Source of the DNA: Streptomyces mobaraensis NBRC 13819 = DSM 40847
GTDB taxonomy: Bacteria > Actinomycetota > Actinomycetes > Streptomycetales > Streptomycetaceae
DNA length: 64,000 nucleotides
NCBI RefSeq assembly: GCF_017916255.1
Contig: NZ_CP072827.1
Span: 3,224,001-3,288,000 of the forward strand
Direction of reading: 5' to 3'
Shown here: positions 1 to 64,000 of the stretch, one piece after another
Position numbering within the stretch: the first letter of the stretch is position 1
Layout: every line of letters begins with the position of its first letter
Made by a program: the position numbers and the translations under genes
The notes under the pieces: model-generated
The model's input: the letters and a program-made list of their open reading frames with translations, nothing else
What the model was told of the DNA's origin: nothing
The model's database searches: none

Positions 1-370
1 GCTGAACAGTGCCGGCCGACATCAGGAGGCCCTGGCCCAGTTCGAAGAGGCACTTCCCGTCTTCCGCGACCACCGGCAGCGCATGTGGGAGGGCTGGACG
101 CTCTTCCGCATGGCCGAGGTGCACCTGGCCACCCACGAGTACGCCCGCGGTGCCGCCCACGCGGAACAGGCGCTGACGCGCATCAGGGGGATCAGCGGGG
201 AGTGGCGCCGGGGCAGCATCCTGCTGACGCTCGGGAGGTGCCTGGACGCCCTGGGACAGCCGGGCCGAGCCCGGGCCTGCTGGGCGGACGCGCTCACCGT
301 CTTCGAGCAGTTGGGGCACGAGCACGAGGCACGGACCGTCCGGGACCTCCTCTCCCTGGCCACGGTCTGA
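1..370 (+). CDS. TPR-containing regulator, C-terminal end (partial, SARP/AfsR-like)
   Basis: The gene enters from the left edge (codons start at base 2) and stops with TGA at 368-370, leaving about 122 residues. They form helical repeats typical of tetratricopeptide repeats: a helix ending QFEEALPVFRD, then a pair around GWTLFRMAEVHLATHEYARG, then AHAEQALTRIRG and RGSILLTLGRCLDALGQPGRA, ending ADALTVFEQLGHEHEART. This arrangement is usual for the C-terminus of large actinobacterial regulators of the SARP/AfsR or LuxR-LAL type. The DNA-binding and NTPase domains, if present, lie outside the window, so the exact class is inferred. It is the only regulator immediately upstream of the DDH peptide genes and points the same way, so it may control them. 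Confidence 0.6.
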   Translation, partial: LNSAGRHQEALAQFEEALPVFRDHRQRMWEGWTLFRMAEVHLATHEYARGAAHAEQALTRIRGISGEWRRGSILLTLGRCLDALGQPGRARACWADALTVFEQLGHEHEARTVRDLLSLATV

Positions 371-672
371 GTACGGCCCCGGCCGGAACGCCGTCCGGAG
401 CCGGTAGCGTTCCCTCTCAGGGGCGTGCCGTCGCCAGCCGGAGCGTGCCGGAGCCCCTGAACGCGCCCGTTCATCGAACGTTTATCGCGACCCGTCACCC
501 TTCACGTATCGATCCGTCGCGTCGGGGGGCAGGCGGGTCGTGGGTGTGGCCTCACCAACAGGACGGTTCAGGGTCCTGTCAACCCGTCCGGCGGTCTTCG
601 GGGGAGTCGCCGGGCGGGTTCTGCATCCCCGTTGTACCGCACGACTCGCACTCAGTAACGGAGTTGAACGAC
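371..672. other. Intergenic region upstream of the first DDH peptide gene
   Basis: About 300 bases between the TPR gene and the first DDH peptide. I see no convincing gene. The stretch around 470-515 is relatively AT-rich for this chromosome (runs such as cgaacgtttatcg) and could hold the promoter of the peptide gene, but no clean -35/-10 pair can be assigned. Confidence 0.4.
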
Positions 673-837
673 ATGAGCGAGGACAAGAAGCTCAAACCCA
701 CTCTGCCCACACCACAAGACGACCACGCGGGCAGCACGACCGGCCTCGCGGCACAGCCGAGCAAGCCCAACGCCAAGGGCGCCGGCAGTGTACCGGCGGT
801 GGTTCTCGACGACCACGCCGGTTCCGAGCCGGTCTGA
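673..837 (+). CDS. Small DDH-motif peptide A (54 aa, no signal peptide)
   Basis: ATG at 673 is preceded by GGAG at 660-663 (9-nt spacing), and the gene ends TGA TGA. The 54-residue product starts MSEDKKLKPTLPTPQ and carries the motif DDHAGS twice, at about residues 16-21 and 46-51, separated by a Gln/Ala/Pro/Lys/Gly-rich linker. It has no hydrophobic segment, so unlike its two downstream relatives it shows no export signal. A 10-bp perfect hairpin follows directly. I do not recognise a family. The shared DDH[A/S/G] motif and adjacency link it to peptides B and C. It could be a peptide precursor processed by enzymes outside the window, a cytoplasmic partner of the secreted peptides, or an uncharacterised small protein. 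Confidence 0.6.
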   Translation: MSEDKKLKPTLPTPQDDHAGSTTGLAAQPSKPNAKGAGSVPAVVLDDHAGSEPV

Positions 838-843
838 TGAACC

Positions 844-875
844 GGCCGTCCGGCCGGGGCACCGACCGGACGGCC
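844..875 (+). terminator. Hairpin terminator after DDH peptide A
   Basis: Perfect 10-bp inverted repeat: ggccgtccgg (844-853) and ccggacggcc (866-875) with a 12-nt loop, starting 6 bases after the tandem stop codons. It lacks a T-tract, as is usual for Streptomyces terminators. Confidence 0.6.
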
Positions 876-1126
876 TCCTCGGGCGGCATCGCACGGAATG
901 GCCGCCACCCGCGGGGCTCGTCGGCCAGGGGGTACCAGCGCACGGGGAACGGGGGCTCCGGACGCATGGCGGCCGCCGAGAGCCGGCATCGACGACACGG
1001 AGGGGGAGCCGTCGGTGCCGGCTCCCCGTCGTTCGCGGCGGCTCCCGTTCCACCGGCCCGAAGCGACCAGCCAAGGGCCGCGCAGTACAGATCCCAGGTA
1101 ATCGACACGAGCAAGAGGAGTCACCC

Positions 1127-1330
1127 ATGGCTCGCGCCACAGCCCACCGCACCCGCAGACTGCTGGCCGCGTTCGCGATAGCCGGCGCCGCGGCCGCCCT
1201 CGGAACGCTGCCGGCCGCGGCGGACGACCACGGCGGCAGCTGGCCGACGGTGGCCCAGTCCGGCGGGGCGGCCGCGGACGACCACTCCGGCGCCACGCCC
1301 GCAAGCATCGACGAGCACCCCGTCGGCTGA
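1127..1330 (+). CDS. Secreted DDH-motif peptide B (67 aa)
   Basis: ATG at 1127 has a strong Shine-Dalgarno (AGAGGAG, 1114-1120). The 67-residue product begins MARATAHRTRRLLAAF, a basic n-region followed by a hydrophobic core (AIAGAAAALGTLP), and a predicted signal-peptidase site AAA|DD at residues 31-33. The mature peptide would therefore start Asp-Asp-His-Gly-Gly-Ser. A second DDHSGA follows after another AAA triplet, and the end reads IDEHPVG. The signal peptide is clearly related to that of peptide C (shared AIAGAAA.LGT), so the two are paralogues. The mature N-terminus NH2-Asp-Asp-His has the X-X-His pattern of ATCUN Cu(II)/Ni(II) sites. That function is inference. No known family recognised. 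Confidence 0.75.
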   Translation: MARATAHRTRRLLAAFAIAGAAAALGTLPAAADDHGGSWPTVAQSGGAAADDHSGATPASIDEHPVG

Positions 1331-1348
1331 CCGTTCGGCCGTTCCCCC

Positions 1349-1380
1349 GGGCGACCCTCTGTGTGTCAGGAGGGTCGCCC
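1349..1380 (+). terminator. Hairpin terminator after DDH peptide B
   Basis: Perfect 10-bp inverted repeat gggcgaccct (1349-1358) / agggtcgccc (1371-1380), extended by one C-G and one T-G pair, 18 bases after the stop of peptide B. Confidence 0.65.
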
Positions 1381-2028
1381 ATCGGCGTTCTGGCACCGAT
1401 TCACGACCGATGACACCGCCCGCCGCCCTGCGGACACTCCGCTCCGCGGGCACGGCGGCGCCGTCCCCGTCGGGCAATCGCCGTTCACACCGCCCATCCG
1501 TCCGCGCCACCCGGGCCCAGCCCCGCGTGGTCATCCCCGCCGAACCCCCGCCGCCCCCGGCCGTCCACCCCGCAAGGCCGCACTCCGCCACCCCGCATCG
1601 CGTCACCCCCGATTCGTCGAAGCCGCCGGACCCGGCGCGACGTCGCCGCGCCGGTGGCCGCCCATGCCGAACGCACCTGTCGACGAGACAAGCGGGTACG
1701 TTGACGGTCAGGGAGACCGGTCCGTCCTTGCTGACCAGTACCTCCATTCTCGGAGGCGGCTCTGACATCGGCCTTGTCCGGTGCCCTCGTTCGGAGGGTT
1801 TCCAGTGGACCGATGAACCACGGACGCCCGAGCGCGGTCACGGCCTCGGCCACGCGCGCGATCGCCGCGCCGCATAAGGAGACCGATCGCCACAGGTGCG
1901 CCCAACTCGTCCTGCATACCGCTTGGTTGGTGGCTCGGAGCCTCGCTTTCGCGTCACCTCTCTGCTTACACTCACCGCACCAGTAACACCTCTGATAACA
2001 GAAGTCACACAAGCACCGGGAGACACTC
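1381..2028. other. Long intergenic region between DDH peptides B and C
   Basis: About 650 bases without a convincing gene; frames open on both strands lack the codon pattern and ribosome sites of the neighbours. The last 130 bases are less GC-rich, and TACACT at 1967-1972 is a possible -10 box for peptide C, without a clear -35. TTGACG at 1701-1706 is an isolated -35-like hexamer. The length suggests complex regulation of peptide C, a small RNA, or a decayed gene; the sequence does not decide. Confidence 0.35.
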
Positions 2029-2319
2029 ATGTCACACGGCAGCCTCAGCCGGACGAAGAAGGCCCTCGCCGTCGTCGCGATCGCCGGAGCCGCCGCGGTC
2101 CTCGGCACGGGCTCGGCGCTCGCGGACGACCACAGCACCGTCATCGGCGCCAAGCCGGGCGTCGCCGCCGCCCCGTTCGACGACCACAGCACGGTCGTCA
2201 CCGGGACGAACGACGATCACAGCACGGTCGTGACCGGCACCAACGACGACCACAGCACCGTCGTCACCGGCACCAACGACGACCACAGCACCGTCGTCAC
2301 CGGCGGCCACTCGGACTGA
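2029..2319 (+). CDS. Secreted DDHSTV-repeat peptide C (96 aa)
   Basis: ATG at 2029 follows a CGGGAG ribosome site. The product opens MSHGSLSRTKKALAVVA, a Sec-type signal with core AIAGAAAVLGT and cleavage site ALA|DD at residues 30-32, so the mature chain would start Asp-Asp-His-Ser-Thr-Val. After a first DDHSTVIGAKPG segment come four near-identical 11-residue units, DDHSTVVTGTN three times and a final DDHSTVVTGGH, giving five DDHSTV motifs in 64 mature residues. There is no Cys, Trp or Tyr, and no catalytic domain. Low complexity and acidic/His content suggest metal binding or a structural repeat at the cell surface. This is inference; I recognise no family. Paralogous to peptide B by signal peptide and position. 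Confidence 0.8.
   Translation: MSHGSLSRTKKALAVVAIAGAAAVLGTGSALADDHSTVIGAKPGVAAAPFDDHSTVVTGTNDDHSTVVTGTNDDHSTVVTGTNDDHSTVVTGGHSD
2179..2310 (+). repeat. 33-bp coding tandem repeat (4 units) in peptide C
   Basis: Units at 2179-2211, 2212-2244, 2245-2277 and 2278-2310, each starting gacgaccacagcac or a one-base variant. They differ mainly at third codon positions, so the protein repeat is better conserved than the DNA. Confidence 0.9.
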
Positions 2320-2348
2320 CCCCCACCCGTCCCCCGAGGACGCATGAC

Positions 2349-2384
2349 GGAGGGGCCCGCCGCGTGTACGCGGTGGGCCCCTCC
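2349..2384. terminator. Bidirectional hairpin between peptide C and the PQQ kinase
   Basis: 16-bp stem with one G-T wobble: ggaggggcccgccgcg (2349-2364) and cgcggtgggcccctcc (2369-2384), loop tgta. It lies between convergent genes and can serve both. Confidence 0.8.
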
Positions 2385-2417
2385 TCGTTCCGCGGCCCCC
2401 AGGGCCCGGCGCTCAGC

Positions 2418-4898
2418 TCACCGCCGCGCCTGCCCCGTCCCCTTCGCCGCGTCCAGGGCGTAGACGCAGCGGTCCTTGCTGCAGGCGTAGACCACGCCGC
2501 CCGCGGCCAGGGGGGTGCCGGTGATCTCGCCGCCGGTGGCGAGTTTCCAGCGGAGTTGGCCGCCGGTGGCGTCGAGGGCATAGAGGCAGTGGTCGGCGGA
2601 GCCGAAGTGGACGCGGCCGTCGGCGACGACGGGGGAGCCGACGATGTCGCCGCCGGCGGCGAAGCGCCAGCGGGGGGTGCCGGTGACGGCGTCGAGGGTG
2701 TAGAGGGCGCCGCCGCTGCCGAGGTGGACCAGGCCGTTGGAGACGAGGACGGGCTCGCTGGACTGGCGGGCCTCGGTGGCGATGCGCCAGCGCTCCTGGC
2801 CGCCGGCGGCGTCGAGGGCGTAGACGGTGCCGAGGTAGTCGGCCGCGTAGACGCCGCCGTTGCCGACGGCGGGCGGGCTGAGGAAGACCGCGGGGGCCTC
2901 GAAGCGCCAGCGGACGTCGCCGCGGGCGGTGTCGATGGCGAGCAGGCGGGTGCCGGCGGCGACGTAGACGACGCCGTCGGGCGCGGCGTGCAGCCGGACG
3001 GGGACGCCGCCGCAGGAGCCGGTGTCGCCGACGGGGTAGCTCCAGCGCTCGGTGCCGGAGCGGGCGTCGAGGGCGCGCAGCCGGGCGTCGGCCCAGACGA
3101 AGACGGTGCCGTCCTGGACGACCGGGCCGCAGTCGGGGGTCTCGAAGTCGGTCTGGAGGCCGGAGGTCTCCCAGAGGAGTTCGCCGGTGGCCGCCTCCCA
3201 CGCCTGGGCGCCGCCGCCGCGGGTGCCGGTGACGACCGTGCCGCGGTCCACGCCGAGCGAGTACACCCAGCCGTCGGTGGACAGCCGCCAGCGCTCGCCG
3301 CCGTCCGCCGCGTCGAGGGCGTACAGCGTCGGGCCGTCGGAGGCGTGTATGCGGCCGTCCGCCACGGCCATGGCCCAGGCGACGTCCCGCGTCTTGAACT
3401 GCCGCCGCCCACTGGCCACATCGAGCGCGTGCACCTCGAAGGAGGTGACGTACACCAGGTCGCCGGCGACGACGGGCGTGCCCCAGACGTCGTTGGACAT
3501 GCGGAACCGCCACGGCCGCCAACGGGCCGGGTCCACCGTCGCGTTGGCGACGGGATCGGGCGCCGCGGGGGCCGCGGTGCCGCCGGGCGGGCGGACCCAG
3601 CCGGTGGCGGTGCCGGCCGCCGAGGGCGCGTACGGCTCGCGGGCGTCGGCGACGCGCGGCCCGGGGCCGATCGGCAGCTGCGCGCCGGAGAGCCGCACGG
3701 AACCGTCGTCCGCGTAGGCGGGCGCGGGCGCGGCGGCGTGCCGGCCCTGTCCCGGAGCGGAAACGGGAGCGGAAACGGGCGCGGGGACGGGAGCCGGGGC
3801 GGAGGCCACGGCCGACGCCCCGCGCGGGTCGGGCGCCCCGGCGGGCCGCCCGTGGTGCGGCCCCGTCGCCCGGGCGTCGCTCCAGCTCGGCGGCTGGGCG
3901 GCGCGGGAGGGGTCGTACGGGGGCTCGGCCGGCGGCCGGGCCGGGGGCGGCGGGACGGCGGAGCGGCCGGAACGGCCCCGGGCGGGGGCCGCGGCGGGCC
4001 GCTGCCCGGCCCGGCGCCGCTCGATGAGCGAGACGGCGTCGGGCGGCAGCCAGGCGGACGCCGTGCCGCTGTCGTCGCCCCCGCCGGAGGCGAAGAGGTG
4101 CGGGCCGAGCTGGGCCTGGAGGTCGGCCGGGCTGGGCCGGTGCTCGGCCGCCATCTGCATACAGGAGTCGATGAGCGGGCGCAGCTCGTCGGGCAGGCCG
4201 GAGAGGTCCGGGCCCTCGCGCAGCAGCATGAAGACGGTCTCGACCGGGTTGGCGCCGTGGAAGGGCGCGTGGCCGGTGGCGGCGAAGACGAGGGTGGAGC
4301 CGAGCGAGAAGACGTCGCTGGCGCCGGTGACGCTGCGGGAGTCCCTGGCCTGCTCGGGGGACATGTACGCGGGCGTGCCGACGGCCACGTTGGTCATGGT
4401 CAGCCGGGTGTTGGAGACGCCGGAGGCGATGCCGAAGTCGATGACGCGCGGTCCGTCCTCGACCACCAGCACGTTCGACGGCTTGAGGTCGCGGTGGACG
4501 AGCCCGGCGCCGTGGATCGACTGGAGCGCCTCGGCGATGCCGGCCGCGAGCCAGCGCACCGCCTGGGCCGGGAGCGGCCCGCACTCGTTGATGATCTCTT
4601 CGAGGGAGGGCGCGGGGACGTACGCGGTGGCCAGCCAGGGCACGGCGGCCCGCGGGTCGGCGTCGACGACGGCTGCCGTGTAGAAGCCGCTGACCGCCCG
4701 GGCCGCTTCCACCTCACGGGTGAAGCGGACGCGGAAGAGCTGGTCCTCGGCCAGTTCCGTACGGACCGTCTTGATCGCGACCCGTCGGCCCGACGCCGAG
4801 CGGGCGAGATAGACCAGTCCCATGCCGCCGGCCCCGAGCCGGCCGAGCACCTCGAACGGGCCGATCCGTCTCGGGTCGTGCTGTGTGAGCTGCTCCAA
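2418..4898 (-). CDS. Ser/Thr protein kinase with C-terminal PQQ beta-propeller
   Basis: About 826 residues. A complete Hanks-type kinase domain occupies residues 1-290: glycine loop [10 protein letters not shown], Lys43 in [12 protein letters not shown] around 135-142, DFG at 154-156, and [14 protein letters not shown] activation segment. A Pro/Ala-rich linker (about 300-480) follows, then a run of PQQ/WD-like propeller blades ending in repeats such as [14 protein letters not shown]. No 20-residue hydrophobic segment is visible between kinase and propeller, so it looks cytosolic, unlike many receptor kinases. The start is uncertain: I chose TTG at 4898 ([13 protein letters not shown]), 11 nt after GGGGAGG; GTG at 4910 is in frame but overlaps that site. 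Probably senses a ligand through the propeller and phosphorylates regulators. Confidence 0.9.
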
Positions 4899-5183
4899 CT
4901 GGCCTGCCACCTCCCCGTGGGGGCTCGAAAGGATTGTTCCGGCCCCGTGCAGCGTCTCACCGCGAATTATCCCGGGGTACGCCCCCTGATTCTCCCTGGC
5001 CCGGGCGGTGGTTGCGAACCCGGGTCGTGCTTCGGCGTGTCCATGCCGAAAGCGGAAGTTCCGCCCCCGCACTACCGGCCTTTCCCAGCCGTCACAGTGG
5101 GCTGTGCCGCCTCTCCACGCGCAGGAGCACCAGGCGTTCAGGGCGGCTCACGGCCGCGCCCGGCCCCTCGGGCCCCCGGCCCC

Positions 5184-6035
5184 TCAACCCTCCACCGCCC
5201 GCGCCGGATCGACGACGGCGAAGTCCGCCCCCTGATCGTCGGTCAGCACCGCGAACCGCCCGTACGCCGAGTCCCGCGCCTCGCGCCGGATCCGGCCGCC
5301 CAGCCGCCGGGCCGCGCGGCACGCCTCGTCGCAGTCGGCGACGACGAAGTAGACGAGGAAGTGGGCGGGCATCGCCGCCGGGAAGGACGCCTCGTCCATG
5401 ACGGCCCGCCCGCCGACCGCGTTCTCCGGCGCGAGCGGCTCCCCGGCGGGCGTCCAGACGGCGTAGTCGAAACCGCCGCCCTGCCCCGACTCCGTCGGCT
5501 CCCCCTGCTCCCCCGCCTCGTCCGGCTTTCCCAGGTCGTGCGCCGTCAGGCCGAAGACCCGTTCGTAGAAGGCGTCGACGGCCACCGGCTCCCGCGTGTA
5601 CACCTCCGCCCAGCCGTACGCGCCGGGGGTGCCGCGCTTGCCGAACCCCCGGTGCGCGGCGGCCTGCCAGACGCCGAACACGGCCCCGCCCGGGTCCGCG
5701 GCGAGCAGCAGCGTGCCGTACCCGCCTACCTGGGCCGGTCCGGTGACGACCTGTCCGCCCTCCGCCCGGATCCGCTCGGCGGTGGCCTCGGCGTCGGGCG
5801 AGGAGAAGTAGACGCACCAGGCCGTGGGCATCCGCCCGTCCGGCTTGGGCGCGAGCGCCGCGACCTCCGCGCCCTCGTGCAGGGCCCGGGCGTACGGGCC
5901 CGCCTCCGGATCACCGTTCTCGAAGGTCCAGCCGAAGAGCCCGCCGTAGAAGCGCTTGCCCGCCTCGACGTCGGGCAGGGTCACGTCCGCCCAGCACGGC
6001 GTGGTCCGCGGGGCTCCGTCCGTCGCTGCGCCCAT
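5184..6035 (-). CDS. VOC-family protein with two glyoxalase-like domains
   Basis: 283 residues from ATG 6035, preceded by GGAAGGGAG. Two vicinal-oxygen-chelate domains follow one another: residues about 10-130 (PCWADVTLPDVEAGKRFYGG start) and about 140-270 (YGWAEVYTREPVAVDAFYER to FAVVDPARAVEG). Streptomyces carry many such proteins related to hydroxylase or glyoxalase-like enzymes and to drug-resistance proteins; the substrate cannot be told from sequence. The second domain carries a Gly/Glu-rich insertion (about 185-205). It is divergent from the TetR gene at 6535, so that regulator may control it. Confidence 0.85.
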   Translation of the reverse strand: MGAATDGAPRTTPCWADVTLPDVEAGKRFYGGLFGWTFENGDPEAGPYARALHEGAEVAALAPKPDGRMPTAWCVYFSSPDAEATAERIRAEGGQVVTGPAQVGGYGTLLLAADPGGAVFGVWQAAAHRGFGKRGTPGAYGWAEVYTREPVAVDAFYERVFGLTAHDLGKPDEAGEQGEPTESGQGGGFDYAVWTPAGEPLAPENAVGGRAVMDEASFPAAMPAHFLVYFVVADCDEACRAARRLGGRIRREARDSAYGRFAVLTDDQGADFAVVDPARAVEG

Positions 6036-6534
6036 GGCGCCCGCTCCCTTCCTTGCGCACCGCACCGGTCCGGCCCGCGCGGACCGGCCGGCCGCGCGAG
6101 GTGTCGCACCGGCCACGGTAGCGACGGACGCCCGGTCCCGCGCGGCCGCCGACGGAGCGCGCACGGCGGACGCGCCTCCCCCGGGCCCCGACGAGCACGG
6201 CCCGCGCCCCGCCCCGCACCGCGACGAGCCCCACCCCCGCCCCCCGTACGGACCAGCGGGGCCCGTCGAGCCGTCGGACGAGCCCGTACGGCCCCGGCGC
6301 CGCCCTCGGCACCGCCCCGCCTCGGCCTCCCGCTCCCGCCCCCGCCGACCCCGCCGGGCGGCCGGATCCACGACTTGTCGATAAGACAATTCACCGGTAC
6401 GGGCCAATCCGCGAGCGCCCGGAATTCGGTCCCCCGAAACACCTCTGACCTGCTTATCCACCCCTATTCACACCCCCGCCCCCATTTGCATGCGACCGAA
6501 TCGCGCTCCGATCACCCCTCGGTAAGCTGACGGC
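6036..6534. other. Divergent intergenic region, VOC gene / TetR gene
   Basis: About 500 bases. The first 320 are very GC-rich with no gene I can support. The last 170 next to the TetR start hold two short inverted repeats (ttgtc-N5-gacaa at 6375-6389 and ttcgg-N4-ccgaa at 6425-6438), which could be operators. Confidence 0.4.
6375..6389. promoter_or_regulatory. Possible TetR operator (short palindrome)
   Basis: ttgtc-gataa-gacaa, a perfect 5-bp inverted repeat in the divergent region about 150 bases upstream of the TetR gene. TetR proteins usually bind such repeats near their own promoter. Assignment is by position only; the repeat at 6425-6438 is an alternative. Confidence 0.25.
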
Positions 6535-7182
6535 ATGACAGGACAAGTACGCACCGTCGACGGCCGGGTGGCCGGCCGCCGAGGTCAGGCGACGCGACAG
6601 AAGCTGCTCGACTGCCTCGGTGAAATGCTCAGCTCCTCCCCCTACCGCGACGTCAAGGTCATCGACGTCGCCCGGCGGGCCGGCACCTCGCCCGCGACCT
6701 TCTACCAGTACTTCCCGGACGTCGAGGGCGCCGTTCTGGAACTCGCCGAGGAAGTGGCGCGGGAAGGGACGAGCCTCAGGGAACTCGTGGCCGGCCGTTC
6801 CTGGGTGGGCAAGGCGGGCCGGCAGGCCGCCGAGGAATTGGTGGACGGATTCCTCGCCTTCTGGCGGCGGAACGACGCGATCCTGCGCGTGATCGACCTG
6901 GGCGCGGCCGAGGGGGACAAGCGGTTCGCCAAGATCCGCATGCGGATCCTCAACGCCGTGACCGACTCCCTCACGGAATCCGTGAAGGAGCTCCAGGCCA
7001 AGAACAAGGTGGACAAGGACGTCAGCGCCGCCGCCGTGGCCGGCTCGCTGGTCGTGATGCTGGCGGGGGTCGCCTCCCACCAGAAGGGCTTCCAGGGCTG
7101 GGGCGTCAAGCAAGCGGACCTCAAGCCCAACCTGACGCTCCTGGTGCACCTGGGCATCACCGGCAAGAAGCCCGCGCGGTAA
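6535..7182 (+). CDS. TetR-family transcriptional regulator
   Basis: 215 residues. The N-terminal helix-turn-helix spans about residues 19-65, with the TetR signature VIDVARRAGTSPATFYQYFPDVEGAV. The rest is an all-helical ligand/dimer domain that includes FRRND-type and VVMLAGVASH segments. It resembles the mid-sized Streptomyces TetR proteins whose C-terminal domain ends GVKQADLKPNLTLLVHLGIT. The ligand is unknown. The upstream neighbour is a divergently transcribed VOC protein, a plausible target. Downstream lies a strong terminator whose right arm is the first unit of a tandem repeat. Confidence 0.92.
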   Translation: MTGQVRTVDGRVAGRRGQATRQKLLDCLGEMLSSSPYRDVKVIDVARRAGTSPATFYQYFPDVEGAVLELAEEVAREGTSLRELVAGRSWVGKAGRQAAEELVDGFLAFWRRNDAILRVIDLGAAEGDKRFAKIRMRILNAVTDSLTESVKELQAKNKVDKDVSAAAVAGSLVVMLAGVASHQKGFQGWGVKQADLKPNLTLLVHLGITGKKPAR

Positions 7183-7215
7183 CCGCACGGCACACACCCG
7201 TCCTGTCAGCAACGG

Positions 7216-7259
7216 CGGCGGGTCACCGGGGCGCGGCCAGCCCGCCCGGTGACCCGCCG
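7216..7259 (+). terminator. Terminator of the TetR gene
   Basis: Perfect 15-bp stem cggcgggtcaccggg (7216-7230) / cccggtgacccgccg (7245-7259), 14-nt loop. The right arm coincides with the start of the 30-bp tandem repeat array, so later repeat units could pair with the same left arm. Confidence 0.75.
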
Positions 7260-7455
7260 TTCGCGCGTCCGGGGGCCGGTGACCCGCCGTTCGTACGTCC
7301 GGGGGCCGGTGACCCGCCGTTCGTACGTCCGGGCCCGGCGGCTCACCGTTCGCGCGTCGGAGGCCGGTGACCCACCGATCGCACGTCCGACCCCAGCGAC
7401 CAGCCGATCGCACACCCGCCCCCCGGCGACCAGCCGTTCAGACGTCCGAGACCCG
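7248..7455. repeat. 30-bp tandem repeat array (seven degenerate units)
   Basis: Units start at 7248, 7278, 7308, 7338 (28 bp), 7366, 7396 and 7426. The first three are nearly identical (ggtgacccgccgttcg followed by tacgtccgggggcc or a close variant) and later units decay stepwise. The array fills the space between the TetR terminator and the convergent membrane-protein gene. No ribosome site precedes the open frame that crosses it, so I regard it as non-coding. Confidence 0.85.
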
Positions 7456-7475
7456 GCCGCGGCCGGCGCGGCGGC

Positions 7476-8552
7476 TCAGCCCTTGGACCCGTGCATCTTC
7501 TTCAGCATGTAGCGCTTGCCCGACCCCTGCTTGCCGATCTCGTGGAAGATCCGCGGCTCCTTCGCCGTACCGCCGACGCTCCAGTTCTTCTCGTACCGCC
7601 CACAGGCGTCGATCCTCAGCCCGACCCCGACGACCGCCCCGCTCTCCTTGACCGGGGTCCAGCTTCCGGAGCCGTTGCAGTCCTGGATCCGGTCGTGGCC
7701 CATGCCGTCCCAGTCGAACGTGTCGAGTCCGTCGGCGACCGCGCTGCCGTCCTCCATCAGCCGGACGGTGCCGCCCCGGCCGTCGTTCCAGACGCCGGCG
7801 ATGTCGGAGCGGTGCAGCTTCGGCGGCTGGTAGACGGTGGCGAGCCCGGTCCCGTACGCGGTCGCGCCGATCGCGCCGACGAGCAGCCAGGCGAGGACGC
7901 CGTCCCTGGCCACCCGCCGGGCCACGCTCCCGGGGCGGTCCTCCCGCACCCGGCGGGCGGCGCGCCGCGCCGCGAGGGCGGGCGGCAGCAGGCCGACGGT
8001 GAGCGCGCCCCACCAGATCAGGTACTTGAGGGGGTGGGCGGGCGCGAGGGCGCCGAGCGCCGCCACGGCACCGAAGACGATCACCAGCGCGGCGGCCACC
8101 GCCGGCACCGCGCCGACCGTCCACCACCGGCCCTCGGGCCGCCCGGCGCGCGCGGCGGCGCGGCGGGAGAGCTCCAGCGCCGGCATCACGGCCGCCGCCG
8201 TGACGAACCCGCTGAGCAGCACGACGAGCAGCAGCGCGCCGAGCGCCACGCCGACGGCGAGGGCGGGGGCGGTGGGCAGCCCCTGGTGTTCCCGCGACAG
8301 CAGGACGAGCACACCGACGCTGGCCGCGACGACGACCTCGGCGCAGAGCGCGGCCATCGACGCGCAGAACGCGGCGCCGAATCCGTCCTGGTGGCGGGGC
8401 GCGCGCGACCGGCCGGACGGCTCCTTCCGCTCCTCGCGCTCCGGGCCGCCGAAGCGCTCCGAGCCCCCGGCGTCGTCCGCGTCGGCGGAGTCGTCGGGTG
8501 CGGTCGCCGGCGCCTCGTCCGGTATCGCGCCCGGCTCAGCTTGCTGTGTCAT
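7476..8552 (-). CDS. Membrane protein with five helices and an extracytoplasmic C-terminal domain
   Basis: 358 residues from ATG 8552, with GGAGAGAGGGG upstream (a TTG six codons earlier is less likely). Residues 1-55 are acidic and disordered. Five hydrophobic segments follow at roughly 59-85, 92-121, 147-175, 183-200 and 219-236. The last 120 residues form a globular, Gly/Asp-rich domain with GVWNDGRGGTVRLMEDG and two Cys (DCNGSGSW, RIDACGRY) that could form a disulfide outside the cell. The pattern resembles small lipocalin-like or stress-sensing tails, but I cannot name a family. Convergent with the TetR gene and separated from it by the repeat array. Confidence 0.8.
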   Translation of the reverse strand: MTQQAEPGAIPDEAPATAPDDSADADDAGGSERFGGPEREERKEPSGRSRAPRHQDGFGAAFCASMAALCAEVVVAASVGVLVLLSREHQGLPTAPALAVGVALGALLLVVLLSGFVTAAAVMPALELSRRAAARAGRPEGRWWTVGAVPAVAAALVIVFGAVAALGALAPAHPLKYLIWWGALTVGLLPPALAARRAARRVREDRPGSVARRVARDGVLAWLLVGAIGATAYGTGLATVYQPPKLHRSDIAGVWNDGRGGTVRLMEDGSAVADGLDTFDWDGMGHDRIQDCNGSGSWTPVKESGAVVGVGLRIDACGRYEKNWSVGGTAKEPRIFHEIGKQGSGKRYMLKKMHGSKG

Positions 8553-9044
8553 ATCCGCCCCTCTCTCCAAGAATGATTCCCTCAGAGGCCAAGAGGTTCC
8601 CTGGCACAGGGTCGATACCGCGAAATGCCCGTTTTGCTCCGAGTGCCGGCCCGAGCCCCGCCGGGCGCCTCACCCTGGGCGACCGGGAAACCGTTCCACC
8701 GGGAAGGACCGCGCCGACCCCTCACTCGGACGGCAGCGACCCCGAATCTGTGACGCGCCTCACTCCAAAACCCCTGAGCCTCTGGAGGTTTCGACGGGCG
8801 GATACGGGCCATCCGTGAAGACGAGCCGGCGGCGGCGCCTCGATGCGCACCCCGAGCACGGCACCGCACGCCGCCGCCGCCCAGCTCCGGCGCCTGAGCC
8901 CTGCCGTCGCGCCGGACCGCGACCCGTACTCGCCAAGTCGTCCGGGGTCACCTGGGCGTCTCGACGTCCCCTCGCAACGAATCGCTTCATCCAAGGGTGA
9001 TCAGGTGAACACTTCCCGTCAACACCTGGTCTGGACTTTGCCTC
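8553..9044. other. Intergenic region between the membrane protein and the anti-sigma-type ATPase
   Basis: About 490 bases. Several frames are open on both strands but none has a good ribosome site plus Streptomyces codon bias, and the proteins are Arg-rich shadows. The end next to 8553 should hold the promoter of the membrane protein gene. No repeat or RNA gene seen. Confidence 0.35.
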
Positions 9045-9566
9045 CTACGCCCCATTTGTAAGGGCGTGTTGTGGCTCGAAAGCACCGTTCCAGCGGGGCA
9101 GCGTCCGCGCCGGGGCGGGCCCCCGGTCGATCTCGCACCAGATGCGCTTGCCCGAGCCCTCCTGCTGCCAGCCCCAGCGGTCGGCCAGACCGTCCACCAG
9201 CTCCAGGCCCCGGCCGCCCGTCTCGTCACCCCTGGCGCACCGCCGGCGCGGCGGCCGGGCACTGATGTCCGCGACCTCGACGCGGACCGTGCCGCAGCCC
9301 CCCGCCACCGGACCCGCGACGGCCGGGACCCCCGACGCCCCCGCCACCCCCGGCGCCCCCGGGAAGAACATCCGCAGCACGGCCGGACAGCCGGTGTGCA
9401 CCACGGCGTTGGTCACCAGCTCGGAGATCAGCAGGATCAACGTCTCGGCCAGCGGCTCGTCGAGCCCTATCCCGGACCCCGCCAGCCGCGACCGCGCCCA
9501 TCTCCGGGCCCGCCCCACCTCCGCGGGGTCGACCCCGACCTCCATCTGCATTTGAAGCACCTGCAC
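9045..9566 (-). CDS. Anti-sigma-factor-type ATP-binding protein (HATPase_c, RsbW-like)
   Basis: 173 residues. The GHKL ATPase boxes are visible: N box ELVTNAVVHT (about 50-59), G1 region VEVADISARPPR, and G2 region GGRGLELVDGLADRWGW (about 118-134). This family in Streptomyces includes RsbW/SpoIIAB-type anti-sigma factors and many stand-alone regulators, often paired with anti-anti-sigma or DUF397 genes; none is adjacent here. There is an Ala/Gly/Pro-rich insertion (GAPGVAGASGVPAVAGPVAG) between the N and G1 boxes. Start GTG 9566; ATG codons within eight codons are alternatives. Confidence 0.85.
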   Translation of the reverse strand: MQVLQMQMEVGVDPAEVGRARRWARSRLAGSGIGLDEPLAETLILLISELVTNAVVHTGCPAVLRMFFPGAPGVAGASGVPAVAGPVAGGCGTVRVEVADISARPPRRRCARGDETGGRGLELVDGLADRWGWQQEGSGKRIWCEIDRGPAPARTLPRWNGAFEPQHALTNGA

Positions 9567-10146
9567 CGCTCACACCATCCGAACCGGCGGACACAACGCC
9601 TCGCGTCTCCAGGGGATCACGCAGCGCGACTCCCCTCCCGTACAGCATGGTTGACCCACAGTTACCCCAACAACCACTTCAGGGATATTCCGGCGCAAAG
9701 GAGTATCTGCGCCACACGCTGTGCGAAGCACGCTGCGTGAACTCGAACACGGGGGAATCGCGACCTCCATGCCGATACGAGCACGGGACATTCCAGGGAG
9801 AGTACCCGAGGCGAACCCTACTCCGATGCGTGACGAGTTCCATGGAGAACACAACTCGATATCAACACAGCGTGATCATTCCGAAGGCGTCACCCGGGCA
9901 TTTCCCGTTCCCGATTACGGTGTGCATTTCCGTCGCTCAGAATTTCGCCCGAGCGAATTTCCGGACCGTTACCACCCGTGTTCGGCCGACAGGCCCTTCC
10001 GAACGGGACGGCGCCTTCCGCCAAGCCGGATCACCGCGGCCCGGCGTTCGATTCCCCGCCATCCGCGCCCGGCACCGCGGGCTTCCCACACCCGCCACTC
10101 GACCGAACGCGGAAATACCGGCCTACGCACCGACGGTGACGAGACG
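9567..10146. other. Less GC-rich intergenic region upstream of the anti-sigma-type ATPase
   Basis: About 580 bases between two minus-strand genes, with a stretch (about 9640-9980) visibly poorer in GC than the rest of the window. No gene with proper codon usage is supported on either strand. It probably carries the promoter for the ATPase gene and the 3' flank of the pseudokinase gene. The base composition makes it a candidate for a lost gene or a regulated promoter. Confidence 0.35.
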
Positions 10147-12579
10147 TCAGGTCGAGCCGGCGCGGTACGTGGCGGTCGCCTGGTCGAAGAAGCCGTCCAC
10201 CGAGCGCTGTCCGTCCATCGGTCCCAGCACCTGGATGACGTGGTAGCGCCCGTCGAGGATGATCGCCGAGTTGCGGACGTACACCTGGCGCCCGCTGGCG
10301 TCGTTCCAGTTGAACGTGCCCTCGGCGCCGGCCGTCCGGCCCACGTCCACGCGCCGCAGCCCGGAGGAGGCGGACCAGGAGGACGACCGGAAGGCGGCCA
10401 GCTCCGGCTCCTTCTCCTGCTGGTAGGCCATCGGATCCGCCCCGAACTCGGACACCTTGTCCCGGCCCGGCACCACGATGAGCTCGAAGTCCCCGTCCGC
10501 GTAGACGACCTGGCCGCGCTCGTTGTCCCCCCGGCGCCGCCATTCCCGGGCCACGGCGACCGTGAACCCCTTGGGGTCGCGGCGCAGCGTGAAGCCCTTG
10601 GCCGCGCCGCCGGTTTCGGCGGTCGCCTCCTCCTCCCGGGGCGCGCCCGAGCGGCCGACCGCGCCGCCGGCGCCCGGCGCCGCGCTCAGCGCGTCGGCGG
10701 TCCGCCGCGTCTGCCCGGCGCCCGCGCTCTCCGAGGCGCGCGGCATGAACAGCAGCGCGTACAGCACCGCGCCGATGAGCAGCAGCAGGACGGCGCCCAG
10801 CAGGAGCCGGCCCAGCCGGTGGGCGGGCGGGGCCGCGTAGACGTGCTGCTCCTGGAGGTGTCCGGTGGCGGCGACGCCGCCCGGCACCGGTGGTCTGCCG
10901 CGGTCGGCCCGCTTGTGCCGGCCGTGCGCCGCGGGCCCGGCGGCGGCCCCACGGCCCCGGCGGCGCCGCACCAGTTCGCCGCGGCGGCGGACGATCGGCA
11001 GCCGGGCGCCGCCCTTGGCGGCCGGCACCGCCGCCGGATCGCCGGGCGCGGGCGGCGGCACGGTGACCGTTCGGCTGCCGACGTCCGGCTCGGGGGCGGA
11101 CCGGATCAGGGACCGCAGCCAGCCGCGCAGCTCCTCGAAGTCCGGCCGCTCCTCGGGGTCCTTGCGCATCAGGGACTCGACGACCGGGCGCAAGGCGCCG
11201 CACTCCTCGGCGTAGGCCGGGGGTTCGGAGCAGACGATCCGGACGAGTTCGGCGGCGCTCTCCTCGGGGTACGGCGCGTGGCCCTGCACCGCGCGGAACA
11301 GCAGGGCGCCCAGCGCCCAGAGGTCGGCCGCCGGGCCGACGGGCGGCGCCAACTGCCAGTCCTCCCGTACCGGCCACGCCTGTTCGGGCGCCCAGCGCTC
11401 GGTGACCGGGCCCACGACGAGCATCCGCGCCTGCCGGGCCCGCTCGGCGGCGAGCGCCCCGGCGGAGTCGGCGGTCTTCCCCCACGAGGCGGGGGCCGGG
11501 GCGTCGGCGGACGACGGGCGTCCCGTCTCCCCTTCGGTGCGCGCGGCGGGCTCCGGGGCGGCGCCGCCCACCAGCGCGTCGGCGCTCCAGGGCGCGGCGG
11601 TGCCGGGGGCCGGGGCGGTGCCGCTGGCGGCGCTGCCGCCGCCCCAGGTGGAAGCGCTCGTCGGGGGGCGTCCGGCGCGGGCGGCGGCGAGGGTGCCGGC
11701 CCGGTAGGCGGCGATGGCGTCGGCGCGCGGCCCACGCCGGGCGCTATGCGGGGCGGGCCGACCGTCACCGGGGCGTCCGTCACCGGGCCGACCGTCACCA
11801 GGGTGTCCGTCACCGGAACGCCCGCCTCCCGCGGACCCGCCGCCCGCTCGCGTACCACCGGCCTGCGCCCCCGCACCGTCGGCCGCCGGACCCGCACCCC
11901 CCGCCCCCGTACCGCCCGTTCCGCCTCCGGCACCCGAGCCCACGCCCACACCCGCACTCGTCCCGGCGCCCGCCGGCACCGGGTCGTAGCCGCAGAGCGC
12001 TTCTTCGGCCGCGCCCGCCGCCAGGCCGGTCAGGATGGCCCGGCCGTCCTCGCAGACGAGGACCGTGCGGGTGGTGATGTTCCGGTGGGTCCAGCCCTGG
12101 GCGTGCAGGGCGCGGAGGGCCGTGAGCACGTCCGCGGCGACCTCCGCCGCCCGGTGCGGGGAGAGGGTGCGCTCCGCGAGCACGGCGGCGAGCGGGCGGG
12201 CGGGGACCAGTTCGCTGACGATCCAGAGGCTGCCCGCCTCGGCGAAGACGTGGAAGACCTGGTCGAGGCGGGGGTGGTCGGGGATCCGGGCGGCGGCTGT
12301 CGCGGCGTCCAGCGCGCGGCGCACCGCCGGGTCGGAGGCACCGGCGACCGTCCGGCCCGGCTGCCGGCCGGGCCCGCCCGCGCGGCCGGGCGCGGGCGCC
12401 CCGGGCCCGCCCTCGACGAGTTCCGCGTCGACCACCTCCGGCAGCGGGATCTGCCGGACCAGCACCTCCTGGCCGCTGTACGTGTCGAACGCGCGCGTCT
12501 CGACGAGCTCGAACGCGTCGGACGGAGGCAGCGGAAGGCGATACCGGTCGGCGAGCACCCGGCCCGCATAGTCGTCCAC
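10147..12579 (-). CDS. Membrane pseudokinase with extracytoplasmic domain
   Basis: 810 residues from GTG 12579 (GGGGAGG four bases upstream). The kinase fold is recognisable (ALHAQGWTHRN at 158-167, APDLWALGALLFRAVQGHAPYP later), but the key residues are gone: VAIK Lys is replaced (EVLVRQIP, about 38-45), HRD is HRN (165-167) and DFG is LTG (184-186). A 90-residue Gly/Ala-rich insertion (about 200-290) with GDGRP repeats interrupts the activation region. One transmembrane helix (LLLGAVLLLLIGAVLY, about 600-620) leads to a 190-residue outer domain beginning KGFTLRRDPKGFTVAVAREW. It probably works as a scaffold or sensor together with the active kinase immediately upstream. Confidence 0.88.
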   Translation of the reverse strand: MDDYAGRVLADRYRLPLPPSDAFELVETRAFDTYSGQEVLVRQIPLPEVVDAELVEGGPGAPAPGRAGGPGRQPGRTVAGASDPAVRRALDAATAAARIPDHPRLDQVFHVFAEAGSLWIVSELVPARPLAAVLAERTLSPHRAAEVAADVLTALRALHAQGWTHRNITTRTVLVCEDGRAILTGLAAGAAEEALCGYDPVPAGAGTSAGVGVGSGAGGGTGGTGAGGAGPAADGAGAQAGGTRAGGGSAGGGRSGDGHPGDGRPGDGRPGDGRPAPHSARRGPRADAIAAYRAGTLAAARAGRPPTSASTWGGGSAASGTAPAPGTAAPWSADALVGGAAPEPAARTEGETGRPSSADAPAPASWGKTADSAGALAAERARQARMLVVGPVTERWAPEQAWPVREDWQLAPPVGPAADLWALGALLFRAVQGHAPYPEESAAELVRIVCSEPPAYAEECGALRPVVESLMRKDPEERPDFEELRGWLRSLIRSAPEPDVGSRTVTVPPPAPGDPAAVPAAKGGARLPIVRRRGELVRRRRGRGAAAGPAAHGRHKRADRGRPPVPGGVAATGHLQEQHVYAAPPAHRLGRLLLGAVLLLLIGAVLYALLFMPRASESAGAGQTRRTADALSAAPGAGGAVGRSGAPREEEATAETGGAAKGFTLRRDPKGFTVAVAREWRRRGDNERGQVVYADGDFELIVVPGRDKVSEFGADPMAYQQEKEPELAAFRSSSWSASSGLRRVDVGRTAGAEGTFNWNDASGRQVYVRNSAIILDGRYHVIQVLGPMDGQRSVDGFFDQATATYRAGST
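11755..11814 (-). repeat. 15-bp coding repeat (GDGxP x4) inside the pseudokinase
   Basis: Four consecutive 15-bp units encode GDGHP GDGRP GDGRP GDGRP (residues 256-275) within the Gly-rich insertion. They are likely slippage-prone and length-variable between strains. Confidence 0.7.
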
Positions 12580-12882
12580 GACGCCTCCCCAAAGCGCGCG
12601 ATCCCTGCACCCGACGCCCGATCGGGCCGCCACCGACGGGCACTTGGCGGTGCCGCGCGGCTGCGTTCCGTCCCCGGCCCTTCACGATACGTGCCGAACG
12701 CGCCACGGCGGGGGCGTACCGCTCAGATCGTCGGACCTGATGAACCCCACCGAACACAAGGTGCACATCCGGCCGTTCGGACTCCGTACACAACACCGCC
12801 CACCGGTCCGGAGCTTCCCGCCCCGGCCCGCCGTTCATCCCGGCGGCGAGACGGGTCCCCTGGCTCCCTGCTCCTGTACGCC
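12580..12882. other. Intergenic region between the two kinase genes
   Basis: About 300 bases, minus-strand genes on both sides. It contains a less GC-rich stretch (12730-12810, gatgaaccccaccgaacaca) that probably holds the pseudokinase promoter. No gene seen. Confidence 0.4.
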
Positions 12883-14220
12883 CTACTTCTGTACGACGAG
12901 GGCGATGACCGTCCCGATGACCGCCAGGACGACCACCGCCACCACGAGAAGCAGCACACGCTTCTGCACCGGGGGACGCATCCGCACCAATGTCTCGGTG
13001 TAGGCGCCGCCCATCGGCTCCGGCTCGGTGCGGGCCGCGGCCGCGGAGCCGGACGGCGTCGCGTCGCGCAGCGGCCGGAAGGCACTGCCGGACGTCTCGC
13101 CGTTCCCCTGACCCCCTCTGGAACCCGGCGCACCCGAGGAACCTCTGGACCCGAAGCCCCCGCCGGACCGCTCCGCGGACGCCGACGCGGCGACGGGCTT
13201 CCGCGCCGCTTTCCCGGACGCGGGCCGCTCGGGCCGCGCCGTCCGCTCGGTCCGCTCGCCGCCGCCGGCACCGCCGGCCCGGTCCGCGCCCTTCGCGCCG
13301 GCGGGCCCGGCGAGCCCCTTGGGCACGGCGATGGCCTGCGTGGCGTCCGTGGCGGAGTTGCGGGCGGGCAGCCGCTCGTCAGGCGCGTTGACGGCCTCCG
13401 TCAGCAGCGCCCGCGCGCCCGCCTCGTCCAGCCGCTTCTGCGGGTCCTTGGCGAGCAGCCCGTACATGACGCCTTCCAGCGGACCCGCGTTCTTCGGCGG
13501 GCCCAGCGGCTCGGTCATGACGGCGGTCAGGGTGGCGATCGCCGACCCCTTGTCGTACGGCGGGGCGCCCTCGACGGCCGCGTAGAGCAGCCCGCCCAGC
13601 GACCACAGGTCGGCCGGCGGGCCGGGCTTCTGGCCGCGCGCCCGCTCCGGGGATATGTACGAGGGCGCGCCGACGAGCATGCCCGTCGAGGTGACGGAGG
13701 GGTCGCCCTCGACCTGGGCGATGCCGAAGTCGGTGAGGACCACCCGGCCGTCGTCGGCGATGAGCACGTTGGACGGCTTCACGTCGCGGTGCAGGATGCC
13801 CTGGAGGTGCGCCGCGCGCAGCACGTCGAGGACGGCGAGGCCGACCTCGGCGGCGCGCCGCCACTTCAGCGGCCCGTCCTCGCGGATGACGTCGGCGAGC
13901 GAGCGGCCCTCGATGAGCTCCATGACGATCCAGGGCCGGTCGTCCTCGTGCACCACGTCGAAGACGGTGACGGCGCCGGCGCTGCGGATCCGGGCGATCG
14001 CCTTGGCCTCGCGGAGGGTACGGGTGATGAGGCGGCGCTTCTCGTCCTCGTCGATGTTGGCGGGGAAGCGCAGCTCCTTGACGGCGACGACGCGTCCCAG
14101 CGTCTCGTCGGTGGCCCGCCAGACCGTGCCCATGCCGCCCCGGCCGAGCACGTCGCCGAGGCGGTAGCGCCCGGCGAGGAGGCGCCCGGTCGTGCCCTGC
14201 GTCTGCTCCGCGTCCGACAT
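12883..14220 (-). CDS. Ser/Thr protein kinase, C-terminally membrane anchored
   Basis: 445 residues from ATG 14220. Complete kinase domain (about 17-280): glycine loop LGRGGMGTVW, VAVKELRF Lys, HRDVKPSNVL, TDFGIAQ, APSYISPERARG. A Pro/Ser/Arg-rich linker follows, then a single hydrophobic helix at the extreme C-terminus (RVLLLVVAVVVLAVIGTVIALV) with only two residues beyond it. So there is no outer sensor domain; the helix serves as a tail anchor. The pseudokinase gene lies 303 bases downstream in the same direction, which suggests a functional pair in which the pseudokinase contributes the outer domain. Confidence 0.93.
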   Translation of the reverse strand: MSDAEQTQGTTGRLLAGRYRLGDVLGRGGMGTVWRATDETLGRVVAVKELRFPANIDEDEKRRLITRTLREAKAIARIRSAGAVTVFDVVHEDDRPWIVMELIEGRSLADVIREDGPLKWRRAAEVGLAVLDVLRAAHLQGILHRDVKPSNVLIADDGRVVLTDFGIAQVEGDPSVTSTGMLVGAPSYISPERARGQKPGPPADLWSLGGLLYAAVEGAPPYDKGSAIATLTAVMTEPLGPPKNAGPLEGVMYGLLAKDPQKRLDEAGARALLTEAVNAPDERLPARNSATDATQAIAVPKGLAGPAGAKGADRAGGAGGGERTERTARPERPASGKAARKPVAASASAERSGGGFGSRGSSGAPGSRGGQGNGETSGSAFRPLRDATPSGSAAAARTEPEPMGGAYTETLVRMRPPVQKRVLLLVVAVVVLAVIGTVIALVVQK

Positions 14221-14334
14221 GCGTCCCCTCTGGCATTCAGCTCTGCGACCAACCGACCCCGGCCGAGGGACCATTGTCTCTCATCCGCCGACCAGAGGAA
14301 GGCCAGGGTCCGGGCGACCATGGATGATGAGCGC

Positions 14335-15483
14335 ATGCCGACGCGCAGTGCCTTCTCGCGCCTCACGGCGGCCATGACCGCGCTGTGCTGCACCGTCACG
14401 GCCCTGACGACGGCGTGCGATGGCGACCCTGCCCGCTCCCCTGTACAGGACATCGTTGCACGAGGTCCGGTTCCGGGCGTCGCCGAGCTGTCACAAGATG
14501 CTCACGGTGTCTCCCGGTTCACCACCGCGGGGGTCGCGGACCTGCGCACCGGGCGGCGCATCCGCCGCACGGACCGCTTCCGGGCCGGCAGCATCACCAA
14601 GACGGTCGTCGCGACCGTCGTCCTGCAACTCGCGGCCGAGGGCCGGCTGCCGCTGGACGCCCCGGCCGCCGGGCTGCTGCCGCGCCCGGCGGCGGCTCGG
14701 CTGCGCAGGGAGGAGAGCCGGGAGGGAAGCCGGGAGGGAAGCGGACGGAACGTCACGATCCGCCAACTCCTCACCCATACCAGCGGTCTGTTCTCCTATA
14801 CGGACGACGCGGCGCTGCTCCGCTCCTCCTTCGGCGCGGGGTTCGCCGGTCACCGTTTCGAGACGCACCCGCCCGAGGCATTGGTACGGACCGCACTCGG
14901 CCACCGCCCGTACGCCCCGCCCGGCGCCCGCTACCACTACTCGAACACCGACTACGTACTCCTCGGTATGGCCATCCGTCAGGTGACGGGCCGTTCCTAC
15001 GCCGAAGAGGTGCGCCGCCGCGTCATCCGGCGGCTCGGCCTGACCGGCACCAGCCTCCCCGGCACCCGCGTCACCCTGCCCGAGCCGCACGGCCGCGCCT
15101 ACTCCCCGACGCCCCGGGGCGGACCGGCGGACGTCACCGACCTCAACCCCTCGGTCGCGGGCGCGGCCGGCGAGCTCGTCTCGACCCTCCCGGACCTCAA
15201 CCGCTTCCTCTCCGCCCTGCTCGGCGGCGAACTCCTCCCCGCCGGCGCCCTCCGCCTGATGCGCGACACGGGCGCCTCGCGCGGCCGGTACGGCATGGGC
15301 CTCTTCCCGGTGCGCCTCCCCTGCGGAGTGACGCTGTGGGGGCACAACGGCGAGATCAACGGCTCGTACGCGGCCACGATGGGGACGGCGGACGGGCGGC
15401 ACGTCCTCACCTACCGGGCCAACTCGGACGCGGGCGTGGACCCGGCGGCGGAGGAACGCCTGCTGAGCGCGGAGTTCTGCTGA
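14335..15483 (+). CDS. Serine hydrolase lipoprotein (class C beta-lactamase / D-Ala-D-Ala carboxypeptidase fold)
   Basis: 382 residues. The N-terminus is a lipoprotein signal with lipobox LTTAC (Cys about 28), so the protein is exported and lipid-anchored. Catalytic motifs are SITK (SxxK), YSNTD (YxN) and HNGEINGS (HxG near the C-terminus), as in penicillin-binding-protein-like hydrolases. I chose ATG 14335 over ATG 14320 because the extra residues MDDER would put acidic charges before the signal core. A short Ser/Arg/Glu/Gly repeat (SREGSREGS) interrupts the domain at about residues 122-135. Divergent from the kinase gene, 114 bases between starts. Likely acts on peptidoglycan or a small peptide/ester in the envelope. 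Confidence 0.9.
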   Translation: MPTRSAFSRLTAAMTALCCTVTALTTACDGDPARSPVQDIVARGPVPGVAELSQDAHGVSRFTTAGVADLRTGRRIRRTDRFRAGSITKTVVATVVLQLAAEGRLPLDAPAAGLLPRPAAARLRREESREGSREGSGRNVTIRQLLTHTSGLFSYTDDAALLRSSFGAGFAGHRFETHPPEALVRTALGHRPYAPPGARYHYSNTDYVLLGMAIRQVTGRSYAEEVRRRVIRRLGLTGTSLPGTRVTLPEPHGRAYSPTPRGGPADVTDLNPSVAGAAGELVSTLPDLNRFLSALLGGELLPAGALRLMRDTGASRGRYGMGLFPVRLPCGVTLWGHNGEINGSYAATMGTADGRHVLTYRANSDAGVDPAAEERLLSAEFC

Positions 15484-15507
15484 GGCCCCGGCCCGCTCAC
15501 GCCGCCG

Positions 15508-17217
15508 TCACCCCAGCGGCTGGATCTCCGGCGCCCCCAGCCGCGCCGCGTCCGCCGTCCGGTCGTCGGGCTGGAGCTGGGACTCCCGCTCGGCCTCCAC
15601 CCGCTTCTCGTAGTGCGCGATCTCCTTCTCCACCTGCTCCGCGTCCCAGCCCAGCACGGGCGCCATCAGTTCGGCCGCCTCCCGGGCGCACCGCGTCCCC
15701 CGGTCGAAGGTCTCGATGGAGATCCGGGTACGCCGGGTGAGGACGTCGTCCAGATGCCGGGCGCCCTCGTGGGAGGCGGCGTAGACGACCTCGGCGCGCA
15801 GATAGTCCTCGGCGCCGCCGAGCGGCCGCCCGAGGGACGGGTCGGCGGTCACCAGGTCGAGGACCTCGCCGACCAGCGAGCCGTACCGGTTGAGCAGGTG
15901 CTCGACCCGGGCGACGTGCAGGCCCGTGCGCCGGGCGAGCTGCGCGCGGCCGTTCCACAGCGCCCGGTAGCCCTCGGCGCCGGCGAGCGGCACGTCCTCG
16001 GTGACGCAGTCGGCGACCTTCTGCGCGAGCCCGTGCACCGCCTCGTCCACCGCGTCCTTGGCCATCACCCGGTAGGTGGTGTACTTGCCGCCCGCCACCA
16101 CGACCAGCCCCGGCACGGGGTGCGCCACGGTGTGCTCACGGGAGAGCTTGCTCGTCGCGTCCGACTCCCCGGCCAGCAGCGGGCGCAGCCCGGCGTAGAC
16201 GCCTTGCACGTCGTCCCGGGTCAGGGGGACGGCGAGCACCGAGTTGACGTGTTCCAGCAGGTAGTCGATGTCGGCGCTGGACGCGGCGGGGTGGGCCTTG
16301 TCGAGGTCCCAGTCGGTGTCCGTGGTGCCGATGATCCAGTGGCGTCCCCAGGGGATGACGAAGAGGACGCTCTTCTCGGTGCGCAGGATGAGCCCGGTGG
16401 TGGAGTGGATGCGGTCCTTGGGGACCACGAGGTGGATGCCCTTGGACGCCCGGACGTGGAACTGCCCGCGCTCGGCGATCAGCTGCTGGGTGTCGTCCGT
16501 CCACACCCCGGTCGCGTTGACGACCTGCCGGGCCCGCACCTCGTACTCGCCGCCCTGCTCCAGGTCGCGCACCCGCGCCCCGACGACCCGTTCGCCCTCG
16601 CGCAGGAAGCCCACGACCCGCGCCCGGTTGGCGACGGCGGCGCCGTACGCGGCGGCGGTGCGCACCAGGGTGGTGACGTAACGGGCGTCGTCCATCTGGG
16701 CGTCGTAGTACTGGAGGGCACCGACCAGGGCGTCCTTGCGCAGGCAGGGCGCCACGCGCAGGGCGTGCTTGCGGGTGAGGTGCCGGTGGACGGGCAGCCC
16801 GCGGCCGTGGCCGGAGGAGACGGACATCGCGTCGTAGAGCGCCACGCCGGAGCCCGCGTAGAGCCGCTCCCAGCCGCGGTGCTGGAGGGGGTAGAGGAAC
16901 GGCACGGGCTTGACGAGGTGCGGGGCGAGCCGCTGGAGCAGCAGACCGCGCTCCTTCAGCGCCTCGCGGACGAGGGCGAAGTCGAGCATCTCCAGGTAGC
17001 GCAGGCCGCCGTGGATGAGCTTGCTGGACCGGCTGGAGGTGCCGGCGGCCCAGTCCCGGGCCTCGACGAGCCCGGTGGTCAGGCCGCGCGTGGCGGCGTC
17101 CAGCGCGGTGCCCGCGCCGACGACGCCGGCGCCGACCACCAGGATGTCGAGTTCCCGTTCCGCCATCCGGGCGAGCGCCTCACCGCGCTCGGCCGGCCCG
17201 AGTGTCGCTGTCCTCAC
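15508..17217 (-). CDS. glpD: Glycerol-3-phosphate dehydrogenase (FAD, respiratory)
   Basis: 569 residues, the usual GlpD length, from GTG 17217 with GGGAGG five bases upstream. The N-terminal FAD Rossmann motif VVGAGVVGAG (about 23-32) is followed by the family-typical SRSSKLIHGGLRYLE. The DAO-type core and C-terminal helical domain (DVPLAGAEGYRALW onwards) are complete. Oxidises sn-glycerol-3-phosphate to dihydroxyacetone phosphate at the membrane, feeding electrons to menaquinone. No glpF/glpK is adjacent, so it stands alone here. Long divergent region (422 bases) to the sugar dehydrogenase gene. Confidence 0.95.
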   Translation of the reverse strand: MRTATLGPAERGEALARMAERELDILVVGAGVVGAGTALDAATRGLTTGLVEARDWAAGTSSRSSKLIHGGLRYLEMLDFALVREALKERGLLLQRLAPHLVKPVPFLYPLQHRGWERLYAGSGVALYDAMSVSSGHGRGLPVHRHLTRKHALRVAPCLRKDALVGALQYYDAQMDDARYVTTLVRTAAAYGAAVANRARVVGFLREGERVVGARVRDLEQGGEYEVRARQVVNATGVWTDDTQQLIAERGQFHVRASKGIHLVVPKDRIHSTTGLILRTEKSVLFVIPWGRHWIIGTTDTDWDLDKAHPAASSADIDYLLEHVNSVLAVPLTRDDVQGVYAGLRPLLAGESDATSKLSREHTVAHPVPGLVVVAGGKYTTYRVMAKDAVDEAVHGLAQKVADCVTEDVPLAGAEGYRALWNGRAQLARRTGLHVARVEHLLNRYGSLVGEVLDLVTADPSLGRPLGGAEDYLRAEVVYAASHEGARHLDDVLTRRTRISIETFDRGTRCAREAAELMAPVLGWDAEQVEKEIAHYEKRVEAERESQLQPDDRTADAARLGAPEIQPLG

Positions 17218-17639
17218 CGCTGCCTCCCGCTGCCGCGTCCGCTGCGTGTGCCGTGTCCCTGCGGGTGCCCGCCGGTCGCCGTGCCGGGCACCACCGGGTC
17301 CGTACGCCGATCCGCACGCCGGTCGTGCGCCGGCCGGTCCATCCGTCCTGCGGCCGGTCCACCGGCGCCACCTCCGATGCTGCACCAGATCCGGCGACCC
17401 GGCTGTGCCGGATACCCACGGGGGCCCGACTCACCCCCCGTCACACCGACCCCTCGACCCGCTTCCCACCACGGCCGTGACACGCATGGCCGACACCCGG
17501 CGCGACAATGCCCGGAATATGTCGTATATCCCCTTAACCTGATCTACGACATCGCCTACGTCATCCGATATTCGGGGATCGGTCCGGCGTCCCCGCCCGC
17601 AGGACCCCACGGCTCCTCACCGGGAAGGACCGCTCGCAC
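17218..17639. other. Divergent intergenic region, glpD / sugar dehydrogenase
   Basis: 422 bases. The 17510-17580 part is AT-rich for this genome and contains the inverted repeat listed separately. The rest is GC-rich without a supported gene. Confidence 0.4.
17519..17552. promoter_or_regulatory. Inverted repeat in an AT-rich promoter region
   Basis: atgtcgta (17519-17526) and tacgacat (17545-17552) form a perfect 8-bp inverted repeat around an 18-nt AT-rich centre, about 90 bases upstream of the sugar dehydrogenase start. Could be an operator for this gene or for glpD. Confidence 0.35.
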
Positions 17640-18908
17640 ATGCCCGCAGATCTCGCCGTCATCGGCCTCGGCCACCTCGGCCTCCCACTCGCCCAGGCCG
17701 CCACCGCCGCCTCCCTGGTCACCATCGGCTACGACCCCGACCCGCACACCGTCGCCGAACTGCGCGCCGGCCGCCCGCCCGCCGAGGACGGCGGCACCCT
17801 GACCGCCGCCGAACTCCGCCGGATGCTCGCCGCCGGCTTCCGCGCCACGACGGAGGACGCCGAACTCGGCCGGGTGCGGACGGCCGTCATCTGCGCCCCC
17901 ACCCGGCTCGGCGAGAACCGGGCGCTGGACCTCGGGGCCGTCGAGGAGGCCGCCCGCGCCCTGGCGGCCCGGCTCCGGCCGCACACCACCGTCCTCCTGG
18001 AGTCCGCGGTCCACCCCGGCGCCACCGAGGACGTCGTACGCCCCCTGCTGGAAGCGGGCTCCGGCCTGCGCGCCGGCCGCGACTTCCACCTCGCCTACTG
18101 CCCCGGCCGCGCCGACCCCGGCAACCGGGACCGGAGCGTCGCCCGCGTCCCCAAGGTCGTCGGCGGCCTCACCCCCGCCTGCACCGAGGCCGCCGCCGCC
18201 TTCTACGGCCGCTTCTGCGAGAAGATCGTCCGCGCCCGCGGGCCCCGCGAGGCCGAGACCGTCCGCATGTGGGAGACCAACTACCGGCACGTCAACATCG
18301 CGTTCGCCAACGAGATGGCCGTCTTCTGCCACGACATCGGCGTCGACCTCTGGGACGTCGTCCGCTGCGCCGAGACCAAACCCTTCGGCTTCCAGGCATT
18401 CCGCCCCGGCCCCGGCGTCGGCGGCCACGGCACCCCCGTCGACCCCAACTACCTCTCCTACCAAGGCCGCAGCCTCGGCTACCCGCTCCGCATGGTCGAG
18501 CTGGCGCAGGAGGTCAACGGCCGCATGCCGCGCTACATCACCCAGCGCTGCGCCGCCCTCCTCAACGAACACGGCAAGTCCGCCCGCGGCGCCCGCGTCC
18601 TCCTCCTCGGCGTCGGCTACAAGGCCGACATCGGCGACCAGGAGGGCTCCCCCGCCCGCGAGATCGCCTGCCGCCTGATGGAACTCGGCGCGCAGATCGG
18701 CTTCCACGACCCGTACGTGCCGCAGTGGCGCGTCATGAACCGGCCGGTGCCGCGGGTGGACTGCCTGTACGAGGCGGCGGCCGCGGCCGACCTCACGGTG
18801 CTCCTCCAGCACCACCGGACATACGACTTGCAGGGCCTGGCCGTGAAGGCACAGCTCCTGCTGGACACCCGGGGGGCGAGCCCGGCGGGGGCGGCGCACC
18901 GGTTGTGA
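17640..18908 (+). CDS. UDP-glucose/GDP-mannose dehydrogenase-family protein lacking the catalytic Cys
   Basis: 422 residues. Rossmann motif VIGLGHLGLPLAQA at 7-20, the dimer helix around ETNYRHVNIAFANEMAVF (212-229), and the C-terminal NAD/sugar domain LLLGVGYKADIGDQEGSPA. In the active-site loop GPGVGGHGTPVDPNY (257-271) the nucleophilic Cys of the family (HCxPxD) is replaced by Gly264, and the conserved Lys/Asn of the preceding helix are also altered (VRMWETN). By these residues it should not perform the normal four-electron oxidation to a uronic acid. It may do another reaction or have a regulatory role. No sugar-pathway genes are adjacent. ATG 17640, start region matches homologues I remember. 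Confidence 0.85.
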   Translation: MPADLAVIGLGHLGLPLAQAATAASLVTIGYDPDPHTVAELRAGRPPAEDGGTLTAAELRRMLAAGFRATTEDAELGRVRTAVICAPTRLGENRALDLGAVEEAARALAARLRPHTTVLLESAVHPGATEDVVRPLLEAGSGLRAGRDFHLAYCPGRADPGNRDRSVARVPKVVGGLTPACTEAAAAFYGRFCEKIVRARGPREAETVRMWETNYRHVNIAFANEMAVFCHDIGVDLWDVVRCAETKPFGFQAFRPGPGVGGHGTPVDPNYLSYQGRSLGYPLRMVELAQEVNGRMPRYITQRCAALLNEHGKSARGARVLLLGVGYKADIGDQEGSPAREIACRLMELGAQIGFHDPYVPQWRVMNRPVPRVDCLYEAAAAADLTVLLQHHRTYDLQGLAVKAQLLLDTRGASPAGAAHRL

Positions 18909-18912
18909 GGGC

Positions 18913-19105
18913 GCCCCTGTCCCGCCCCTTCGCCGCTTCCTGGGGCTGCGCCCCAGACCCCGCTTGTCGCGGCTTCGCCGCTCGTCCTCAAACGCCGGAC
19001 GGGCTATATCAGCCCGTCCGGCGTTTGAGGACAACCGCGCGAAGCGTGGTTTCGGGGGTGCGGGGGCTTGCCCCCGCAAGAAACGGTGAAAGGGCGGGGC
19101 TGGGG
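18913..19105. repeat. Dispersed GC-rich inverted repeat, copy A (complete)
   Basis: Two arms of about 95 bases meet at 19004 around agcccgtccggcgtttgag and its complement; each arm also holds small hairpins (ctggggctgcgccccag, cgggggcttgcccccg) and ends in a block like aaacggtgaaagggcgggg. It lies between convergent genes and likely ends transcription both ways. Three further copies occur in the window (49966-50105, 54345-54439, 59910-60109). Confidence 0.85.
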
Positions 19106-20254
19106 CTACAACCGCCCGCTCGCGGGCAGCCGCGGCTGCGCGTCGAGCAACGTCCGCAACTTGGCGAAATCCTCGACACACCGCCCGGTTCCGACCGCCA
19201 CACAATCCAGCGGCTCGTCAGCGACCAACACCGGAATATCCAACTCCCGACTCAACCGCACATCCAGCCCCCGCAGCAACGCACCCCCACCCGTCAACAC
19301 GATCCCCCGATCCATGATGTCCCCGGACAACTCCGGCGGCGTCTCGTCCAGCGTCTGCCGCACCGCCATCACGATCGCGTCCACCGGCTCGCTCAGCGCG
19401 TGCCGGATCTCGTCGGCGGTCAGCGACAGCGTCTTCGGCAGGCCGCTGACCTGGTCCCGCCCCCGGATGGAGAACCGGTCGGGCGGCAGCAGCCCCTGCG
19501 TCTCCTCGGGGTCCCCACCCCCGTCCGCCTCCGGATGCTTCTCCAACTGCCGTGCCACGGCCGCGAGTCCGGCCGCCGTCCACTTCCCGGTGGGCGCCGC
19601 GGAGCCGATGCTCAGCTTGATCTCCTCGGCGGTGCGCTCACCGATGGCGAGCGCGTACTCCTTCTTCACGTAGGAGATGATCGCCGCGTCCATCGCGTCG
19701 CCCGCCGTCCGCACGGACCGCGCGGTGACGATGCCGCCGAGGGAGATCACGGCGACCTCCGTCGTACCGCCGCCGATGTCGACGACCATGCAGCCGGTGG
19801 GCTCGCTGACCGGAAGCCCCGCGCCGATCGCCGCCGCCATGGGCTCCTCGACGAGGTGCACGGCGCGCGCACCGGCCTGCGAGGCGGCCTCGATGACGGC
19901 CCGCCGCTCCACGCCCGTGATGCCCGAGGGCACGCACACCACGACCCGTGGCCGGGAGAACCGCCGGTTGCCGGTGACCTTCTTGATGAAGTGCCGCAGC
20001 ATCCGCTCGGCTATCTCGAAGTCGGCTATGACGCCGTCGCGCATCGGGCGGATGGCCACGATGTTCGAAGGGGTGCGCCCGATGGTCTCCTTGGCCTCGG
20101 AACCCACGGACAGCACACTGCCGTCATCAGCGTTGACGGCCACGACCGAGGGCTCGTTGAGCACCACTCCCTTCCCCCGCACGTACACCAGCGTGTTGGC
20201 GGTGCCGAGGTCGATGCCCATGTCCCTGCCGCTGAACGACTTACTTTGCGCCAT
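19106..20254 (-). CDS. mbl: MreB/Mbl-family actin-like protein with an insertion
   Basis: 382 residues. Actin/HSP70-type phosphate loops [15 protein letters not shown] (13-27) and [18 protein letters not shown] (157-174), plus the adenosine motif [13 protein letters not shown], place it with MreB/Mbl. Compared with MreB it has a unique insertion of about 40 residues (219-262, from [10 protein letters not shown] to LPPDR) before the conserved [12 protein letters not shown]. Streptomyces have mreB and mbl-type genes that act in spore wall synthesis; which paralogue this is cannot be settled here, so the symbol is tentative. Start ATG 20254. It overlaps the repeat at its 3' edge and is followed by convergent transcription. 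Confidence 0.85.
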
Positions 20255-20322
20255 AAGTCGCCAGTATTCACCATCCCCGAACCTTTATACGGAGTTGACG
20301 ACGGAGACCGGCCTCTCCGGAC

Positions 20323-20364
20323 ACGCCACGGGCCCGGCCACCAAGGTGACCGGGCCCGTGGCGT
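20323..20364. terminator. Hairpin terminator after the guaB-related gene
   Basis: 19-bp stem with one G-T wobble: 20323-20341 (acgccacgggcccggccac) and 20346-20364, loop caag, located 12 bases beyond the stop of the minus-strand gene at 20376. Confidence 0.8.
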
Positions 20365-20375
20365 CCGACGAAACG

Positions 20376-21503
20376 TCAGCGGTTGTCGTGCTGCGACGGC
20401 GCGACCGTCACCTCGACCCGCTGGAACTCCTTGAGCTCGCTGTAGCCCGTGGTCGCCATCGCGCGGCGCAGCGCGCCGAAGAAGTTCATCGACCCGTCGG
20501 GGGTGTGCGAGGGGCCGAGGAGGATCTCCTCGGTGGTGCCGACGGCGCCCAGGTTCATCCGCTTGCCGCGCGGCACGTCCTCGTGGACGGCCTCCATGCC
20601 CCAGTGGTGGCCGCGGCCCGGCGCGTCGGTGGCGCGGGCCAGCGGGGAGCCCATCATCACGGCGTCGGCGCCGCAGGCGATGGCCTTGGGCAGGTCGCCG
20701 GACCAGCCCACGCCGCCGTCGGCGATGACGTGCACGTAACGGCCGCCGGACTCGTCCATGTAGTCGCGGCGGGCGGCGGCCACGTCGGCGACCGCGGTCG
20801 CCATCGGGACCTGGATGCCCAGCACGTTGCGGGTGGTGTGCGCGGCGCCGCCGCCGAAGCCGACGAGGACGCCCGCCGCGCCGGTGCGCATCAGGTGCAG
20901 GGCGGCGGTGTACGTGGCGCAGCCGCCGACGATCACCGGCACGTCGAGCTCGTAGATGAACTGCTTGAGGTTCAGCGGCTCGGCGGCGCCGGAGACGTGC
21001 TCGGCGGAGACGGTGGTGCCGCGGATGACGAAGATGTCCACACCGGCGTCGACGACGGCCTTGGAGAACTGCGCGGTGCGCTGCGGGGAGAGCGCGGCGG
21101 CGGTCACGACACCGGAGTCGCGGACCTCCTTGATGCGCTGCCCGATCAGCTCCTCCTTGATCGGCGCGGCGTAGATCTCCTGCATCCGCTTGGTGGCGGC
21201 GTGCTCGTCCAGCTCGGCGATCTCCGCCAGCAGCGGCTCCGGGTCCTCGTACCGGGTCCACAGGCCCTCGAGGTTGAGCACGCCGAGGCCGCCCAGCTCA
21301 CCGATGCGGATGGCCGTCTCGGGGGAGACGACGGAGTCCATCGGCGCGGCCAGGAACGGCAGCTCGAAACGGTAGGCGTCGATCTGCCAGGCGATCGAGA
21401 CCTCCTTCGGGTCACGGGTGCGCCGGCTGGGGACGACGGCGATGTCGTCGAACGCGTACGCCCGGCGTCCGCGCTTGCCGCGCCCGATCTCGATCTCAGT
21501 CAC
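20376..21503 (-). CDS. guaB3: GuaB3-type IMP dehydrogenase-related protein
   Basis: 375 residues, the typical length of GuaB3. TIM-barrel signatures are present (FLAAPMDSVVSPETA, VHVIADGGVGWSGDLPKAI), but there are no CBS domains. At the position of the catalytic-Cys loop of IMP dehydrogenase (GSICTTR) it reads GGGAAHTTRNVLG, without Cys. Family members of this type occur throughout actinobacteria next to guaB; their reaction was long unclear and they may act as IMP- or GMP-handling enzymes. Same direction as guaB, 156 bases downstream of it and separated from it by a strong hairpin. Confidence 0.9.
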   Translation of the reverse strand: MTEIEIGRGKRGRRAYAFDDIAVVPSRRTRDPKEVSIAWQIDAYRFELPFLAAPMDSVVSPETAIRIGELGGLGVLNLEGLWTRYEDPEPLLAEIAELDEHAATKRMQEIYAAPIKEELIGQRIKEVRDSGVVTAAALSPQRTAQFSKAVVDAGVDIFVIRGTTVSAEHVSGAAEPLNLKQFIYELDVPVIVGGCATYTAALHLMRTGAAGVLVGFGGGAAHTTRNVLGIQVPMATAVADVAAARRDYMDESGGRYVHVIADGGVGWSGDLPKAIACGADAVMMGSPLARATDAPGRGHHWGMEAVHEDVPRGKRMNLGAVGTTEEILLGPSHTPDGSMNFFGALRRAMATTGYSELKEFQRVEVTVAPSQHDNR

Positions 21504-21614
21504 GTGTGTGGCCTTTCCTTCTACGTCTGCCGCACTCCAGTATCACCGACGCGCGCCACTCGGCCCGTCCGGTGTCCGGGGGGCGCTGGGAGCGCCGTCC
21601 CCGCGGGAAACGGG

Positions 21615-21653
21615 AAGGGGGCGGGGCGGGGAGAAACCCCGCCCCGCCCCCTT
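21615..21653 (-). terminator. guaB terminator
   Basis: Perfect 17-bp stem aagggggcggggcgggg (21615-21631) / ccccgccccgccccctt (21637-21653), loop agaaa, directly after the guaB stop at 21660. Confidence 0.85.
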
Positions 21654-21659
21654 ACGGGA

Positions 21660-23318
<1,659 letters not shown>

Positions 23319-23359
23319 TCACTTGGACGTTCCCACCAAGACCTGCCGAGCGGATGTGC

Positions 23360-24046
23360 TCACTGTTCGGCGAGCGCCCGCAGCCTGCTCAGCGCCCGGT
23401 GCTGGGCGACCCGCACCGCGCCCGGCGACATGCCCAGCATCTGCCCCGTCTCCTCCGCGGTCAGCCCCACGGCGACCCGGAGCAGCACCAGCTCGCGCTG
23501 GTTCTCCGGGAGGTTGGCGAGCAGCTTCTTGGCCCACTCCGCGTCGCTGCTGAGCAGCGCCCGCTCCTCGGGGCCGAGGGAGTCGTCGGGCTGCTCGGGC
23601 ATCTCGTCGGAGGGGACGGCCGTGCTGCCGGGGTGGCGCATGGCGGCCCGTTGGAGGTCGGCGACCTTGTGGGCGGCGATGGCCACGACGAACGCCTCGA
23701 AGGGCCGGCCGGTGTCCCGGTAGCGGGGCAGCGCGCAGAGCACGGCGAGGCAGACCTCCTGGGCGAGGTCGTCCACGAAGTGCCGGGCGTCGCCGGGCAG
23801 CCGCGACAGCCGGGTGCGGCAGTAGCGCAGCGCCAGCGGGTGCACCAGGGCGAGCAGGTCGTGGGTGGCGCGCCGGTCGCCCTCGACGGCCCGGGTGACG
23901 AGGGCGCCGATCTCGCCCGGCCCCGTCGCCGCGCCGGCGGGCGCCCCCGAGGGTGCGCCGGTGGCCGGGCCCGCGCCGGGGCCCGTCGAGGGGGCTGCGG
24001 CCGGACCCGTGGCGAGGAGCGGCCCCGGGGTCTCGTCGTCGCGCAT
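23360..24046 (-). CDS. shbA: ECF-type RNA polymerase sigma factor (ShbA-like)
   Basis: 228 residues. After a Pro/Ala/Gly-rich N-terminus the sigma domains are clear: region 2 ([42 protein letters not shown]) and region 4 ([45 protein letters not shown]). In Streptomyces the sigma gene next to guaB and bldM is, as far as I recall, ShbA, which drives transcription of the principal sigma gene hrdB; the assignment rests on position and domain layout. Start ATG 24046 is tentative; GTG 24079, with GAAGGCGGTGCC upstream, would add 11 residues. Confidence 0.8.
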
Positions 24047-24529
24047 CGGTCCATGGTGCCTGGGTGTCCGACGATCCACGGCACCGCCTTCATAGTTGTG
24101 CGTCGAACCGTTACGCGTCGGTGTCCTCGCACTCACGTCTCGCGTCGCCCCCTTCCGGGTATACCCGCCCCGCGCCCACGACTCCGCCGATAGCTTGGGC
24201 CCGTGCCGTATGACGTCCGGCCGTACGACAACGGGCTGCGCCTGTCCGTCATGAGGTCTCTTCTGGCCGAGCGAGAAGAGCCGGCCTCTGGCGGGGAGGA
24301 GTCACACCTCAAGGATGCGGCATCCGTCGGGCTTTCGGCGCCGGGCGTCGGCGCCGCGGGGTCGCCGTGCGCGTCACCCGGCACCGCGCCGGTCCCGGGA
24401 CGTCCCGGCCGCGCGGGATCCGTCCGGCCCCTACGGCGCGTCCGGCGACGGCCCTGCCGACACCGGCCGTCGTCGCCCGAGGTGTGACCACGCGCCGCGA
24501 CCGCGCGGCGCCGCGTACCCGCTCCGCCG
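24047..24529. other. Intergenic region between the sigma gene and bldM
   Basis: About 480 bases upstream of the sigma gene and downstream of bldM (both minus strand). A plus-strand frame at 24203-24487 (94 codons, GTG start) begins plausibly ([20 protein letters not shown]) but decays into Arg/Pro-rich sequence and has no ribosome site, so I do not call it. The promoter of the sigma gene should lie at 24080-24200. Confidence 0.4.
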
Positions 24530-25141
24530 CTAGCGGACCAGGCCCCAGCGGAAGCCGAGCGCCACGGCGTGCGCCCGGTCGGAGGCGCCCAGCTTCTTGA
24601 ACAGCCGCCGGGCGTGCGTCTTCACCGTGTCCTCGGAGAGGAAGAGCTCGCGGCCGATCTCGGCGTTGGACCGTCCGTGGCTCATGCCCTCCAGCACCTG
24701 GATCTCGCGTGCGGTGAGGGTGGGCGCCGCGCCCATCTCGGCCGAGCGCAGCCGCCGGGGGGCGAGCCGCCAGGTGGGGTCGGCGAGCGCCTGGGTCACC
24801 GTGGCGCGCAACTCGGCGCGCGAGGCGTCCTTGTGCAGATAGCCGCGGGCTCCGGCGGCGACCGCGAGCGCCACCCCGTCCAGGTCCTCGGCGACCGTGA
24901 GCATGATGATGCGGGCGCCGGGGTCGGCGGAGAGCAGCCGGCGCACGGTCTCGACGCCGCCCAGACCGGGCATGCGTACGTCCATCAGAATGAGGTCCGA
25001 ACGATCGGCGCCCCAGCGGCGGAGGACTTCCTCGCCGTTGGCCGCCGTCGTCACGCGCTCGACGCCGGGCACGGTCGCCACCGCACGCCGGAGCGCCTCT
25101 CGGGCAAGCGGGGAGTCGTCGCAGACGAGGACGGATGTCAT
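24530..25141 (-). CDS. bldM: BldM, atypical response regulator (sporulation)
   Basis: 203 residues. Receiver domain residues 1-120 with Asp54 in ILMDVRMPG; LuxR-type helix-turn-helix at 139-200 (LTAREIQVLEGMSHGRSNAEIGREL, EDTVKTHARRLFKKLGASDR). Sequence and neighbours (whiD divergent, sigma gene and guaB on the other side) identify BldM, which in Streptomyces controls aerial hyphae and early sporulation genes, partly as a heterodimer with WhiI. The upstream DNA carries a textbook sigma-BldN promoter (25295-25322), matching known control. Start ATG 25141 with GGAGG upstream. Confidence 0.97.
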   Translation of the reverse strand: MTSVLVCDDSPLAREALRRAVATVPGVERVTTAANGEEVLRRWGADRSDLILMDVRMPGLGGVETVRRLLSADPGARIIMLTVAEDLDGVALAVAAGARGYLHKDASRAELRATVTQALADPTWRLAPRRLRSAEMGAAPTLTAREIQVLEGMSHGRSNAEIGRELFLSEDTVKTHARRLFKKLGASDRAHAVALGFRWGLVR

Positions 25142-25585
25142 GGCCGTCCTCCGCAGCTGATGCGCGTCACCTTGAGCCTCCAGGCTGGTACTGATCGTCA
25201 CCTGCGCGATTGGCGAGACACCTGCTGAGCAGACCGCCGCGGACCATCTCGGACACCTGCCCGACCGCTGCATTCGCCAACCGCCTCCGCACTCTCAACG
25301 ACGGTCACCCGAAAGAGTTACGGGCTTGGTCGGCCACGTTCGGCACTCTACGTGAGGGCCCGGATACGGAGCAGGGCGCACGGGGGGCGCTCGTCAGATC
25401 GTTCGAGTCGTGCCCCATTTGCCCGCTTGGAGCCGTTTTTCTTCACATTCGCGGACAACTGTGGCTAGATTCGCAATGAGTCATATTTTCATCTGCTCAT
25501 AGGGATCCTGACGGGCCCGCCGGTACCACCGCGGTCCCACCACCGTCGCATCGATGCGCTTCGATCCGTTTCGAGGGGACACGCA
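25142..25585. other. bldM/whiD divergent promoter region
   Basis: 444 bases. Apart from the sigma-BldN promoter of bldM, the 25430-25500 part is strikingly AT-rich (gccgtttttcttcacattc, gagtcatattttcatctgct) and probably holds the whiD promoter. No gene seen. Confidence 0.6.
25295..25322 (-). promoter_or_regulatory. Sigma-BldN-type promoter of bldM
   Basis: On the minus strand CGTAAC (25322-25317), a 16-base spacer and CGTTGA (25300-25295) match exactly the published sigma-BldN consensus (CGTAAC-N16-CGTTGA). This puts transcription start near 25288 and a leader of about 147 bases before bldM. Confidence 0.9.
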
Positions 25586-25906
25586 ATGGCAGATTTCTCC
25601 CGGCTCCCCGGCCCCAACGCCGACCTGTGGGACTGGCAGCTGCTGGCCGCCTGTCGCGGCGTCGACAGCTCGCTGTTCTTCCACCCGGAGGGCGAGCGCG
25701 GCGCCGCCCGCAGCGCCCGCGAGACCTCGGCGAAAGAGGTTTGCATGCGCTGTCCGGTACGCGCGGAGTGCGCGGCGCACGCGCTGGCGGTCCGGGAACC
25801 CTACGGGGTGTGGGGCGGACTCACCGAGGACGAACGCGAGGAGCTCATGGGCCGGGCGCGACAGCGGCCGGTGCCGACGGGCGGCACGAGCCCGATGAGC
25901 GCCTGA
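25586..25906 (+). CDS. whiD: WhiD, WhiB-family iron-sulfur regulator
   Basis: 106 residues. Four Cys that bind a [4Fe-4S] cluster: C23 (ACRG), C53 and C56 (CMRC), C62, followed by the family turn GVWGG (74-78) and the C-terminal helix TEDEREELMGRA. Divergent from bldM as in other Streptomyces, with the leader MADFSRLPGPNADLWDWQLL that I recognise as WhiD. It is required for spore maturation. ATG 25586 has GAGGGG upstream. Expression probably starts from the AT-rich stretch around 25435-25500. Confidence 0.97.
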   Translation: MADFSRLPGPNADLWDWQLLAACRGVDSSLFFHPEGERGAARSARETSAKEVCMRCPVRAECAAHALAVREPYGVWGGLTEDEREELMGRARQRPVPTGGTSPMSA

Positions 25907-25908
25907 AG

Positions 25909-25937
25909 CGCCCGGGCCCCCGAGCGGGCCCCGGGCG
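25909..25937 (+). terminator. Hairpin after whiD
   Basis: cgcccgggccc (25909-25919) pairs with gggccccgggcg (25926-25937) with a one-base bulge, directly after the whiD stop. Confidence 0.5.
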
Positions 25938-26176
25938 GCCGAGCGGACACCCTCTGGAACCACCGGGTCCTCCGGGCCCCCAGCCCGGTCACGCAGCGTG
26001 TCCGGCTGCGGGGGCGCCCGCGGCCGGAAACCGCGCCCCGCGCGGCTCGTCCCCCACGCCGGACGGCTGAACCGCGCGCCCACGCCCGCCGCCCGGCCGT
26101 CCGTGGGCGAGGACGAGCGGCCGGGCCGCGCCACCGGGGCCCGGGCCGAACCCCGGACCGCGGCCGCGGGACGCGC

Positions 26177-27112
26177 TCAGCGGCGGGCCGCGGCCGCCAG
26201 CCGGTCCAGCATCTCCGCGACGGCGGGCACCCGCGCCAGGTCGGGCAGCGTCAGGGCCACGACCTCCCGCTCCACGGCCGGCTCCACCGGCACCGTCCTG
26301 GCCCCCCGGTGGCGTACCGACTCCACCGCGAGCTCCGGCATCACGGCCACCCCGAGACCGGCGCCGACCAGGCCGAACACCGCCGGGTAGTCGTCCGTGG
26401 CGAAGTCGATCCGCGGGGTGAAGCCCGCGTTCTCACAGATCTCCACCAGATGCCGGCGGCAGCGCGGGCAGCCCGCGATCCACGGCTCGCCGGCGAACTC
26501 GTCGATGCCGATCCGCTCCGCGTCCGCCAGCGGGTGCCCCTCCGGGACCACGCCGACGAGCCGGTCGGTGAGCAGCGGCCGGACGACGAGGTCGTCCTTG
26601 CCCCAGCCCCCGTCGGCCTCCGCGTCCACGCCGGCCGAAGCGCCCGCGCCGCGCGTCTCGGGGTAGCGGAAGGCCAGCGCGATCTCGCAGTCGCCGGCCC
26701 GCAGCATCTCCACCGAGCGCGGCGGCTCGGCCTCCTCCAGGGAGATCTGGATGCCGGGACGGGCGGCGCGCATCCCGGCGAGGGCGGTGGGCACCAGCGT
26801 CGAGCTGCCGCTGGGGAAGGAGACCAGCCGCACCCGGCCGGCGCGCAGGCCGGCGATGGCGGCGATCTCCTCCTCCGCCGCGGTGAGCCCGGCGAGGATG
26901 CCGGCGGCGTGCCGGACGAGCGCCCGGCCCGCCTCGGTGAGCCGCGTCTCCCGGCCGGTGCGGACGAGCAGCGGGGTGCCCGCGGACTGCTCCAGGGCCT
27001 TCATCTGCTGACTGACGGCGGGCTGGGTGCAGCCCAGTTCCCGGGCGGCGGCGGAGAACGAACCGGTGGTGGCCACGGCGCGCAGCACGCGCAGGTGGCG
27101 GGCCTCGATCAT
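26177..27112 (-). CDS. LysR-family transcriptional regulator
   Basis: 311 residues from ATG 27112. Winged helix-turn-helix at residues 1-60 (RHLRVLRAVATTGSFSAAA, GCTQPAVSQQMKALE), then the two-lobed effector-binding domain. A Cys-pair, CPRCRRHL (about 233-240), sits in the effector domain. Divergent from the MOSC gene 94 bases away, the usual arrangement for a LysR regulator and its target, so it may control 27207-27911. Effector unknown. Confidence 0.9.
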   Translation of the reverse strand: MIEARHLRVLRAVATTGSFSAAARELGCTQPAVSQQMKALEQSAGTPLLVRTGRETRLTEAGRALVRHAAGILAGLTAAEEEIAAIAGLRAGRVRLVSFPSGSSTLVPTALAGMRAARPGIQISLEEAEPPRSVEMLRAGDCEIALAFRYPETRGAGASAGVDAEADGGWGKDDLVVRPLLTDRLVGVVPEGHPLADAERIGIDEFAGEPWIAGCPRCRRHLVEICENAGFTPRIDFATDDYPAVFGLVGAGLGVAVMPELAVESVRHRGARTVPVEPAVEREVVALTLPDLARVPAVAEMLDRLAAAARR

Positions 27113-27206
27113 AGAAAAAGCATAAGCGGCGCTTGGGGGCGACCGGAAATACCGTCTTGCGGCTTTGGGGCCGCCGGGCCCGGCGCCCACCGCCTACCCT
27201 CGTCCG

Positions 27207-27911
27207 ATGCGCATCCTCTCCGTGAACGTCGCCCGTCCCCGTACCGCCGCCGACCGCTCGCTGCCGGGCGGTCCCTTCACGGCCGGCCTCGCCTCCGGCA
27301 TCGACAAGCGGCCCGCGGCGGGCCCGGTGGCGGTGGCCGCGCCCGGGCCGCAGGGCGAGGCGGGCAGCGGGCTCGCCGGTGACGCCGTCGTCTCGCTGAA
27401 GCACCACGGCGGCGACGACCAGGCGGTGTACGCCTTCGCCCGGGAGGATCTCGACCGCTGGGAGCGGGAGTTGGGCCGGGCGCTGCCGGACGGCTCGTTC
27501 GGCGAGAACCTCACCACGTCCGGCCTGGACGTCAACGGCGCCCGGATCGGGGAGCGCTGGCTGGTCGGGGACCGGCTGCTGCTGGAGGTGACCTCGCCGC
27601 GCGTGCCCTGCCGGACGTTCGCCGAGTGGCTGGGCGAGCGGGGCTGGGTCCGGCGGTTCACCGAGGAGGCCGCCCCGGGCGCGTACCTGCGGGTGCTCGC
27701 ATCGGGGGAGGTCCGTGCGGGTGATCCCGTCACCGTCGTCCACCGCCCGGATCACGAGGTCAGCGTCGCCTTCGCCTTCCGCGCCCGGACGACCGAACAG
27801 GCGCTGCTGCCCCGTGTTCTGGCGGCGGGCGACGGGTTGCACCCTCGGCTGCGGGAGAGGGCGGAGCGGTACGCGGAGGCCGCGCGGGCCGCCGACGGAG
27901 TACCGGCCTGA
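27207..27911 (+). CDS. MOSC-domain protein
   Basis: 234 residues. MOSC domain over residues about 1-170: GDAVVSLKHHGGDDQAVYAF, ERELGRALPDGSFGENLTTSGL, LVGDRLLLEVTSPRVPCRTFAEWLG, where the Cys is the conserved sulfur-binding residue. The C-terminal part (VAFAFRARTTEQALLPRVL) is the helical extension found in YiiM-type proteins. MOSC proteins bind sulfur or metal-sulfur ligands in molybdenum cofactor chemistry or detoxify N-hydroxylated bases. ATG 27207 is the first good start; no strong ribosome site is seen. Confidence 0.9.
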   Translation: MRILSVNVARPRTAADRSLPGGPFTAGLASGIDKRPAAGPVAVAAPGPQGEAGSGLAGDAVVSLKHHGGDDQAVYAFAREDLDRWERELGRALPDGSFGENLTTSGLDVNGARIGERWLVGDRLLLEVTSPRVPCRTFAEWLGERGWVRRFTEEAAPGAYLRVLASGEVRAGDPVTVVHRPDHEVSVAFAFRARTTEQALLPRVLAAGDGLHPRLRERAERYAEAARAADGVPA

Positions 27912-27958
27912 CGGAAGGCAAGCCGCCACGCGGTGTCGCCGGGCACTAACGTTCCCGT

Positions 27959-28732
27959 ATGACGACTGCACTGATCACGGGAGCGACGGCCGGCATCGGC
28001 GCGGCCTTCGCGCGACGGCTGGCCGCCGAGGGTCACCACCTGGTGCTCGTGGCCCGCGACGAGAAGCGGCTGGGCGAACAGGCGACCGAACTCCACGACC
28101 GGCACCGGGTGGAGGTGGAGGTGCTGCGGGCCGACCTCTCGACGGAGGACGGCATCGCCGCCGTCGAGGAACGGCTCGCGGACCGGAAGCAGCCCGTCGA
28201 TCTGCTGGTCAACAACGCCGGCTTCGGTAACAAGGGCCGCTTCCTGGAGGTCACCGTCCAGGACGAGCTGACCATGCTCAAGGTGCACTGCGAGGCGGTG
28301 CTGCGGCTGACCATGGCGGCCACGCGCGGGATGCGGGAGCGGCGGCGCGGCGGGGTGATCAACGTCGCGTCCGTCGCCGCGTTCGTGCCGCGCGGGACGT
28401 ACGGGGCGAGCAAGGCGTGGGTGGTGCAGTTCACCCAGGGGGCGGCGCGGGACCTGGCGGGCAGCGGGGTGCGGCTGATGGCGCTGTGCCCGGGCTTCGT
28501 CCGGACGGAGTTCCACGCGCGGGCCGGGATGGGGACGGACAACATCCCGGGCTGGATGTGGCTGGACGCGGACCGGCTGGTGGACGCGGCGCTGAAGGAC
28601 CTGGCGCGCGGTAAGTCCCTGTCGGTGCCCGATCCCCGGTACAAGGCGCTGACCGGTCTGTCGAAGCTGATGCCGCGGGGCGCGGTCGCCCGCGTGTCGT
28701 CCTCGACGGGCCGCAGGTACGGCCCCAACTGA
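27959..28732 (+). CDS. SDR-family oxidoreductase
   Basis: 257 residues. Classical short-chain dehydrogenase: cofactor motif TGATAGIGAAFARRLA (7-22), NNAGFG (about 85), and the active-site Tyr/Lys in YGASKAW, with Ser in VINVASVAAF. ARDEK after the second strand favours NADP. Short gap (47 bases) after the MOSC gene, same strand, so they may be co-transcribed. Substrate unknown; such proteins in Streptomyces often act on ketones or acyl chains. Followed by a strong hairpin before the convergent groEL. Confidence 0.92.
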   Translation: MTTALITGATAGIGAAFARRLAAEGHHLVLVARDEKRLGEQATELHDRHRVEVEVLRADLSTEDGIAAVEERLADRKQPVDLLVNNAGFGNKGRFLEVTVQDELTMLKVHCEAVLRLTMAATRGMRERRRGGVINVASVAAFVPRGTYGASKAWVVQFTQGAARDLAGSGVRLMALCPGFVRTEFHARAGMGTDNIPGWMWLDADRLVDAALKDLARGKSLSVPDPRYKALTGLSKLMPRGAVARVSSSTGRRYGPN

Positions 28733-28756
28733 CCGGACCGGAGCGCGGACACGCCG

Positions 28757-28795
28757 GAGGCCCGGCACCCCCGACGGGCGGGGGTGCCGGGCCTC
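28757..28795. terminator. Bidirectional terminator, SDR gene / groEL
   Basis: Perfect 16-bp stem gaggcccggcaccccc (28757-28772) / gggggtgccgggcctc (28780-28795), 7-nt loop, between convergent genes. Confidence 0.85.
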
Positions 28796-28813
28796 GGCGG
28801 TGGTGCCGGTGCC

Positions 28814-30442
<1,629 letters not shown>

Positions 30443-30558
30443 TTACGTATCCTTCGCCGTGTCTCTCAAACGAACTGCGCCCCCGGCGCCCGGTTGTTGG
30501 ACGCGGGTACCAGGGGCACAGAACAAAAGCCTCGAGAATTCGAAAGCTTCGGGGTGAA

Positions 30559-30867
30559 CTACTTCTCGATGATCGCGAGGACGTCGCGGGCCGAGAGGAC
30601 GAGGTACTCGTCGCCGTTGTACTTCACCTCGGTGCCGCCGTACTTGCTGTAGAGCACGACGTCGCCGACCTTGACGTCGAGCGGCAGGCGCTCGCCGTTC
30701 TCGAATCGGCCCGGGCCCACGGCGAGGACGGCGCCCTCCTGGGGCTTCTCCTTCGCGGTGTCCGGGATGACCAGGCCAGAGGCCGTGGTCTGCTCGGCGT
30801 CCAGCGGCTGGACCACGATGCGGTCCTCGAGCGGCTTGATGGCAACCTTGGAGCTGGCGGTCGTCAC
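30559..30867 (-). CDS. groES: Co-chaperonin GroES (Hsp10)
   Basis: 102 residues, GTG 30867 with GGGGGAGG upstream. Mobile loop and beta-barrel sequence [34 protein letters not shown], closing [33 protein letters not shown]. Caps the GroEL ring. First gene of the groES-groEL1 operon; the promoter and two CIRCE operators lie upstream (30968-31043). Confidence 0.98.
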
Positions 30868-30967
30868 GATCCGACCTCCCCCTTCGGAGATCTCACGGGG
30901 TCAATTGTCTGAGGTGGCGACCAGGTGGATCCGTCGTCGCGGGTGCCGGACCTGCCCGTCGCTGTGT

Positions 30968-30994
30968 TTGGCACTCACCGGTGGAGAGTGCCAA
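30968..30994. promoter_or_regulatory. CIRCE operator, proximal copy
   Basis: ttggcactc-N9-gagtgccaa, perfect 9-bp inverted repeat, the binding site of the heat-shock repressor HrcA. It lies just downstream of the expected groES transcription start. Confidence 0.95.
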
Positions 30995-31002
30995 CGGAGC
31001 CG

Positions 31003-31031
31003 AGACTATGACGCGCTTAGCACTCGGTCAA
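31003..31031 (-). promoter_or_regulatory. groES-groEL1 promoter
   Basis: On the minus strand TTGACC (31031-31026), 17-base spacer, TAGTCT (31008-31003): a principal-sigma (HrdB-type) promoter. The distal CIRCE overlaps its -35 and spacer, so HrcA binding would block polymerase. Confidence 0.85.
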
Positions 31032-31043
31032 GCGGAGTGCCAA
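31017..31043. promoter_or_regulatory. CIRCE operator, distal copy
   Basis: ttagcactc-N9-gagtgccaa, eight of nine arm positions paired, close to the consensus TTAGCACTC-N9-GAGTGCTAA. Overlaps the groES promoter. Confidence 0.95.
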
Positions 31044-31160
31044 TTTGCGGTCGCGCGCCGGGGGCGTCCGGGCGCGTCGCACGCCCCTTCGCCCGGTGCC
31101 GCGCCGGCCGCCGGAGCACCGTGCCGCACCGGCCGTCAGGGCCCGTGCCGCCCCCGGCCG

Positions 31161-32066
31161 TCAGACGTAGTCCTCCAGCCGCGCCACGGTGAACCCCTGC
31201 CGCTGCACGCTGCGCACCATGTTGGCGACCATCTGCGTCATCGTCGTGCCCTTGAGCTCCGCGGGACCGCGGAAGTGCGCGAGCACGATGTCGCCGGGAC
31301 GAAGCTTCCCCGCTTCGGCGTACCTCATGTCATTGATCTGCATGGTGGCCTCCCACAGCACGACGGCCTTCACTCCGCAGGAGCCGGCCGCCGCCAGGGT
31401 GGCGTCGTTGTAATTGCCGTACGGCGGACGGAACAGCTCCGGCCGCTTCCCGAACCGCTTCTTCAGCGTCTCCTGCTGCCCGCAGATCTCCCGCTTCTGC
31501 GCCTCGGCGGAGAGGGTGCGCAGGTTGGGGTGGGTGAGCGTGTGGTTGTGCACGCCGTTGCCGAGGGCGCGCAGCTCGTCGAAGTAGCCGTAGCCGCGCC
31601 CGGCGCGCGCGGCGCTGTCCGTCAGGAACATGCTGAACGGCAGCTTGAGGTCCTTGGCCATGCGCAGGAACGCCGGGTCCTTCTCGGCGCCGTCGTCGAA
31701 GGTCAGGAAGACGACCTTGTCCTTGGTCGGCACCCGCCGGACGATCTGCGGCGTTCCGCCCTTGTGGTGCTCGGTGAGCCGGGTGGCGGGCGGGGCCGGG
31801 GGCGGGGCAAGCGGCTTGTCGAGCCCCCAGCGGCGGTAGGCGGCGGGGTCGGGGGTGGCGGCGCTCCGCTTCTCCTTGGGCTGCTCGGCGGCCTTCGCGG
31901 TGCCGGTGGCCGTCCCGCCGCTCCCGTCCTTCTTGCCGTCCGACCCTGAGGAGCACCCGGAGAGCAGCAGGGCGGCGGCGCAGAGCGGGACGAGGGCGAG
32001 AGGGGCGGAGCCGCGTATTCGGCTGCGGGCTCGGGTTCGGCTTCGGCCGGTTCCAGACGGAGTCAC
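31161..32066 (-). CDS. Polysaccharide deacetylase-family lipoprotein (NodB domain)
   Basis: 301 residues. Signal peptide with lipobox LLSGC (Cys38), then a Ser/Gly/Lys linker. NodB catalytic motifs: TFDDGAEKD (Asp124/125), HNHTLTHP (His175, His179) and RPPYGNYND, with the C-terminal motif DIVLAHFRG carrying the catalytic His. This makes it a membrane-anchored carbohydrate esterase that removes N-acetyl groups, probably from peptidoglycan or chitin oligomers. Start GTG 32066 has no Shine-Dalgarno upstream and overlaps an inverted repeat; translation may be leaderless. Divergent from the methyltransferase gene. Confidence 0.9.
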   Translation of the reverse strand: MTPSGTGRSRTRARSRIRGSAPLALVPLCAAALLLSGCSSGSDGKKDGSGGTATGTAKAAEQPKEKRSAATPDPAAYRRWGLDKPLAPPPAPPATRLTEHHKGGTPQIVRRVPTKDKVVFLTFDDGAEKDPAFLRMAKDLKLPFSMFLTDSAARAGRGYGYFDELRALGNGVHNHTLTHPNLRTLSAEAQKREICGQQETLKKRFGKRPELFRPPYGNYNDATLAAAGSCGVKAVVLWEATMQINDMRYAEAGKLRPGDIVLAHFRGPAELKGTTMTQMVANMVRSVQRQGFTVARLEDYV

Positions 32067-32081
32067 AAGAACGATTCTTGT
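32065..32081. promoter_or_regulatory. Inverted repeat over the deacetylase start codon
   Basis: acaagaa-cga-ttcttgt, a perfect 7-bp repeat covering the GTG start of the deacetylase gene and lying about 64 bases before the divergent methyltransferase start. Its position suits an operator acting on one or both genes. Confidence 0.4.
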
Positions 32082-32144
32082 TCATTCATTCGAGTGATCG
32101 CACAGCGGATGAGGCGCGCGGGCGCGGTGCACGAGAATGGTGCC

Positions 32145-33350
32145 GTGCCCGCCCCGAACGCCGATACCGGCGCCCCCACCGCCGTCGACACCTTCGCCGC
32201 CCTCCTCACCGACGAGGGCCGCCGGCTCCTGGAGGAGCTGCGCGACCACGACCCGGCCCGGGAGCTGGCCGTCGCGACCCGGCTGCGCCGCGACCACCCC
32301 GCCGAGCTGGTCTCCGCCGCCCTCGGGCAGGCGCGGCTGCGGCAGCGGGCGGTGGCGAAGTTCGGTACCGAGGACGCGTACCGCATGTACTTCACACCCA
32401 ACGGCGTCGAGCAGGCCACCCGCGCCTCCGTCGCCGCCTACCGGGCCCGCCGCTTCGCGGGCCTCGGCGTCCGCCGCCTGGCCGACCTGTGCTGCGGCAT
32501 CGGCGGCGACGCCATCGCCCTGGCCCGGGCCGGGGTGTCCGTCCTCGCCGTGGACCGCGACCCGCTCACCTGCGCGGTGGCCCGGGCCAACGCGGCGGCA
32601 CTGGACCTGTCGGACCTGATCGAGGTGCGCTGCGCGGACGTGACGGAGGTCGGGGTCTCCGGGTACGACGCGGTCTTCGTCGACCCGGCGCGGCGCGGTG
32701 GCCGCGGCCGGATCTTCGACCCGGAGGCGTACTCCCCGCCCCTCTCCTGGGCGGTCGAGGCGGCCAGGACGGCCCCGCACGCCGCCCTGAAGATCGCTCC
32801 GGGCGTTCCGCACGAGGCGATCCCCGAGGACGCCGAGGCGGAGTGGATCTCGGACGGCGGCGATGTGAAGGAAGCCGTCCTGTGGTTCGGCACCACCCCG
32901 GGCACCCGCCGCGCGACCCTTCTCCCGGCCGGCACCACCCTGACCGGCACCGGCCTCCCCGACCCCGCCGTCCGCCCGGTCGGCCGCTACCTGTACGAGC
33001 CCGACGGCGCGGTGATCCGCGCCCACCTCGTCGCGGACGTCGCGGCCGAGGTCTCGGGCGGCCTGATCGACGAGACGATCGCGTACGTCACCTCCGACGA
33101 ACTCCACCCCACCCCGTACGCCTCGGCGTACGAGATCACCGACGTCCTCCCCTTCAACCTCAAGAAGCTCAAGGCCCTCGTCCGCGAGCGCGGCATCGGC
33201 GTGGCCGTCATCAAGAAGCGGGGCTCGGCGGTGGAGCCGGAGGAACTCCGCAAGAAGCTGAAGCTCGAAGGGGTGAACTCCTGTGTGATCGTCCTTACCC
33301 GGGTGGCGGGCGCCCCGACGATGCTGCTGGGGCAGCCGGTCCAGGCGTAG
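32145..33350 (+). CDS. SAM-dependent methyltransferase with THUMP-like C-terminal domain
   Basis: About 401 residues. SAM-binding core: LADLCCGIGGDAIALARAG (motif I) and VFVDPARRGGRG, the motif that in RNA methyltransferases takes the place of the catalytic DPPY. The C-terminal domain (YEITDVLPFNLKKLKALVRERGIG to SCVIVLTRVAG) matches a THUMP-like RNA-binding domain. This combination is widespread in actinobacteria and suggests an RNA base methylase; the target is not known to me. Start uncertain: GTG 32145 chosen; GTG 32127, ATG 32109 and GTG 32094 are in frame with no decisive ribosome site. Confidence 0.88.
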   Translation: MPAPNADTGAPTAVDTFAALLTDEGRRLLEELRDHDPARELAVATRLRRDHPAELVSAALGQARLRQRAVAKFGTEDAYRMYFTPNGVEQATRASVAAYRARRFAGLGVRRLADLCCGIGGDAIALARAGVSVLAVDRDPLTCAVARANAAALDLSDLIEVRCADVTEVGVSGYDAVFVDPARRGGRGRIFDPEAYSPPLSWAVEAARTAPHAALKIAPGVPHEAIPEDAEAEWISDGGDVKEAVLWFGTTPGTRRATLLPAGTTLTGTGLPDPAVRPVGRYLYEPDGAVIRAHLVADVAAEVSGGLIDETIAYVTSDELHPTPYASAYEITDVLPFNLKKLKALVRERGIGVAVIKKRGSAVEPEELRKKLKLEGVNSCVIVLTRVAGAPTMLLGQPVQA

Positions 33351-33379
33351 CCTGGCATGAGCGACAAGGGAGGACAGCG

Positions 33380-34012
33380 ATGACCGCCGATCCCGTCACC
33401 GAGCCGGTGAACACGCCGCGCGAGCAGGACCCCATCGATCTGCTGATCGCGTTCGAGGAGGCGTCGGAGGCGCCGATCCGGGCCGAATACTTCGAGGGGA
33501 TGCCGGTCGTGGCGCCGCAGCCTGACTTCGACCACGGTCATATGACCGGGGACCTCTACCACCAGTTGCGCTCCGCGGGCGTCGGGCTGGCCGGCTTCGG
33601 GATGGGCTTCCGCACGGGTCTGAGAAAGGGCGGCAGGGACGAGACCATCGCCTTGGCCATCCCCGACTTCTACGTCCTGCGGCGAAAGCCGACCGAACTG
33701 GACGAGGCGTACCGCAAGGCGCACAAGGGCTGGTACCCGATCGACCTGCTCGCCCTGGCCGGTGAGGTCACCTCCAGCAACCACGAGACGGACACCGGCC
33801 CCAAGTACCGCAGTTACGCCGCCGCGAAGGTTCCGGTCTACGTGCTCGTCAACCGGGAGGACGGCCGCGTGTACGTCCACTCCGAGCCCGCCGAGGACTC
33901 CCGGCACCCGGGCCGGAGCCACTACCGGACCACCACGAGCACCGAGCTCGGCGAAAAGGTCGCGCTTCCCGCCCCTTACCCGATGCTGGACACCTCCGTC
34001 CTGCTTCCCTGA
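33380..34012 (+). CDS. Uma2-family putative endonuclease (DUF820)
   Basis: 210 residues, ATG 33380 with GGGAGGAC upstream. Uma2/PD-(D/E)XK layout: AIPDFYVL with the conserved Asp, then GEVTSSNHETDTGPKYRSYAAAKVPVYVLVNREDG, where the usual VEVLSP is altered to GEVTSS and the Lys is kept. Streptomyces have many such genes of unknown role; they resemble nuclease-fold proteins of mobile elements. Here it sits 30 bases after the methyltransferase gene and 17 bases before a deaminase gene on the same strand, so the three may share a transcript. Confidence 0.85.
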   Translation: MTADPVTEPVNTPREQDPIDLLIAFEEASEAPIRAEYFEGMPVVAPQPDFDHGHMTGDLYHQLRSAGVGLAGFGMGFRTGLRKGGRDETIALAIPDFYVLRRKPTELDEAYRKAHKGWYPIDLLALAGEVTSSNHETDTGPKYRSYAAAKVPVYVLVNREDGRVYVHSEPAEDSRHPGRSHYRTTTSTELGEKVALPAPYPMLDTSVLLP

Positions 34013-34029
34013 CGCCGCCGGGGCCAATC

Positions 34030-34416
34030 GTGCGCACGACCGACCACGAGCTCGTCGAGGCCGCCGCCCGCGTCGTCCGGGAGCACGCGTCCGGTGAGGA
34101 GCACACCGTGGCGGCCGCGGCGCGCACGGACGACGGCCGCGTCGTCACCGCCCTGAACGTCTACCACTTCACCGGCGGCCCCTGCGCCGAACTCGTCGTC
34201 ATCGGCGCCGCGGCGGCCCAGGGCGCCCGTTCCCTGACGGCGATCGTCGCCGTGGGCGGCGACCGCCGGGGCATCCTTCCGCCGTGCGGCCGGTGCCGGC
34301 AGGTGCTGCTCGACTACTACCCGGCCATCGAGGTGATCGTCGACGGCGGGGAACCGCGGTCCGTCCCGGTCGCCGACCTCCTCCCCGGGGCGTACGTCAC
34401 CGCCGAACGTCAGTAG
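34030..34416 (+). CDS. Cytidine/blasticidin-S deaminase-family protein
   Basis: 128 residues, GTG 34030. Zinc-site motifs of the family: GPCAELVV (Cys52-Ala-Glu54, catalytic Glu) and PPCGRCRQVL (Cys86, Cys89). The size and the pattern fit small actinobacterial deaminases acting on cytidine or on the antibiotic blasticidin S; substrate cannot be separated by sequence alone. Same strand and 17 bases after the Uma2 gene. Confidence 0.88.
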   Translation: MRTTDHELVEAAARVVREHASGEEHTVAAAARTDDGRVVTALNVYHFTGGPCAELVVIGAAAAQGARSLTAIVAVGGDRRGILPPCGRCRQVLLDYYPAIEVIVDGGEPRSVPVADLLPGAYVTAERQ

Positions 34417-34423
34417 CCGCTGG

Positions 34424-34585
34424 TCAGGCGTTCCGCGACCGCCATTCCGCCGCCTTCGCCCGGGCGTCCCGGAGCGAGAGGCCGGCGACCTGCGCCAGCG
34501 GGACGTCCTTCAGCGGGCAGTCGGCGTAGTGGGCGTCCCTTTCGCTCGGGGCGGCGTCGCAGGCGGGACACTGGCGCGGGGGCAT
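34424..34585 (-). CDS. Small zinc-ribbon-like protein (53 aa)
   Basis: ATG 34585 with a strong AAGGAG eight bases upstream. Product starts MPPRQCPACDAAPSERDAHYADCPLKD: a CxxC pair plus HYxDC suggests a small zinc-binding knuckle; the rest is helical (SLRDARAKAAEWRSRNA). Good codon usage. Not a family I recognise. It is convergent with the deaminase gene, seven bases between stops. Confidence 0.65.
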   Translation of the reverse strand: MPPRQCPACDAAPSERDAHYADCPLKDVPLAQVAGLSLRDARAKAAEWRSRNA

Positions 34586-34629
34586 GGCGCTCCTTGTCGC
34601 TGTGTCGGTCGGGTCGTGCTGTCGTGCGA

Positions 34630-35181
34630 TCAGCCGGTCCGTCGGTTCCGCAGTGCGTCGCGCAGCGAGCGCACCGTCCAGGTGAGGAGAACGGCCACGA
34701 CCGGAGCGGCCGTGGTCGCCGCGGCGCACCAGCGCCACGCGGGCGCCGCCGCGTGGGCCGGCGGGGCCAGGGCCAGGCTGCTGCCCACCGCCAGGCACAG
34801 GAGCCCGGACGAGTAGCAGAAGTCCGCTCGTCCGGCCAGCCTGGCCCAGGTGGAGTAGTGCTCCCGCTGGTCCTGGATCAGCTCCGCGTGGCGGTTGTCG
34901 GGCATCTCGGAGAGCGGGCCCCACCACGCTTCGACGTCGCCGCGCGAGTAGAGGTACTGGCGGGAGCGGACGCCCCAGACCACCGCCATGACCATGAAGA
35001 GCGCGGTCAGGGCGAGGGCCAGCAGCGTGGGGTCCGGCCAGCGGAACGTGTCGCGGTCCGTGATGACGAGGCCGAGCAGCGTGATGCCCGCGCCGCCCAG
35101 GAGGGGCGCCGCGGTCGTGTACTGCCCCTCGCGCGCGGCCGACCAGCCCAGTGGCGCGGGCTTGCGCCAGGAAGGATTCAC
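34630..35181 (-). CDS. Small membrane protein (four hydrophobic segments)
   Basis: 183 residues from GTG 35181 with GAGGGGG eleven bases upstream. Two helices near the N-terminus (PLLGGAGITLLGLVI, TLLALALTALFMVMAVVWG), a soluble loop with YLYSRGDVEAWWGPLSEMP and AELIQDQREHYSTWA, then two more helices (CYSSGLLCLAVGSSLALAPP, APVVAVLLTWTV). The loop arrangement recalls actinobacterial membrane proteins of unknown function. Probably co-transcribed with the small zinc-ribbon gene 44 bases downstream. Confidence 0.75.
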   Translation of the reverse strand: MNPSWRKPAPLGWSAAREGQYTTAAPLLGGAGITLLGLVITDRDTFRWPDPTLLALALTALFMVMAVVWGVRSRQYLYSRGDVEAWWGPLSEMPDNRHAELIQDQREHYSTWARLAGRADFCYSSGLLCLAVGSSLALAPPAHAAAPAWRWCAAATTAAPVVAVLLTWTVRSLRDALRNRRTG

Positions 35182-35309
35182 GCTGCCCCCTCGACACCCG
35201 GAAAAGGTACAGCGCGGCGGCTTCGGGCGGAATGCCGCGAACAGGCCACCGGGGGCGGGCCGTTGGGGCGGCGGGCGCGCGAGTCCGGGGCGCGCCCGCC
35301 GCGGGCGGG

Positions 35310-36458
35310 CTAGGCGTCGTACAGGTTCTGCTTGCTCAACTCGTGTACGTGGTCGTGGGAGTGGCCGTGCCCGTGGGAATGCCCGTGGGAGTGCGCGTGG
35401 TCGTGCGCGCCCGGGACGTGCGGCTCCGTCACCGGCAGGGACGAGTCCGCCGGGAGGTCCCAGGACGAGGCGGCGCGGCCGCGGGCCACCATCTCGGCGC
35501 CGAGGGCCGCGACCATGGCGCCGTTGTCGGTGCAGAGCTTGGGGCGGGGGACGCGCAGGGTGATGCCGGCGTCCTCGCAGCGGCGTTCGGCCATGGCGCG
35601 GAGGCGGGTGTTGGCGGCGACGCCGCCGCCGATCATGAGGTGGTCGACGCCGTGGTCCTTGCAGGCGCGGACGGCCTTGCGGGTGAGGACGTCCACCACG
35701 GCCTCCTGGAAGGAGGCGGCGACGTCCGCCACCGGCACCGTCTCGCCCGCCGCGCGCTTCGCCTCGATCCAGCGGGCGACGGCGGTCTTGAGACCGGAGA
35801 AGGAGAAGTCGTAGAGGGGGTCCCGGGGGCCGGTGAGGCCCCGGGGGAAGCGGATGGCCTCCGGGTCGCCCTCGCGGGCGTAGCGGTCGATGACCGGGCC
35901 GCCCGGGAAGCCCAGGTTGAGCACGCGGGCCACCTTGTCGAACGCCTCGCCCGCCGCGTCGTCGATGGTCGAGCCGAGGGGCCGGACGTCGGAGGTGATG
36001 TCCGGGGCGAGGAGGAGGGACGAGTGCCCGCCGCTGACCAGGAGGGCCATCGTCGGCTCGGGCAGGGCTCCGTGCTCCAGCTGGTCGACGCAGATGTGCG
36101 ACGCGAGGTGGTTGACGCCGTAGAGCGGCTTGCCGAGGGCGTAGGCGTACGCCTTCGCCGCCGAGACGCCGACGAGGAGGGCGCCCGCGAGGCCGGGGCC
36201 CGCCGTGACGGCGATGCCGTCGAGGTCCTTGGCGGAGACGCCGGCCTCCTTCAGTGCCCGCTGGATGGTGGGGACCATCGCCTCCAGGTGGGCCCGGGAG
36301 GCGACCTCGGGGACGACACCGCCGAAGCGCGCGTGCTCGTCCACGCTGGAGGCGACCGCGTCGGCGAGCAGGGTGTGACCGCGGACGATGCCGACGCCCG
36401 TCTCGTCGCACGAGGTCTCGATGCCGAGGACGAGCGGTTCGTCAGTCAGTGGAGCCAT
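35310..36458 (-). CDS. tsaD: tRNA N6-threonylcarbamoyladenosine (t6A) transferase subunit TsaD
   Basis: 382 residues. ASKHA-fold motifs: [15 protein letters not shown] (11-25), metal ligands [30 protein letters not shown]. Transfers the threonylcarbamoyl group to A37 of tRNAs reading ANN codons, together with TsaB and TsaE, all encoded nearby. The C-terminus carries an unusual His-rich stretch ([19 protein letters not shown]) with 12 His in 26 residues, not part of the family core. ATG 36458; overlaps rimI by 17 bases, third gene of the tsaB-rimI-tsaD operon. Confidence 0.97.
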
Positions 36459-37020
36459 GGGTCATTCCCTCTTGCACAGCGTTGACGTCCGCGGCGGGGC
36501 CGCCGTCGGATTCCGTGGGCAGGCGCATCACCAGCGCGTCGACGTTGCCCGGCTGGTAGTAGCCGCGCCGGATGCCGACGGGCTCGAAGCCGAAGCGCTC
36601 GTAGAGGCGCTGGGCGCGGGTGTTGTCCACCCGGACCTCCAGCAGCACCTCGCGGCACTCGAAGGCGGTGGCGGCGGTGAGCAGTTCGCGGAGCAGCCGG
36701 GAGCCGAGGCCGGTGCTCCAGTGGTCGGTGGCGACGGCGATGGTCTGCACGTCGCCCGTGCCGTCGACGGCCGCGAGGCCCGCGTAGCCGACGACGCGCC
36801 CGGCCGTGTCCTGGGCGACGAGGTAGCGCCGGTTGGCGTTCGCGCCGCGCGCGTGCGCCAGCTCGGACCAGAACAGCCCCTTGGACCAGGCGTCCTGGGG
36901 GAACAGCGCGCGTTCCAGCTCCAGCACGGCCGGGATGTCCCACCAGCGCATCTCACGGACGCGCACGGTCTCGGCCCCGGGGTCCGAGGGGCCCGCCGAC
37001 GGGCTCGCTGAAGGGCTCAC
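36442..37020 (-). CDS. rimI: Ribosomal protein bS18-alanine N-acetyltransferase RimI
   Basis: 192 residues from GTG 37020. GNAT acetyltransferase fold with [26 protein letters not shown] at the N-terminus, acetyl-CoA motif [14 protein letters not shown] and [33 protein letters not shown]. Position between tsaB and tsaD supports RimI, which acetylates the N-terminus of ribosomal protein S18 and possibly others in actinobacteria. Start overlaps the tsaB stop by four bases (GTGA), end overlaps tsaD by 17. Confidence 0.95.
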
Positions 37021-37694
37021 TTCGGTGTGACCACCTTGTAGTTGGCCGGCACCTGGGCGTCCGGGCGGCGCAGGTACAGCGGCTGGACGGACAGGAACCC
37101 GGCGTCCGGACCCTCCGTGCGCAGCTTCTCCGCGGCGAGCGCGGCCAGCGCCGCCGCCGACTGGTGCTGCGGCAGGTCGGCCCGGACGTCCGTGAAGGCG
37201 TCGGCGTACAGGACGGCGCCGGCGCCGACGGCCGTCAGCCCGGCCAGCGGCTCGGTGAGCTCGGCGGGCCGGTCGACGGCGGGCTCGGTGACGCGGGTCC
37301 GGGCGTCGGCGTAGCGCGCCCAGTAGACCTCCTTGCGGCGGGCGTCCGTGGCCACCACGAACTCGCCGGTCAGCCCGGCGGCGCCGGCCGCGTAGGCGAT
37401 GCCGTCCAGCGTGCACAGCCCGTGCACCGGCACGTCGAGCGCCGCGCCGAAGGTCAGGGCCGTGACGATGCCGACGCGCAGGCCGGTGTACGGGCCGGGG
37501 CCGACGCCGACGACGACGCCGGTGAGCTCGTCCAGCGTGCGGCCGGCCTCGGCGAGCACCCGGTCCACGGCCGGCAGCAGGAGCTCCCCGTGGCGGCGGG
37601 CGTCCACCTGGTGGGACTCGGCGACGGCGGAGTCCCCGTCGTGGAGGGCTACGGTGACGGCGGGCGTGGCGGTATCAAGAGCGAGCAGCAGCAC
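37017..37694 (-). CDS. tsaB: tRNA t6A synthesis protein TsaB
   Basis: 225 residues, GTG 37694. ASKHA N-terminal strand LLLALDTATPAVTVALHDG, then GVVVGVGPGPYTGLRVGIVTALTFG, the TsaB hallmark. Scaffold partner of TsaD. First gene of the tsaB-rimI-tsaD operon; an in-frame extension upstream to 37913 is low-complexity and lacks support. Divergent from the exported protein at 37864. Confidence 0.95.
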   Translation of the reverse strand: MLLLALDTATPAVTVALHDGDSAVAESHQVDARRHGELLLPAVDRVLAEAGRTLDELTGVVVGVGPGPYTGLRVGIVTALTFGAALDVPVHGLCTLDGIAYAAGAAGLTGEFVVATDARRKEVYWARYADARTRVTEPAVDRPAELTEPLAGLTAVGAGAVLYADAFTDVRADLPQHQSAAALAALAAEKLRTEGPDAGFLSVQPLYLRRPDAQVPANYKVVTPK

Positions 37695-37863
37695 AGTGAC
37701 AAGCCTACGGCGCGCTGTGGGGCCGCCGGTGCCCGCGTGGGCAGGGTTCAGGGGTATCCCAGGGGCGCCCCGGAAGCGTCTCGGGGGCGCGGCGGTGGTG
37801 CGCCCGGGTGCTACGGTCGGGGCGGATGACCGTACGCCGCATGGCCGTATGGGGGACGAAAGG

Positions 37864-38472
37864 GTGCGCAGGGTGGCACGCAGCAGCTCCGGGGTGTTCG
37901 TGACCGGGCTCACCGCGGCGGCACTGGCCGTGGTGGGATACCTCGCCTACGAGGCGTCGGCCGCGCCCCACCGCGTCCACCGTTCGTCCGCCGCCGCCTC
38001 CGCGACGCCCGGCGATGCCAAGGGGTCGGGCAAGGACGACAAGGGCAAGGGCGGCGACGCGCGGAAGGACGCCCCGCCGGCCGTGCCGAGCGGCTCGGGC
38101 ACGGGCAAGCGGGTGGTCTACTCGGTGGGCCAGAAGCGGGTGTGGCTGGTGAGCGGCGACACCAAGGGCGACGCCAAGGGCGTCCGGTCCTTCGAGGTCA
38201 CGCCCAGCACGGTGAACCCGCAGCCGGGCACGTACGCGGTCACGTCCCGCGACCTCAACGGCCCCGGGTCGGACGGCGTGCGCCTGGAGCACATCGTGCG
38301 CTTCCTGCGCGACGCGAACGGGGTCGTCTTCGGCTTCAGCGCCGCCGTGGACGGCTCTCCGCCGCAGCCGGACCCGTCGAAGAAGACGGGCGGCGTCCGC
38401 GAGAAGCCGGCCGACGGGCTGGCCATGTGGGAGTTCGCGCCCAAGGGCACGAAGGTGGTCGTCGTCCCGTAG
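37864..38472 (+). CDS. Exported L,D-transpeptidase-like protein lacking catalytic motif
   Basis: About 202 residues. One N-terminal hydrophobic helix (VFVTGLTAAALAVVGYLAYEASA), a Lys/Gly/Asp-rich linker, then a beta-rich domain: KRVVYSVGQKRVWLVSGD, then FEVTPSTVNPQPGTYAVTSRD and GFSAAVDGSPPQPD. The spacing resembles the N-terminal half of YkuD domains, but I see no catalytic HxxG/SxGC Cys motif. It probably binds the cell wall; this is inference. Start GTG 37864 chosen (GGGGGACGAAAG before it); ATG 37849 and GTG 37873 are options. Confidence 0.75.
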   Translation: MRRVARSSSGVFVTGLTAAALAVVGYLAYEASAAPHRVHRSSAAASATPGDAKGSGKDDKGKGGDARKDAPPAVPSGSGTGKRVVYSVGQKRVWLVSGDTKGDAKGVRSFEVTPSTVNPQPGTYAVTSRDLNGPGSDGVRLEHIVRFLRDANGVVFGFSAAVDGSPPQPDPSKKTGGVREKPADGLAMWEFAPKGTKVVVVP

Positions 38473-38564
38473 CGGCGCGTGCGATCGCGCCCGTAGCCGA
38501 CGCGCGCGATCACGTCCCGTAGCGGCACGTGCGATCAGGGCCCCAGCGGCGCGCCCGGTCGCGT
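38466..38564. repeat. Degenerate 24-26 bp tandem repeat at a gene end
   Basis: Four units start at 38466, 38490, 38516 and 38542, each opening cccgtagc or cccagc and containing gcgatc or ggtcgc. The first overlaps the stop codon of the exported protein gene, so the array grew right at the 3' end. Confidence 0.6.
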
Positions 38565-38632
38565 CCGTACGGCGCCCGCGGCGCGTGCGGCCGTCGCCCG
38601 GTAGCCGGCAGGTGCCGCTACGCGTCAGGGCG

Positions 38633-38869
38633 TCAGGCCGCGGCCCGGCGGTGCGGGCCGTCCGGCTCCCCCTCGTCGTCCGCGTCCGGCGCGGGACCGG
38701 GCGCCGGAGCGCGCGGCGGCGTGGAGACCGCGTCGGCGGCGGCGCAGGCGGCCAGGAGGTCGCGCACCGAGGGCGTCCGCTCGTCGGAACCGCTGTCCTC
38801 ACGGCACGCACCGGCCGTCCGCGCGCGATCGTCCATGGCTGCTGGGGGCCGGGGCTCGTGGGCCGACAT
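38633..38869 (-). CDS. Small disordered protein (78 aa)
   Basis: ATG 38869 has GAGGAGG six bases upstream, the best ribosome site in the frame. The product is Pro/Ala/Asp/Glu-rich (SVRDLLAACAAADAVSTPPR, PDADDEGEPDGPHRRAAA) without a recognisable fold. An alternative ATG at 38929 would add 20 residues and include a rare TTA codon, which would make expression depend on the bldA tRNA. Function unknown. Confidence 0.5.
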   Translation of the reverse strand: MSAHEPRPPAAMDDRARTAGACREDSGSDERTPSVRDLLAACAAADAVSTPPRAPAPGPAPDADDEGEPDGPHRRAAA

Positions 38870-38979
38870 GAACGCCTCCTCGGGCAGCCGGTCAAGGTCA
38901 GGCATGCCTAACCATGTCTCTGCCTCCATGTCACCACGCGCGGCGGCAACATCGCAACATCTTCCCGACACCTTGTCGG

Positions 38980-39912
38980 TTACTTCTCGCGCGACGGCTT
39001 TGACGCGTGCGCGCGCCGCGGGACCGGCGACGAGATCTGCGACGGGAGGACCGGCGGCGGTCCCGACTCGGCCCGGTGGGCGCTCGGGCTGATACCCCTG
39101 ACCCGCTTGAAGGCCGCGCTGAAGCCGAACGGATCGGCGTAGCCGACGCGCCGGGCGACGGCGGCCACCGTCATCCCGGGCTCGGTGAGCAGGTCGGCGG
39201 CCAGGGCCATGCGCCATTCCGTCAGGTACGTCAGCGGCGGCTCGCCCAGCAGCGCCTGGAAGCGCTTGGCGAACGTGGAGCGCGACACCCCGGCGACCGC
39301 GGCCAGCGACGGCAGCGTCCAGGCCCGCTCCGGCGCGTCGTGCATGGCCCGCAGGGCGGGCCCCGCCACGTCGTCCCCCAACGCCAGGTACCAGGCGGGC
39401 GGTTCGGCCCCGGGCCGGTCGAACCACTGGCGCAGCGTGCACACCAGCAGCCAGTCGAGCAGCCGGTCCACCACGATCTGCCGGCCGGGCAGACCGGTGG
39501 TGAGCTGGGCCTCCAGATAGCCGCGCATGGCGGCGCAGTCGTGCTCGTCGGGGACGACGGCGACCGGCGGGAGGGCGCACAGCAGCCTGCGGGGCACTTC
39601 GCCGGGCACGCGGTAGGCACCGGCCAGGAGCAGGGCGGGACCGTCACCGCCCCCCGCGCCCGGACCCGTCCCGGGATCGTCCGTGAACGCGAACGGCTCC
39701 GGCCCGCGCACGATCGCGGCCTCGCCCGTGCGCAGCGGCCGCGGCTCCCCGCCGCCGTCCCGGACGATCCAGCCCGCGCCGAGCAGGGGGACGCACAGGG
39801 TGAGGTAGGCGTCCTCGGTGAAGCGCAGCGTCCACGGCGGGGTCAGCACCGAACCGGCGAAGGCGGCGCCGTTGGCGCGCACGCCGCGCAGCAGGTCGTC
39901 GAAGGGGTCCAT
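38980..39912 (-). CDS. AraC-family transcriptional regulator (cupin ligand domain)
   Basis: 310 residues from ATG 39912 (GTG 39921 is in frame). The N-terminal cupin-like domain (DPFDDLLRGVRANGAAFAG to AIVRGPEPFAFTDD) and the C-terminal double helix-turn-helix (TLPSLAAVAGVSRSTFAKRFQALLGEPP, MTVAAVARRVGYADPFGFSAAFKRVRGISP) define the family. Divergent from the NmrA-like gene 106 bases away, a common regulator/target layout in Streptomyces; NmrA-like neighbours often respond to aldehydes or quinones. Confidence 0.92.
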   Translation of the reverse strand: MDPFDDLLRGVRANGAAFAGSVLTPPWTLRFTEDAYLTLCVPLLGAGWIVRDGGGEPRPLRTGEAAIVRGPEPFAFTDDPGTGPGAGGGDGPALLLAGAYRVPGEVPRRLLCALPPVAVVPDEHDCAAMRGYLEAQLTTGLPGRQIVVDRLLDWLLVCTLRQWFDRPGAEPPAWYLALGDDVAGPALRAMHDAPERAWTLPSLAAVAGVSRSTFAKRFQALLGEPPLTYLTEWRMALAADLLTEPGMTVAAVARRVGYADPFGFSAAFKRVRGISPSAHRAESGPPPVLPSQISSPVPRRAHASKPSREK

Positions 39913-40017
39913 GATCCGCACGATATGCGGAGCCGCGCGGTCGGCGCGGACGACCGGACATGGAGCGCGGATGGCCGCCTATGTCCCGGGCGGCGGGCGC
40001 GGGATTGACTCGTCGGC

Positions 40018-40881
40018 ATGACCGACAGCCTTACGCCTTCCCCTGATTCCCCTGACCCGCGTCCCGTCCTCGTCCTCGGAGCGACCGGCAAGACCGGCCG
40101 CCGCGTGGTGCGCGAGCTGCGCGCCGCGGGCGTGCCCGTCCGGGCCGCGTCCCGCTCCGGCGAGGTCCGCTTCGACTGGACCGATCCCGCCGGCTGGTCC
40201 GGCGCCCTGGACGGCGCCTCGGCCGTCTACCTGGTCGCCCCCGACGAGGGCTACGAGGCGGTGCCGGAGTTCACCGCGCGGGCCGTACGGGCGGGTGTCG
40301 GCCGGTTCGTGGCCCTGTCGGGCCGGGGCATCGAGCACGTCGGCCCGGACTTCGGGCAGGGCATGGCCACGGCCGAGGAGGCGGTGCGCGCCTCCGGCGT
40401 CGAGTGGGCCGTCCTGCGGGCGAACAACTTCAACCAGAACTTCGACGAGGACCTGTGGCGGGGCCCGCTGCTCGACGGCCGCCTGGCCCTGCCGATCGGG
40501 GACGTCCCGGAGCCGTTCGTCGACGCGGACGACGTCGCCGCGGTGGCCGCGGCACTGCTCACGCGCACCGCGCACACGGACGGCGTGACCGAGGTCTCCG
40601 GACCGCGCCCCCTGACCTTCGACGAGGCCGTGAAGGTGATGGGCCGGGCGGCCGGCCGGGAGATGGCGTACGTGGAGCTGACCCCGGCGGAGTACCGCGC
40701 CGAACTGTCGGCCGCCGGCCTCCCGGAGCCGGCGGTCAGGGCCCTGGACGCCCTGTTCGCCCTCCACCGGGAAGGGCACACGGCCACCGTGACCGACGGC
40801 GTGCGCCAGGTGCTGGGCCGTGAGCCGCTGGACTTCGAGACGTACGCGAAGCGGGCCGCGGCGGCGGGGGCGTGGAGGTAG
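40018..40881 (+). CDS. NmrA-family NAD(P)-binding oxidoreductase
   Basis: 287 residues. Rossmann motif VLVLGATGKTGRRVVREL (17-34) and the NmrA/atypical-SDR layout with SAVYLVAPDEGYEAVPEF, VLRANNFNQNFDED and PFVDADDVAAVAAALL. It lacks the Tyr-Lys catalytic pair of classical SDRs, so it is either an NADPH-dependent reductase of this subfamily or a redox sensor. ATG 40018; divergent from the AraC gene and probably under its control. Ends 12 bases before the convergent tsaE stop. Confidence 0.9.
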   Translation: MTDSLTPSPDSPDPRPVLVLGATGKTGRRVVRELRAAGVPVRAASRSGEVRFDWTDPAGWSGALDGASAVYLVAPDEGYEAVPEFTARAVRAGVGRFVALSGRGIEHVGPDFGQGMATAEEAVRASGVEWAVLRANNFNQNFDEDLWRGPLLDGRLALPIGDVPEPFVDADDVAAVAAALLTRTAHTDGVTEVSGPRPLTFDEAVKVMGRAAGREMAYVELTPAEYRAELSAAGLPEPAVRALDALFALHREGHTATVTDGVRQVLGREPLDFETYAKRAAAAGAWR

Positions 40882-40892
40882 GGGGACGGCCC

Positions 40893-41447
40893 CTAAAGGA
40901 GAGCCAGGGGGGACAGGTCGGCCCCGGCCCACCGCTCGCCCACGCCGCTCACCGTGACCGTGCGGACGTCGTCGGCCTCGGCGTCGTCGCCGTCCGGCGT
41001 GGGCGCCTCGGTGCCCACCGCGCGTTCGATGACGACGCGGAGGCGGTCCTCGGACAGGTCCTCGACCTTGCCGTCGCCCCACTCCACGACCGTCACCGAC
41101 TCCGGCAGCGAGACGTCGAGGTCCAGGTCCTCCATCTCGTCGAGACCGCCGGACAGCCGGTAGGCGTCGACGTGGACGAGGGCGGGGCCGCCGGTCAGCG
41201 AGGGGTGGACGCGGGCGATCACGAACGTCGGGGACGTGACGGCCCCCCGGACCCCCAGCCCCTCGCCGAGGCCGCGCGTCAGCGTCGTCTTGCCCGCCCC
41301 CAGCTCGCCCGAGAGCAGCACCAAGTCACCGGCGCGCAGCAGCCCGGCGAGTCTGCGGCCCAGTTCCCGCATGTCCTCGGACGTCCGGACGGTGAGCTGC
41401 GCGACGGCCGTGCTGGTCGCGCCGGAGGAGTCGAGCGGGGCGTTCAT
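40893..41447 (-). CDS. tsaE: tRNA t6A biosynthesis ATPase TsaE
   Basis: 184 residues. P-loop LSGELGAGKTTLTRGL (46-61), then VTSPTFVIARVHP and VHVDAYRL, the TsaE signatures; the C-terminal segment SVTVVEWGDGKVEDL closes the fold. Works with TsaB and TsaD (35.3-37.7 kb) in t6A formation. Here it is separated from that operon by an AraC/NmrA insertion of about 3.2 kb. Same direction as the hydrolase-alr pair upstream, 48 bases after the hydrolase stop, so probably one transcript. Confidence 0.95.
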   Translation of the reverse strand: MNAPLDSSGATSTAVAQLTVRTSEDMRELGRRLAGLLRAGDLVLLSGELGAGKTTLTRGLGEGLGVRGAVTSPTFVIARVHPSLTGGPALVHVDAYRLSGGLDEMEDLDLDVSLPESVTVVEWGDGKVEDLSEDRLRVVIERAVGTEAPTPDGDDAEADDVRTVTVSGVGERWAGADLSPLALL

Positions 41448-41495
41448 ACCGCCCGATGGTACGGGGTGCGGGGGCGCGCTTCGGGCGGGACCGCC

Positions 41496-42713
41496 TCACC
41501 CCTCGCCGCGCGCCCCCGCCTCGTCCCGGCGCCCCGCGCCGCCCGGTTCCGCCGCCGTGAGCAGGTCCGCGAGGCGGGCGTCGACCGTGGCGGGCTGTTC
41601 GAGCATCACCAGGTGGCCGGCCCCCGGTACGAGGACGAGCTCGGCCTCGGGGAGGGCGGCGGCCATGGCCTCGCTGTGGGACGCGGGGGTGATCAGGTCC
41701 TTCTCCCCGGCGAGCACGAGCACCGGCACCCCCCGGAAGACGTCGAGGGCCGCCGTCTTGTCGTGCTCCGCGAACGCCGGGTAGAACTCCGCGACGACGT
41801 CGACCGGCGTGCTCTCCAGCAGCCGCTCGGCGAACCGGGCGACCCCGGGATCGACGTCCCGGGAGCCGAACGAGTAGCGCCGGTAGACCCCGGCGAGCAG
41901 GTCGGCGCTGAGCCGGCGCCCCTTCTCGACCAGCTCCGTCTGGGCGGTCATCAGCCGGAAGGCACCCGGCAGTACGCGCCGCACCACGTTGATGCCCAGG
42001 GCGGGCAGCCCGAAGGTGACCTCGGCGAGCCGGCCGGAGGACGTACCGACGAACGCCGCGGCGGCCACCCGCTCCTCGATCAGCCCGGGGTACTGCGAGG
42101 CCAGGGCCATCTGCGTCATCCCGCCCATCGAGTGCCCCACCAGCACCAGCGGCCCCTCGGGCGCCGCCGCCTCGATGACGGCCTTGAGGTCCCGGCCCAG
42201 CAGGTCGATGGAGACCGTCCCGGTGCCGTCGCGCTGCCCGCGCCCCCGCTCGGAGCGGCCGTGACTGCGCTGGTCCCAGTAGACGGCGCGGACGGCACCG
42301 CGCAGGGCGGCGCGCTGGAAGTGCCAGGAGTCCTGGTTGAGGCAGTAGCCGTGGCTGAAGACGACGGTCAGGGGCGGACGGCCGGTCTCCCGGGCGTCCG
42401 GAGCCGCCTCCTCGACCTCGTAGTACAGCTCGGTCCCGTCGTCGGCGACCGCCGTCCCCGGCGTGCCGCGCAGCGTCCCGTAGGGGCCCGTCGAGTCCAG
42501 GGCCAGCCGCGCCTTGCGGCGCATGCCGCGGCCCACGGTCAGCCGTTCCACGGCGACGCCCGCCGCCGCGCCGGCCGCGAGCACCCCCACGGCCGCGCCG
42601 GCGACCCCCGCGCCGCGCAGCCAGCCGGAGGCGCCGGTCCGGCCGGGACGGGCGGCCGCGGCGGCGACGGCGCCGAGGGCGGCCGGGTCCGGAACGCCGC
42701 CCGCCTCGCTCAT
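41496..42713 (-). CDS. Alpha/beta hydrolase, membrane-anchored
   Basis: 405 residues. An Ala/Gly-rich hydrophobic N-terminal segment (AGVAGAAVGVLAAGAAAGV) probably anchors the enzyme; the hydrolase domain has FSHGYCLNQDSWHFQ (oxyanion), VGHSMGGMTQMALA (nucleophile Ser), and GAGHLVMLEQP (catalytic His). The Asp is likely in LAGEKDLITP. ATG 42713 overlaps the alr stop by four bases (ATGA), so translation is coupled. Conserved next to alr in Streptomyces; substrate unknown. Confidence 0.92.
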   Translation of the reverse strand: MSEAGGVPDPAALGAVAAAAARPGRTGASGWLRGAGVAGAAVGVLAAGAAAGVAVERLTVGRGMRRKARLALDSTGPYGTLRGTPGTAVADDGTELYYEVEEAAPDARETGRPPLTVVFSHGYCLNQDSWHFQRAALRGAVRAVYWDQRSHGRSERGRGQRDGTGTVSIDLLGRDLKAVIEAAAPEGPLVLVGHSMGGMTQMALASQYPGLIEERVAAAAFVGTSSGRLAEVTFGLPALGINVVRRVLPGAFRLMTAQTELVEKGRRLSADLLAGVYRRYSFGSRDVDPGVARFAERLLESTPVDVVAEFYPAFAEHDKTAALDVFRGVPVLVLAGEKDLITPASHSEAMAAALPEAELVLVPGAGHLVMLEQPATVDARLADLLTAAEPGGAGRRDEAGARGEG

Positions 42714-43897
42714 CCGGCGGCTCCCGGCTCGGCGGGCGCGGCGTTCTCGTCGTTCTCGTCCTCCACCCCCACGTACACCCGCGGCACCCGCCGCGTGATC
42801 CGCGTGATGACCTCGTACCCGATGGTCCCGGTCGCCCGCCCCCAGTCCTCCGCGGTGGGCTCGCCCCGGTCGCCGGGGCCGAAGAGGACGGCCTCGTCGC
42901 CGGGCTCGGCGGTGTCGTCGCCGAGGTCGACCACGAACTGGTCCATCGCCACGCGCCCCGCGATCCGCCGCCGCCTGCCGCCGATCAGCACCTCGCCGGT
43001 GCCGGAGGCGGCGCGCGGGATGCCGTCCGCGTAGCCGAGGGGGACGAGGGCGAGCGTCGTCTCCCCGGGGGTCGTGTACTGGTGGCCGTACGACACGCCC
43101 AGCCCGCCGGGCACCCGCTTCACGGACGCCAGGGAGGCGGTCAGGGTCATCACGGGGCGCAGCCCGAAGTCGGCCGGGGTGCCGATCTCGGGGCTCGGGG
43201 ATATGCCGTAGACGGCCACCCCGGTGCGGACCAGGTCGAAGTGGGTCTCGGGGAGGGTCAGGGTCGCCGGCGAGTTGGCGATGTGCCGCACCTCGGGGTC
43301 GAGGCCCTGGGCCTCCGCGTACGCGACCGCGTCCCGGAAGACGTCGAGCTGGGCCCGGATGGACGGGTGCCCGGGCTCGTCCGCGCAGGCGAAGTGCGAC
43401 CAGACGCCGGTGACGCGGAGCGCGCCGCCGAGCTCCGCCTCGCGGGCGGCGGCGACCAGCTTCTCCCAGTCGCCGGGCGTGCAGCCGTTGCGGCCGAGAC
43501 CCGTGTCGATCTTCAGCTGGACCCTGGCCGGGCGGCCGGCGGCGCGGACCGCCGCCAGCACCTCCTCCAGGGCCCACAGCCCGCTCACCGAGATGTCGAC
43601 GTCCGCCTCGACGGCCTCCCGGAACGGCCCGCCCGGCGTCCACAGCCAGCACAGCAGCCGGCCTCTGTCGCCCGCCGCGCGCAGGGCCAGCGCCTCCGTC
43701 GGCAGCGCCGTGCCGATCCAGGCCGCCCCCGCCCGGCGGGCCGCCCGCGCACAGGGCACCATGCCGTGCCCGTACGCGTTCGCCTTGACCACTGCCATCA
43801 GCTGCGCCTTGGGGGCAAGGGCCCGCAGAACGCGCACATTGGCCCGCAACGCGGCCAGATCGACCACGGCACGGGCGCGCATCGGTGTCTCGTTCAT
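42710..43897 (-). CDS. alr: Alanine racemase
   Basis: 395 residues from ATG 43897. PLP-binding Lys38 in MAVVKANAYGHGMVP, catalytic Tyr in GVSYGHQYTTPG, and GYADGIPRAASG. Converts L- to D-alanine for peptidoglycan and for D-Ala-D-Ala, in the cytoplasm. The C-terminus is longer and acidic (DENDENAAPAEPG). Start and the hydrolase gene overlap at the stop (ATGA), which couples the two. Divergent from the nnr gene, 181 bases between starts. Confidence 0.97.
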   Translation of the reverse strand: MNETPMRARAVVDLAALRANVRVLRALAPKAQLMAVVKANAYGHGMVPCARAARRAGAAWIGTALPTEALALRAAGDRGRLLCWLWTPGGPFREAVEADVDISVSGLWALEEVLAAVRAAGRPARVQLKIDTGLGRNGCTPGDWEKLVAAAREAELGGALRVTGVWSHFACADEPGHPSIRAQLDVFRDAVAYAEAQGLDPEVRHIANSPATLTLPETHFDLVRTGVAVYGISPSPEIGTPADFGLRPVMTLTASLASVKRVPGGLGVSYGHQYTTPGETTLALVPLGYADGIPRAASGTGEVLIGGRRRRIAGRVAMDQFVVDLGDDTAEPGDEAVLFGPGDRGEPTAEDWGRATGTIGYEVITRITRRVPRVYVGVEDENDENAAPAEPGAAG

Positions 43898-44078
43898 CCC
43901 CGCCAGTGTCTCAGGCCACGGCCCCGGCGGGCGCGGTCCGGGGGCCGGGGGTACGGGACCCGGGTGGCGGACACCGCTGCGGCCCGGGCCGCGGCGGCGC
44001 CCGGACGGCCGCCGTAAGGGACACCGATCGCCCCCACCCGCGTGCCGCCCCACCGCGCCGCCGGGGACACTGGACGGC

Positions 44079-45521
44079 ATGAGAACCGGCTACCGCGTGG
44101 ACACCGTACGGGCCGCCGAGCGAGCGCTCATGGCCGAACTCCCCGAGGGCGCCCTCATGCAGCGCGCCGCCGCCGGCCTCGCCGCCGCGTGCGCGGGGCT
44201 GCTGGAACGGGTGTCAGGGGCACGGATCGCACTGCTGGTGGGGAGCGGGGACAACGGGGGCGACGCCCTCTACGCCGGCGCCCGGCTCGCACGGCGCGGC
44301 GCCGGGGTGACCGCCGTGCTCCTCACGCCGGAGCGGGCGCACCCGGGCGGCGTACGGGCACTGCTGGCCGCCGGGGGGCGTACGCGGGACGCCGGGCCGG
44401 CGGGCCTCCGGGCGATAGAACGGGCCGACCTCGTCCTGGACGGCATCGTCGGCATCGGCGGCAAGGGCGGCCTCCGCCCGGACGCGCTGCCGGTGGTCCG
44501 CGCGGCGGAGGGCGCCCTCGTCGTCGCCGTCGACCTGCCCAGCGGGGTGGACGCGGACACCGGCGAGGTGCGCGGCGACGCGGTCCGGGCCGACGCGACG
44601 GTCACCTTCGGCACGTACAAGCCCGGCCTCCTCGTCGATCCGGCCCGCGAGCACGCGGGGGCGCTGCGCCTGGTGGACATCGGTCTCGGGCCGCACCTGC
44701 CCGCCGTCCCGGACGTCGAGGCGCTCCAGCACGCGGACGTCGCCGGGCTGCTGCCGCGTCCCGCCGCGGAGAGCGACAAGTACCGGCGGGGCGTCGTCGG
44801 CGTGGTCGCCGGTTCGGCCCGCTACCCGGGCGCGGCGGTCATGTGCGTCGCGGGCGCGCTGCACGGCGGCGCGGGGGCGGTCCGCTACGCCGGTCCCGCC
44901 GCCGACGCGGTGATCGCCCGCTTCCCCGAGACGCTGGTCTCCTCCGGCCGTCCGGCCGACGCCGGGCGGGTGCAGGCGTGGGTCGTCGGCCCGGGCCTGG
45001 GCGACGGTACGGAGGCCCGCCGGGCCCTCGACGACGTGCTCGCCTCCGACGTCCCGGTGCTGGTGGACGCGGACGGGCTGCGGCTGCTCTCCCCCGACGC
45101 GGTCCGCGCCCGCCGCGCCCCGACCGTCCTCACCCCGCACGCGGGGGAGGCGGCGGCGCTGCTGGGCACGGCCCGCGAGGAGGTCGAGGGCGCCCGCCTC
45201 GCCGCCGTCCGCGCCCTGGCCGAGCGGTTCGGGGCGACGGCGCTCCTCAAGGGCTCGACCACCGTCGTGGCCGCCCCGGACGGCGGCCCGGTCAGGGTCA
45301 ACCCCACCGGCACCCCCTGGCTGGCCACCGCCGGCAGCGGCGACGTCCTCAGCGGCCTCACCGGCTCCCTCCTCGCCGCCGGCCTCCCCGGCCGCGACGC
45401 GGCGGCGGTGGGCGCGTACCTCCACGGCCTCGCGGCGCGCGCCCTGGGCGAGGCGCCGATCACCGCGATGGGGGTGGCGGAGGAGCTGCGGGGGGTGTGG
45501 GAGGACGTGGCGGCGGGGTGA
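44079..45521 (+). CDS. nnr: Bifunctional NAD(P)H-hydrate epimerase/dehydratase
   Basis: 480 residues. The N-terminal YjeF_N domain (MRTGYRVDTVRAAERALMAE, VGSGDNGGDALYAGARL) epimerises damaged NAD(P)H hydrates; the C-terminal carbohydrate-kinase-like domain (from about 225, VGVVAGSARYPGAAVM, VVGPGLGDG, NPTGTPWLATAGSGDVLSGL) dehydrates them. Repair of NAD(P)HX. Both catalytic halves look complete. Divergent from alr, the usual order here. Confidence 0.95.
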   Translation: MRTGYRVDTVRAAERALMAELPEGALMQRAAAGLAAACAGLLERVSGARIALLVGSGDNGGDALYAGARLARRGAGVTAVLLTPERAHPGGVRALLAAGGRTRDAGPAGLRAIERADLVLDGIVGIGGKGGLRPDALPVVRAAEGALVVAVDLPSGVDADTGEVRGDAVRADATVTFGTYKPGLLVDPAREHAGALRLVDIGLGPHLPAVPDVEALQHADVAGLLPRPAAESDKYRRGVVGVVAGSARYPGAAVMCVAGALHGGAGAVRYAGPAADAVIARFPETLVSSGRPADAGRVQAWVVGPGLGDGTEARRALDDVLASDVPVLVDADGLRLLSPDAVRARRAPTVLTPHAGEAAALLGTAREEVEGARLAAVRALAERFGATALLKGSTTVVAAPDGGPVRVNPTGTPWLATAGSGDVLSGLTGSLLAAGLPGRDAAAVGAYLHGLAARALGEAPITAMGVAEELRGVWEDVAAG

Positions 45522-45619
45522 GGCGGGGATGCGGTCCGGTGCGCGCACGGCCGTGGACGGGCACTCGAACCCCCGTTCCGCACCGGCGCCTTGGCCTCAT
45601 GGGCCTGGAGCGGCGCGGA

Positions 45620-45625
45620 TACACT
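45620..45625 (+). promoter_or_regulatory. -10 box (TACACT) of a leaderless Uma2 gene
   Basis: TACACT lies six bases before the GTG start at 45632, so transcription would begin at or next to the start codon. The gene has no Shine-Dalgarno, which fits leaderless translation, common in Streptomyces. No clear -35. Confidence 0.5.
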
Positions 45626-45631
45626 GAGACC

Positions 45632-46222
45632 GTGAGCCTTGATGAGATCTACCGGCACCTGCGCGAGTACCGGGACGAGCTCGTGCCGCCCCCGGGGTTC
45701 GCCCCGCCGGAAATCAGCGGCGGACAGATCATCATGATGATGAGCCCGTCCCGGGCCCACGACCTCAACGCCCTGCGCATCCGGCGCCAACTCGACTCGC
45801 AGCTCACCGGCGATCTCGTCGCCGTGAACCTGGGGGACGTCGAGGACGTGTCCCTGGGCAAGCTCCGGCGCCCGGACGTGCTCGTCGTCCCGGAGTCCGC
45901 CTTCGAGGCGGACAGCAGCGCGGAGGACGCGCGCGGCATCGACCCCCATGCCGCACGGCTCGTCGTGGAGATCGTCTCCCCCGCCAACCCTGAGAACGAC
46001 TACGAGGGCAAGCTGCGCGACTACCCCGCCATGGGCGTGCCGCACTACCTGATCGTCGACCCCCGCCGGGGCGTGTGCGTCCATCACTGGCACATCGGTT
46101 CCCGTGACGGCAGGCCCGTCTACGAGGGCACGGCCCCTTACGCCTTCGGCGACAAGATCACCATCGGCGAGTGGACTCTCGACACGAGCGAACTGCGCCG
46201 GTACCGGCCGGAGACCGCCTAG
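45632..46222 (+). CDS. Uma2-family putative endonuclease (DUF820)
   Basis: 196 residues, GTG 45632. Canonical Uma2 motifs: LRRPDVLVVP, LVVEIVSPANPENDYEGKLRDYPAMGVPHYLIVDPRRG, with the PD-(D/E)XK-like Glu and Lys. The family is abundant in Streptomyces and cyanobacteria; nuclease activity is assumed from the fold, not shown. It is followed 28 bases later by a small RHH-type gene in the same direction and then by the convergent NACHT gene: an accessory block not seen in the conserved gene order around it. Confidence 0.85.
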   Translation: MSLDEIYRHLREYRDELVPPPGFAPPEISGGQIIMMMSPSRAHDLNALRIRRQLDSQLTGDLVAVNLGDVEDVSLGKLRRPDVLVVPESAFEADSSAEDARGIDPHAARLVVEIVSPANPENDYEGKLRDYPAMGVPHYLIVDPRRGVCVHHWHIGSRDGRPVYEGTAPYAFGDKITIGEWTLDTSELRRYRPETA

Positions 46223-46250
46223 CGACCGGCTCGACTTCCAGGGGAAACTC

Positions 46251-46511
46251 ATGCCCGACGTCCATGTTCCGATCCCCGCCGAAACGCGCGACCGCCTCAC
46301 GGCGGCCGCTGCTGCGGAGGGCCTGTCGCTACGGGCCCACCTCATGCGACTGGCCGGCGATTCGGCCCGCCCAGCGCGGGACGGCACCCGGGCCGACCGG
46401 GTCCGGCAGGCGCTGCACGCCTGGAACGGCTACGACCCGGACCCGGAAGAGGAGGCACGGCTGGACGCGGAGCTGGACCGCCGTATCGCCGAGGCAGCCG
46501 CCACCGGATGA
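46251..46511 (+). CDS. Small ribbon-helix-helix-type protein (86 aa)
   Basis: ATG 46251 with AGGGGA six bases upstream. The N-terminus VHVPIPAETRDRLTAAAAAEGLSLRAHLMRLAG reads as a beta strand plus two helices of a ribbon-helix-helix DNA-binding domain, as in antitoxins. The C-terminal helix is acidic (DPDPEEEARLDAELDRRIAEA) and includes ADRVRQALHAWNGYDP. Encoded behind the Uma2 protein in a toxin-antitoxin-like two-gene layout; function inferred. Its stop is 18 bases from the stop of the convergent NACHT gene. Confidence 0.7.
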   Translation: MPDVHVPIPAETRDRLTAAAAAEGLSLRAHLMRLAGDSARPARDGTRADRVRQALHAWNGYDPDPEEEARLDAELDRRIAEAAATG

Positions 46512-46529
46512 CGCGCCGACGGCACCCCC

Positions 46530-49500
46530 TCACTCCCCCCGATACGTGAGGAACCGCCCCCGCATCGTCTCCTGATAACCCGTCAGCAACTCCGCGTTGG
46601 CCACCGGCCCCGAGTGCTTGATGTACACCTCCACCCCCCGCAGCTCCCGCAGGAACGACAGGTCCATCACCTCGCCCGTGCCCTCGGGGGTGTGCAGGGT
46701 GAGCACCTTGAGGCAGGGGTAGGCGGACGGCAGGTGGGAGAGGCCGGTGAGGGAGTCCAGGCCGAGGGAGAGGTGGCGGACGCGGGGCAGGGGTTCGGCG
46801 TGTTCCAGGAAGCGCGGGTCCTCGCCCATGATGCTCAGGGTGTGCAGGCCGCGCAGCGTGGCGAGGGCGGCGCGGGCGTCCGCCGGGAAGAGGGAGTACT
46901 CGAAGGAGAGCCGGCGCAGGCAGGGGTGGCCCTCCAGACGGACGGCCTCCGGCTCCCAGGCGGAGGCCCAGCGCCCGAGGACCAGCTCCTCCAGGCCGGG
47001 CGGCAGCCGCAGGGCCGGCGGTTCGCCCTCCGGCTGGAGCCAGTCGAGGTGAAGGGAGCGCAGCCGGGCCATGCCGGGCAGCCGCTCCAGCCCGTCCGGG
47101 CGTTCCCGCAGGGACAGCCGGAGGCGTTCGAGGGCGCCGCTGGGGACGGCCCCGAGATGGGTGACGCGCCGGGTGTCGGCGATCCGCAGGGACCGCAGCG
47201 GCGGGGCGTCCCGGAGGAAGCGGAGGTCGGTGTCCTCCGGGCCCTCCCGCAGGGACAGGTCCCGCAGGACGGGCGTCACCGCCTCCCGCAGCTCCTCCGG
47301 CCGCCACACCCCCCGGCACCACACCTCGGGCCGCCCGCCCAGCCGGGCCAGCTCCCGCAGGTGGGCGACGCTCTTGGCGACGAAGGCGAGTCCGTCGTCG
47401 TGGGAGAGTTCGCCGATGACGGCGTCGGCGTAGTGCCGGGTGTCGAAGTTGTCCCAGGACCAGGCGAGTTGGGCACGCACCTGGCGGAACGGGTGCCGGG
47501 CGTAGCGGGCCAGCAGCGGGATCGCCCGGTCGTCGGCGACCGCCGTCGCGGTGACGACGACGGCGTGCGCGACCTCGTCGCCCAGCCCCTCGCCGTACGG
47601 CCCGCCCAGACCCTCCGGCCCCGGCAGCAGGTCGAGGACGACCTGGCCCGCCTCCGCCAGCGCCTTCGCCGACTCCGTGTCGCGCGGCGGCACCAGCTCG
47701 GCCGCGGCCCGCTCGACGCGGTCCCGTACGTCCGGGGCGATCTCCGTCGCGTGCTCCAGGCAGGCGGCGGCGAGCAGCCGCAGCCGGTGCCGGTGGTGCG
47801 CCTCGCGCTCGCCGCGGTCCAGCAGCATCCGCAGCAGCTCGCCCCGGGCCCGGGGCGGCGCGTGGCCGACGGCCATCCGCAGGACGTCCTCCCACTGGTC
47901 GTCGTGGGCGTTGTTGACGAGCAGGTCGAAGTCCCAGTCGTCGACGGCGGCCTGGGCGCCCAGGAAGTCCTGGAAGGTGCGGTGGATGAAGTCCAGCGTC
48001 TCGGTCGTCGGCTGCCGCAGCAGACCGCTGCGCAGCACCAGGTGGCGCAGGATCTCCTCGGCGCTGCCGCGCGCGGCGACGGCGGGCATGGCGGGCAGCG
48101 CCCGGTCCAGGATCTCCACGGCCTTGTGCCACTCGATCTGCGAACGCCCGTTGCGGATGAGCCAGTACGCGATCTTCTGGAGCAGCGCCGGCTGCGCCTG
48201 CTCCAGCTCGGGGCCCTCCAGCCCCACCGCGATGTCCCGCTCGCGGTCGCGCCGGATCAGCAGCAGGTCCAGGGCCGCGCGGTACAACTCCATCCGCCCG
48301 TGCGGGAGGTAGCCGCGCCGGGACCGGTTGAGGGCGCAGATCAGGGCGCACATCAGCGGGTTGGTGGCCAGCCGGCCGAGGTCGCGCTTGGTGACGACGG
48401 CGGCGGCCAGCGCGTCCCGGAAGCCGCGCAGCCGCTCGTCCCGTGACTGCCCGGCGGCGGTGTGCCAGCGGTCGATGAAGGCGAGGACGTCGGCGCGGCC
48501 CATCGGGAGCAGTTCCAGCTCGACGAACCCGGCGTCGGCCAGCCAGCCCTCGCGGACCGCCGACGGCCGGGTGGTGATCATGTAGCGGGCCTCGGGGTAC
48601 GCGGCGAGCAGGTCCTTCACCCAGGCCAGAGTGCGTCTGCGGTCCGCCTCGGGGACCTCGTCCACCCCGTCGATCAGCAGCAGCACCGTGCCCTCGGTGA
48701 GCCGGCGGGTCACCCAGCCCTGCGCGGCCGGCAGCCCGGCCAGCGGGCGGGCCGCGGCGGCCAGGAACTCCTCCGGCTGCGGCGGCTCCCCGCCGCGCAC
48801 GAGGTTCCGCAACGGCAGCAGCAGCGGTAAACAGCCGCTCAAGTGCCCCAGCCCCGGCGGCAGATCACCGCGCGCGGTGACGGTCGCGAGCCACTGGAGC
48901 AGCGTCGTCTTGCCCGAACCGGCCGCGCCGCGCAGCAGCACCCGCCGGTGCCCGGCCAGCGCCTCCTCCGCCCGGCGGGGCGTCGGCTCGGCGCGGTCGG
49001 GCGGTTCGACGGCCGTCCGCAGCCCGAACCCGTCGCGGCGCGCGTCCCGCTGCCGGCCGACGAGCTCCAGGCTGAGGTACGCGGTGTCGAGCGGCCACGT
49101 CTCGGCCTCGCCGTCGGAGAGGGTCAGCCCGATGATCGTCAGCTCGCCGGACTTCTCGATCACGTAGTCGCGGAACCGCCGCTCGAACTCCTCGGTCTCC
49201 AGCTGCCGGGGCGAGGCCAGCGACCGCGACTCCGGCTTGTGCCCGGCCAGCAGGCACGCGCTCAGGAACCGGAAGTCCGCCCACAGCGTGGCCGACGGCG
49301 TCACCGTCAGCCGCCCGTGCCGCCAGCCCGCCGGATCCGCGCACACCACGCCCGCGAGCAGCCCCTCCACGAACACGCCCGCCCCGGACATGCCGGCCCA
49401 CGGCGAACCGCCGCCACCGGGCGCCTCCGGCGCGCCGTGCGCGCAGTCGAGGACGTGCCGGCCACTGAGCAGGTTGCTGCCCGGCTTGAGCGTGCCGAGC

Positions 49501-49868
49501 AGCTGCTCGGTGTCCAGCTCCCCGTGCCCGTCCCGCTGCGCCTGCGGGAACCCGATCGCCTGCGCGCCGGCCCAGGTCCGCAGGTCGTACGCCCGCCCCC
49601 AGACCAGCGGCTCGAAGCCGGCCGCCACGTCCTCCGGCACGACGTCCCGCTCGGCGACGAGCAGCGCGGCGTCGCACCGCCGGCTGTCGTCCCGCGCCCA
49701 CACCACCCGGCAGCCCACCTGCCCGACGCCACCGGGCACGATCACCCGCGGCGCGGCGCAGCCGCCGACGACGTGGGCGGCGGTGAGGACGACCCGGGGG
49801 GTGAGCAGGTAGCCACTGCCCTGGGTGTCCCCGAACACCGCGGCGATGCGTTCTTTTGCGGGGTGCAC
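46530..49868 (-). CDS. Trypsin-like protease / NACHT NTPase / leucine-rich protein (bacterial NLR-type)
   Basis: 1112 residues from GTG 49868 (GGGACGGAA upstream). Domains in order: trypsin-like serine protease, residues 1-200, with triad His32 (TAAHVVG), Asp66 (DAALLVAE) and Ser161 (GMSGAGVF); NACHT STAND NTPase, about 300-560, with Walker A GAAGSGKTT (314-322), Walker B LLLIDGVDEVPE (396-407) and TTRPSAVRE sensor; helical HEAT-like middle (about 560-830); leucine-rich repeats to the end (LRSLHLDWLQPEG, LEELVLGRW, LRRLSFEYSLFP, VRHLSLGLDSLTGL). This is the architecture of bacterial NLR-like antiphage proteins, where the repeats sense phage and the protease is the effector; here it is inferred. 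Confidence 0.9.
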   Translation of the reverse strand: MHPAKERIAAVFGDTQGSGYLLTPRVVLTAAHVVGGCAAPRVIVPGGVGQVGCRVVWARDDSRRCDAALLVAERDVVPEDVAAGFEPLVWGRAYDLRTWAGAQAIGFPQAQRDGHGELDTEQLLGTLKPGSNLLSGRHVLDCAHGAPEAPGGGGSPWAGMSGAGVFVEGLLAGVVCADPAGWRHGRLTVTPSATLWADFRFLSACLLAGHKPESRSLASPRQLETEEFERRFRDYVIEKSGELTIIGLTLSDGEAETWPLDTAYLSLELVGRQRDARRDGFGLRTAVEPPDRAEPTPRRAEEALAGHRRVLLRGAAGSGKTTLLQWLATVTARGDLPPGLGHLSGCLPLLLPLRNLVRGGEPPQPEEFLAAAARPLAGLPAAQGWVTRRLTEGTVLLLIDGVDEVPEADRRRTLAWVKDLLAAYPEARYMITTRPSAVREGWLADAGFVELELLPMGRADVLAFIDRWHTAAGQSRDERLRGFRDALAAAVVTKRDLGRLATNPLMCALICALNRSRRGYLPHGRMELYRAALDLLLIRRDRERDIAVGLEGPELEQAQPALLQKIAYWLIRNGRSQIEWHKAVEILDRALPAMPAVAARGSAEEILRHLVLRSGLLRQPTTETLDFIHRTFQDFLGAQAAVDDWDFDLLVNNAHDDQWEDVLRMAVGHAPPRARGELLRMLLDRGEREAHHRHRLRLLAAACLEHATEIAPDVRDRVERAAAELVPPRDTESAKALAEAGQVVLDLLPGPEGLGGPYGEGLGDEVAHAVVVTATAVADDRAIPLLARYARHPFRQVRAQLAWSWDNFDTRHYADAVIGELSHDDGLAFVAKSVAHLRELARLGGRPEVWCRGVWRPEELREAVTPVLRDLSLREGPEDTDLRFLRDAPPLRSLRIADTRRVTHLGAVPSGALERLRLSLRERPDGLERLPGMARLRSLHLDWLQPEGEPPALRLPPGLEELVLGRWASAWEPEAVRLEGHPCLRRLSFEYSLFPADARAALATLRGLHTLSIMGEDPRFLEHAEPLPRVRHLSLGLDSLTGLSHLPSAYPCLKVLTLHTPEGTGEVMDLSFLRELRGVEVYIKHSGPVANAELLTGYQETMRGRFLTYRGE

Positions 49869-49965
49869 TTCCGTCCCTTTCCGCGCTGTCCGCTCATGGG
49901 CGTCAACGCCGACCATACGCGCGGGAGATGGGCGCGGAGCCACGAACGCGCGGATCGGTGGGGGT

Positions 49966-50105
49966 GCCCCGGACCCGCCCTTTCACCGTTTCTCGCGGGG
50001 GCAAGCCCCCGCACCCCCGGAGCGCCCTTCGGGCGCTGTCCTCAAACTCCCCCAGAGGGGGCACCTCCCAGCGGTAGCCGGGGGAGAAAGGGCGGGACCG
50101 GGGCA
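49966..50105. repeat. Dispersed GC-rich repeat, copy D (left arm plus remnant)
   Basis: gccccggacccgccctttcaccg-like start and the hairpin cgggggcaagcccccg, up to gtcctcaaac, as in copies A and C; the mirror arm is degenerate but ends agaaagggcgggaccggggc. It lies downstream of the Rid gene. Confidence 0.7.
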
Positions 50106-50513
50106 TCACCCCCCGACCACGGCCAACGCCTCCACCTCCACCAGCAACTCCGGCCGGAACAAGGCCACAACCTGCACAGCCGAACTCGCCGGCAAGCACC
50201 CCGCGTCCACGAACTCGTCCCGCACCTCCCGGATCACCGGCAGATCCGCCACATCCGTCAGGAAGTACGTCAACTTCACGACGTCGCCGAACGAGGCCCC
50301 CGCCCCCGCCAGACACCGCCGCAGGTTCTCGAACACCTGCCGCGCCTGGGCGCGGATGTCGCCTTCCCCGACGACCCGTCCGTCCTCGTCGAAGGCGACC
50401 TGCCCGGATACGGCGACCAGCCGCCCGGTCCCGATGACGACGTGGCTGTAGCCGCGGGCGGGAGCGACCCCGTCGGGGGCCGGGATGTGCGTGAGGTGCG
50501 TGGCATCCGTCAT
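50106..50513 (-). CDS. Rid-family protein (YjgF/YER057c) without the key Arg
   Basis: 135 residues, ATG 50513. Rid fold markers: YSHVVIGTGRLVAVSGQVAFD, GEGDIRAQARQVFENLRRCLAGAGASFGDVVKLTYFLTD, LLVEVEALAVV. In RidA the residues PARS hold the Arg that deaminates reactive enamines; here the motif is PASSAV, so the Arg is lost and another Rid activity is likely. Start just after a GTG/ATG run; the gene precedes the acpS-glmS pair on the same strand. Confidence 0.88.
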   Translation of the reverse strand: MTDATHLTHIPAPDGVAPARGYSHVVIGTGRLVAVSGQVAFDEDGRVVGEGDIRAQARQVFENLRRCLAGAGASFGDVVKLTYFLTDVADLPVIREVRDEFVDAGCLPASSAVQVVALFRPELLVEVEALAVVGG

Positions 50514-50574
50514 GATCCGCATCCTGCACCGCACCCCACCGGCCCCGCCAGCCCCGAGATCACACCACGAGGGC

Positions 50575-50939
50575 TCACGCCTCCGCGATCACCACCGCCG
50601 AAGCCACCCCCGCGTCATGGCTGAGGGACACGTGCCACGACCGCACCCCCAGCGCCTCCGCCCGCGCCGCGACCGTCCCGGCCACGGTGAGCCCGGGCCG
50701 CCCGTGCTCGCCTGTGGTCACCTCCGCGTCCGTCCAGAGCAGCCCGGGCGGTGCGCCCAACGCCTTGGCCAGGGCTTCCTTGGCGGCGAACCGGGCGGCC
50801 AGGGACGCGATCCCGCGCCGCTCGCCGCTCGGCAGGTACAGCTCGCGCTCGACGAACAGCCGCTCGGCCATCCCGGGCGTCCGCCGCAGCGCCGCGTCGA
50901 AGCGTTCGATCTCGGCGACGTCGATGCCCACGCCCACGA

Positions 50940-50943
<4 letters not shown>
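50575..50943 (-). CDS. acpS: Holo-[acyl-carrier-protein] synthase
   Basis: 122 residues. [15 protein letters not shown] with the metal-binding Asp8, and [12 protein letters not shown] with the catalytic Glu, end in [19 protein letters not shown]. Transfers phosphopantetheine to ACP in fatty acid synthesis. Its ATG (50943) overlaps the glmS stop by four bases (ATGA), so it is coupled to glmS. Confidence 0.97.
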
Positions 50944-52787
<1,844 letters not shown>

Positions 52788-52825
52788 GGAGTGCAGCGTA
52801 CGGCCCCGGCCTCACCGCCCGCCGG

Positions 52826-53125
52826 TCAACGTCCGCGCTCGATGCGGTCGATGGCCTCCTGGACGAGCTCCAGGTACTCGACCTCCTCGCAGCGCGGCTT
52901 GCTGCCGAAGTGGTACTGGTCGAGGCAGTCCCCGAGATCCTGGCCGAGGTCCTCGTCGGGCAGGTCGTCGCAGAGCTCGGCCCGCACCCGGTCGGCGAAG
53001 GCGTCGCCCGCGTCATGCGTCCCGGCGTGCGCCCCGGCGCGATCACCGGGAGCGTCGGCGCGGAGGCGCGTGACACGGTGGAGGGTCTTGCGGATGAGCC
53101 GGAGAACGAGCCGGAGAACGAACAC
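52826..53125 (-). CDS. Conserved hypothetical small protein (99 aa)
   Basis: GTG 53125 with GAGGAA nine bases upstream. Basic N-terminus (FVLRLVLRLIRKTLHRVTRLR), then acidic (DDLPDEDLGQDLGDCLDQYHFGSKPRCEEVEYLELVQEAIDRIERG). Fits a small soluble protein next to glmS and coaA; I know no function. The two Cys could bind metal or form a bridge. Confidence 0.65.
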   Translation of the reverse strand: MFVLRLVLRLIRKTLHRVTRLRADAPGDRAGAHAGTHDAGDAFADRVRAELCDDLPDEDLGQDLGDCLDQYHFGSKPRCEEVEYLELVQEAIDRIERGR

Positions 53126-53343
53126 GGGGGGTTCCTCGCAGGATGCCGGGGCGGCCGGAGGGTGGGACCGTATTCCTGACCCACGAGTAGGTACAGGGCC
53201 CGCGCCGGATCTTCACTCCCCCGCGCCGCCGGGTCCCCTACGGGTACCCCGCGAGTCCCAGAAGATCCCAAAGATTCCGCTCGGTACCCCGAACCCCACA
53301 CCCCGCAGTGATCGCCCCGCGCCTCCCACGCACAATGGGCCCC

Positions 53344-54342
53344 GTGCCGACCACCCCAGAGCAGCCGCAGCAACGACGCCGCACGGCTCACTCGCCCACG
53401 CACCAGTCGTCGCTCTTCGTCGACCTGACGCGGGCCGAGTGGAGCGCGCTGCGCGAGAACACGCCCCTCCCGCTCACCGCGGAGGAGGTCGAGCGCCTGC
53501 GCGGGCTGGGCGACGTCGTCGACCTGGACGAGGTCCGCGACGTCTACCTGCCGCTCTCCCGGCTGCTCAACCTCTACGTGGGCGCCAGCGGCAGCCTGCG
53601 CGGCGCCCTGAACACCTTCCTCGGCGAGAAGGGCGCCCAGCGCGGTACGCCGTTCGTCATCGGCGTCGCCGGCAGCGTCGCGGTCGGCAAGTCGACCACG
53701 GCCCGGCTGCTGCGCGCCCTGCTGGCCCGCTGGCCCGAGCACCCGCGCGTCGAGCTGGTGACCACGGACGGCTTCCTGCTGCCCAACGCGGAACTCCAGC
53801 GACGCGGCCTGATGTCGAGGAAGGGCTTCCCCGAGTCGTACGACCGCCGGGCCCTGACCCGCTTCGTGGCGGATGTGAAGGCCGGGAAGGACGAGGTCTC
53901 CGCGCCCGTCTACTCCCACCTGATCTACGACATCGTCCCCGGCGAGCGCCTCACCGTGCACCGCCCGGACATCCTGATCATCGAGGGCCTCAACGTCCTC
54001 CAGCCCGCCCTGCCCGGCCGCGACGGCCGGACCCGGGTCGGGCTGGCGGACTTCTTCGACTTCAGCATCTACGTGGACGCGCGGGCCGAGGACATCGAGC
54101 GCTGGTACTACTCACGGTTCAAGAAGCTCCGCGAGACGGCGTTCCAGGACCCCGACTCGTTCTTCCGCCGCTACACGCAGGTCTCGGAGGAGGAGGCCCT
54201 GGACTTCGCCCGCCGCAACTGGCGCACCATCAACAAGCCCAACCTCCTGGAAAACGTGGCCCCCACCCGAGGCCGCTCGAGCCTCATCCTCCGCAAGGGC
54301 CCGGACCACAAGGTGCAGAGGCTGTCGCTCCGGAAGCTGTGA
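53344..54342 (+). CDS. coaA: Pantothenate kinase (type I)
   Basis: 332 residues. P-loop [21 protein letters not shown], then [39 protein letters not shown], and the type I core to [20 protein letters not shown]. Phosphorylates pantothenate, the first step of CoA synthesis. The N-terminal extension ([18 protein letters not shown]) varies between species. Start GTG 53344; ATG 53335 is in frame. Convergent with glmM, with repeat copy B between them. Confidence 0.96.
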
Positions 54343-54344
54343 TC

Positions 54345-54439
54345 AGCCCGTCCGGCGTTTGAGGACGCGCAGCGCAGGTGCGCTCGGGGGCGCGGGGGCG
54401 GAGCCCCCGCAGGAAACGGAGAAAGGGCGGGACAGGGGC
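54345..54439. repeat. Dispersed GC-rich repeat, copy B (one arm)
   Basis: agcccgtccggcgtttgagg followed by a variable hairpin and cgggggcggagcccccg to agaaagggcgggacaggggc. Single arm of the element described for copy A, between convergent coaA and glmM. Confidence 0.8.
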
Positions 54440-54475
54440 AACCCCCATCCCGCCCACCCACCGGCACCCGGCGAA

Positions 54476-55834
54476 CTACCCGAGCGCCGACTTCACCACA
54501 TCGGCGAGCCGCTGAGCGACAGCCCGAGCCTGCTCGATGTCAGCGGCCTCCACCATCACCCGCACCAGCGGCTCGGTCCCGGAAGACCGCAGCAGCACCC
54601 GCCCGGTGGCCCCGAGCTCCCGCTCGGCATCCGCGACAGCCTCGGCGAGCTCCTGCGACGACCCGACCCGCGTCTTGTCGACGTCCCGGACGTTGATGAG
54701 CACCTGCGGCAGCCGCTCCATGACCCCGGCCAGCTCCCGCAGCGGACGTCCCGTCGCCGCGACGCGAGCGGCCAGCATCAGCCCGGTCAGCGTGCCGTCA
54801 CCCGTCGTCGCGTGGTCGAGCACGATGACGTGCCCGGACTGCTCGCCGCCGAGGGCGAAGCCGTTGGCCTTCATCTCCTCCAGGACGTAGCGGTCGCCGA
54901 CCGCGGTCTGGACGAGCTGGACGCCCTCCCGCTCCATGGCGAGCTTGAAGCCCAGGTTGGACATGACGGTGGCGACGACGGTGTTCTTCCGCAGCGAGCC
55001 CGCCTCGCGCATCGCGAGCGCGAGGACGGCGAGGATCTGGTCGCCGTCGACCTCGGCCCCGGTGGCGTCCACGGCGAGGCACCGGTCGGCGTCACCGTCG
55101 TGGGCGACGCCGAGGTCCGCGCCGTGCTCGACGACCGCGGCCCGCAGCTTGTCCAGGTGCGTGGAGCCGCACTCGTGGTTGATGTTGAGCCCGTCGGGGT
55201 CGGTGCCGATGGTGACGACCTCGGCGCCGGCCCGCGAGAACGCCTCGGGCGAGACCCGGGACGCCGCGCCGTGCGCGCCGTCGATGACGACCTTGAGGCC
55301 GTCGAGGCGGTTGGGCAGCACGCCGATCAGGTGGGCGACGTAGTTGTCGAAGCCCTGGTCGTAGTCGCGGACGCGGCCGACGCCGGCGCCGGTGGGCCGG
55401 TCCCAGGGCTCGCCGGTGGCGTGCGCCCGGTACGTCCGCTCGATGCGGTCCTCCAGCTCGTCGGCGAGCTTGTGGCCGCCGCGGGCGAAGAACTTGATCC
55501 CGTTGTCGGGCATCGCGTTGTGGCTGGCGGAGAGCATGACGCCCAGATCGGCGCCGAGCGCGCCGGTGAGGTACGCGACGGCGGGCGTCGGCAGCACGCC
55601 GACCCGCAGCACGTCCACGCCCGCGCTGGCCAGCCCGGCCACCACGGCGGCTTCCAGGAACTCCCCGGACGCCCGCGGGTCGCGGCCCACCACCGCCACC
55701 GGGCGATGGCCCTCGAACGTCCCCGCCTCGGCGAGCACGTGCGCCGCGGCGACCGACAGGCCGAGCGCGAGCTCGGCCGTCAGATCGGCGTTGGCGACGC
55801 CGCGCACACCGTCCGTACCGAAGAGTCGTCCCAC
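54476..55834 (-). CDS. glmM: Phosphoglucosamine mutase
   Basis: 452 residues from GTG 55834 with GGAGGACACCA. Phosphoserine loop [14 protein letters not shown] (Ser104 the phosphate carrier), metal-binding [13 protein letters not shown], sugar loop GGEQSGHVI, phosphate-binding [12 protein letters not shown]. Converts GlcN-6-P to GlcN-1-P, next after GlmS. Divergent gene rpsI upstream. The gene lies head-on to coaA. Confidence 0.98.
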
Positions 55835-56042
55835 TGGTGTCCTCCGAAAAAACGCGGGAGTGCGGGGCCCCGGAGGGAGCCCCTTGTACTTGAGCCTCGT
55901 ACGTGAGGTGACGGGCCCTGGGCCAAAGCGTTGCCGCCAGGTGACCGAAGTCTCCCAGGTATACGGGGTACCCGCCCCAAGTGGCCCGTACGAGTGGCCC
56001 GCCACCCGAACGGGTGACGCGAAACCACGGGTGGTACATAGC

Positions 56043-56083
56043 CGAACGCCCCGGCAGCACGGATCGTGCCGCCGGGGCGTTCG
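56043..56083 (-). terminator. Terminator of rplM-rpsI
   Basis: cgaacgccccggc (56043-56055) pairs with gccggggcgttcg (56071-56083); after one mismatch gcac/gtgc extends the stem, loop ggatc. It lies 24 bases beyond the rpsI stop. Confidence 0.8.
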
Positions 56084-56106
56084 AGCAGAAGCAGCGAACC
56101 GCCGGA

Positions 56107-56610
56107 TTAGCGCTTGCTGTACTGCGGGGCCTTGCGGGCCTTCTTGAGACCGGCCTTCTTGCGCTCGACCGCACGGTCGTCGCGCTTGAGGAAGCCGGCC
56201 TTCTTCAGCGGGCCGCGGTTGTTGTCGACGTCGGCCTCGTTGAGGGCACGGGCCACGCCGAGGCGCAGGGCACCGGCCTGGCCGGAGACGCCGCCACCCG
56301 AGATGCGGGCGATGACGTCGTAGCGGTCGTCGAGCTCGAGCACCTTGAAGGGCTCGTTGACTTCCTGCTGGTGCACCTTGTTGGGGAAGTAGTCCTCAAG
56401 GGTGCGACCGTTGATCTTCCACTTGCCGGAGCCCGGAACGATCCGGACACGGGCGATGGCGTTCTTGCGACGGCCCAGGCCGGCGGCCGGCTGCGGGTCG
56501 CCGAAGCGGGACGCGAGGGACTCGGAGGTGTACTCCGACTCCACGACCTCGGTCTCGGTGGTGTACTCCTCGACGCCCTCGACCGGCATCTCGGCGGTGG
56601 TCTCAGCCAC
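56107..56610 (-). CDS. rpsI: 30S ribosomal protein uS9
   Basis: 167 residues, GTG 56610 with GGAG. Typical S9 core ([40 protein letters not shown]) and the invariant C-terminus ending YSKR that reaches the ribosomal P site. A Thr/Val/Glu-rich N-terminal extension (about 40 residues) is common in Streptomyces. Operon with rplM, 39 bases apart. Confidence 0.99.
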
Positions 56611-56649
56611 GATTCTCCTCAGACTTTCTGGTTCGGCGGTGGCCGGGAC

Positions 56650-57096
56650 TTAGCCCTGCTTGACCTGGGTGATCTCGAACGGCTGCGGCTGCTGGGCGGC
56701 GTGCGGGTGCTGGTCGCCCGAGTAGACCTTCAGCTTCGAGAGCATCTGACGGCCGAGGGAGTTCTTGGGCAGCATGCCCTTGATCGCCTTCTCGACGGCC
56801 TTCTCGGGGTTCTTGTCGAGCAGCTCGTCGTAACGGACGGAGCGCAGACCACCCGGGAAGCCAGAGTGGCGGTACGCCATCTTCTGGGTCTTCTTGTTGC
56901 CGGACAGGTGGACCTTGTCGGCGTTGATGATGACGACGAAGTCACCCATGTCCATGTGCGGGGCGTACACGGGCTTGTGCTTGCCGCGCAGCAGGGAGGC
57001 GGCCTGAGAGGCCAGACGGCCCAGGACGACGTCCTGCGCGTCGATGATGTGCCACTGGCGCTGGACATCGCCGGGCTTGGGGCTGAACGTACGCAC
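56650..57096 (-). CDS. rplM: 50S ribosomal protein uL13
   Basis: 148 residues, GTG 57096, GAAGG upstream. [50 protein letters not shown], then the [23 protein letters not shown] motif. First gene of the L13-S9 operon; the leader of about 180 bases contains GC-rich hairpins and may allow autoregulation. Confidence 0.99.
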
Positions 57097-57279
57097 GGTC
57101 GTAGCCTTCGCTTCTTCAGTGAGTGTGGGTCCTGACACGGTCCGCATGGGACGATCGCGCGAGCCTGGCCGCACAACGGGGACGCAACCCGTGTGCCGAC
57201 CGCCGGCGATCGGCCTGACGGACAAGCGTAAGGGCCCCTCGCGTGAGAACGACCAAGCCAATACGCATAACGAACTCGT

Positions 57280-57309
57280 AGAGTACCGGGCGCCCACCCA
57301 CGGGGTCAA
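57280..57309 (-). promoter_or_regulatory. rplM-rpsI promoter
   Basis: On the minus strand TTGACC (57309-57304), 18-base spacer, TACTCT (57285-57280): principal-sigma type promoter, start near 57273. Confidence 0.75.
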
Positions 57310-57357
57310 AACACATGGTCGCACCGGGCCGGGCCACGGCACCCCCGGCCCGACCGC

Positions 57358-58977
57358 TCACCGCGCCCGCGCCACCCGCGTCTCGTCCCAGACCGGCTCC
57401 GACGCCTCCCGCACCCGCCCGTCGCTCCCGAAGACCAGGAAGCGATCGAACGCACGCGCGAACCAGCGGTCGTGGGTGACGGCGAGCACCGTCCCCTCGT
57501 ACGCCTCGAGACCCTGCTGCAACGCCTCCGCGCTCTCCAGGTCCAGGTTGTCCGTCGGCTCGTCCAGCAGCAGCGCCGTGGTGCCCGCCAGCTCCAGCAG
57601 CAGGATCTGGAAGCGGGCCTGCTGCCCGCCGGAGAGCCGGTCGAAGAGCTGGTCGCCCTGCCGGTCCAGCTCGTAGCGGCGCAGCGCGGACATCGCGCCG
57701 CCCCGGTCCCTGGCGTGCTCGGTCCACAGGATGTCGACGAGCGTGCGGCCCATCAGCTCGGGGTGCGCGTGGGTCTGCGCGAAGTGGCCGGGGACGACGC
57801 GGGCGCCCAGCTTCCACTGCCCGGTGTGGGCGACGTCCTCCCCCGCCAGCAGCCGCAGGAAGTGCGACTTCCCCGACCCGTTCGACCCCAGGACGGCGAC
57901 CCGCTCCCCGTAGAAGACCTCCAGGTCGAACGGCTTCATCAGGCCGGTGAGCTCCAGCCCCGCGCAGGTCACGGCCCGTACGCCGGTCCGGCCGCCGCGC
58001 AGCCGCATCCGGATGTCCTGCTCGCGCGGCGGCTCGGGCGGCGGGCCCGCCTCCTCGAACTTGCGCAGCCGGGTCTGGGCGGCGGCGTAGCGGGAGGCCA
58101 GCTCGTGGCTGACGGTGGCGGCCTGCCGCAGCGAGATCACCAGCTTCTTCAGCTGGGCGTGCTTCTCGTCCCACCGCCGGCGCAGCTCCTCGAAGCGGGC
58201 GAAGCGCTCCTTGCGGGCCTCGTGGTACGTGGCGAAGCCGCCGCCGTGCACCCAGACGTCGCTGCCCGCCGGGCCCGGCTCGACGCTGATGATCTTCTCG
58301 GCGGAGCGGGCGAGCAGTTCGCGGTCGTGGGAGACGAAGAGGACCGTCTTCTTCGTCTCGCGCAGCCGCTCCTCCAGCCAGCGCTTGCCGGGGACGTCGA
58401 GGTAGTTGTCCGGCTCGTCCAGCAGCAGCACCTCGTCGGTGCCGCGCAGCAGCGACTCCAGCACCAGGCGTTTCTGCTCGCCGCCGGAGAGGGTGCGCAC
58501 CTGCCGCCACTGGGCCCGCTCGTACGGCACGCCGAGCGCGGCCATGGTGCACATGTCCCACGTGGTCTCGGCCTCGTAGCCGCGCGCCTCGGCCCAGTCG
58601 GACAGGGCCTGGGCGTACGCCATCTGCGCGGCCTCGTCGTCGACGGTCATGATGGCGTGCTCGGCCGCGTCGACGGCCGCGGCGGCCTCCCGGATCCGCG
58701 GCGGCGCCACGGAGACGAGCAGGTCGCGCACGGTCCGCTCGTCCCGTACGGACCCCACGAACTGCGGCATCACCCCGAGCCCGCCCCCGACGGAGACCGT
58801 CCCGCCGTGCGGCTGGAGGTCTCCGGCGATCAGCCGGAGCAGCGTCGTCTTCCCGGCGCCGTTGGCGCCGACCAGCGCGACGGCGGCCCCTTCGCCGACC
58901 CGGAAGGACACGTCCCCCAGCAGCGGCCGGCCGTCCGGCAGGTAGTACTCGACGTGCGCGACCTCGACATGCCCCAT
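57358..58977 (-). CDS. ABC-F family ATPase
   Basis: 539 residues with two ABC domains: Walker A GANGAGKTTLLRLI and GSNGSGKSHFLRLL, signatures LSGGEQKRLVLE and LSGGQQARFQIL, Walker B VLLLDEPDNYLDVP and ALLLDEPTDNLDLE. No transmembrane segment, as in ABC-F proteins that act on ribosomes (translation factors, antibiotic resistance). The linker between domains (about 220-320, coiled-coil-like RFEELRRRWDEKHAQLKK) is where such proteins contact tRNA. Start ATG 58977. Specific role unknown. Confidence 0.92.
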   Translation of the reverse strand: MGHVEVAHVEYYLPDGRPLLGDVSFRVGEGAAVALVGANGAGKTTLLRLIAGDLQPHGGTVSVGGGLGVMPQFVGSVRDERTVRDLLVSVAPPRIREAAAAVDAAEHAIMTVDDEAAQMAYAQALSDWAEARGYEAETTWDMCTMAALGVPYERAQWRQVRTLSGGEQKRLVLESLLRGTDEVLLLDEPDNYLDVPGKRWLEERLRETKKTVLFVSHDRELLARSAEKIISVEPGPAGSDVWVHGGGFATYHEARKERFARFEELRRRWDEKHAQLKKLVISLRQAATVSHELASRYAAAQTRLRKFEEAGPPPEPPREQDIRMRLRGGRTGVRAVTCAGLELTGLMKPFDLEVFYGERVAVLGSNGSGKSHFLRLLAGEDVAHTGQWKLGARVVPGHFAQTHAHPELMGRTLVDILWTEHARDRGGAMSALRRYELDRQGDQLFDRLSGGQQARFQILLLELAGTTALLLDEPTDNLDLESAEALQQGLEAYEGTVLAVTHDRWFARAFDRFLVFGSDGRVREASEPVWDETRVARAR

Positions 58978-59052
58978 AGCGCGCATTGTGTCGGCTTTCC
59001 CGGACGCCACCAACCGGTTTACCCGCCCGGCGCCCGGTCTACGATGCGCCCC

Positions 59053-59886
59053 ATGAGCTTTGGGCAGGGGGGACCGGGCGGGGGAACGCCGGACTGGGCG
59101 GCGCTCGCCGCGGACACGGAGGCGCGCGACCGCCGCCGGAAGCTGCTGATGATCGGCGGCGGGGTGCTGGCCGCGGGCGGGGTGGCGGCGATCGTGGCCA
59201 CCGCGATCGTGCGGTCGGACGGCGACGGGGGCGGGGGCGGGAAGGGCGGCAAGAACGCCGCCGGAGCCTCCGCGGCGCCCAGCACCCCCGGAACCCCCGA
59301 ACCCACCTTCGCCCCGGTCGCCCCGCCCCCGCCGCAGGACCCGCGGGCCTTCATCTCCAGCGCGGAGAAGGACAAGGCCCCGCTGACCACCGGCACGCTC
59401 TTCCCCGACGCCAAGCCCGCCCTGTCGGGCCGGACGTACCAGCGGACGGCCACCGCTGCCACCACGGACTGCGCCTCCGTCACCCAGGGCGCCCTGGGCT
59501 CCGTCCTGTCCTCCAACGGCTGCCGCCAGGTGCTGCGCGCCACGTACGTACGCGACGGGGTGGCCGTGACGGTCGGCGTCGCCGTCTTCGACACCAAGGC
59601 CGCGGCCGACAAGGCCAAGGCCCAGTCGGCGGGCAACATCGCCGCTCTGTCCGGCGACGGCGCCGCCGCCTTCTGCCACGCCACCGCGTGCCGCCTGACG
59701 GCCAACGCGGAGGGGCGGTACGCCTACTTCACGGTCGCGGGCAACGCCGACAACAAGCCGGTGTCCGCCGACGACACCACGGCACTCAACGCGGGCCGGG
59801 ACATCTCGACGTACGCCTTCGGCCGCATCCTGGCCCGGGGACGGGCGGCGGCGGCTGCCGCGGCGGCGTCTTCGGTCACGCACTGA
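59053..59886 (+). CDS. Exported protein with N-terminal transmembrane segment, unknown function
   Basis: 277 residues. Soluble N-terminus (MSFGQGGPGGGTPDWAAL), then RRRKLLMIGGGVLAAGGVAAIVATAIV as membrane segment, Gly/Pro-rich linker, and an outer domain with four Cys (TTDCASVTQG, SNGCRQVLR, AAFCHATACRL) that may pair. YVRDGVAVTVGVAVFDTKAAADKAKAQS resembles actinobacterial outer domains of unknown function. No good ribosome site upstream. Confidence 0.8.
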   Translation: MSFGQGGPGGGTPDWAALAADTEARDRRRKLLMIGGGVLAAGGVAAIVATAIVRSDGDGGGGGKGGKNAAGASAAPSTPGTPEPTFAPVAPPPPQDPRAFISSAEKDKAPLTTGTLFPDAKPALSGRTYQRTATAATTDCASVTQGALGSVLSSNGCRQVLRATYVRDGVAVTVGVAVFDTKAAADKAKAQSAGNIAALSGDGAAAFCHATACRLTANAEGRYAYFTVAGNADNKPVSADDTTALNAGRDISTYAFGRILARGRAAAAAAAASSVTH

Positions 59887-59909
59887 CGGGGGCACCGTCG
59901 GGTAGGGAT

Positions 59910-60109
59910 GCCCCGGTCCCGCCCTTTCACCGTTTCTTGCAGGGGCTTCGCCCCCGCACCCCCGAAACCGCGCTCCGCGCGGTTGTCCTCAAGCGCCGGA
60001 CGGGCTGAATATCAGCCCGTCCGGCGCTTGAGGACGAGCGGCGAAGCCGCGAAAAGGGGGGTCTGGGGGCGCAGCCCCCAGGGAAACGGCGAAAGGGAGG
60101 GACCGGGGC
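59910..60109. repeat. Dispersed GC-rich inverted repeat, copy C (complete)
   Basis: Same design as copy A: left arm from gccccggtcccgccctttca to ggacgggct, centre gaatatc, right arm from agcccgtccggcgcttgag to gaccggggc. Between convergent genes 59053-59886 and 60128-60973. Confidence 0.85.
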
Positions 60110-60127
60110 ACCAGCCCGCCGCAGGCG

Positions 60128-60973
60128 CTACCCCTCGTCCCCCTGCGGCAGGACCCCCGGCGAACCCCCCTTGTCGTCCCCACCCTTCGGGCGAAGCCCA
60201 CCCGCCTCGACCTTCCGCACCTGCGCCGCCACCAGCCGCGGCGGAATCTCCGCCCGCCCAGGATCCCCGAGACTCGTGGCGAAGAACATGGACAGCACCT
60301 CCCCCGACCGCACCACGGTGATCAGCGTCGGCGCCTCCTCCACCGCGTTGGCGAGCCGGTAGGCCGCCGCCTCGTCCCCCAACCGGGGCGCCGTCACGCG
60401 CTCGACCGCGTCGAACGCCTGCCGCTCGCCCTCGCCCGTCCGCATCGTGAACCCGCCCGCGCAGTCCGCCGCCGCGTCCCGGAGCCCGCGGAGGGTGGCC
60501 GCGGCCCCGCCGGGCCGGTACTCGGCGACCCGGACCGTCCCCAGCAGGCCCTCGTCGGGCCCGTCCTGCTCGCCCGCGAACGTGCTCGCCACCGACTCCA
60601 GCGGCTCCGGCCGCGGCTGCGAGCCGAGCGCCGTGGCCAGGGGCCCGCACGCGGCCCGGTCGGCGGTGGGCGTGCCGCGCCCGGCGGAGCCCGGCGGCGC
60701 CTGCTCGATCACCAGCCCGGGCACCTCGTCCTTGAGCAGCTCGACGCCGCCGAGCCGTCCCGCCCGCCGGCCGTCGCCGAGCTCCTCCGACTCGCCGGGC
60801 CCCGACCCCGGCCCCCGGTCCCGGGCGTCCGCGGCCCCCACCGAGCGCTTCCCGTCGTTCCCGTGCCCGTCCCCGCGCCCGGCTCCGTCCCCGCCCCCCG
60901 CGCAGCCGGCCACCGGCACCAGCATTCCCACCGTCACGGCCGCACACAGCACGGCCGCCGTTCTCGCCTTCAC
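60128..60973 (-). CDS. Lipoprotein of unknown function
   Basis: 281 residues, GTG 60973 with GGGTGGGGG upstream. Signal peptide with lipobox-type VAGC (about 24), a long Gly/Asp/Arg linker, then a domain with PLATALGSQPRPEPLESVAST and VRVAEYRPGGAAATLRGLRDAAADCAGGF. The last residues are Gly/Lys-rich. Domain resembles actinobacterial lipoproteins of the Lpq type; no enzyme motif seen. Confidence 0.8.
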   Translation of the reverse strand: MKARTAAVLCAAVTVGMLVPVAGCAGGGDGAGRGDGHGNDGKRSVGAADARDRGPGSGPGESEELGDGRRAGRLGGVELLKDEVPGLVIEQAPPGSAGRGTPTADRAACGPLATALGSQPRPEPLESVASTFAGEQDGPDEGLLGTVRVAEYRPGGAAATLRGLRDAAADCAGGFTMRTGEGERQAFDAVERVTAPRLGDEAAAYRLANAVEEAPTLITVVRSGEVLSMFFATSLGDPGRAEIPPRLVAAQVRKVEAGGLRPKGGDDKGGSPGVLPQGDEG

Positions 60974-61454
60974 GTCCCCCACCCTTCCAGTCGCCGAGGG
61001 CCGGGGCGCGTCACGCCACACCGGCGTCACACCGGCGTCCCCCCGGAGCCCCGCGTCCCCCACCCCGGCCACCGGCGGTCCTTCCGGCTTCGGGGTCCCC
61101 CGGGGGACGTCTCGATCTTTTCGAGCTTTCAGGATGAGCGGGCGGCGCCACGATTGACGCACGGGGACGTCACGACGCGAACACGAAATACGAACGCACA
61201 CGCGAATCCCAATCGCCCGGCGGTCCACCCCGCACACCCGCGGTTCACCCCCGGCGCGGTCCCGTCCGGTCACCGCCCGATGGGTGACAGAGGCCACAAT
61301 GTAGGCTGCCCAGGCAACCGAACCCCCCGTCGGCGGTCTCATCCGGTACAGACCGGTCGTCCACGACCGGCCGGCAGGGGACGGACCCCGAGTACCCAGG
61401 CCAGGGGGAAGGACGGACGCGGCGCCGGCAGAGGCGTGCCGCGCACACACCGCC
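60974..61454. other. Upstream region of the glycosyltransferase gene
   Basis: About 480 bases, divergent promoters of the lipoprotein gene and the glycosyltransferase gene. Around 61150-61215 lies a stretch rich in acgcgaacacgaaat-like repeats. No gene or RNA is supported. Confidence 0.4.
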
Positions 61455-63554
61455 ATGAAGATCTCTTTCCTGTTGCAGAACGCGTACGGCATCGGCGGCA
61501 CCATCCGCTCCACGTTCAACGTCGCCAGTGCGCTCGCCGCCCGGCACGACGTGGAGATCGTGTCGATCCTGCGGACCGGCAAGGTCCCCCGGCTGCCGCT
61601 CCACCCCAAGGTCAAGCTGGTCAACCTGATCGACACCCGCGAGGACCACGGGGCCGACCGCGACGACCCGCTTCTGTCGCAGGACAGCGCCTACATCCCG
61701 CCCAAGGAGGCGAAGGGCGCCCACTTCAGCGCCCTCACCGACCGCCGGGTCGCCGACCACCTCGCCGAGACGGACGCCGACGTCGTCGTCGCCACCCGCC
61801 CCGGCCTGGTGATGTACCTGGCCGGCTTCGGCCAGGACCGCTACCTGAAGATCGGCCAGGAGCACCGGATCTACGGCACCCACGAGCCGAACATCCGCGC
61901 CGCCCAGGACCGCGCCATCCCGCACCTGGACGCCCACACCACCGTCTCCGAGGCGGACGCCCGCACCCACCGCGAGCAGTTCCCCGACGTCAAGACGAAG
62001 ATCATCTGCATCCCCAACGGCTGCCCGCCCTCCGAGGTCGAGCCCGCCGACCCGACCACCAAGCTCGTCGTCGCCGCCGGCCGCCTCATCCCGGTCAAGC
62101 GCTACGACCTGCTGGTCGCCGCCTGGGCCACCGTGCACGCCAAGCGCCCCGACTGGAACCTGCGGATCTACGGCCGCGGCCCCGAACTCGCCAAGCTCCG
62201 CGCCCAGATCGAGCGCCTGGAGCTCACCGAGACGATCACCCTCATGGGCGCCCACTCGCCCATCGAGACCGAGTGGGCCAAGGGCTCCATCGCCGCCGTC
62301 ACCTCCCGCGAGGAGTCGTTCGGCATGACGATCGTGGAGGCCATGAACTGCGGCGTCCCCGTCGTCGCCACCGACTGCCCGCACGGCCCCGGCGAGATCA
62401 TCAGCGACGGCAAGGACGGCCTCCTCGTCCCCGTCGGCGACAGCGAGGGCATCGCCAAGGGCCTCCTCAAGCTGATCGAGGACGACGAGCTGCGCCGCAC
62501 CATGGGCGCCGCCGCCAAGGTCTCCGCCCAGCGCTACTCCCCCGAGCGGATCGCCGACGCCTACGAGGACCTGATCCGCAGCCTCGGCGTCGACACCGCA
62601 CCGAAGCCGGCCGCCGCGGCCGCCGCCGACAAGGCCCCGCTGAGCACGTCCCTGCGGCGCACCGTCGGAAAGATCATCCGCCCGCTGCGCGGCCGCCCGG
62701 TCGCCCAGCCGGCCCGCAAGCCGGTCTCCGAGGCGCTGAAGGAGATAGTCCGCCGACCGCTGAAGGCCACCGCCTCCACCCGCGTCGACGCCGACGGCAA
62801 CATCGTCGTCTCCGTCGACGGCAAGGGCCTGGCCGGCGACGACCTCTCGCTGACCGTCACCCGCCGCAAGGAGGGCAAGCCGATCAGCGTCCCGCTGGCC
62901 ACCCCCGCCACCCCGGGCGCGCCCTACACGGCCGTCCTGGACCGCGCCAAGCTGCGGCTGGGCGAGGGCCGTTGGGACCTGCACGTCGTCCGCGACGAGG
63001 ACAAGGCGCGCCGCCGCGTCGTCTCCCACCTCGCCGAGGGCAAGAACCTGCTCGGCCTGGAGCCGCTGCCCGGCTCCCCGTTCACCTGGATGATCGCCTA
63101 CCCGACGGTCGACGGGTACCTGGCGCTGCGCGCCTGGCACCGCCCCGCGCACGCCGAGGCGCTGTCGATCCGTCAGACGGAGACCTCGCTCACGGTCCAG
63201 GGCCGGCTCTACGGCACCTCGTTCACCGAGGACACCAAGCCGTTCGTCATCGGCACCCCGCGCGCGGAGTCCGCGGCCGACATCTCGGCCGAGGTCACCG
63301 TCCTGGACTCGACGAGCTTCCGCTTCACCCTGCGCACCTCCCAGCTCAAGGCGGCCCGCGGCGACGAGGGCGCGATCTGGGACCTGGCGCTGCGGCTGGC
63401 CGGCGACGCCGAGCCGGTGCGGATCGGCCGGATCGTCGGCGACATCGTCGACCGCAACAAGACCGACATCTACCCGACGGTCGGCGGCGTCCGCCCGTAC
63501 CTCACCGTCAACAGCGACCTGGCCGTCAACTGCCCGGCCGCTGAAGCCAAGTGA
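61455..63554 (+). CDS. Glycosyltransferase family 4 with an unknown C-terminal domain
   Basis: 699 residues. Residues 1-380 form a GT-B enzyme: NAYGIGGTIRSTFNVA at the N-terminus (acceptor side), GRLIPVKRYDLL and, for donor binding, SREESFGMTIVEAMNCGVPVV with the EX7E pair. The remaining 310 residues are beta-rich and unrelated to GT-B (SEALKEIVRRPL, GEGRWDLHVVRDED, LTVQGRLYGTSFTED), looking like carbohydrate-recognition or wall-polymer domains such as those in wall glycopolymer synthesis. ATG 61455. Neighbour truA is head-on at 63559. Confidence 0.88.
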   Translation: MKISFLLQNAYGIGGTIRSTFNVASALAARHDVEIVSILRTGKVPRLPLHPKVKLVNLIDTREDHGADRDDPLLSQDSAYIPPKEAKGAHFSALTDRRVADHLAETDADVVVATRPGLVMYLAGFGQDRYLKIGQEHRIYGTHEPNIRAAQDRAIPHLDAHTTVSEADARTHREQFPDVKTKIICIPNGCPPSEVEPADPTTKLVVAAGRLIPVKRYDLLVAAWATVHAKRPDWNLRIYGRGPELAKLRAQIERLELTETITLMGAHSPIETEWAKGSIAAVTSREESFGMTIVEAMNCGVPVVATDCPHGPGEIISDGKDGLLVPVGDSEGIAKGLLKLIEDDELRRTMGAAAKVSAQRYSPERIADAYEDLIRSLGVDTAPKPAAAAAADKAPLSTSLRRTVGKIIRPLRGRPVAQPARKPVSEALKEIVRRPLKATASTRVDADGNIVVSVDGKGLAGDDLSLTVTRRKEGKPISVPLATPATPGAPYTAVLDRAKLRLGEGRWDLHVVRDEDKARRRVVSHLAEGKNLLGLEPLPGSPFTWMIAYPTVDGYLALRAWHRPAHAEALSIRQTETSLTVQGRLYGTSFTEDTKPFVIGTPRAESAADISAEVTVLDSTSFRFTLRTSQLKAARGDEGAIWDLALRLAGDAEPVRIGRIVGDIVDRNKTDIYPTVGGVRPYLTVNSDLAVNCPAAEAK

Positions 63555-63558
63555 CGGA

Positions 63559-64000
63559 CTAGCAGCAACCGCCGGACCGACCGGGGAGCGTGCGCTTGTT
63601 GCGCGCTTCCCGGTTGCGGGCGGCGAGCTCGGAGTCGGCCGGGTAGCCGACCTCCTCCAGGGTCAGCCCGTGCGGCCGCACCACGTGCACCGCCGAGTCC
63701 CGCACCCCGGCCGCCAGCACCTTCCCCGGCCAGTCCACCGGCCGGTGCCCGTCGCCGACGAACAGCAGCGCGCCGACCAGCGACCGCACCATGTTGTGGC
63801 AGAACGCGTCGGCCTTCACGGTCGCCGTGATCACCCCGTCCGCGTCCCGCTCCCAGTCGAGCCGCTGGAGCGTACGGATGGTGGTGGCACCCTCGCGCTT
63901 CTTGCAGTACGCCGCGAAGTCGTGCTCACCGACGAGGCGTTCGGCCGCCGCGTTCATCGCGTCGACGTCCAGCGGCCAGTCGTGCCACAGCACGTGCCCG
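63559..64000 (-). CDS. truA: tRNA pseudouridine(38-40) synthase TruA, C-terminal part (cut by window end)
   Basis: The last 147 or so residues; the start lies beyond 64000. [28 protein letters not shown] and [29 protein letters not shown] are TruA core motifs, with [13 protein letters not shown] forming part of the active site fold. The end is GRSGGCC. Forms pseudouridine at positions 38-40 of tRNA anticodon arms. Confidence 0.95.

Follow-up and report, generated by a model that had tools for sequence, protein, structure and literature searches.

This locus raises the question of whether three consecutive small genes, whose predicted products carry repeated Asp-Asp-His (DDH) motifs, form one system, and which system that might be. 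The three open reading frames (ORFs) reported in the first-pass annotation of the window (the whole 64,000-nucleotide stretch of DNA analysed) were confirmed in their places, with two DDHAGS in gene A, one DDHGGS and one DDHSGA in gene B, and five DDHSTV in gene C.

Three small genes between afsR and afsK

All three lie between afsR and afsK in a Streptomyces near S. huiliensis, whose locus (L009) was the closest named one to the window's afsR region. The features were as follows.

2..370, + strand: 3' end of afsR, C-terminal TPR part (NF053617, truncated piece of 122 aa, 139.8 bits)
469..490, + strand: afs box, the AfsR operator, heptamers GTTCATC and GTTTATC, spacing 11 bp (13 of 14 matches)
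673..837, + strand: gene A, afsS, 54 aa, two DDHAGS at 718-735 and 808-825 (ORF, position, afs box, S. coelicolor comparison)
844..875, + strand: hairpin 3' of A (z -2.65)
1127..1330, + strand: gene B, predicted secreted companion, 67 aa (ORF, signal peptide); signal 1127-1222 with a rule-based cut-site prediction, mature start DDHGGS at 1223, second motif DDHSGA at 1277
1349..1380, + strand: hairpin 3' of B (z -2.58)
2029..2319, + strand: gene C, predicted secreted companion, 96 aa (ORF, signal peptide, two homologues); signal 2029-2124, mature start DDHSTV at 2125, other copies at 2179, 2212, 2245 and 2278
2344..2388, + strand: strong hairpin 3' of C (z -5.55)
2418..5072, - strand: afsK, Ser/Thr kinase with PQQ-type repeats (NF053615 AfsK, 1507.3 bits, cutoff 1300, from residue 58), its true start probably inside this ORF

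The upstream gene, described at first as a TPR-type regulator, is afsR; the complete gene of the window's strain (976 aa, L008:3440-6370) lies mostly to the left of the window, and the full L009 protein scored 1616.8 bits against the AfsR equivalog cutoff of 1430. Each small gene has, as first noted, its own hairpin and its own GGAG-type ribosome site (GC3 of A, B and C was 0.80, 0.90 and 0.96, respectively). A simple scan that requires a T run found no + strand terminators, and no afs box was found upstream of B or C. Neither Pfam nor NCBIfam assigned a family to A, B or C; the single Pfam match, to C, had E 0.8.

The earlier statement that no described family shows this pattern does not hold for gene A, which is AfsS, the already known 'sigma-like' antibiotic activator, in its usual place behind an afs box. 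The identification follows from the place after afsR, the afs box and the S. coelicolor-type counterpart. Gene A encodes a small hydrophilic protein directly after afsR and repeats a short Asp-containing motif (the two DDHAGS), the whole repeat unit not being conserved. An afs box with at least 11 of 14 matches, at most 300 nt from the afsR stop, was present in 203 of 217 loci, compared with one of 217 after shuffling. In an S. coelicolor-type genome (L243, whose AfsR TPR shows 100% identity with that of the solved S. coelicolor AfsR across 193 residues) the AfsS position encodes a protein of 63 aa in which DNHMP occurs three times, and AfsS has been described as having 63 aa and three repeats (PMC2267785). 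In work by Calvelo and colleagues, actinorhodin was driven by afsS expressed alone (PMC8290100), so AfsS must also act downstream of AfsR.

Loci for comparison came from three sources: the best 80 of 144 named loci collected; a genus sample, with AfsR in 196 of 199 Streptomyces genomes (E<=1e-40); and a family sample, with AfsR in 30 of 61 genomes and 10 of 17 genera (E<=1e-30). Part of the loci was taken from each of the latter two, and the named and unnamed sets overlap (L025/L147, L015/L166). Removal of L084, which lacks a TPR, from the 218 loci collected left 217, six of them with fewer than 1100 nt after afsR. AfsS was assigned automatically in 179 loci and by hand in 26 of the remaining 38, giving 205, with 12 excluded. 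Nineteen cores were set by hand and two corrected, by eye and with the companions already seen, before the statistics, and a few automatic cores may be misplaced. Identical pairs were dropped from the companion test (49 to 47) and only down-weighted in the MI analysis (Neff 108); they were retained in core counts, residue tables and trees.

The five-residue AfsS core took 83 different forms among these 205 loci, 43 of them occurring once and the commonest being DNHAS (18), DNHAT (14), DMHAT (8) and DIHAT (8). It is DDHAG in the window strain, DNHMP in S. coelicolor, and DNWSN, DNWVN or DTWGN in other genera, where it often stands as one copy close to the C-terminus. Motif copies within one AfsS mostly agree. 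His occupies core position 3 in 171 of the 205 cores and is absent from 34, with relatives carrying DNAMP, DNWSN or DHYAS, and Asp-Asp-His as such is not the conserved feature. As the motif departs from DxH in some loci, the initial AfsS finders overlooked many genes.

Secreted companions and the AfsS core

Genes B and C are, as judged from their signal peptides, predicted secreted companions that share the AfsS motif. Their signal regions are related, as proposed earlier (74% DNA identity over 72 nt, including the motif start), and gene A has no signal. In both B and C an AxA-type signal end lies immediately 5' of the first DDH; in C, the last four DDHSTV are spaced 33 nt. No published description of B or C was found.

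Companions were sought across the loci with a finder that scored the start, the ribosome site, the signal peptide, position, length and composition and ignored the motif; it gave a small bonus when D, E, N or A follows the cut site, which cannot bias the comparison towards the own genome. The finder identified companions downstream in 49 of 217 loci and a signal-only HMM, partly trained on the finder's companions, in 52 (53 in all), which is only about a quarter of loci (49-52/217). The mature companion usually starts with the motif right after AxA and often also ends with it. Given that these signal-found companions share the motif, and that an AfsS-type gene lies 3' of afsR in 205 of 217 loci, the earlier proposal that the genes belong together was supported; homologues are clustered and not scattered singly. 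A profile search for companions returned 163 relatives; among the 120 matches listed, the protein names were 'hypothetical' or 'uncharacterized', with a few 'secreted protein' or 'lipoprotein'.

Gene C in its present form is rare, with two homologues among 5.8 billion clustered proteins. One of these lies in L010, 1575 nt after afsR, and an additional C-like gene then follows. A search of the window strain's own genome with C (E<=1e-5) found only C itself and B, and no other convincing DDH genes were found in that genome; two weaker signal matches there led to a single larger secreted protein. Outer companions (the second and third at a locus), as with gene C, seem to drift to a repeated motif of their own: the one in L013, about 1045 nt after afsR, has DNHMT, which differs from the AfsS core, and those in L010, about 1575 and 2135 nt after afsR, have DDHVTGTN and DDHVM/DNHVG, neither being the AfsS core. 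Separately, DFHQT occurs ten times in the companion of L070 (about 543 nt 3' of afsR), whose neighbouring AfsS has DHHQT; this is a strong copy expansion of the secreted form.

SCO4424, annotated as a 'possible secreted protein' (PMC3897704), was considered as an S. coelicolor companion and rejected, as its place holds a reverse 177-aa ORF without the motif and the profile was negative. This ORF (L243:608-1141, - strand), between afsS and afsK, has a signal-like start, is His/Asp/Gly-rich, and is presumed from its place to be SCO4424. The companion profile gave no match in the S. coelicolor-type genome at E<=1e-3, a search of incomplete sensitivity, as the window genome's own B and C scored 5.3e-4 and 8.3e-3. 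Among 20 other genomes with no companion at the locus, the profile found matches in three and none in 17.

The companion motif was compared with the AfsS core of its own and of other genomes in 47 distinct pairs, one companion per locus (here B, not C). The own-genome core scored 3.79 of 5, compared with 2.25 for the others, and none of 20,000 shuffles reached the observed sum. When the comparison was with the nearest relative by NOD whose core differed, the own core matched better in 22 of the 30 pairs with NOD sequence and worse in none, with eight ties. The match between companion and core also persisted given NOD in a partial Mantel test (r 0.42, 0/5000). Three pairs matched poorly (L156, L200 and L209, each 2 of 5). 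In the 44 pairs with at least three matches, core position 4 accounted for 27 of 48 AfsS-companion mismatches, as if the AfsS and companion forms must stay distinguishable.

Asp-x-His at a free N-terminus resembles an ATCUN copper/nickel site, and the prevalence of His at core position 3, together with the Asp-Asp-His with which mature B and C would begin, might suggest that the motif binds metal. However, the cores that lack His, including the Trp and DNAMP types, still match between AfsS and companion, and metal binding leaves the covariation with AfsR described below unexplained, making this explanation barely credible.

Covariation of the AfsS core with the AfsR sensor

Mean pairwise divergence among 79 full AfsR proteins was 0.236 in the SARP region, 0.137 in NOD, 0.470 in the arm and 0.441 in the TPR, and the identities between the window strain and L009 were 97.8, 98.6, 64.2 and 67.3%, respectively. 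A sensor so much more variable than SARP and NOD could be one that diversifies like an immune receptor, with AfsS and its companions as decoys or self markers, and STAND proteins do include immune receptors (PMC10936776). AfsR is, however, a transcription activator present in 196 of the 199 Streptomyces genomes sampled, neither an effector domain nor a phage link came up in the other analyses, and we regard an immune role as very improbable.

The borders of the variable segment in the window strain are sharp relative to L009, which has no gene C. DNA identity falls at the NOD/arm border, is 54-75% across TPR, afsS and B, and returns in afsK, the downstream border of the cassette, to 92-100% in 200-nt steps. 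The gap between B and C (1381-2028, 650 nt), which is far longer than that between A and B and has no assigned gene, contains the sole part of the cassette with 90% identity to L009, a single 200-nt stretch.

Within this segment, sensor and motif differences were related. Across 76 loci, and given SARP+NOD, core difference was correlated with divergence of the TPR (r 0.59, 0/2000) and of the arm (r 0.41, 0/2000), compared with weak or no correlation for SARP given NOD (r 0.14, 10/2000) and NOD given SARP (r -0.08). At SARP+NOD divergences of 0.05-0.075, median TPR divergence was 0.119 in the 12 pairs sharing a core, 0.302 in the 28 pairs that differ at one core position and 0.331 in the 16 pairs that differ at more. 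Beyond 0.2 the medians were alike (0.487, 0.479 and 0.485), so the link between core and TPR is visible in closer relatives only.

A contiguous variable segment with sharp borders implies that its parts share a history, and linkage by itself might explain these relationships if the 3' half of afsR, afsS and the companions were replaced together by recombination and diverged for unrelated reasons, with the motif and the sensor having no contact. Covariation at single residues bears on this alternative. In a set of 204 loci (Neff 108), AfsR positions 770, 692, 777, 776, 923, 827 and 835 covaried with core positions 2-5 at a level with the strongest intra-receptor pairs; the top couplings (770 and 692 with core 2, 777 with core 5, 776 with core 4) would rank second to third among 62,128 such pairs. 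In a full-length control of 76 loci, columns with z>4 numbered 8 of 270 in SARP, 4 of 348 in NOD, 27 of 159 in the arm and 42 of 199 in the TPR.

The coupled pairs are chemically sensible. Arg923 accompanies T at core 5 in 102 of 102 cases, S in 29 of 29 and P in none of 49 (P goes with Met, Trp, Thr or His at 923), and the companions follow the same rule, with Arg923 in none of 14 with P and in 21 of 22 with T or S. At core 2, N or S is found mostly with Lys692 plus an acidic residue (Asp or Glu) at 770; T, I, V or M mostly with hydrophobic residues at both positions; and K with Asp770 (5/5) plus Leu or Val692. His at core 3 is accompanied by Tyr835 (163/170), and Trp by Ala, Ser, Thr or Val827 (7/7).

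On the SARP+NOD tree, co-changes exceeded expectation for 835/core 3 (12.8 against 1.3), 827/core 3 (9.8 against 1.2) and 886/core 5 (11.9 against 1.9); those of 770/core 2 were not above chance (6.9 against 8.1 expected), and those of 736/core 2 and 923/core 5 were not significant. On the cassette's own tree, 770/core 2 (15.2 against 3.7) and 886/core 5 (9.2 against 1.4) led, and 8 of 1188 tests passed Bonferroni correction. Columns with co-changes at p<1e-5 on this tree numbered four for core 2 and two for core 5; core 4 had none at this level and core 3 none at p<1e-4.

Eleven AfsS residues outside the core (N-terminal 3-8, core-3 to core-1, core+3 and core+4) served as internal controls. 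Their z values were at most 4.9, and two of them had one co-change column at p<1e-5. Values were 7.0-11.3 for core 2-5, 8.9 for core+1, 5.5 for core+2 and 3.4 for core 1, which had 12 changes. The covariation is concentrated on core 2-5 and the next one or two residues, and a run of some six residues would not stand out in this way through linkage by itself, given that control residues equally linked to the sensor are weakly coupled to it. As some couplings also exceed expectation on the cassette's own tree, and as the covarying pairs make chemical sense, we consider linkage without contact unlikely.

The published view of AfsS differs from that of a ligand: it is said to resemble sigma domain 3 (PMC2267785) and to appear to interact with RNA polymerase (PMC4415409), and B and C could then be unrelated secreted relatives of the repeat. 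The AfsS paper reports no obvious DNA-binding site (PMC2267785), and a core with 83 forms in 205 loci that tracks the AfsR sensor is unlike what constraint from a conserved polymerase would be expected to produce. As a substitute for a ligand role this explanation appears a little less likely still than linkage, and a sigma-like role and a role as AfsR ligand could coexist.

An AlphaFold2 (AF2) model of the L009 arm and TPR (50-row alignment) was all helical, with pLDDT 94.3 and pTM 0.90. Its best PDB matches were LGN TPRs, mostly in peptide complexes, and Rap with pheromone (Rap-CSF, rank 26-27) and kinesin light chain TPRs were also among the matches; on this model, the AfsR arm-TPR would be a TPR superhelix of the peptide-binding type. 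Groove positions, which were assigned after the top columns had been seen, made up 11 of the top 30 coupled columns, with 2.9 expected (overall p 0.005), an enrichment that was not significant relative to other A-helix positions (p 0.075).

A candidate peptide-receptor cassette

The locus has the gene order (afsR, afsS, reversed afsK) and the afs box in common with the AfsK-AfsR-AfsS system of S. coelicolor, which differs in its motif type and sensor, in the reverse ORF between afsS and afsK, and in that a companion was not found. A receptor part and a peptide gene that vary together between conserved flanks are also a feature of agr and comQXP-type cassettes, whose receptor is a membrane kinase and whose peptide is modified. 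In contrast, the AfsR locus has a cytosolic receptor, and no enzyme for peptide modification was apparent in the afsR-afsK interval.

The RRNPPA systems of the Bacillota (Rap-Phr, PlcR-PapR, NprR, Rgg, ComR-ComS) also pair a TPR-fold receptor with an adjacent small exported propeptide that has a short motif, and in ComR-ComS receptor and peptide co-diverge (PMC8605241). An adjacent propeptide with an export signal is represented here by B and C, and elsewhere by the companions of 49 of the 217 loci, none being found in most loci. AfsR does not have the RRNPPA architecture, being SARP-NOD-arm-TPR and not of the HTH-TPR or Rap type (PMC10936776); unlike RRNPPA systems, it has a putative cytosolic multi-copy ligand, AfsS, beside the exported one, and its host belongs to the Actinomycetota. 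By one description, Bacillota typically signal with peptides and Actinomycetota with small molecules (PMC10075063).

In FxSxx-COOH and HaaA systems, AfsR-related NOD-TPR proteins are encoded close to small proteins that carry a short motif at one terminus (PMC7159879), and the L009 AfsR (L009:7001-9922) matches NF041717 and NF040586, far below their cutoffs. Those systems differ in that maturation proceeds via radical-SAM enzymes or peptidases. The STAND-TPR relatives of HaaA cyclophane and FxSxx-COOH systems may read short peptides too.

Starting from the gene identities, the afs box, the AfsS-companion match, the AfsR covariation and the cassette borders, all established computationally, we conclude that the 3' half of afsR, afsS, B and C probably constitute a specificity cassette. 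We consider the motif the probable ligand of the orphan TPR sensor in AfsR: the residue-level covariation makes it quite likely that AfsR binds the AfsS motif, and it appears reasonably likely that the companions bind the same site. Taken as a whole, the locus would rather probably be a peptide-receptor specificity cassette within afsR-afsS-afsK antibiotic control. That the companions act as extracellular signals is plausible, at slightly below an even chance. The fullest reading, in which the AfsR TPR is the receptor for species-typed ribosomal peptides, with AfsS as the ligand inside and companions (in about a quarter of loci) as those outside, in a pheromone system controlling antibiotics, is somewhat more tentative again.

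Under this mechanism, a motif peptide of about six residues (from AfsS, and from B and C where present) would sit in the AfsR arm-TPR groove and set the state of AfsR as a STAND-type switch. NOD and TPR are reported to restrain AfsR until ATP releases it (PMC10936776), and peptide binding could tune how readily it is released. Since AfsR activates afsS via the afs box, binding of AfsS would be feedback on its own activator. Cutting of B and C by signal peptidase would make the motif the new N-terminus, and the resulting peptides would serve as signals beyond the producing cell, probably once trimmed and taken up through an oligopeptide importer, and would report neighbours of the same motif type. 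The receptor half and the peptide genes changing together would then give rise to species- or strain-specific types.

In the literature, whether an inducer binds the AfsR sensor is left open (PMC10936776) and the fate of AfsS is stated as open (PMC4415409). No report of a ligand for the AfsR TPR, of AfsS motif variation or of secreted AfsS-like peptides was found among the titles and abstract starts listed, a search that covered few subscription papers and probably not the original AfsS work. What is new here is the comparative part, namely the core types, the companion matching and the sensor covariation.

AfsR and AfsS are established points of control over antibiotic production, and the match between motif and sensor residues makes both the sensor's ligand and the fate of AfsS directly testable with synthetic peptides. 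If the proposed mechanism is correct, AfsS would be expected to work best with AfsR of its own type, and silent gene clusters might be activated externally by peptides matched to the species. The system would then be a genetically encoded peptide pheromone with a STAND-type receptor, of an architecture distinct from RRNPPA.
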